Origin: a virus
DNA length: 27,376 bases
Reading direction: 5' to 3' (one strand)
IMG/VR virus record: IMGVR_UViG_3300043420_000192
Span: 1 to 27,376 of that record
Shown: positions 1-27,376 of the stretch, one piece after another
Position numbering within the stretch: position 1 is the stretch's first letter
How the letters are laid out: every line of letters starts with the position of its first letter
The notes under the pieces: generated by a model
Seen by the model: the letters and a program-made list of their open reading frames with translations, nothing else
Databases searched by the model: none
Told to the model about the DNA's origin: nothing
Made by a program: the position numbers and the translations under genes

Positions 1-33
1 CATGGAACGGGGGGTAGGTACTTCGGTCCTTAA
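1..33 (+). CDS. C-terminal end of an upstream gene (possibly capsid assembly/scaffold protein), partial
   Basis: Reading frame 1 is open from the window edge and ends at TAA (31-33), giving the tail HGTGGRYFGP. In T7-like phages the gene just before the major capsid protein is usually the capsid assembly (scaffolding) protein, so that is the positional guess. Ten glycine-rich residues are too few to recognise a family. The call rests only on position and on the next gene starting two bases after the stop. Confidence 0.3.
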   Translation, partial: HGTGGRYFGP

Positions 34-35
34 CA

Positions 36-140
36 ATGACTCAAGTCGAATTGGATGCCCGTGTACGGGAACAGCAAGCTCAACAAAAAGAGCAGAAGTT
101 GAAGTATCGCGGCGTTGCTTACACACCGAAAACTAAATAA
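36..140 (+). CDS. 34-residue protein with DUF4278-like YRG motif
   Basis: ATG at 36 follows the preceding stop by two bases, and the frame ends at TAA 138-140. The product is highly charged and Gln/Glu/Lys-rich at its N-terminus (a short helix is likely) and ends with KLKYRGVAYTPKTK. The core LKYRGVAY resembles the start of DUF4278, a short domain widespread in cyanobacteria whose members begin with a similar LxYRGVxY string. No function is known for that family. No clear Shine-Dalgarno sequence precedes the ATG. The overlapping frame from position 2 is also open to 136 but gives a Cys/Ser/Arg-rich product of no recognisable type, so this frame is preferred. The link to a cyanobacterial host is inference. 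Confidence 0.55.
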   Translation: MTQVELDARVREQQAQQKEQKLKYRGVAYTPKTK

Positions 141-146
141 TTAAAC

Positions 147-179
147 GGAGTCAGGCACCTCAGAGTCGGACCTGGCTCC
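147..179 (+). other. Stem-loop in capsid-gene leader
   Basis: GGAGTCAGG (147-155) pairs over its full nine bases with CCTGGCTCC (171-179), with one G-U pair, around a 15-base loop. There is no U-tract after it, so it does not look like an intrinsic terminator. An mRNA processing or stability element is more likely. Confidence 0.5.
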
Positions 180-260
180 TATTGGTATGAATCTGCTACG
201 GCAGGCACCTCATGCCATGACGGTCTGGAGAGACAGACACCAACTATAATTTTCGATGAA

Positions 261-278
261 CACATGTATAATCATGTG
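261..278 (+). promoter_or_regulatory. Hairpin CACATG-TATAAT-CATGTG, possible -10 box
   Basis: A perfect 6-bp inverted repeat (261-266 and 273-278) encloses TATAAT, the consensus -10 hexamer of bacterial sigma-70 promoters. No good -35 hexamer lies 16-18 bases upstream. It may be a promoter element, a regulator site or an RNA hairpin. Confidence 0.35.
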
Positions 279-280
279 AT

Positions 281-298
281 TCTCTAAGCGCTTAGAGA
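281..298. repeat. Perfect 18-bp palindrome before the capsid gene
   Basis: TCTCTAAGCGCTTAGAGA is identical to its reverse complement. It sits 31 bases before the capsid start codon. As DNA it could be a dimeric protein site; as RNA it has no loop and would fold poorly unless the centre opens, so a DNA-level site is slightly favoured. Confidence 0.6.
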
Positions 299-328
299 GA
301 CTGTACACACAACACTCTCTTTACTATC

Positions 329-1369
329 GTGGCTAACACTCTTGTTACTTCGGTAGGCTCGATTAATAATACGAGTTCTACCCCCCTTGCTCTTGGTACT
401 GCTTATGATACCAAGTATGCAACCTATCTGAAACTGTTTACTGGCGAGATGATGAAGGCGTATGAAAGCGCCTGTATCGCTAAAGGAACTGTGATGAGCC
501 GTTCACTGCGTGGTGGTAAGTCTGCTCAGTTCATTTTCACTGGCCGTATGACGGCGGCGTATCACGAGCCTGGCACCCCGATCCTGGGTAGCAATAACCC
601 TCCGGTGGCTGAGAAGACCATCGTGATGGATGACCTTCTCGTGAGTTCCGCTTTTGTCTATGATTTGGACGAGACCCTCGCGCACTACTCGCTGCGTTCT
701 GAGATCTCGGCTAAGATCGGCCACGCTTTGGCTGAAGCCTATGATAAGAAGATCTTCCGTGTGATCGCTAAGGCTGCTCGTGAAGCTCACCCCATCACTG
801 CTGCTCCTGGTCCTGAGCCCGGCGGTAGCATCATCCAACTGGGTGTGCAAAAGGAGTTTGATGCACAAGCTCTGGTAGATGCCTTCTTTGAAGCTGCTTC
901 CATCATGGATGAGAAGAACCTGCCTAAGCAAGGTCGTCATGCTGTACTGTCCCCGCGTCAGTACTACGCCCTGATCAGCCAAGTGGATACCAACATCCTG
1001 AACCGTGATTATGGTTCTGGTCAAGGTAACCTGAACTCCGGTGAAGGTCTCTATGAGATCGCTGGTATCAGCATCAAGCGTTCCAACAACCTGCCCTTCC
1101 TGGCTGGTAACGTGGCTGGTGTCTCTGGTGAGAACAATAAGGATGCCGCTGGTAACAATGTCTACGCTGGTGACTTCAGCACCCACTGTGGTCTGATCTA
1201 CCAGAAGGATGCTGCTGGTGTGGTTGAGGCTATTGGTCCTCAAGTGCAGACCACTGGTTCTGACGTTCGCACCATGTACCAAGGCGATATCATCGTGGGT
1301 CGTCTGGCTATGGGTTGCGGCATCCTGAATCCTGCTGCTGCTATTGAGCTGCAGTCGGCTCGTGCTTGA
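329..1369 (+). CDS. Major capsid protein (T7 gp10A-like)
   Basis: The 346-residue product matches the length of the T7 major capsid protein (345) and has the family's features: an N-terminal arm rich in Thr/Ser/Asn, the segment KLFTGEMMKAYE, and the string LRGGKSAQFIFTGRM (about residues 60-74), which is typical of the T7-like HK97-fold capsid. It forms the icosahedral shell. The start is GTG (329) with no visible Shine-Dalgarno sequence; no ATG gives a fuller N-terminus. Codon choice is strongly biased (CTG, GGT, GCT, AAC, CGT) compared with the neighbours, as expected for a very highly expressed gene. It ends in tandem stops TGA TAA. Two small genes and a strong terminator follow, so these three form one late unit. 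Confidence 0.93.
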   Translation: MANTLVTSVGSINNTSSTPLALGTAYDTKYATYLKLFTGEMMKAYESACIAKGTVMSRSLRGGKSAQFIFTGRMTAAYHEPGTPILGSNNPPVAEKTIVMDDLLVSSAFVYDLDETLAHYSLRSEISAKIGHALAEAYDKKIFRVIAKAAREAHPITAAPGPEPGGSIIQLGVQKEFDAQALVDAFFEAASIMDEKNLPKQGRHAVLSPRQYYALISQVDTNILNRDYGSGQGNLNSGEGLYEIAGISIKRSNNLPFLAGNVAGVSGENNKDAAGNNVYAGDFSTHCGLIYQKDAAGVVEAIGPQVQTTGSDVRTMYQGDIIVGRLAMGCGILNPAAAIELQSARA

Positions 1370-1384
1370 TAAGGAGATAGACCT

Positions 1385-1576
1385 ATGTCTATTGTTCCTG
1401 GCACTTCTGTAATTCTTGTCGAAGGTAATGCCATCGGGACTGTCGTTAATTCCCAGACTCAGAACCCTCCTACTCCTGTTGAGTATGGACGGACTGTAGC
1501 TTCTGGTCAAGGCATCCGTCTCGATAAGGTAAAAACTGATGACGTAGATGGTAAGCTCCCCTACGTTGGTCCCTAA
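1385..1576 (+). CDS. 63-residue protein behind the capsid gene, unknown function
   Basis: It starts at ATG 1385 with one of the best ribosome binding sites in the window (AAGGAGAT, about 6 bases upstream), so it is probably translated strongly. The product is mostly beta-prone and Val/Gly/Thr-rich (SIVPGTSVILVEGNAIGTVV), with no membrane segment or cysteines. No family is recognised. Its place between the capsid gene and the terminator, where T7-like phages often keep minor capsid or decoration genes, suggests a small virion protein. That is inference from position and likely expression. Confidence 0.7.
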   Translation: MSIVPGTSVILVEGNAIGTVVNSQTQNPPTPVEYGRTVASGQGIRLDKVKTDDVDGKLPYVGP

Positions 1577-1591
1577 TTGAGGTAAATTAAA

Positions 1592-1771
1592 ATGGCTGCT
1601 TCTGTTGCTAAGGGAGATAACGGCGTCTGCACGACTGACGCTGTGCGTATCTCTGTAGCCAAAACCCGCAAGGGTTACGGCTCTGCTGTTGCTGACTCTG
1701 CTGTGGCTTCGACCACCAAGGGTCTGCGTACTGCATATCCTGGCGTTGAGTGCAACATCGCTAACGTCTGA
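1592..1771 (+). CDS. 59-residue Ala/Val/Thr-rich protein, unknown function
   Basis: ATG at 1592 follows GAGG (about 9 bases upstream), and the frame ends at TGA 1769-1771, immediately before the terminator. The product begins MAASVAKGDNGVCTTDAVRI, has two cysteines and is rich in Ala, Val, Thr and Ser. Codon use is like that of the capsid gene (GCT, GTC, CGC, AAC), which supports real, strong expression. It lies in the short capsid transcription unit, so a role in the head (minor capsid or decoration protein) is plausible but not shown. No homologous family is recognised. Confidence 0.65.
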   Translation: MAASVAKGDNGVCTTDAVRISVAKTRKGYGSAVADSAVASTTKGLRTAYPGVECNIANV

Positions 1772-1778
1772 TTCTTTG

Positions 1779-1804
1779 GGGAGGCTTCGGTCTCCCTTTT
1801 TTTT
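1779..1804 (+). terminator. Strong intrinsic terminator after the capsid unit
   Basis: GGGAGGC (1779-1785), UUCG tetraloop (1786-1789) and GUCUCCC (1790-1796) form a 7-bp stem with one G-U pair, followed by eight T residues (1797-1804). All elements of a Rho-independent terminator are present. Its position directly behind the capsid-linked genes matches T-phi of T7, which lowers transcription of tail genes relative to capsid. Confidence 0.9.
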
Positions 1805-1828
1805 ATTTGTTTAAATAACACTATTGTT

Positions 1829-2503
1829 ATGGCATATCCTTCAACTGGCTCTAAGACTGAGCTACAAGCTATCAATCAAATTTTGGCGTCAGTTGGCCAA
1901 GCGCCTGTAACCACCCTGGAAACTGAAACCATTGAACGAGTAGATGATGGTACCCAGGAAACCATCGTAACCAACCCGGACGTTGCGATTGCTTATGATA
2001 CTCTTCAAGAAGTATCTAGGGAAGTGCAGGCAGAAGGATGGACATTTAATAAGGAGTATGATTTCCCCCTACCACCTGAAAGTGTTACTAATTTTATTTA
2101 CTACCCAGCTAATGCTCTTCAAGTAGATTTATCAAATAACCCACAATATACTGCTTATGCATATATTGATATAGTTAAGAAAGAAAATCGTCTTTATGAT
2201 CGACGTAATCATACAGATCAATGGACTGAACCTCTTTACTGTGATATTACTTGGTGGCGTCCTTGGACTGATCTACCTGCTCCTATTCAAGACTACATTA
2301 CTGCACGTGCTGCAACTATTGTCTCTAGTCGTATTGTAGGTGATGGTAATCAATATCAAATCCTACAACAAAAAGAATCGTACTGTAGAGCTATGGCTTT
2401 GGAGTATGAATGTAATCAAGGTGATTATTCGTTCTTCGGTACACCTAGGGAAGGCTCTGCTTATCAATCGTTCCAACCCTTTAAAGCTCTTCAGAGGTGG
2501 TAA
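1829..2503 (+). CDS. Tail tubular protein A (T7 gp11-like)
   Basis: The 224-residue product (T7 gp11: 196) starts MAYPSTGSKTELQAINQILASVGQAPV and carries the family's hallmark N-terminal region: an opening helix with a Gly-Gln pair, then an acidic stretch with AYDTLQEVSREVQAEGWTF (about residues 52-70), which matches the conserved L..v.re.q..GW.fN pattern of tail tubular protein A. The protein forms the ring between the portal/head and the tubular protein B nozzle. It is the first gene after the terminator and starts at ATG without a clear Shine-Dalgarno sequence. Its stop codon shares a base with the next start (TAATG), so the two tail tube genes are translationally coupled. Confidence 0.9.
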   Translation: MAYPSTGSKTELQAINQILASVGQAPVTTLETETIERVDDGTQETIVTNPDVAIAYDTLQEVSREVQAEGWTFNKEYDFPLPPESVTNFIYYPANALQVDLSNNPQYTAYAYIDIVKKENRLYDRRNHTDQWTEPLYCDITWWRPWTDLPAPIQDYITARAATIVSSRIVGDGNQYQILQQKESYCRAMALEYECNQGDYSFFGTPREGSAYQSFQPFKALQRW

Positions 2504-4986
2504 TGGCAGCAATCACACAACAAATCTCTACATTTCTTGGTGGTATCAGCACTCAAGAAGATAATAAAAAATCACCTGGTCAAGTATCTGAGATTCTAAA
2601 TGGATACCCAGACCCTACCTTTGGTCTTGTCAAAAGGAATGGTAGTCAATTTCTCACTACACTTACTAATGCTGCTGGGTTAGAGAATGGCTATTGGTTT
2701 AATATCAATAGATCTGACACTGAAAGCTACATCGGAGTTATCACTAATTCTGGTGATATTAGAATCTGGAACATTATTCCAACTTTAAGTGGAAGTCAGT
2801 ATGTTTGGACTGAGGCTACAATTAATGGTAAAAGTAATGCAGATGTAATTAGTTATCTATCGTCTGCAAATGCAGTTAATAGCTTTCACAATGTATCTTT
2901 TCTGGATACAACATACTTAATTAATAAGACAAAGACTGTGGCTATGCAAGCTAAGTCTGAGTATAAATTAGGTGTGCGTGGTACAGTTATCGTATCCTTT
3001 ATCGAGCAAGGTGATTATACAATCTACCTTAATGGTACTGCCTGTACCCATGCTATCGCATCTAACGATACACTTGATCATGTATTGACTACATTATCAA
3101 CTGCAATTACTACTGCCACAACTGGATTTACTGTTGAAAAATATGGTAGCTCTTTGGAGATTACTCGTGCAGATAACGTACCATTTACTCTTGAAGTAAA
3201 AGCTGGAGATAGTGGTCTTGCCCTTACATCTTATCAAGATGAAGTTACTAGTGCAGGTCGGTTATCCTCTACCACTGTAAATGGTCGTCGTGTAAAGATC
3301 ATTAACTCTATTGATGAACGTAATTCTTATTATGTTCAATTTAAAGGTGTTAGTGGTTCTACTACTGAATCTGGTACTGGCTACTGGCAAGAGTCTCTTG
3401 GATGGGATGATGAGGGTGGTACTAATAAACTAGCTAGTGCTGGCTTTGATGCCACTACTATGCCGTATAAGCTATTCAATAATAGCCTTAATACTTTTAC
3501 CATTTCTCAGGAAACTTGGGCGCCAAGAGCTAGTGGTAATGACTATGGTAATCCTCTCCCATCTTTTGTTGGAAAGTCAATTAAATACGGTGTACTGAAT
3601 AGTAACCGTTTAGTTTTCCTATCTCCAGACTCAGTTGTTATGAGTGTGGCTAAAGACTTTCCTAACTTCTTCTACACCAGTGCTCAGACTATTACAGCTG
3701 CTGATCCTGTAGATGTAGATGTGTCTAGCTTTAGGGTTGGTACACTGCACTCTGCTGTATCACGTCCTCAAGGTCTTGTACTATTTAGTCAGTTTGAACA
3801 GTTCCTACTTTATTCTGAAAGTGGTAACCTGACTCCATTTGACTCTATTATCCGTACTATCGGTCAGTATGAAAGTGCTCCTGATGTATCTGCAAGGGAC
3901 ATGGGTAACTATGTCAGCTTTATTTCACGTACTCCTCTGTATTCTAAGATCTTTGGAATGCAACCTAGAGGTGGTAGTGAGACACCAACAACTGTAGATA
4001 TTAGTCAAGTAATTGCTGAATATCTACCTGTTGATATTGTTAAGCTGACTACTGATCCACAGAATTCACTGCTTGCCGCATATAGTGATACATCTAAATG
4101 TATCTACTTGTATAAGTTTTATAGCAATGGTGAGCAACAGTTGATGCAGGCTTGGTTCAAGTGGGATCTACCTGGATCAATTCAATATATGGAAATCATT
4201 CAGAACGTCCTATTCTTTGTAACTAAGAATGGAAGTGACTATCAGCTTAGTATGGTAAGCATGGTGCAAACACCTTACCCAGTTAGTAGTCAATTCCCGA
4301 CGTTTGGTAACATTACGATGCCTACTGTTCGTCTTGATTTCCTGTACCCTGCTTCTAATGCTGGCACCATTACTTATGATGCTAACACTAAACGCTCCAC
4401 TTTACCTACTCTTTACACGCATATCTCAGGTAAAAGACCTGTAGCTGTAACGATTCCTGCTGTTACTACATCAGCTCCATCTGGTATTAATGAATTAACT
4501 AAACTATTCATTTCCCCAGAATTGGATGATCCTGATGCTGGTTTTGTTATGGACATTGATCCTACTGACTGGACTATTCCTGGTGATTGGGAAGGTCAAG
4601 AGAACAAACTAGCTATTGGTTATGAGTACACGTATGAGGTAACACTACCTACTTACTTCTATACTCCTGGTAATCAACCTAAGGATTGGTCAGCTAATCT
4701 TACAATTGCTAGGATGAAATTTAACATGGGTCTTAGTGGTCTTGTTAATTTCTATTTGAAAAAGTATGGATCAGGTGAGTGGTTGTCTACACAATCAGTA
4801 CAAGAAGCAGATCGTTACATTGAAACTAATGCACCACTTGTTCAAAATACTGTAGTAACTGTGCCTATTCATCAACGAAACACAAGTTTCCAACTTAAAA
4901 TTAATAGTACTTCACCGTTCCCAGTTACTCTCAATAGTATGACATGGGAAGGCAATTACTCACCTCGTTATTATAGGAGGGCGTAG
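2503..4986 (+). CDS. Tail tubular protein B (T7 gp12-like), tail nozzle
   Basis: The 827-residue product (T7 gp12: 794) is a large, beta-rich, Asn/Ser/Thr-rich protein. It begins MAAITQQISTFLGGISTQED, close to the usual opening of tubular protein B (Q.i....GGIS.Q). It forms the nozzle of the short tail, to which fibres attach. ATG 2503 is chosen because it overlaps the previous stop (TAATG) and has AGAGG about 5 bases upstream; GTG at 2497 in the same frame would only add two residues. Motifs such as LFSQFEQFLLYS (about residues 426-437) fit the family. It is followed two bases later by the gp14-like gene. Confidence 0.92.
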   Translation: MAAITQQISTFLGGISTQEDNKKSPGQVSEILNGYPDPTFGLVKRNGSQFLTTLTNAAGLENGYWFNINRSDTESYIGVITNSGDIRIWNIIPTLSGSQYVWTEATINGKSNADVISYLSSANAVNSFHNVSFLDTTYLINKTKTVAMQAKSEYKLGVRGTVIVSFIEQGDYTIYLNGTACTHAIASNDTLDHVLTTLSTAITTATTGFTVEKYGSSLEITRADNVPFTLEVKAGDSGLALTSYQDEVTSAGRLSSTTVNGRRVKIINSIDERNSYYVQFKGVSGSTTESGTGYWQESLGWDDEGGTNKLASAGFDATTMPYKLFNNSLNTFTISQETWAPRASGNDYGNPLPSFVGKSIKYGVLNSNRLVFLSPDSVVMSVAKDFPNFFYTSAQTITAADPVDVDVSSFRVGTLHSAVSRPQGLVLFSQFEQFLLYSESGNLTPFDSIIRTIGQYESAPDVSARDMGNYVSFISRTPLYSKIFGMQPRGGSETPTTVDISQVIAEYLPVDIVKLTTDPQNSLLAAYSDTSKCIYLYKFYSNGEQQLMQAWFKWDLPGSIQYMEIIQNVLFFVTKNGSDYQLSMVSMVQTPYPVSSQFPTFGNITMPTVRLDFLYPASNAGTITYDANTKRSTLPTLYTHISGKRPVAVTIPAVTTSAPSGINELTKLFISPELDDPDAGFVMDIDPTDWTIPGDWEGQENKLAIGYEYTYEVTLPTYFYTPGNQPKDWSANLTIARMKFNMGLSGLVNFYLKKYGSGEWLSTQSVQEADRYIETNAPLVQNTVVTVPIHQRNTSFQLKINSTSPFPVTLNSMTWEGNYSPRYYRRA

Positions 4987-4988
4987 GT

Positions 4989-6161
4989 ATGGCATTAACT
5001 GGGTTGGAGATGTTTGCCATTCAAGGTGGAGCATCTCTTCTAAATGGTTTATTTAGCGGATTTGGTCAGAGCCAACAAAACGCTGCAGCTCAAAAACAAG
5101 CTGATGCTATCAATAAAGCAAATATGCAGAATTGGAAGTATCAGAACCGTGAAATGCGTCGTAAGTTTAGGTACGACACAAACAGCGTTAAGATTCAGCG
5201 GGACAATATTGAGCAAGAGTTAGCATATAATGATGAGACTGCCCGTAAGTCTTGGAATTATCAGATGCAGATTCGTGCATTTGATATTGAACAACGCAAT
5301 CGTGACTTTGAGCAGCGTAAGTTAACTGCTGGCCAACAACTAGGCTTTAACGGTATTGCCTATAACTTTGCCTTGCAAGATGCTGATAGATGGTTGCAAG
5401 AGCAGAACATTGCTATGGACTTTGAGGAGAAGTCTACAATGTTGGACTTTAGGTATAATCAGCTTGGAGAAGCTTTGAAATTTCAAGAGGCTGATGCTGC
5501 CAGACAACAGACTCGTGCAATGGCTCAAATTGAACAGCAAAAGACTTATGTTAGTGCGCTTAAATCTAAAGGTGAAGCACAAGCTCGTGGTGGCATGGGT
5601 GTTACTGCTGAGAAGGCTGCTACAGCATCTATTGCTGAAGCTGCTTTAGATATGTCAGCTATTATTCAACAAGTCTTTAATGCCGATCAAAACTTTGGTT
5701 TAACTTCTTCTCAAATTACTGCTAATTTAGAACAGATTAACGATAAGTTCTATTTAGATAGGGCTCAAATTGCAGCTTCTCGTGTAAGTGCATCTACACA
5801 GGCAATAGCACTTAAGGCTAATGCATTTATGAATAAGTTCCAAGCGGATATGAATGCTATTACTAGTATCGGCTTGCCTCCTAGCATACCTCCTACTCCT
5901 CCTGCACCTGAACCACTGCCGCGCCCCACATTACAAGATCCATTTAAACCTCGTCCTCTGCCTAAACCTGTGGCATCAGTACCTAACTTGGCTAGCCCAA
6001 TCTTGGCAGGACTTAGTACAGCTATTCCTGGTATTGCACAAGCGGCTGTTAATGCTTACGCACCTAGACCTACTACTAATAATAACTACATAACACAACT
6101 TCAAGCTGGTGGTAATGCTGCTGGCCAAGCAATCTTCGGTGGAGTACAACGTAGCAGCTAA
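4989..6161 (+). CDS. Internal virion protein (T7 gp14-like)
   Basis: The position between tubular protein B and the gp15-like gene and the overall sequence character fit the gp14 class of ejected core proteins. The start follows AGGAGG by about 7 bases. The first 20 residues are hydrophobic and Gly-rich (LEMFAIQGGASLLNGLFSGFG), suiting membrane insertion in the outer envelope. Residues about 30-190 are strongly charged and Gln-rich, predicted as long coiled-coil helices. Around residues 195-205 lies ARGGMGVTAEKAA, typical of this class. A proline-rich linker (about 297-330) leads to a Gly/Ala/Asn-rich tail. At 390 residues it is about twice the T7 protein (196), as in other cyanophages by general knowledge. 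Confidence 0.8.
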   Translation: MALTGLEMFAIQGGASLLNGLFSGFGQSQQNAAAQKQADAINKANMQNWKYQNREMRRKFRYDTNSVKIQRDNIEQELAYNDETARKSWNYQMQIRAFDIEQRNRDFEQRKLTAGQQLGFNGIAYNFALQDADRWLQEQNIAMDFEEKSTMLDFRYNQLGEALKFQEADAARQQTRAMAQIEQQKTYVSALKSKGEAQARGGMGVTAEKAATASIAEAALDMSAIIQQVFNADQNFGLTSSQITANLEQINDKFYLDRAQIAASRVSASTQAIALKANAFMNKFQADMNAITSIGLPPSIPPTPPAPEPLPRPTLQDPFKPRPLPKPVASVPNLASPILAGLSTAIPGIAQAAVNAYAPRPTTNNNYITQLQAGGNAAGQAIFGGVQRSS

Positions 6162-6171
6162 GAGATGATTT

Positions 6172-9100
6172 ATGGCACAATTTAGAGGTTATGCACAGCC
6201 TCGGGGGTTTTCCCCTATTGAGGCACCTGATGTTGCTAGTAAGACCCGTGAACGTGGTCGGCAACAATTACAGGATATGGAACGTGCTGCCCAATTTGAC
6301 CTTCAACAACGTGATCGTATGGCTAGTGCTATGCGGTACGTTAATGAAGTGGAAGCACGAAACCGTGATAAAATCTTTCAGGCAGATCAAGATAATCGTG
6401 ATCGCGTCCAAAAACAAATCCAGAATAACTACAGAACTACTATTGAGAATGCTGTAAATGAAAATAAAGGTGAAATTGATACTCTCACTTCTCTAGCTAA
6501 GTTCTCGACTACAGCGTTTGATACAGTAGTTAAAATTAATCAAAACATTGAGGAAGGTAAGAAACTAGCTGTACATCAAGCTATCTTCAACACTGGTGTC
6601 TCCAATAAGCAATTAATGGAGCTACATAAACTTGGTGTAAATGCTAACAGTCAAAGCCTTGCTGAGAATTCTAGGATTGTAGAACTATCCAATGATCTCA
6701 ATGTACCAATTCAAGATCTTGTATTCCTTGCTAAGCATAGTAATGCTAAGTATTGGTCTACATCAACTGCAGTACTAGGCAACATGGCTGGGTCATATCA
6801 GACCCACTTTGATAATAACATCAACACTAAATTTAAAATTAAAGATAAAGAACTTTCTCTTCAAGAGGCTCGTGATTCTTTAGATGGAGAAAGTGAGGAA
6901 GCTATCAAGTCTAGGATTCTCAGTGAGTTCATCCGTGAAAATCTTATTAGGCAAAATGTAGATCCATCAGCGGCTGCTCAATTTGTACATCCTACTATTA
7001 GAGCTGTACATGCTGAGTGGGCTAAAGAAGGGTCAACATTAAAAAGGAAGATTATTGCTAGCAATGCTCAAGACGCTATCAATAATACTTATTCACAAGC
7101 CTTTAGTACTGGTGGTGCGGCTTCTGTACTTGCAATGATTCAGCAGCAACCTGCTGGTTTTGCTAGATCTAAAGCCTGGGTAGATTTGTCTACCTATCTA
7201 CAAACTGAAGCTCTGACTGATAATTGGAGATGGGCTCAGCAGCAACTTGAGACTTTAGATTCACTTAAAGTTGACTGGGATGGTAGAGAGGTTACATTTA
7301 AAGAGCGTTTTGAGAAAACAGCTTGGTACATTGCTACCAAACAAGCATTTTTAGATGCTCGTGTACGGGATCAAAGAAAACACCAGATTAATGAAAACGA
7401 TGATCTGATTAGACAGCAAGAGTGGACGGACTTTGCTATTGAAGAACTTCAGAAAAACCCTGATGTTGTAATGGCAGATGTTAATGGAGCTATTGAGGCA
7501 TGGAAAGTACAATTTCCAGGTAAACCTATTCCATCTGAATTGGAAACTTTTAAACTAAACAATACTGTTGACGGTAAGTTTATTGCAGCTAAAATAAAGC
7601 AAGTCCAATCTCTTGATGATGCTGGTGTTTTAACATTAGAGATGATTACTGAAATGGGACTACCTAATAGTGTAGTACCTTCTGATGTTAGAGCACGTGC
7701 TATTTCACGTAGCAAGGCACAGCAAGAAGACCCTCGTTTTGATGGGATGAAAGAAACCCTCATGGATCTTGCTAAATCTCCACGTCCAGTTCAGGCTAAA
7801 GTTCAAGGTCAATATGACCCTTCTGTACGCCTAATGGGTTCTCACCTAATGCGTCAATTCTTGGCTGAATTTAACAAACTAGAGTTGATTAGTCCTGGTG
7901 ATCCAAGGAACTCCGATAATGCTTATAGCATTGTTCGTGATAGATTTTACGCTAACGCAAAAGATCCTAAATTCTTTGTTACTCGTGGTAGCGGTCTTGG
8001 TGGCTATTCTCAGTTTAATCGCCCTGCTGACGTTGATAAAAATGCAGCTGCTAGAGGTGCTCAAATTCAACGCACTATCGGCACGCTTGGTGCTAAAGCG
8101 CTGACTACTCCTGGAGCTATTTTTTCAGTACCTGAACTAGAGGCGTATAAGCAAGATGCGATGAAACCTAACTTTGCTCCTGATGGTAGGATTAAAGGAA
8201 TTGCAAATCAACTTCGGATGAATCCTATAGCAGTGCTAGATACCTTAATGCAAAGTAATGGTCTAGGTAAACTTCCTGTTCCTCAATTCTTTACTCAATT
8301 TAGGCAGCAAGCGGACCCAGCTCTTTTGCGTAAACTTGAGGCGTATCAAACTGAACAGATTTCAGTAAGAACCATGGGTTCTACTGGTACCTATAATATT
8401 GATTTAGTTCCCAATAAATTTGGATATAACATTGGTCAACTAATTCTAGAAACTGCTACTAAGTATAAACTTTCACCTGGTTTGTTGGCTGGAATGCTTC
8501 ATCATGAAAGTATTGGATTTAAAGACACTGTATTGACTGGAGAACAACCTAGCCCTTCTGGAGCGCTTGGTATTGCTCAACTTAAACCTGAAACTGCTGC
8601 TGAAATGGGTGTTGATCCTTTGAACATCCCTCAAGCAATTGACGGTGCTGCTAGGTATCTAATAAAGATGCTTAATCACCCCAATAATCCTCAAAAAAGC
8701 ATGAATAGGGCTATCCAGATGTATCATGATGGTCCTACAGGTATCCTATCTCCATCGTCAAATCCTGGATACTTTAATTCTGTGATGAGTCAGGCTTACA
8801 AATACGGTCACCTGCAATCACTGCAGAGTCGTGCAACACTTCGACCTGGTTTTATTCAACGTACTAGTAGTTATGATACTGGCTACGGGTGGCAACCTGT
8901 GTCCATGCAGGATGAACAAGGTAGGCCAGTTATTATGAGTAGAGATGCTGCTACAGCATTCGCTCAAATGGTACAAGCTTCTGGAGGTGCTGTAAAAGGT
9001 TCTGACATCGCTAGTTCTCAACGTACTAAAGAGAAGAACATTCAAGCTAAAGGTTCTCCAACTTCATTGCACCTGCATGGAGAAGCCATTGATATACATG

Positions 9101-9204
9101 GTACGTCTAAAAAATGGATGATTCAAAACGGACCTAAATTTGGTTGGTACCTTGTTGATTATCCTGGCAGTCATGGTGGACATTTTGAATATCGTGGTAA
9201 TTAA
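6172..9204 (+). CDS. Internal virion protein (gp15 position) with lytic transglycosylase and M15-peptidase-like domains
   Basis: The N-terminal 700 residues are charged and helical (RERGRQQLQDMERAAQFDLQ), as in ejected core proteins of T7 gp15 type. Two wall-hydrolase domains follow. Residues about 755-860 look like a soluble lytic transglycosylase: ES at 779-780 (candidate catalytic Glu779), then GALGIAQL at 797-804. Residues about 905-1010 match the M15/VanY peptidase pattern: SLHLHGEAID at 965-974 fits SxHxxGxAxD exactly (Zn ligands His967 and Asp974), and HGGHFEYRG at 1001-1009 supplies a third ligand, probably His1004. It probably cuts both glycan and peptide bonds of peptidoglycan as DNA is ejected. 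T7 keeps its transglycosylase in gp16 instead. Start ATG 6172 lies 10 bases after the gp14-like gene. Confidence 0.87.
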   Translation: MAQFRGYAQPRGFSPIEAPDVASKTRERGRQQLQDMERAAQFDLQQRDRMASAMRYVNEVEARNRDKIFQADQDNRDRVQKQIQNNYRTTIENAVNENKGEIDTLTSLAKFSTTAFDTVVKINQNIEEGKKLAVHQAIFNTGVSNKQLMELHKLGVNANSQSLAENSRIVELSNDLNVPIQDLVFLAKHSNAKYWSTSTAVLGNMAGSYQTHFDNNINTKFKIKDKELSLQEARDSLDGESEEAIKSRILSEFIRENLIRQNVDPSAAAQFVHPTIRAVHAEWAKEGSTLKRKIIASNAQDAINNTYSQAFSTGGAASVLAMIQQQPAGFARSKAWVDLSTYLQTEALTDNWRWAQQQLETLDSLKVDWDGREVTFKERFEKTAWYIATKQAFLDARVRDQRKHQINENDDLIRQQEWTDFAIEELQKNPDVVMADVNGAIEAWKVQFPGKPIPSELETFKLNNTVDGKFIAAKIKQVQSLDDAGVLTLEMITEMGLPNSVVPSDVRARAISRSKAQQEDPRFDGMKETLMDLAKSPRPVQAKVQGQYDPSVRLMGSHLMRQFLAEFNKLELISPGDPRNSDNAYSIVRDRFYANAKDPKFFVTRGSGLGGYSQFNRPADVDKNAAARGAQIQRTIGTLGAKALTTPGAIFSVPELEAYKQDAMKPNFAPDGRIKGIANQLRMNPIAVLDTLMQSNGLGKLPVPQFFTQFRQQADPALLRKLEAYQTEQISVRTMGSTGTYNIDLVPNKFGYNIGQLILETATKYKLSPGLLAGMLHHESIGFKDTVLTGEQPSPSGALGIAQLKPETAAEMGVDPLNIPQAIDGAARYLIKMLNHPNNPQKSMNRAIQMYHDGPTGILSPSSNPGYFNSVMSQAYKYGHLQSLQSRATLRPGFIQRTSSYDTGYGWQPVSMQDEQGRPVIMSRDAATAFAQMVQASGGAVKGSDIASSQRTKEKNIQAKGSPTSLHLHGEAIDIHGTSKKWMIQNGPKFGWYLVDYPGSHGGHFEYRGN

Positions 9205-9225
9205 CTAACCATTAAATTGAATTAA

Positions 9226-12200
9226 ATGGAATTTTATCCTGATGAGATCGTTACTGGTACGCCAGAGTTGGATCCTAATGAGGAGTTGCGTCTAAAAGAA
9301 CAAGCAAAGCAGTTAGCTGCTGAACTTGATACACTTCAAAATCAACCAACTGTTCCTCAACCAACTACACAAGGATCTCCACAACAACAAGCTCAACCTA
9401 CGGGTGAAGCACAACAACCACAACAAGGTGGTATTGATATTGGCGGTCTTGCTAGGCAAACACTTGAAGGTGCAATGGTCGTACCTGCTGGTATTGCTGA
9501 TTTTGCAGTAGAGTTTCTTAACGTATTGCCTAGTAAAGAAGTTCCTGGAGTTACAAATCCATTCCGACCTGACGGTAAAGTACAGAAACTTCCTAAGTTT
9601 CAAAGTGACATTACTCAAGGTTTTAGGGAAATTAGTAGTGTCATAGCTCCAACAATTATACTTAGTAAATTAGGTGCTGGCGCTTTTGCTGGTGCTGCTA
9701 GTGCTAGTAAACTTAAATTTCTTCAAGATCCATTTATTCGCTGGTTAGGACCAAAGGTTTTTGCTCTTGGAGTTGATGTTGGGGTTGCTGGAGTTTCTGC
9801 ACAAAGCCGGACTGATCACAACGTAACAGGTACACTTAAGAAAATCTTTCCCAATCAAACAGGTTGGATTTCAAATGATATTGCTACATTAGATAGCGAC
9901 GCTCCAGACCTTAAACTTAAAAAAACAATTGTAGAAACTGTTGGTACTGGAGTCTTTGGTGATGTTCTGGAAGGTACAGCTAAAGTAGTTAAAGGCATTC
10001 GTGGTGTACTTCGTTCTACTCAGTGGGTTCCTGAATCAGAAAAAGCTAAAAATTGGTTTGCTCGTAATTTAGGTAAAGACATTGACGACATTGAGGAAGT
10101 TATTGCTGAATCTGCCGCACGTCGTTCGGATGCTTTAGACGAACTGGGTGAGTACAACTTCTCTAAAAATGCTAACCTAGATCAACCTATGCTTGGTGTT
10201 CATGATCTTTATGGTTATGAGGAATCAGGTATTAGATCAGTAGATCCTCTCGGTATTGTTGGTGCTGCAGTTGATGTAGTACGCATTAACAATAATTATG
10301 ATAGTGTATATGGTCGAGTAGGTAGCGTCGTATCTGAAGCTGCACTTAAGTTTGGTCTTGAAGTGCCTGAGGGGATGGAGACTATTATTAAAGGTCTCGC
10401 TTCTCAACTACAAGATGCTGGTGAATATGGTTACAAGACAGCTTCTGGTCGCTATATTTCCCATAAAGAAATCGTTAATGCTGGTGAAGAATTGGCTCTC
10501 GATTTCTACAAAATGGATACACCTCAACTAAAAGAGGCTCTTAAAAGGTGGCAAGGTGTAGATGTAGATACAGGTGCTCCTGTCCTTAAAAGTGAAGCAT
10601 ATGCGGGTGTCTTTAAGACAATTAATATGCTACTTAAGGATTATGCTGACATGGACATCATGAAGGCGCAAGCTTATGTAGGGACATCTTTTGCTGGACA
10701 AGTGTCTGATATGGCTTTAGGCGCTCGCCTTATGGATGGTACTGCTGCTGTTGATCGAGCACAAGAGCAGATTCTTGATCGTCTTGAATTCTTAATGGCA
10801 CAAAAAGGTATGACTTCGTATTCACGTGGTCGTGCTTTGAATATGCTTAATCTTTGGAATCGCCTTACTGCTAAAGGTAGTGATGCTGCTAATGCTGCTT
10901 ATGCTACTCGTATTCAGAATACACTAAAAGGTGAAAAAAACGATACGCTACGGGCTATTGAAAAGATTAAAGCAGAAGCCAAACAAACTATCAATACTCT
11001 TCGTGAGGTAAAGGAGCAACGCCCTGATTTACTGGCTCCACTAATGATGGCGTATGAGTTTACTGATGGTAAAGTAGATACAATTGGTAAGCTTAATAAT
11101 TATGTCCGTAACTCTCTTGGTGTATTCAGTAAAGCAGTTTTTGATGGTGATCCTAGCATTCCTTCTACAGTAATGCGTGGATTCTGGTCTAACCTATACA
11201 ACTCAACTCTGTCTGCTATTGGTACACCAATTAAAGCTGGTGTATCTAACATTGCACTACTTGCTGAACGTCCTATTACTCAAGCTGCTGGTGCATTGAT
11301 TAATGGTGACATGGCTACCTTCCGTAAAGGTTGGTACCAATATTCTGCTGCATGGGATACCCTTAATAAAGGCTTGAGTTATATGAACCAAGTCTTTCGG
11401 CGCTCTTCTAGTGAACCATATGTTATGGCACTACGTGAGGATATGGGTGTTGCTGAAGAGAAGCAACTTGAATTGCTTAGATCCTTTGCTAATGCTAAAG
11501 CTTCTAAAGGTGAATACGGTCCTCAAGTAATGGTGGCTATGGTTGATGAGATGAATGATCTTGCAAATCACCCTTGGCTGCGTTTTGGTCAACGTGGAAT
11601 GCAAGCATTTGATGGATTCACTCAAGCTGTTATGGCTAACTGGGAAGCACGTGGTAGGGCATGGGATCAGGTAACTCAAGGTGGTAAGGTATCTCTTCAA
11701 AGCCGCAAACAATCAGATGATTTAGCTAAAAACATCTATAACCAGATGTTTGATGAAAACGATAACATCACTGATACTGCGGTAAGGTATGCTGCTGGTG
11801 AGATTTCAATGAGCCTTGATAATGCAGCTAATGATGCACTATCTAATCTCATACGTTCTGCACCTGTTCTTAAACCGTTTTTGTTGTTCACTAAAACACC
11901 ACTTAACATGGCTAAGTACTTCGGTACTCATCAACCCCTTGGTGTTTTCTTGGATCAACTGAATGCTTTTGATCGTAAGTTCCATGAAATGAGTGGGATT
12001 GAAGTAGAGCAGCTTCTATCTTCACGTGGTATTGACTATTCAATGGATAACATTGAAAGTGTCTACAATACAGTAAGAGCTGAATTAAAAGGTCGTAAGG
12101 CTTTAGGTGCAGTGAGTGTGATGGGTGCTGTTGGTTTGTTTATGAGCGACAACATCACTGGTGATGGTCTTTACGACAAGGAAAAGCAACGTCTTCGCCG

Positions 12201-13149
12201 TGATGCTGATTGGCAAAAGCGTTCTATACGTCTACCTGGTGGTGAATGGGTCAGCTATGATGGTATTCCAGGTGTAAGTGATTGGCTTGCACTAACAGTT
12301 AACATCATGGATAACTTTGATAGCCTTAATTCAGCTGAACTTGCTGAAAGTTTACGTGCTGCTGGTTTTGTCCTTAGTGCTACAATTACAGATAAATCTA
12401 TGTTGGCTGCTTTAGAGCCACTTAATGATATTGTTCGCGGTGATGTAGGCGCTATTAATCGCTGGACATCTTCATTTATGTCTAGTGCAACAATGCCTGG
12501 AGCTAGTTTGCTGTCTGAATTTGGGCGCCTCATGATGCCTGCTAAGAAAGAACTTGAAAATAACTTCCTTGATCTTGTCGCTAATCGGAATCCTATTCTT
12601 AAACAGAATCTCCCTGATTCTTATGATTGGATTGATGGCGGTAAAGTTGGTGTACCGGCTAATTTCTTTGCACGGGTATGGAACAACTATCTTCCTTGGA
12701 AGGTAAGTGGTTCCATCTCTCCTGAAAAACAATTCTTGATTGACATTGAGTATGATGCTCGCCCTACACTCCGTACAAATGGACGTGGCGTTGAATATAG
12801 CAACGAGGAGCGTTCAGAAGTAATGAATCTGATGGGTCAACAAGGTTTGTTTAAAGAAGCAATTCAACAAGTTATGCAAACTCAAGAAGGCAAAGAATTC
12901 CGTAAAGAGTTTAAGCGTGCTCGTGAAGCTAACCTTCCGGTTGATGTAGAAAGCTTTAAAGGTATTCATATGATGCTTGATTCCGCTTTACGCTCATCTA
13001 CTCGTTATGCTGAGGCATTCGTCTCTACTAGAGATAGAATTGAACAAAAACAATTCCAGAATCAAACACTTGAAAACTTTTTAAGCGTCGGTGATACTGA
13101 AGGTGCCGAACAATTCCTCAAAGATTTCGAACAAACAATGTCCTACTAA
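9226..13149 (+). CDS. Internal virion protein (T7 gp16-like), ejection channel
   Basis: At 1307 residues it is nearly the length of T7 gp16 (1318) and occupies the same place between the gp15-like gene and the tail fibre. The N-terminus (MEFYPDEIVTGTPELDPNEE) is followed by a Gln/Pro/Thr linker (about residues 38-72), not by a transglycosylase domain; that activity is in the preceding protein. Hydrophobic, Gly/Ala-rich segments occur at about 145-195, 650-720 (NSTLSAIGTPIKAGVSNIAL), about 875-900 and 955-975 (KALGAVSVMGAVGLFM). They suit a protein that refolds across the host membrane during DNA entry. The rest is helical and charged. Function is inferred from position, size and composition. 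Confidence 0.85.
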   Translation: MEFYPDEIVTGTPELDPNEELRLKEQAKQLAAELDTLQNQPTVPQPTTQGSPQQQAQPTGEAQQPQQGGIDIGGLARQTLEGAMVVPAGIADFAVEFLNVLPSKEVPGVTNPFRPDGKVQKLPKFQSDITQGFREISSVIAPTIILSKLGAGAFAGAASASKLKFLQDPFIRWLGPKVFALGVDVGVAGVSAQSRTDHNVTGTLKKIFPNQTGWISNDIATLDSDAPDLKLKKTIVETVGTGVFGDVLEGTAKVVKGIRGVLRSTQWVPESEKAKNWFARNLGKDIDDIEEVIAESAARRSDALDELGEYNFSKNANLDQPMLGVHDLYGYEESGIRSVDPLGIVGAAVDVVRINNNYDSVYGRVGSVVSEAALKFGLEVPEGMETIIKGLASQLQDAGEYGYKTASGRYISHKEIVNAGEELALDFYKMDTPQLKEALKRWQGVDVDTGAPVLKSEAYAGVFKTINMLLKDYADMDIMKAQAYVGTSFAGQVSDMALGARLMDGTAAVDRAQEQILDRLEFLMAQKGMTSYSRGRALNMLNLWNRLTAKGSDAANAAYATRIQNTLKGEKNDTLRAIEKIKAEAKQTINTLREVKEQRPDLLAPLMMAYEFTDGKVDTIGKLNNYVRNSLGVFSKAVFDGDPSIPSTVMRGFWSNLYNSTLSAIGTPIKAGVSNIALLAERPITQAAGALINGDMATFRKGWYQYSAAWDTLNKGLSYMNQVFRRSSSEPYVMALREDMGVAEEKQLELLRSFANAKASKGEYGPQVMVAMVDEMNDLANHPWLRFGQRGMQAFDGFTQAVMANWEARGRAWDQVTQGGKVSLQSRKQSDDLAKNIYNQMFDENDNITDTAVRYAAGEISMSLDNAANDALSNLIRSAPVLKPFLLFTKTPLNMAKYFGTHQPLGVFLDQLNAFDRKFHEMSGIEVEQLLSSRGIDYSMDNIESVYNTVRAELKGRKALGAVSVMGAVGLFMSDNITGDGLYDKEKQRLRRDADWQKRSIRLPGGEWVSYDGIPGVSDWLALTVNIMDNFDSLNSAELAESLRAAGFVLSATITDKSMLAALEPLNDIVRGDVGAINRWTSSFMSSATMPGASLLSEFGRLMMPAKKELENNFLDLVANRNPILKQNLPDSYDWIDGGKVGVPANFFARVWNNYLPWKVSGSISPEKQFLIDIEYDARPTLRTNGRGVEYSNEERSEVMNLMGQQGLFKEAIQQVMQTQEGKEFRKEFKRAREANLPVDVESFKGIHMMLDSALRSSTRYAEAFVSTRDRIEQKQFQNQTLENFLSVGDTEGAEQFLKDFEQTMSY

Positions 13150-13181
13150 TGCTCCACCGCATTTACCTACTCTATTAAGTG

Positions 13182-15929
13182 ATGGCTATTACTCAATTTG
13201 AATACACTGGAACTGGAGCACAAACCTTTTTCCCGTTCCCTGTAGGGTTTGAATATATTGATACTTCAGAAATCATTGTAGAAGTAGATAGGACAGTTGT
13301 CTCTTCTAGTACTTATACAGTTGATAATACAGGTGTTACTTTTAATACAGCACCTGCTGATGGTCTTCGTATTCTAATCACACGTCAAACAGATATTGAC
13401 GAAGCTCGTGCTGTTTTTTACTCAAGTTCAGCAATTCGAGCTGTAGATCTAAATACTAACTTCGATCAATCTCGCTTCTCTGTACAAGAATGGCGTGATC
13501 AGAAGGCTCCTCTTTACAACGCTGTCTTCAAAGATCGCATTGATATGGATGGTAACCCCATCATCAATGTAGAAGATCCTACTAATGCACAGGATGCTGC
13601 TACCAAGAACTACGTAGACACTACAACGTGGAACGTAACTGATGAGACGCTACAAAGTGGTGAGGCTTGGGTTGGTAGTAATGATTATATTGCTACTACC
13701 CAATCTATTGATCAACGCATTGATGCCAAGATCGACACTGCTATCACCAGTGATATTGCAGGAGCTGATGGTATCACCGTAATTGATGATGGTGACGGTA
13801 CTATTACTCTTGGTCTTGCTGATGACTCTATTGACTTTGACAAGATCAAAGGTGTAGATATCATCACTGAGTCTGAACAGGATGCTGGTAGTCCTGCTCC
13901 ATCTGATAGCAACCTCTTTACTGGTGCTGCTTCATCTAAGCGGTTTGATACTATTGTATCTGACTCTACTCCTGTTGGTAGTGATTGGGAAGTAGGTAAG
14001 ACTTGGCTGCAACAGGTTCCTGATAACACTCTGTCTATTTGGAATGGTAGCAACTGGATTGGTGTTGCTTCTGGTGGTACATTCCTTACACAGCCTACTG
14101 TTATCTACGTTGACTCTGTTAACGGTAATGATAGCTTTGATGGTCACCGTATCATCAACCCAAAGAAGACTATCAAGAACGCTGTAGCCTCTGCTAATGC
14201 TGGTGATATTGTCTATGTGGTTCCTGGTGTTTATCAGGAAGTACTGCCGATTGATATTACTGTAAGTAACCTGTCTATTGTTGGTCAGTCTATCCGTAGC
14301 TGCTTCATTCACCCCACTGCTGCTACTGAGACTCAGACAATGTTCCGCTGTAATAGCGGTACGTACATCACTGGATTTACCTTTGCTGGTTTGAAAGCAA
14401 CTGGTACACGTGGTGATCACCCAGTAGATGATGATCCGGTATATGGTCTACCTGCTAACCAAGGTTGGGTGGCTGGGTTCTATCCCGGTTGTATCGTTAA
14501 GAAGAGTCCGTATATCCAGAACTGTACTAACTTTGCAGACTCTGGTATCAATAACAACAGCTTCGATCCTAATAACTTTGCTGGTACTGGTGGTGACCTA
14601 ACTTCTGGTCCTACTGGTGGTGGTATTTTCGTTGATGGTTCGTTGCCTGATTCATCTAGCCCACTCCGTAGCTTTGTTGTTGATAGCTTTACTCAGATCT
14701 GCCTTGATGGTCCTGGTTGTCTGGTAGCTAATAATGGCTATGCACAGCTTGTTAGCTTCTTTGGTACGTTCTGTCATTACCACACCAAAGCATTGAGTGG
14801 TGGTCAAGTTAACCTTACCAACAGCACAACTGACTTTGGTCGTTATGGTTTGATTGCTGATGGTAAGAGTACTACTGCTATCTTTACTGCAACAGCTAAT
14901 GGTGCAGCAAGTGCAGGTGACATTACCTTTGCTATTAACCAGCCGGTTGATAATTGGTTTGGTTCTGCTACACGTCCACTAGACAATATGATGGTACAGA
15001 TCGGTAGTGATATCTATCCGATCCTGTCTTCTAGTGCTAATGGTCTTGGTTGGAACGTAACTATTAGTAACCCCAATCCAGCTAACCGTGCTGAGAACCT
15101 TGGTCTTGATAATAGTCATGCTAACGGTGCTGCTGTAAGTTTCTTCCTTAGGTCTCTTGTTAGTACCTCTGGTCATACGTTTGAGTATGCTGGTAGTGGT
15201 ACTGACTACACAGCACTACCTGAGAATGGTGGTGTTGCTGATGAACTTAAGCAGACAGTTAACCTGAATGAGGGTCGTGTTTGGCAGTCTAGTACTGACC
15301 AGAACGGTAAGTTTAAGGTTGGTGATACGTTTGAAGTTGATCAGAAGACTGGCTTTGTTACTATTGATCCCCAGTCGTATTCCACTAATCTTGTATCAGA
15401 TCTGAGTCCACAACTTGGTGGTGACTTGGATGTACTGGATAAGAAGATTACGACAACACTAAGCAATGGTGATGTTGTCATTACTCCTAACGGTAGTGGC
15501 CAAATCAAGTTGACAAATTCTCAACTTGTTACTAACTTTGACGTTCAAACCTATGCGATCAATACATCTACCACTGATGGAGATATTGATCTAGATGCTA
15601 ACGGTAGTGGTCTGATTAAAGTTACTGAGTATAATCTTAGTCAAGTTCCTATTGTTACTCAACATGATGTAGGTGAGGATCTCAATGAGATTCCTTTGAA
15701 CTACATGCTTGGTGAAGTTGCTTATCAAAACAAAGATCTTGTCTCTATTGATAGCCTTTACCTTGAAACTGGAACTACTGTATCTGCCTTACCTACTGGT
15801 CCTGTTGGACGTGTATTCCGAGTAACTGATGCCAATAGTCCAAGTGTTGGTTCTACTGTTACTGGCGGTGGAGCGGCTAATGCACTTGTCTGGTACAACG
15901 GTACAAACTGGACTGTAATTGGAGTATAA
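13182..15929 (+). CDS. Tail fibre protein (T7 gp17-like N-terminus) with beta-helix
   Basis: Residues 1-110 match the T7 tail fibre N-terminal domain that docks on the tail: FEYTGTGAQTFFPFPVGFEY, the YTVDNTGVTFNTAPADG block and IRAVDLNTNFDQS. A phage fibre motif NAQDAATKNYVD follows (about 136-147). From about residue 305 the pattern IYVDSVNGNDSFDG...PKKTIKNA...GDIVYVVPGVYQE is characteristic of right-handed beta-helix proteins. RVWQSSTDQNGKFKVGDTF (about 698) and two GDV/GDI..ANGSG blocks near 760-805 resemble motifs of cyanophage structural fibres. ATG 13182 is preferred over the adjoining GTG 13179. It likely forms trimeric fibres for host contact. The next gene, another adhesin, follows by three bases. 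Confidence 0.9.
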   Translation: MAITQFEYTGTGAQTFFPFPVGFEYIDTSEIIVEVDRTVVSSSTYTVDNTGVTFNTAPADGLRILITRQTDIDEARAVFYSSSAIRAVDLNTNFDQSRFSVQEWRDQKAPLYNAVFKDRIDMDGNPIINVEDPTNAQDAATKNYVDTTTWNVTDETLQSGEAWVGSNDYIATTQSIDQRIDAKIDTAITSDIAGADGITVIDDGDGTITLGLADDSIDFDKIKGVDIITESEQDAGSPAPSDSNLFTGAASSKRFDTIVSDSTPVGSDWEVGKTWLQQVPDNTLSIWNGSNWIGVASGGTFLTQPTVIYVDSVNGNDSFDGHRIINPKKTIKNAVASANAGDIVYVVPGVYQEVLPIDITVSNLSIVGQSIRSCFIHPTAATETQTMFRCNSGTYITGFTFAGLKATGTRGDHPVDDDPVYGLPANQGWVAGFYPGCIVKKSPYIQNCTNFADSGINNNSFDPNNFAGTGGDLTSGPTGGGIFVDGSLPDSSSPLRSFVVDSFTQICLDGPGCLVANNGYAQLVSFFGTFCHYHTKALSGGQVNLTNSTTDFGRYGLIADGKSTTAIFTATANGAASAGDITFAINQPVDNWFGSATRPLDNMMVQIGSDIYPILSSSANGLGWNVTISNPNPANRAENLGLDNSHANGAAVSFFLRSLVSTSGHTFEYAGSGTDYTALPENGGVADELKQTVNLNEGRVWQSSTDQNGKFKVGDTFEVDQKTGFVTIDPQSYSTNLVSDLSPQLGGDLDVLDKKITTTLSNGDVVITPNGSGQIKLTNSQLVTNFDVQTYAINTSTTDGDIDLDANGSGLIKVTEYNLSQVPIVTQHDVGEDLNEIPLNYMLGEVAYQNKDLVSIDSLYLETGTTVSALPTGPVGRVFRVTDANSPSVGSTVTGGGAANALVWYNGTNWTVIGV

Positions 15930-15932
15930 ATT

Positions 15933-18900
15933 ATGACTATCAAACATCTTTACCCTGACTCACGACCTACACTTGACCTGAAGTTTGCCAAGGATAAAAC
16001 ATTAGATCCACGCATCACCTTTACTCGTGCATCATCTGGTACGTATGTAGATGAGAATGGTGTCATCCAAAGTGCTGCAAGTGGTGTGGCACGATTTGAC
16101 CATGATCCAGTGACGAATGAGAGTCTTGGATTGTTGGTGGAGGAGGCGAGGACGAATCTGATACCACGTAGTGAAGAACTAAGCGTAGGGTGGACTGCTG
16201 TTAACGCCACTGCTATTGATTACTCCGCATTGTCTCCTGAAAACGAGTTCAATGGAGCTTCTTTGACGGAGGACTCTGCTTCATCAAGCCATGCTGTTAC
16301 TAGGAGAATCACCGGGATAACGCATGACGCTACATATACGGCAAGCGTTTATTTAAAAGCAAACGGTAGATCTACTGCTCAATTTTGGATTGACTATGCC
16401 TATACGCCGCCTAGCTATATGAACATTGATCTAAGCAATGGTACTTATACAGCACTTGGTGGAACGGCTACTACGTCTCTTGTTTCTTACGGTAATGGCT
16501 GGTATAGAGCTTCAATAAGTCTTACAAACACTGCTCCTGGTAATTTTATTGATATTAAGGTATTTTTGACAGACGCCTCCTTCAACTCAACTTATCAAGG
16601 AGATGGAACCTCTGGCATTTACATCTGGGGAGCCCAACTAGAAGCCGGAACCTTCCCAACCTCCTACATCCCAACCCCTGCAATCTTCACCAGTCGCGCC
16701 TCTACTGCCACGTACTACGACGCTAACGGTATTATCCAGACTGCTGCTATTGATGTAGCACGTGATAATGCTTATTTCCCTGATGAGAATGGCGTGATGC
16801 AACCGGCGGGGTTGTTGTTGGAGGCGGCAGGGACGAATTTAATGTCTTATAGTGAAGATTTTTCCACTGGCTGGAGTACAATTAGAGCTACCATCACCGC
16901 TGGATCTGGCGTTTCGCCTGATGGAACCAATAGTGCTAGTTTATTTGAGTCAACAACTACAAGCACAGCATCTATTTCGCAAACAATTTCAACAAGTGGC
17001 AATGCCACTCTTAGCGTGTACGCCAAGGCTGGGACATCTTCTCAGTTAATTGTTTATCTAAATGGAGCTACGGCTTGGTTTGATCTTCTTGCGGGTACAG
17101 TTGGCACAACAAATGATGGCACGGCTTCAGTAATTAAGATCGCCAACGGTTGGTACCGTTGCTCTTTAACCTCCACACTCGCCACAACTCAAGTGAAACG
17201 TTTTTATGTGGGTGGAGCTGGGGACGGTGACTATAGCAACACCATAGGAGCAAACCTACTTGTCTGGGGCGCCCAACTAGAAGAATCCCCCTACCCCACC
17301 TCCTACATCCCCACCAGTGGATCAACGGTAACTCGTGCTGCTGATATCTCCACCAGTTCTCAAGTGCAACGGACGGCGGACATTGTAACTGTACCAAACA
17401 CTGGTTATTACGACATTTATGATTACACCATCATTAACCAACCGTTTGGTGTGGCTGGTGGTTCTAACACACTAAATATTGTTGGACCGTACGCTAAACG
17501 TACAACAGTATTCCCCGATGAACTAACTCAACCAATTATCCGTAGTCTTGCTGGACAAACTGATGAGTTTTGGAGATGGCGTGTAACTGGTGGTAGTTTC
17601 GGTCTTCCTAACTTTACCACTGATGGACAGGTAACGGTTGACTGGGGTGATGGAACGGTTGAGACTTTGACGACTAGTGATCATACATTTACTGATGGTA
17701 AGACGTATCACGAGATTGGGTTTAGGTTGGATAGTGGGACTTATTTCCGCCCATCCATCAGTAACAATGCAAGTCACGATACAAAGGTAGTGGCGGTTGG
17801 TCCAGCTCCAGAAAGTATGAAACTAAATGCTACTAACGCTTTTTATGGATGCAGCTCTCTTAAAGCGTTTGATGCAACAGTTGATACGTCTAGTATAATT
17901 AACTTTCTCAATGCTTGGCAAGAATGCTCTAGCCTTACAAGCTTCCCGTTAATTGATACTTCTAGTGGGATTGATTTTACCAGCGCCTGGCTTAACTGCA
18001 CCAGCCTTACTAGCTTCCCATTAATTGATACTTCTAGTGGGATTAGCTTTCAATCTGCTTGGCGCAACTGCTCCAGCCTTACTAGCTTCCCGTTAATTGA
18101 TACGTCTAGTGGGACTAACTTTGTCAATGCTTGGTACGGCTGCAACAGTCTCACAAGCTTCCCGTTGATTGATACTTCAAGTGGAACTAACTTTAATGGT
18201 ACTTGGACAACCTGCTCCAGCCTCACAAGCTTCCCATTAATTGATACTTCTAGTGGGACAAACTTTAGTAGTGCTTGGACAACCTGCTCCAGCCTTACAA
18301 GCTTCCCGTTAATTAATACTTCTAGTGGGACTAACTTCCAAAACGCCTGGTACAACTGCAACAGCCTTACTAGCTTCCCATTAATTGACACGTCTAGTGG
18401 GACTAGCTTTAGCAGTGCATGGTACAACTGCAACAGCCTTACTAGCTTCCCGTTAATTGATACGTCTAGTGGGACTAACTTTAATACTACTTGGCGTGGT
18501 TGCTCCAGCCTCACTAGCTTCCCATTGATTGACACTTCTAGTGGGACTAACTTTGCCTATGCTTGGTACTTGTGCTCCAGCCTCACTAGCTTCCCATTAA
18601 TTGATACGTCTAGTGGGACTAACTTTAATTCCGCCTGGCGCTCCTGCTTCAGTCTCACTAGTTTCCCGTTGCTTGATACTTCTAGTGGAACAAACTTCAC
18701 TTTAGCCTGGTACAACTGCTCCAGCCTTACTAGCTTCCCGTTGATTGATACGTCTAGTGGAACAACCTTCAACCAAGCTTGGCAAAACTGCTCCAGTCTC
18801 ACTAGTTTCCCCTCCAACTTCTTCGATTCTTGGACTGGTACTCCTGCCAATGATTGCTTTGTCAACACTTGGTTAGGTTGCTCTTCACTCACCGCCACAT

Positions 18901-19073
18901 CCGTCGAAAACATCCTTAACAGTATCGACACCTCCGGTCAATCCGCTCCTGCCTCTGGTGTAGACATCACCATTGATTATAACGCTGGTTCCGGTACACC
19001 TAACATCTCTACTGCTGTCACTAATCTTAAGTCCCGTGGCTGGACTATTACTCTTAATGGAGTTGCACAATGA
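15933..19073 (+). CDS. Second tail adhesin: duplicated lectin-like modules plus 12 BspA-like repeats
   Basis: The 1046-residue product lies three bases after the tail fibre gene, with GGAG 8 bases before its ATG. Residues about 30-255 and 255-470 are two related modules (each with RASxxTYxDxNGxIQ, GLLxEAxxTNL and WGAQLEx..PTSYIPT), of the carbohydrate-binding beta-sandwich type often found on phage tails. Around residue 565 lies VDWGDGTVE, the phrase seen in PKD-like/BspA surface proteins. Residues 671-958 are twelve 24-residue repeats of consensus FPLIDTSSGTNFxxAWxxCSSLTS, related to BspA/DUF285 (surface-protein 26-residue) leucine-rich solenoids. A C-terminal cap follows. It most likely is a receptor-binding protein or fibre tip. 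Domain assignments are by motif; the receptor is unknown. Confidence 0.82.
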   Translation: MTIKHLYPDSRPTLDLKFAKDKTLDPRITFTRASSGTYVDENGVIQSAASGVARFDHDPVTNESLGLLVEEARTNLIPRSEELSVGWTAVNATAIDYSALSPENEFNGASLTEDSASSSHAVTRRITGITHDATYTASVYLKANGRSTAQFWIDYAYTPPSYMNIDLSNGTYTALGGTATTSLVSYGNGWYRASISLTNTAPGNFIDIKVFLTDASFNSTYQGDGTSGIYIWGAQLEAGTFPTSYIPTPAIFTSRASTATYYDANGIIQTAAIDVARDNAYFPDENGVMQPAGLLLEAAGTNLMSYSEDFSTGWSTIRATITAGSGVSPDGTNSASLFESTTTSTASISQTISTSGNATLSVYAKAGTSSQLIVYLNGATAWFDLLAGTVGTTNDGTASVIKIANGWYRCSLTSTLATTQVKRFYVGGAGDGDYSNTIGANLLVWGAQLEESPYPTSYIPTSGSTVTRAADISTSSQVQRTADIVTVPNTGYYDIYDYTIINQPFGVAGGSNTLNIVGPYAKRTTVFPDELTQPIIRSLAGQTDEFWRWRVTGGSFGLPNFTTDGQVTVDWGDGTVETLTTSDHTFTDGKTYHEIGFRLDSGTYFRPSISNNASHDTKVVAVGPAPESMKLNATNAFYGCSSLKAFDATVDTSSIINFLNAWQECSSLTSFPLIDTSSGIDFTSAWLNCTSLTSFPLIDTSSGISFQSAWRNCSSLTSFPLIDTSSGTNFVNAWYGCNSLTSFPLIDTSSGTNFNGTWTTCSSLTSFPLIDTSSGTNFSSAWTTCSSLTSFPLINTSSGTNFQNAWYNCNSLTSFPLIDTSSGTSFSSAWYNCNSLTSFPLIDTSSGTNFNTTWRGCSSLTSFPLIDTSSGTNFAYAWYLCSSLTSFPLIDTSSGTNFNSAWRSCFSLTSFPLLDTSSGTNFTLAWYNCSSLTSFPLIDTSSGTTFNQAWQNCSSLTSFPSNFFDSWTGTPANDCFVNTWLGCSSLTATSVENILNSIDTSGQSAPASGVDITIDYNAGSGTPNISTAVTNLKSRGWTITLNGVAQ
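16026..17345 (+). repeat. Tandem duplication of a lectin-like module inside the second adhesin
   Basis: Module 1 runs from about 16026 to 16694 and module 2 from about 16695 to 17345. Similarity is visible in protein and partly in DNA; the module ends (16627-16675 and 17267-17315) share GCCCAACTAGAAG and CCTCCTACATCCC. These ends use C-ending codons (CCC, TCC, ACC), unlike the AT-leaning neighbours, hinting that the module came from elsewhere before or during duplication. Boundaries are approximate. Confidence 0.6.
17943..18806 (+). repeat. Twelve tandem 72-bp repeats coding BspA-like 24-residue units
   Basis: The array is exactly 12 x 72 bases, in frame, each unit beginning at the TTC of FPLIDTSSG. 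Degenerate copies flank it (from about 17840 and to about 18890). Framework bases are almost constant, while the codons for two residues after NF and two residues after W change from unit to unit. Synonymous choices (TTCCCG or TTCCCA, ATTGATACT or ATTGATACG) are shuffled between units, as expected from recombination among repeats. Confidence 0.92.
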
Positions 19074-19411
19074 TGAATACTTATTATCTCCGCTTTACTG
19101 ATGAAGACACTTGGAAACAAGCTGCAGAAGCTTTTGGTCTTCTTAACCTAGTTAATGTTGGAACTGAAGAGGAACCTGAGATTCAGGAACAGTGGTCAGC
19201 ATTTTACACCCATGATTACGCATGTGATGTAATTGGTGTGATCTATAACGACGATGGTGTTTACAACCAAGAGACTGGTGAAGAGATTACTCCTCCTACA
19301 CTTGTTGATGGTTGGCACGTTAACTTTGCTGCACTTACTATTCCTCAAGAATTTGCAGCATACGTTATTAACCCTGAACCTAATACACCTTACCGAGTCT
19401 TTGCATCATGA
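19070..19411 (+). CDS. 113-residue protein linked to the tail fibre, unknown function
   Basis: The start ATG (19070) overlaps the adhesin stop as ATGA; a second ATG at 19073 follows directly, so the product may be 112 residues. It begins MNTYYLRFTDEDTWKQAAEAFG and ends with GWHVNF..., PYRVFA. Small proteins with this N-terminal YYLRF pattern, a central GVIYN..G block and a VxFA-type end are familiar behind tail fibre genes of tailed phages, but no function is established to my knowledge. It has no membrane segment. A fibre chaperone or minor fibre component is possible by position only. Confidence 0.75.
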   Translation: MMNTYYLRFTDEDTWKQAAEAFGLLNLVNVGTEEEPEIQEQWSAFYTHDYACDVIGVIYNDDGVYNQETGEEITPPTLVDGWHVNFAALTIPQEFAAYVINPEPNTPYRVFAS

Positions 19412-19605
19412 TTACTATCCTTGGTATTAAAGTGTCCTATGAGGCACTTGCATTCTTCGCTCTTTTTATTGGCTCCGAGATCATCGGTGCTTCTAAGCTG
19501 CGTGAAAACAGCATTGTTCAAGTCCTGCTGCGTGGTGTAGAGGCAATCAAGCCTCACCGCACTGAGGATGACAAAATCCAAAGCATTAAGGATACTTTCA
19601 AATGA
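19408..19605 (+). CDS. Small membrane protein, holin candidate
   Basis: This 65-residue protein starts with an ATGA overlap on the previous gene and ends with an ATGA overlap on the endolysin gene. It has one likely membrane helix near the N-terminus (about residues 12-28, YEALAFFALFIGSEIIG) and a charged C-terminal tail ending DDKIQSIKDTFK. Size, place between fibre and endolysin genes, and topology recall T7 gp17.5, the class II holin found at this position. Sequence similarity to T7 is not evident, so the holin role is inference from position and topology. An anchoring or spanin-related role is the alternative. Confidence 0.68.
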   Translation: MITILGIKVSYEALAFFALFIGSEIIGASKLRENSIVQVLLRGVEAIKPHRTEDDKIQSIKDTFK

Positions 19606-20165
19606 GCATCAAACTCCTTGACGTTATTAAAAACTACAAGGGGTTACCTCATCAAAAGCAAGCCATTGAGGCTCTAGAACGTCTTCTAGGGTCTTATGGC
19701 TTGTCTGGTGATGCAGAGTGGGTAAAGATCTGGCGTACACCTACTCCGGTAGCTCCTCAACAATTTGATAATACCTGGGAAGGTATTGAAGCTGCTGCAC
19801 GTGCTGCAGGTGCTAAGTTCCCAGAAGTAGTAGCTGCACAATGGGCTCTAGAGAGTGCATTTGGTACTGCATTAAGCGGTAAGAATAACTACTTTGGTAT
19901 TAAAGGTAGTGGTACTGTAAAGACTACCTGGGAAGATTATGGTTATGGTCCTGTTACCATCAAAGCTTCCTTCAAAGATTTCGCTACTCCGTACGACTGT
20001 GTAGAGCACCTTGTTACTCAGTGGTATAAGGACTACAAAGGCTACAAAGGCGTTAATCGAGCCACCTCTCGTGAAGATTGTGCATACCTCCTGAAGAAAG
20101 AAGGTTATGCAACTGATCCTGTCTATGCACAGAAGTTGATTCGATTGATGGAGCAACATGATTGA
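19602..20165 (+). CDS. Endolysin, GH73/FlgJ-type N-acetylglucosaminidase
   Basis: The 187-residue product has the core of glycoside hydrolase family 73: an FPEVVAAQWALESAFGTALSG segment with the candidate catalytic Glu84, then NNYFGIKG (about residues 94-101), a sequence typical of FlgJ-like muramidases/glucosaminidases, and later FKDFATPYDCVEHL (about 126-139), the usual S/A-F-R-x-Y/F block. It should cleave the glycan strand of peptidoglycan at lysis. There is no signal peptide, so release depends on a holin, for which the preceding membrane protein is the candidate. It overlaps that gene by ATGA and the next gene by 8 bases. The role as endolysin rather than virion enzyme is inferred from context. 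Confidence 0.87.
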   Translation: MSIKLLDVIKNYKGLPHQKQAIEALERLLGSYGLSGDAEWVKIWRTPTPVAPQQFDNTWEGIEAAARAAGAKFPEVVAAQWALESAFGTALSGKNNYFGIKGSGTVKTTWEDYGYGPVTIKASFKDFATPYDCVEHLVTQWYKDYKGYKGVNRATSREDCAYLLKKEGYATDPVYAQKLIRLMEQHD

Positions 20166-20391
20166 AGCAGCTGCAGCAGCAGGTATTGCTCTCCTTACTG
20201 CCATCATCTCTGTACATAACCGTCTTCATAGCAAGATTAGCGATGTTGATAGTCGTGTAGATAAAGTAGAACTCCGTGTAGCTGAAAACTACGTACAGAA
20301 GCAAGAGCTATCTGCTGCTCTTCAAAAGATGGAGGATCACATGATCCGCATTGAAAACAAACTAGATCAAATAGCTCTTAGACATGGCTAA
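20158..20391 (+). CDS. Membrane-anchored coiled-coil protein, spanin or holin candidate
   Basis: The 77-residue product begins with an Ala-rich membrane helix (about residues 2-20, IEAAAAAGIALLTAIISV), followed by a charged heptad-like region (about 27-75: SDVDSRVDKVELRV... ALQKMEDHMIRIENKLDQI). An N-terminal anchor with a coiled coil is the shape of inner-membrane spanins (Rz) and of several small holin-associated proteins. No lipoprotein partner (Rz1) is seen in the window. The gene overlaps the endolysin gene by 8 bases and the small terminase gene by 8 bases, so it belongs to the lysis-packaging chain. The function is inferred. Confidence 0.68.
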   Translation: MIEAAAAAGIALLTAIISVHNRLHSKISDVDSRVDKVELRVAENYVQKQELSAALQKMEDHMIRIENKLDQIALRHG

Positions 20392-20635
20392 GAATAAGGC
20401 GACTGAGGACATGTTTAACGAGTTACATAACCTCGTTACTACTGAATTCCTCAAGCGAATCAAGAGCGGTGAAGCTACTGCTCAAGAACTTAAAGCGGCT
20501 TGTGATTGGTTAGCTAAAAATGATATTAGTGGCGTTGCTTATGATGGTAACCCTCTTGATAAATTAGCCAATGTACTACCTAAAGTAGACCCTGAACTTG
20601 TACAGAAGAGGCTTTATGGCAAGTCGTACCTCTAA
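20384..20635 (+). CDS. Terminase small subunit (T7 gp18-like)
   Basis: This 83-residue helical protein has the form of DNA maturase A of T7-like phages (T7 gp18: 89): an N-terminal helix (EDMFNELHNLVTTEFLKRIK), then the turn ATAQELKAACDWLAKNDISG that is widespread in autographivirus small terminases, and a C-terminal segment with VDPELVQKRLYG. It should bind phage DNA and direct the large terminase to the cut sites at genome ends. It lies directly after the lysis genes and five open reading frames before the large terminase gene ends, as in T7 order (lysis, small terminase, large terminase). It overlaps the next gene by 20 bases. Confidence 0.78.
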   Translation: MAKNKATEDMFNELHNLVTTEFLKRIKSGEATAQELKAACDWLAKNDISGVAYDGNPLDKLANVLPKVDPELVQKRLYGKSYL

Positions 20636-20861
20636 ATACTACAAAGACAACCCAGAAGCACGAAAGAAGCGTCTTAAACAACAAGCCGCTTACAATCGTC
20701 AATCAATGCAAATCCAAAAACGTGTTGAACTTAATCGTGAAAACAGAAAACGTGGCACCTATGGTAATGGTGACGGTAAAGATGTATCACACAAGAAAGA
20801 TGGTTCAACATTCCTTGAAAAAGCCTCAAAAAATCGAGCTAGAAACCGATCTCGGAAATGA
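20616..20861 (+). CDS. Small basic protein conserved in cyanophages, unknown function
   Basis: The product from ATG 20616 is 81 residues; this start is chosen over an upstream TTG (20598) because AGAGG lies just before it. It opens with MASRTSKYYKDNPEARKKRL and ends with a GTYGNGDGKDVSHKKDGS stretch and NRARNRSRK. The combination of YY..NPEAR..R, a GNGDGKDxSH core and a basic tail is one I recognise as common in cyanophages and other tailed phages without a known role. The high Lys/Arg content fits nucleic-acid binding. It lies between the small terminase and an HNH nuclease gene, overlapping both (20 bases and ATGA), which hints at a part in DNA packaging or processing. Confidence 0.75.
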   Translation: MASRTSKYYKDNPEARKKRLKQQAAYNRQSMQIQKRVELNRENRKRGTYGNGDGKDVSHKKDGSTFLEKASKNRARNRSRK

Positions 20862-21184
20862 CACCGCTACTTCCGTCCCCTGATCACTATCTCCACAACC
20901 TAATAACGATGACAAGTCCCGAAGCAAAGCGTCTTTGGAGACGCGCCATTAAGGAACATTTTAATTGTCAATGTGTCTACTGTGGAAAACATTATGAATT
21001 ACATGAACTTACACTTGATCACGTACGTCCTCGCTGCTTTGGTGGTGAAGACCTTACATCAAACCTTGTTCCCTCATGTTGGGAGTGTAATCAGGCTAAA
21101 GGAAGTAGAAATTGGTTATCATGGATGAGAGAAACCTTTGGGATTACCCATAGGGAAGGACTTATTTTACAACATATACAGTAG
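20858..21184 (+). CDS. HNH endonuclease
   Basis: The 108-residue product carries a complete HNH motif: CVYC zinc knuckle (Cys39, Cys42), LDHVRPR with His55, FGGEDLTSNLVPSC with Asn69 and Cys74, then ECNQAKGS with Cys77. This is the classic zinc-supported ββα-metal fold that cuts DNA. It overlaps the preceding gene by ATGA and ends two bases before the next start. Free-standing HNH genes in phages can be homing nucleases, but HNH proteins next to terminase genes also take part in packaging in HK97-type phages. Here it sits between the two terminase subunits, so both readings are open. Confidence 0.88.
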   Translation: MTPLLPSPDHYLHNLITMTSPEAKRLWRRAIKEHFNCQCVYCGKHYELHELTLDHVRPRCFGGEDLTSNLVPSCWECNQAKGSRNWLSWMRETFGITHREGLILQHIQ

Positions 21185-21186
21185 TT

Positions 21187-22491
21187 ATGGCTCCTCGTAA
21201 ACAACTTAGACCGAAACCCGAAGGCTACAAACCCTCTGGTAGAAAATTTAATATGCTAGAGCAGACGCCTGGTGGTGAGGAATTGTTGTTTGGACATCCA
21301 GGTAGCGCTGAATACCGAAAAGTTTACAACAGAGCAGCTAGTCTTTTTGATGCTGAAGGTCACCATGTTGTAGATTTAGCGTATATTGATCAATTACTCT
21401 ACAACGCTGGATTTACATCAGGCGCTTCTGGTACAGAAGATTATAGCGAAATTCGTAATTACATTATTGAAGAAGTTAGGAAAAAGGGTGTTGATTTAGG
21501 TAATGTTCCAGAAAACATTGTACCTCTTAGTCAACGTAAAACAATTAAAGGTGTTGAAAAAACAGGCATGGCTCATAAATGGGTACATGACTTGTATAAT
21601 ATGATTCCTGAAGATTCACCAGAAAAACTTCGGTCTTTGACTGCAGACCAGTTAGTTGATTACATTGTTGATCGTGGTAGAACCAGAAAACAGTTAGTAA
21701 TTGACGCAATGGTTCATAAAGTTGATGCTTTATACTCTGAATACCCTAAATTACGTGATAAACCTGTTAAAGAAATTCAATCTTGGATTAGAAAAAACAA
21801 ACAGATTTGGGGTCAACTAGGAGACCGTTCTTTTAAAGAAGCTGTAGGTATTAAATTACAACAGCCTGAAGTTCCTGGACAAGCAAGGGGTCGTGTACCT
21901 TTTCCTCGTGCAGATGTTGAAGAATTGATGCTTGGTACTACTAAAGGTTTTATGTCAATAGACCCTTTAGGTGCCGCTGTTACTCACGCTACTAATCTTA
22001 TTAAAAAGAATATTGGGGGAAGTTTATTGGGTGCTGGTTACTCATTAACTAGTCCCGATGTACAAGCTGCTGTTGAATCGGGTGATGTACAAGCTGCAGC
22101 TATAGAACTAGGTAAAGATATTTTATCTGGTGCTGCCATTGAACAGGGTGCTAAATTTTTAGCTCAAGGTGGTGCAATGAAATTTGTACCACAAGCTATA
22201 CAGCGTGTTGCTCAATTTGCAGCTCCCGCTATGTCAGTAGCTGGCCCTGTGTCTTTAGCAGCTACTGTTGGTGGTAGTCAAGATGTAAAAGTTCAAGAAC
22301 AAAAGTTTGAACAATATGCACAAACATTACCCCCACAACAAGCTGCTGAAATAAGGCAACGTCGTCAAGAATCTTTAGAAGAACAAAGTAAACCTTTAAT
22401 TGACGGTGATCAATTACTTAAGTCACTTACTAACGAATTAAAGTTCATTGGTGGTCAAGTTAGGCTTGGTAAGATCCCGTATTTTAATTAA
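21187..22491 (+). CDS. 434-residue protein with possible GHH/HNH-like N-terminal motif and Gly/Ala-rich C-terminal part
   Basis: No family is firmly recognised. The N-terminal part has a spacing reminiscent of GHH-type HNH nucleases: GHHVVDL with His59-His60, then PENIVPLS with Asn110, then AHKWVH with His130 and His134. A basic start (MAPRKQLRPKPEGYKPSGRK) fits DNA contact. Residues about 240-385 are different: Gly/Ala-rich, partly hydrophobic (GGSLLGAGYSLT, AAPAMSVAGPVSLAATVGG), with a duplicated DVQAA phrase, resembling ejected or membrane-active virion proteins. A charged, Gln-rich helix follows. It could be a nuclease, a cargo protein packed in the head, or both. A terminator follows, so it ends the lysis-packaging transcription unit. 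Confidence 0.72.
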   Translation: MAPRKQLRPKPEGYKPSGRKFNMLEQTPGGEELLFGHPGSAEYRKVYNRAASLFDAEGHHVVDLAYIDQLLYNAGFTSGASGTEDYSEIRNYIIEEVRKKGVDLGNVPENIVPLSQRKTIKGVEKTGMAHKWVHDLYNMIPEDSPEKLRSLTADQLVDYIVDRGRTRKQLVIDAMVHKVDALYSEYPKLRDKPVKEIQSWIRKNKQIWGQLGDRSFKEAVGIKLQQPEVPGQARGRVPFPRADVEELMLGTTKGFMSIDPLGAAVTHATNLIKKNIGGSLLGAGYSLTSPDVQAAVESGDVQAAAIELGKDILSGAAIEQGAKFLAQGGAMKFVPQAIQRVAQFAAPAMSVAGPVSLAATVGGSQDVKVQEQKFEQYAQTLPPQQAAEIRQRRQESLEEQSKPLIDGDQLLKSLTNELKFIGGQVRLGKIPYFN

Positions 22492-22500
22492 TCCCTCACC

Positions 22501-22545
22501 AGCCCGCTCAGGATCGTCTGCAGCGGGCTTTACCTTACCTTTTCG
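22501..22545 (+). terminator. Probable intrinsic terminator before the endonuclease VII-like gene
   Basis: AGCCCGCT (22501-22508) pairs perfectly with AGCGGGCT (22522-22529); the stem is extended inward by CAG/CTG with one bulged C. The 3' side is T-rich but interrupted (TTTACCTTACCTTTT), so termination may be partial, leaving the large terminase genes with lower expression. Confidence 0.7.
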
Positions 22546-22557
22546 ATTACGGACAAC

Positions 22558-23001
22558 ATGGAGCTAAAACAATGCCCTTCCTGTGGCACAGAGAAACCAG
22601 TTACGGATTTTGGTAAAAATAAACAGAGAAGCGATGGCCGCAGTTTTTATTGTAAGGCGTGCTCAAACAAAAAGGCTAGGGACCGTTACAGTGAAAAAAG
22701 GTTAGATCCAGAGTGGTACCGTTTAGAACAAGAAAAGGAACGAGACCGTCACCTTCGCAGAACATTTGGTATTAATTCTGAGCAATACAATCAAATGCTT
22801 GAAACACAAGAGGGTAAATGTGCTATTTGTTTAACCACTGAATGTAAGTCTGGCTATGCATTTGCAGTAGATCATTGCCACACTACTGGTACTATCCGTG
22901 GTCTTCTTTGCCGTGATTGTAATACATCTATAGGAAAATTAAATGACGACATTGAAACGCTCCAAAGAGCAATTAAGTACCTTAGATCTTTTAAAAAGTG
23001 A
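22558..23001 (+). CDS. Recombination endonuclease VII-like nuclease
   Basis: Two zinc-binding parts are visible. Residues 6-35 form a knuckle with CPSC and CKAC. Residues about 77-140 match the endonuclease VII (T4 gp49) family: YNQMLETQEGKCAIC (Cys88, Cys91), VDHCHTTGTIRGLLCRDCN (Asp105, His106, His108, Cys118, Cys121, Asn122) and IGKLNDDIETLQRAI. Family members cut branched DNA, such as Holliday junctions or packaging intermediates, or act as homing nucleases. T7 resolves branches with the unrelated gp3, so this gene may serve that job here. Its last 59 bases overlap the large terminase start, which suggests coupled translation. Whether it resolves branches or is a mobile nuclease cannot be told from sequence. 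Confidence 0.88.
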   Translation: MELKQCPSCGTEKPVTDFGKNKQRSDGRSFYCKACSNKKARDRYSEKRLDPEWYRLEQEKERDRHLRRTFGINSEQYNQMLETQEGKCAICLTTECKSGYAFAVDHCHTTGTIRGLLCRDCNTSIGKLNDDIETLQRAIKYLRSFKK

Positions 23002-24703
23002 TCTTAAATACTTTGTCACAGCTATTTGGTCGCAATTAGACTTACCTCACCCTACACGAGCACAGTTAGCTATTTGCGATTATCTACAATACGGTCCTAA
23101 ACGTCTTCAAATTCAAGCATTTCGAGGTTGCGGAAAAAGCTGGTTAGCAGGTGCATTTGTACTCTGGACATTATTCAATAATCCAGAAAAGAAAATTCTT
23201 ATTTTGTCGGCTTCGAAAGAACGCGCAGACAATCAATCAATCTGGCTTCAAAAACTTATTGTAGAAACCCCATGGTTAACACATCTTCAACCAAAAAGTG
23301 ATAGTGCTCGTTGGTCTCGTATTAGTTTTGATGTCAACTGTTCTCCTCACCAAGCACCTTCAGTTAAATCAGTTGGAATTGGAGGTCAGCTAACTGGTAG
23401 TCGTGCTGATATTATTCTGGCTGATGATGTCGAAGTGCCTAACAATAGTATGACAGAAATGATGCGGGAAAAGCTTTTACAACTTTGTACAGAAGCTGAA
23501 TCTATTCTCACACCAAAAGATGATAGCCGTATTCTTTATCTTGGTACCCCGCAGACAACATTTACTATTTATAGACGTTTAGCAGAACGCAACTATCGCC
23601 CTTTTGTCTGGCCAGCACGTTACCCTCGTAAACTATCTAACTACGAAGGTCTACTTGCTCCTCAAATCCAAGAAGACATTGATGCTGGTGCTGAACCGTG
23701 GGAAGTAACAGATCCTGATCGCTTCTCTAATGATGATCTAATCGAACGTGAAGCATCAATGGGTCGTAGTAACTTCATGCTACAGTTCATGCTAGACACC
23801 AGTCTTAGTGATGCTGAGAAGTTCCCACTTAAAATGGCAGACCTTATCGTTACAGCAGTTAACCCTAAGGAATGTCCTGATGCTGTAGTCTGGTGTTCAG
23901 ATCCATCTAATGTTATTAAAGATCTACCTACTGTTGGTCTACCTGGTGATTACTTCTACTCACCACAAATTATGCAAGGTGATTGGTTACCGTACACAGA
24001 AACGATCTGCTCAGTAGACCCATCTGGTAGAGGTACCGACGAAACAGCTGCTTCTTTCCTTAGTCAACGTAACGGTTTTATTTACCTTCACGAAATACGT
24101 GCTTATCAAGATGGTTACAGCGACAACACTCTCCTAGACATACTTAGAGGTTGTAAAAAATACGGTGTTACTAAACTACTTATTGAAACTAACTTCGGTG
24201 ATGGTATCGTAGCAGAACTTTTCCGTAAACACCTCCAACAAACTAAACAAGCTATAGACATTGAAGAGGTGCGTGCTAATGTCAGAAAAGAAGACCGTAT
24301 TATTGATACCCTTGAGCCTATCCTTAATCAACATAAGCTTATTGTTAATAGGTCTGTGGTGGAATGGGACTTCAACTCGAATAAGGAAGCCGCACCCGAA
24401 ACTAGACTCCTGTATATGTTGTTCTATCAGATGTCGAGGATGTGTCGTGAGAAAGGTGCCGTAAAACATGACGACAGATTAGACTCCCTAGCTCAAGGTG
24501 TTAAATACTTCACTGATGCACTAGCTATTAGTGCTCATGAAACTATTAAACAACGTAGACAAGAAGACTGGAATGATTTAATGGAAGCTTGGTTAGATGA
24601 CCCTCAAGCAGCAGCTAATCATATGGCTTTTGGCTTTAATTTAGACCAAAGAAAACAAGCTAGAATGTTAGATGGTAAAAAGTCAGTCCCCACCTGGGTT
24701 TAA
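22943..24703 (+). CDS. terL: Terminase large subunit (T7 gp19-like)
   Basis: At 586 residues it has the same length as T7 gp19 (DNA maturase B). The ATPase has Walker A FRGCGKS (Gly62-Ser66, with Lys65) and Walker B IILADD (Asp161, Asp162). Strings such as LSASKERADNQS, VKSVGIGGQLTGSRAD and YLGTPQ are characteristic of the family. The nuclease domain has its acidic residues in SVDPSGRG (Asp359), LIETNFGDG (Glu415) and HDDRLDSL (Asp510-Asp514). It pumps and cuts DNA at the portal. ATG 22943 lies inside the preceding gene with AGGA about 9 bases before it; no later start codon keeps the conserved N-terminal helix. A cluster of RNA hairpins follows. Confidence 0.96.
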   Translation: MTTLKRSKEQLSTLDLLKSDLKYFVTAIWSQLDLPHPTRAQLAICDYLQYGPKRLQIQAFRGCGKSWLAGAFVLWTLFNNPEKKILILSASKERADNQSIWLQKLIVETPWLTHLQPKSDSARWSRISFDVNCSPHQAPSVKSVGIGGQLTGSRADIILADDVEVPNNSMTEMMREKLLQLCTEAESILTPKDDSRILYLGTPQTTFTIYRRLAERNYRPFVWPARYPRKLSNYEGLLAPQIQEDIDAGAEPWEVTDPDRFSNDDLIEREASMGRSNFMLQFMLDTSLSDAEKFPLKMADLIVTAVNPKECPDAVVWCSDPSNVIKDLPTVGLPGDYFYSPQIMQGDWLPYTETICSVDPSGRGTDETAASFLSQRNGFIYLHEIRAYQDGYSDNTLLDILRGCKKYGVTKLLIETNFGDGIVAELFRKHLQQTKQAIDIEEVRANVRKEDRIIDTLEPILNQHKLIVNRSVVEWDFNSNKEAAPETRLLYMLFYQMSRMCREKGAVKHDDRLDSLAQGVKYFTDALAISAHETIKQRRQEDWNDLMEAWLDDPQAAANHMAFGFNLDQRKQARMLDGKKSVPTWV

Positions 24704-24722
24704 GACCGATAACCGTTGTATA

Positions 24723-24753
24723 CAGGAGAAGGGAAGGGTGGACCCGACTCCTG
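24723..24753 (+). other. Hairpin downstream of terL
   Basis: CAGGAG (24723-24728) pairs with CTCCTG (24748-24753), with an inner GGG/CCC (24736-24738 with 24743-24745). It is the first of three consecutive foldable units in the 194 bases between the terL stop and the next start. No U-tract follows it. Confidence 0.5.
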
Positions 24754-24756
24754 GGA

Positions 24757-24801
24757 GGGAAGAACTTGTCTTTAACAAGACAACTCTTCCCTTCTTTCTT
24801 T
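24757..24801 (+). terminator. Intrinsic terminator after terL
   Basis: GGGAAGAACTTGTCTT (24757-24772) pairs with AAGACAACTCTTCCC (24777-24791), with one small internal loop, around a TAAC loop; TTCTTTCTTT follows. The long stem and T-rich tail fit a strong Rho-independent terminator at the end of the packaging unit. Confidence 0.82.
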
Positions 24802-24857
24802 AATGAACAGGGAGGGAGCCAAAGCTCCAAAGACAAAGATCTCCCTCTTAGTTCATT
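24802..24857 (+). other. Nested stem structure upstream of thyX
   Basis: AATGAACAGGGAG (24802-24814) pairs with CTCCCT (24841-24846) and, after a 4-base bulge, GTTCATT (24851-24857). Inside it a second hairpin GGAGC/GCTCC (24815-24819, 24824-24828) forms. The 56-base unit directly follows the terminator. It could be an RNase III-type processing site or a 5' leader element for the thyX message. The role is inferred. Confidence 0.5.
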
Positions 24858-24873
24858 CATCTACTCTACTTTC

Positions 24874-24896
24874 TTTAACTAGTAATTTAACTAGTA
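24874..24896. repeat. Tandem 11-bp repeat TTTAACTAGTA, possible operator
   Basis: TTTAACTAGTA occurs at 24874-24884 and again at 24886-24896, spaced by 12 bases, so nearly one helical turn. Each copy contains the palindrome ACTAGT. The pair lies in an AT-rich stretch just upstream of the thyX reading frame and could be a protein site or part of a promoter. Confidence 0.45.
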
Positions 24897-24960
24897 CATG
24901 AATCCAGTGAGTACTGATTCTCTCCATCCTTTTGAATCCCGTCACTACTTATACTACTGT

Positions 24961-25602
24961 ATGCATACCGCCCAACTCGTACACATCACTCCTGATGCTG
25001 AAGATCTAATTAGTTACATGGCTAGGGTTTCTAACCCAGCTAATCAACATAACACTGAGACCAGTGCTAAGTTGATTAAATACCTCATTAACCATAACCA
25101 TTGGTCACCGTTTGAAATGGTGAACATGTGTGTAAGTATTGAGACAACTCGTAGTATAGCAGCACAGATCCTTAGGCATCGTAGCTTTAGCTTTCAAGAG
25201 TTTAGCCAACGGTATGCTAAGGTAGAGAAACAAGCAGGTATTCCCGAGCTACGTAGGCAAGATCAAAGAAATAGACAGAATAGTATTGATGATCTAGATG
25301 AAGTAGTAAAGAAGAACTTTCAGTTCCGTATTGGTAGTCTTTACTCTGATTGTTACGGTCTTTATAAAGAATTAGTGGAAGCTGGGGTAGCTAAAGAGTG
25401 TGCAAGAGAAGTGTTACCTATGGCAGCACCAACTAAACTGTACATGAATGGTACTATTAGGTCTTGGTTGCATTACTGTGACCTTAGGACAAGTAATGGT
25501 ACGCAAAAAGAACATGCAATTATTGCAGCACAGATTCAAGATATCCTATATCAGTTCCTACCTAATGTTTGTGAAGCAATGTGGAACAAGAACTTAGATT
25601 AA
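24961..25602 (+). CDS. thyX: Flavin-dependent thymidylate synthase ThyX
   Basis: The ThyX signature is present in full: RHRSFSFQEFSQRYAK (residues 72-87 from this start), containing RHR followed by seven residues and Ser82. ThyX makes dTMP from dUMP using methylene-tetrahydrofolate, FAD and NADPH, and works as a homotetramer. The product begins MHTAQLVHITPDAEDLISYMARVSNP, as family members do, and is 213 residues long. An earlier in-frame ATG (24898) would add 21 residues with no family likeness; neither start has a good Shine-Dalgarno sequence, so the longer form (234 residues) remains possible. Phage copies boost nucleotide supply for DNA replication; a place behind terL, away from replication genes, is noteworthy. 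Confidence 0.93.
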   Translation: MHTAQLVHITPDAEDLISYMARVSNPANQHNTETSAKLIKYLINHNHWSPFEMVNMCVSIETTRSIAAQILRHRSFSFQEFSQRYAKVEKQAGIPELRRQDQRNRQNSIDDLDEVVKKNFQFRIGSLYSDCYGLYKELVEAGVAKECAREVLPMAAPTKLYMNGTIRSWLHYCDLRTSNGTQKEHAIIAAQIQDILYQFLPNVCEAMWNKNLD

Positions 25603-25880
25603 ACGAGTTTAAAGCGTTGTATAAAGCATGGAAGACCAAGATACCGTGGGTAGATCACCTACTTCTTGGTCTTTTGGTGTGGATTGAAGAGAAATTACTT
25701 TCCACACGTGTGGATAATGAAGTAAGTGAAGCGATTAAAGAATATGAAACGCTTCATGAGACAGATTTACCTGATATGGTGTCTCCGTTGTACACGGAAA
25801 AGCCGTCAGACACGTCTACAAGCTTCCCTGAGATGCGTTTAACGGCTCCTTGGTATATCGACACCTACGATGAGAAATAA
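25581..25880 (+). CDS. 99-residue protein overlapping thyX, unknown function
   Basis: It starts at GTG 25581, inside the last codons of thyX (22-base overlap), and is followed two bases later by a terminator, so it is co-transcribed with thyX. The N-terminal half has a partly hydrophobic helix (WVDHLLLGLLVWIEEKLL, about residues 23-40) that could be amphipathic or membrane-associated. The C-terminal half is acidic and Pro/Thr/Ser-rich and ends PWYIDTYDEK. No family is recognised. A later TTG start (25618) would shorten it by about 12 residues. The gene is supported by its tight placement and by the terminator directly after it. Confidence 0.6.
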   Translation: MEQELRLNEFKALYKAWKTKIPWVDHLLLGLLVWIEEKLLSTRVDNEVSEAIKEYETLHETDLPDMVSPLYTEKPSDTSTSFPEMRLTAPWYIDTYDEK

Positions 25881-25882
25881 AG

Positions 25883-25918
25883 CCTCTCTAGAGTCATATA
25901 GAGGGGTCTTTACTTTTT
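25883..25918 (+). terminator. Intrinsic terminator after thyX unit
   Basis: CCTCTCTA (25883-25890) pairs over eight bases with TAGAGGGG (25899-25906), with one G-U pair, around GAGTCATA. TCTTTACTTTTT follows. It closes the right-hand transcription unit just before the long gene-free stretch. Confidence 0.82.
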
Positions 25919-25946
25919 GACTAAAATTTGTGAAGCCTAATACTAC
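25917..25946 (+). promoter_or_regulatory. Possible sigma-70-like promoter at the edge of the gene-free region
   Basis: TTGACT (25917-25922) resembles a -35 box. TAATAC (25938-25943) lies 15 bases and TACTAC (25941-25946) 18 bases downstream as candidate -10 boxes. It points into the gene-free stretch that leads to the early genes. Neither spacing is ideal, so this is a weak call. Confidence 0.3.
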
Positions 25947-25960
25947 GCTGGAGCAGGGAC

Positions 25961-25990
25961 GCAACCCCCCATAGGGGTACCCCCGGTTGC
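25961..25990 (+). repeat. Inverted repeat GCAACC/GGTTGC with C/G-rich core
   Basis: GCAACC (25961-25966) and GGTTGC (25985-25990) flank CCCCATAGGGG and the palindrome GGGGTACCCC (25974-25983). Several alternative folds are possible. It lies at the left edge of the gene-free region. Confidence 0.55.
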
Positions 25991-26044
25991 ACACGTGCGC
26001 ACGCCCGCCCACGCGCGTTTATGTTCACGCACGCACATGTATGT
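25989..26044. other. Alternating purine-pyrimidine tracts (Z-DNA-prone)
   Basis: Strict alternation runs for 16 bases at 25989-26004 (GCACACGTGCGCACGC) and for 19 bases at 26026-26044 (CACGCACGCACATGTATGT), with ACGCGCGT between them. Such CA/GC-rich alternation favours left-handed DNA under supercoiling. There is nothing else like it in the window. Confidence 0.55.
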
Positions 26045-26339
26045 CCATGTCCAGAGCATCTGCATCAGGCACAGGTACGCTGGACACGGCTACGCACGCA
26101 GGCACGAGGCAGCAGCAACTATGCGGCAACACGCATAACCACATCTCACACATCTGTAGAAACTCTCAATAGTATTGCTTATTGAGAACCCAGTGATACC
26201 AATGGATTACAGCGATACACTGTACCATAAGCAGCACTGATAACCGCTGCAACAACAGGGATCAGGCTGTACTATGTGCCACTTGCTGCCACTGTCCACT
26301 GCTCTAAGCTGCTAGGCTCTACCCATACTCTTCTTTGAT

Positions 26340-26395
26340 GTTGAGAGTATCTCGACTCTCCCTGTTAAGGGTGAGGAGAGTCTCGAAACTTCAAC
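26340..26395 (+). repeat. Long imperfect hairpin in the gene-free region
   Basis: GACTCTCC (26354-26361) pairs perfectly with GGAGAGTC (26375-26382). After an internal loop, GTTGA (26340-26344) pairs with TCAAC (26391-26395). The 56-base structure has no T-tract behind it. It may be a DNA site for terminus processing or an RNA processing site. Confidence 0.5.
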
Positions 26396-26756
26396 CAGAA
26401 GAGATGAGAGACACCGACAACTGAATACGGCAAGCAGTCTTGGCACTGTGCCACCTGACAAGCCGACCACTCTCTCCCTCAGATCAGCCAGCCTGGCTCT
26501 AGGATGGCAAAGCACCTGGACAATCGAAGATTGATAGCTGAGTAGGACCACGGGTCACTGCCGCCAGCCACCTGCCGAGTGGGATTCCAGGGGTTGGGTT
26601 AGGGTACACTCAATGTGCCAGCTGTGCCACGCCGAGAAGGGTGAGCACCACACCGCCGAGCCACAGGCGGTATACAAGTTTGCTCATGGCTTCATGCGTC
26701 TGATGCTGAGGTGGAAGCGATACTCAGGGACGCACCTATCCACTGTTTGTTTAACC

Positions 26757-27014
26757 ATGTTCAACGTTACCAATCGCACTTCTTCTGCCATTCGTTGTCT
26801 GCTTGTTGATCCTATTCGTGGCACTGCTTGTGTCGAATTCAAGAATGGGTATGCTTACGAGTACACCAACGTTAGCCGTCGTGCTATCGCTAACCTACTT
26901 GCACAACCTAGCATGTCTCTCGGGTTCTGGGTTAACAAGAACCTGCTGAGTGTTGGTCGTACCAAACAACGTGACATCAGCTTCTATACGGCTGATGGTA
27001 AAGTGTTTGCCTGA
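26757..27014 (+). CDS. KTSC-domain protein
   Basis: From ATG 26757 the product is 85 residues and fits the KTSC domain (a short domain, known in phages and bacteria, of uncertain function): TSSAIRCLLVDPIRGTACVEFKNG, then YAYEYTNVSRRAIANLL and SMSLGFWVNKNLL. It has beta strands and a helix with no membrane segment. The frame is open upstream to an ATG at 26613, but those 48 codons are C/G-rich, unlike this gene, and would add a CxxCH-containing tail not found in the family, so the later start is chosen. It is the first gene after the gene-free region and probably belongs to the early region. Confidence 0.75.
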   Translation: MFNVTNRTSSAIRCLLVDPIRGTACVEFKNGYAYEYTNVSRRAIANLLAQPSMSLGFWVNKNLLSVGRTKQRDISFYTADGKVFA

Positions 27015-27039
27015 TTCGTTAGCTCGTTAGTTACACTCT

Positions 27040-27065
27040 CCCATCACATTGATGATGGGTTTCTG
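27040..27065 (+). terminator. Possible weak terminator or intergenic hairpin
   Basis: CCCATCA (27040-27046) pairs with TGATGGG (27053-27059) around CATTGA; TTTCTG follows. A second hairpin GTAGC/GCTAC (27065-27080) comes next. The short T-tract makes termination doubtful; mRNA processing between two early genes is the alternative. Confidence 0.45.
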
Positions 27066-27101
27066 TAGCTTACATGCTACGATTGTTCACTTGCAATTGT
27101 T

Positions 27102-27376
27102 ATGCAAACTTACCAGTTATTCTTTGGTCGTAACATACCTAACGGTGGTTACGTTAATGATCTCAACCTTCAGGCATTCATTGAGGGTGTGTTAGATGTA
27201 GCCTTCGAGGGTTACACAATACAACACGTCCAAGGTGTGTGGAAGGGTGAGCATGAGCCCACGTTACTTGTGACTGTATGCTCTGCATGTGCAGACAAGA
27301 TCAAGGACGTAGCTAACGCTTACAAGAATGCATTCAGTCAGGATGCAGTAGGTGTACAAGTTCTCCCTTCAATGTC
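27102..27376 (+). CDS. DUF3574-like early protein, 3' end cut by the window
   Basis: The frame opens at ATG 27102 and stays open to the window edge (91 codons seen). The sequence YQLFFGRNIPNGGYVNDLNL, then AFIEGVLDVAFEGYTIQHVQG and WKGEHEPTLLVTV resembles DUF3574, whose members share an FFGR..P.GG.V opening, a GFTV/GYTI core and a W....E...L.V block. That family has no established function to my knowledge. It follows the KTSC gene after two small hairpins and appears to continue the early region. No good Shine-Dalgarno sequence is seen (upstream TTGCAATTGTT). Confidence 0.65.
   Translation, partial: MQTYQLFFGRNIPNGGYVNDLNLQAFIEGVLDVAFEGYTIQHVQGVWKGEHEPTLLVTVCSACADKIKDVANAYKNAFSQDAVGVQVLPSM

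Follow-up and report, generated by a model that had tools for sequence, protein, structure and literature searches.

The array gene and its setting

The window (the whole stretch of viral DNA analysed here, 27,376 nt) derives from a T7-like, S-CBP4-like cyanopodovirus, and it is 85% identical to Synechococcus phage S-CBP4 where the two align, over 46% of the window. Directly 3' of a tail-fibre gene (13179-15929) lies a gene for a repeat-containing protein (15933-19073), in a slot that holds an unrelated fibre in S-CBP4. The features are as follows.

13179..15929, + strand: upstream tail-fibre gene, a possible partner; tail-fibre N-terminal domain, with PHROG tail-fibre matches at residues 1-189
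15933..19073, + strand: array-bearing virion protein gene, 1046 aa; matches tail-protein and unknown-function PHROGs (phrog_5939, phrog_34853)
16005..17363, + strand: two copies of the GTA head-spike-fibre domain, residues ~28-250 and 295-477 (NCBIfam NF048003, E 2.3e-79, two stretches)
17469..17858, + strand: putative PKD-like linker preceding the array, with a VDWGDGT motif; conserved among relatives (alignment)
17859..17933, + strand: divergent first repeat, 25 aa
17934..18797, + strand: twelve exact 24-aa units, LTSFPLIDTSSGTNFxxAWxxCSS, with variable columns 14, 16, 17, 20, 21 and 23
18798..19070, + strand: degenerate last repeat and conserved C-terminal cap (ENILNSIDTSGQ...LKSRGWTITLNG), nearly invariant in relatives (alignment)

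The protein passes the curated cut-off of 36 for GTA_spike_fiber (NF048003) with 266.1 bits in two stretches, and its N-terminal half matches PDB entries 6tb9 (E 3.5e-33) and 9b45 (E 3.1e-11). The linker at 17469-17858 is called PKD-like only by analogy with S-CBWM1 and S-SKS1. Elsewhere in the window, an internal virion protein-like ORF (6172-9204) matches transglycosylase/endolysin-like PHROGs at residues 750-1009, and a 434-aa ORF with no PHROG match (21187-22491) is flanked by an HNH endonuclease gene and an endonuclease VII-like gene; the S-CBP4 genes at the latter position differ in size.

Residues 668-955 comprise 12 units of 24 residues without indels, and TRF recovers the array independently (17912-18811, period 72, 12.5 copies). 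An earlier note on this DNA had described twelve in-frame 24-residue units in which variability is confined to fixed positions, the two residues after NF and the two before C. The units are present at 17934-18797 (17943-18806 in the phase of that note), with every residue pair that it listed and with TS/LN, QS/RN and SS/YN in addition, and the confinement is borne out in that columns 16, 17, 20 and 21 hold 28 of the 43 departures from consensus, a number reached in any best four columns by none of 200,000 random placements. The note's four variable residues per turn stand as the four main columns, but not as the total, which is about six since columns 14 and 23 of the array also vary.

Fold, repeat class and distribution

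AlphaFold models predict a solenoid both for the 534-residue C-terminal part (pLDDT 80, pTM 0.74) and for seven units modelled with a 44-sequence alignment (pLDDT 84, pTM 0.82). Global TM scores from Foldseek were low, and rmsd-based VIA alignments were therefore used instead; with VIA-align the model matches Treponema pallidum TpLRR (6mlx) with a Z of 16.5 and an rmsd of 2.6 over 162 of 168 residues, followed among solved structures by 4h09 (Z 15.8) and 4fs7 (Z 15.6). The BspA-like solenoid that the earlier note had assumed is supported by these models and by the match to 6mlx, and the array is predicted to be a BspA/TpLRR-type leucine-rich-repeat solenoid of the DUF285/PARCEL sort. With the BspA/TpLRR-type proteins (4fs7, 6mlx) it would share the fold (rmsd ~2.6 over seven units) and an AFxxC-like AWxxC motif. 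Relative to their 23-residue consensus, CxxLxxIxLPxxLxxIgxxAFxxC, it matches CxxLxxF and AWxxC but has a period of 24 and differs in the IxLP..L..I part; unlike theirs, the units of the window are nearly identical to one another, and the variable stripe is sharp as a result.

PARCEL repeats (DUF285 PF03382 / TIGR02167) were described as having conserved hydrophobic and variable hydrophilic positions, with the choice between selection and neutrality at the variable positions left undecided (Roske et al., 2010; PMC2996958). Tandem units of about 25 residues, a hydrophobic framework, variable hydrophilic residues, modular flanks and a strong marine presence are all shared with the array, whereas a period of 24 residues and the W and P of the framework are not. 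No Pfam family and no TIGR02167 match was found for the window protein, although two array relatives, S-CBWM1 (26.7) and L088 (33.4), exceed the DUF285 cut-off of 25. Dyad symmetry was likewise absent from the unit DNA, the consensus unit being no more palindromic than its shuffles in a shuffling test, which is a different tool from the MEME used by the PARCEL authors. Long open frames run antisense to the array (18050-18535 and 18557-18931, - strand; 161 and 124 aa); such frames have been reported for PARCEL regions, and here they probably arise as a side effect of the repeat. Many phage proteins bear BspA-family names, and one jumbo phage paper mentions a PARCEL protein (PMC7765460).

The variable columns are best read as exposed, because polar, charged and aromatic residues are all tolerated there, in contrast to the near constancy of F4, F15, W19 and C22. 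In the models the DSSP ladders fall at columns 7-8 and 13-16, and comparison with BspA proteins and with plant RPP1 points to differing registers, so that the variable columns may face the concave or the convex side. Since a fixed column in a solenoid lines up turn after turn, these columns would form a continuous stripe.

While the earlier note had regarded such an array as unusual on a T7-like tail, a scan of viral contigs found 317 stretches that encode repeats of this kind. Few cultured phages (27 records) carry close arrays, and the hosts of arrays are phages of different kinds: the podovirus of the window, S-SKS1, S-CBWM1 and a contig (L007) with short-tail-fibre-type genes. In a Psychrobacter genome an array gene lies between phage baseplate and tail/portal genes, in what looks like a prophage. 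A terminase like that of the window was present in only two of 22 array contigs, many of them fragments, so the module is not restricted to T7-like phages.

Diversity and probable selection at the variable columns

From the best 80 of the 317 stretches, together with other loci, we extracted 69 distinct arrays (588 units), and the same six columns are the most variable across them. The entropy of columns 16, 17, 20, 21, 14 and 23 is 2.1-3.5 bits as against 0.02-0.20 bits for W19, F4, C22, P5 and F15, a contrast in which framework constancy is overstated, as arrays were fetched and scored by framework-rich patterns, although the identity of the variable columns is unaffected. Unit by unit, the residues were found not to be fixed among relatives, in keeping with what the earlier note had expected of a variable surface.

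The average within-array pN is 0.57 for the four main columns, against a pS of 0.40 for the framework, values that are near saturation and, gene conversion being possible, are rough estimates rather than a codon-model test. The difference per array, pN(variable) minus pS(framework), is 0.164 (bootstrap 95% CI 0.133-0.195) and is positive in 59 of 64 arrays, although homogenization of the framework by gene conversion could depress pS and inflate this contrast. Unit pairs with zero synonymous difference in the framework (128 pairs from 29 arrays) have a variable pN of 0.40 and a framework pN of 0.026, figures that are illustrative only, as the bin was itself selected on pS. In L068, framework pS is 0.01 and variable pN is 0.46, the framework being nearly identical in nucleotides, with changes at as many as three bases in the variable codons; the array of the window (framework pN 0.022, variable pN 0.63, framework pS 0.47) is less extreme. 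Relative to flanking sequence, the variable columns are enriched in Tyr (4.0-fold), Asn (3.3-fold), Arg (2.8-fold) and Gln (1.9-fold), whereas Val, Ile, Ala and Thr are scarce there, the first two reaching only 0.2 times their level in the flanks; this composition is binder-like. The statistics support the view that the stripe is under diversifying selection.

Phages P12024S and P12024L, both isolated on one host, provide a natural comparison, being identical over much of the 6 kb around the array. Their arrays differ by one unit more or less, and in the alignable units replacements occur in seven of 12 variable codons compared with eight of 112 other codons (Fisher P 5e-5), the codons having been grouped by eye from the alignment. 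The two phages diverge strongly again around a peptidase M15 gene (L103/L104, ~3750-4750), most flanks being identical. Exchange of modules is evident closer to the window. One contig (L005) is 99.99% identical to it over 7.6 kb, and a second from the same metagenome as that contig (L004) carries the array of the window nucleotide for nucleotide with a different N-terminal part, diverging upstream of ~17280; array and N-terminal modules thus recombine independently. Block duplications of several units are seen in L013 and L022. Shared unit cassettes were rejected, every 18-nt variable segment of the array in the window being absent from the other arrays among the 68 compared.

Proposed function and alternative readings

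We propose, with a probability of roughly two-thirds, that the product of the gene is a modular adhesin of the virion, in which a solenoid binds the receptor through an exposed stripe shaped by diversifying selection, the arrays being exchanged and changing length as modules. The BspA/TpLRR (DUF285/PARCEL) solenoid would be borne by two beta-domains of the GTA-spike type and a PKD-like linker, W19, F4, F15, C22 and L1 would build its conserved core, and columns 14, 16, 17, 20, 21 and 23 would form the stripe that touches a molecule of the host surface, probably a polysaccharide or an outer-membrane component. The stripe would be diversified by selection, as the statistics indicate, with array length shifting through unit duplication or loss and N-terminal modules and arrays being traded by recombination, both of which are seen directly in relatives, and a reverse-transcriptase mutator is seemingly uninvolved. 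To explain the change, nothing beyond ordinary mutation, recombination between repeats and selection is needed.

An unlikely alternative is that the solenoid is a stalk or spacer whose exposed columns drift since nothing depends on them. Exposed positions of repeat proteins are usually variable, and the PARCEL authors left neutral drift possible (PMC2996958), but drift alone should not push pN above pS, as is seen in nearly all arrays, nor does it sit well with so strongly skewed a composition or with the near fixation across arrays of T2, S3, T9 and S10, which are presumably exposed too. Less probable again is an artefact of concerted evolution, in which the framework loses its synonymous variation to frequent gene conversion and codon preference and the excess pN reflects old diversity at a few sites. 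The nearly nucleotide-identical framework runs of L068 and L042 and the block duplications noted above are what it would predict; conversion tracts would, however, span variable codons only bases away, so that diversity there still needs selection or new input, and the framework codons that adjoin variable ones (13, 15, 18, 22 and 24) keep a pS of 0.32 with a pN of 0.09. The P12024S/P12024L comparison, moreover, is orthologous rather than paralogous. Targeted hypermutation that rewrites the variable codons, for instance by a diversity-generating retroelement, could account for variable codons that differ at up to three bases in an unchanged framework, as in L068, but we consider it very improbable: with controls working, there were no RVT_1 matches in 43 array-bearing records (many of them fragments, the window itself being 27 kb), and third bases vary within the variable columns, unlike the adenine-only change expected of an AAC template. 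Such a retroelement was rejected as a candidate on both counts, the lack of a reverse transcriptase and the wrong mutation pattern.

Receptor binding and a tail location we infer for the array protein, and the location has a competitor that keeps host-surface binding: a fibre fixed to the head, as the RcGTA spike is, or a decoration of the capsid, which we regard as unlikely. The RcGTA head spike, as a tagged protein, binds encapsulated cells (PMC10218006). The window protein shares the N-terminal domain of this fibre (Rcc01080) and has it twice, which fits a surface polysaccharide as target and also allows a head location, although the match covers the N-terminal domains only and the repeat array has no counterpart there. 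In S-SKS1 the array gene (L105:3545-4606) stands among head genes, between those for capsid assembly and prohead protease and away from the tail fibres, and thus not all arrays need be tail adhesins. In the window, by contrast, the gene follows a tail fibre in the operon and takes the slot of another fibre in S-CBP4, and in Psychrobacter the array gene has baseplate and tail genes as its neighbours.

Repeats of this class, with their variable hydrophilic positions, were already published (PARCEL, 2010); we found no earlier report in the open-access literature of selection at fixed columns in phage BspA-type arrays. The PARCEL question of selection or drift becomes testable in phage arrays, and the evidence presented here speaks for selection. 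TAL-effector repeats and lamprey VLRs likewise combine a near-constant framework, variability at fixed columns and an evolving number of units, although their ligands are different and TAL effectors also have another fold. We know of no recognition code for the array repeats. Tentatively, and with more doubt than confidence, we suggest that a mode of recognition resembling that of TALEs or VLRs is common to many environmental phages: in a leucine-rich-repeat solenoid with a near-invariant framework, selection and recombination, with no retroelement involved, would diversify six codons per unit, and the composition and number of units would encode host-receptor specificity. Should host receptors indeed be bound by the stripe, phage-host specificity in aquatic viruses could be read from the arrays as from an evolvable record, and designers of binders would have a natural scaffold in them.

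Two further arrangements of the module were observed. A 1203-aa protein (L021:4777-8385) carries the whole of N-domain, array and cap module twice in tandem, with 28 units in total, and one 40.7-kb viral contig has three paralogous array genes (L088:244-1701, 5746-7182 and 7850-9070) of 13, 13 and 10 units.
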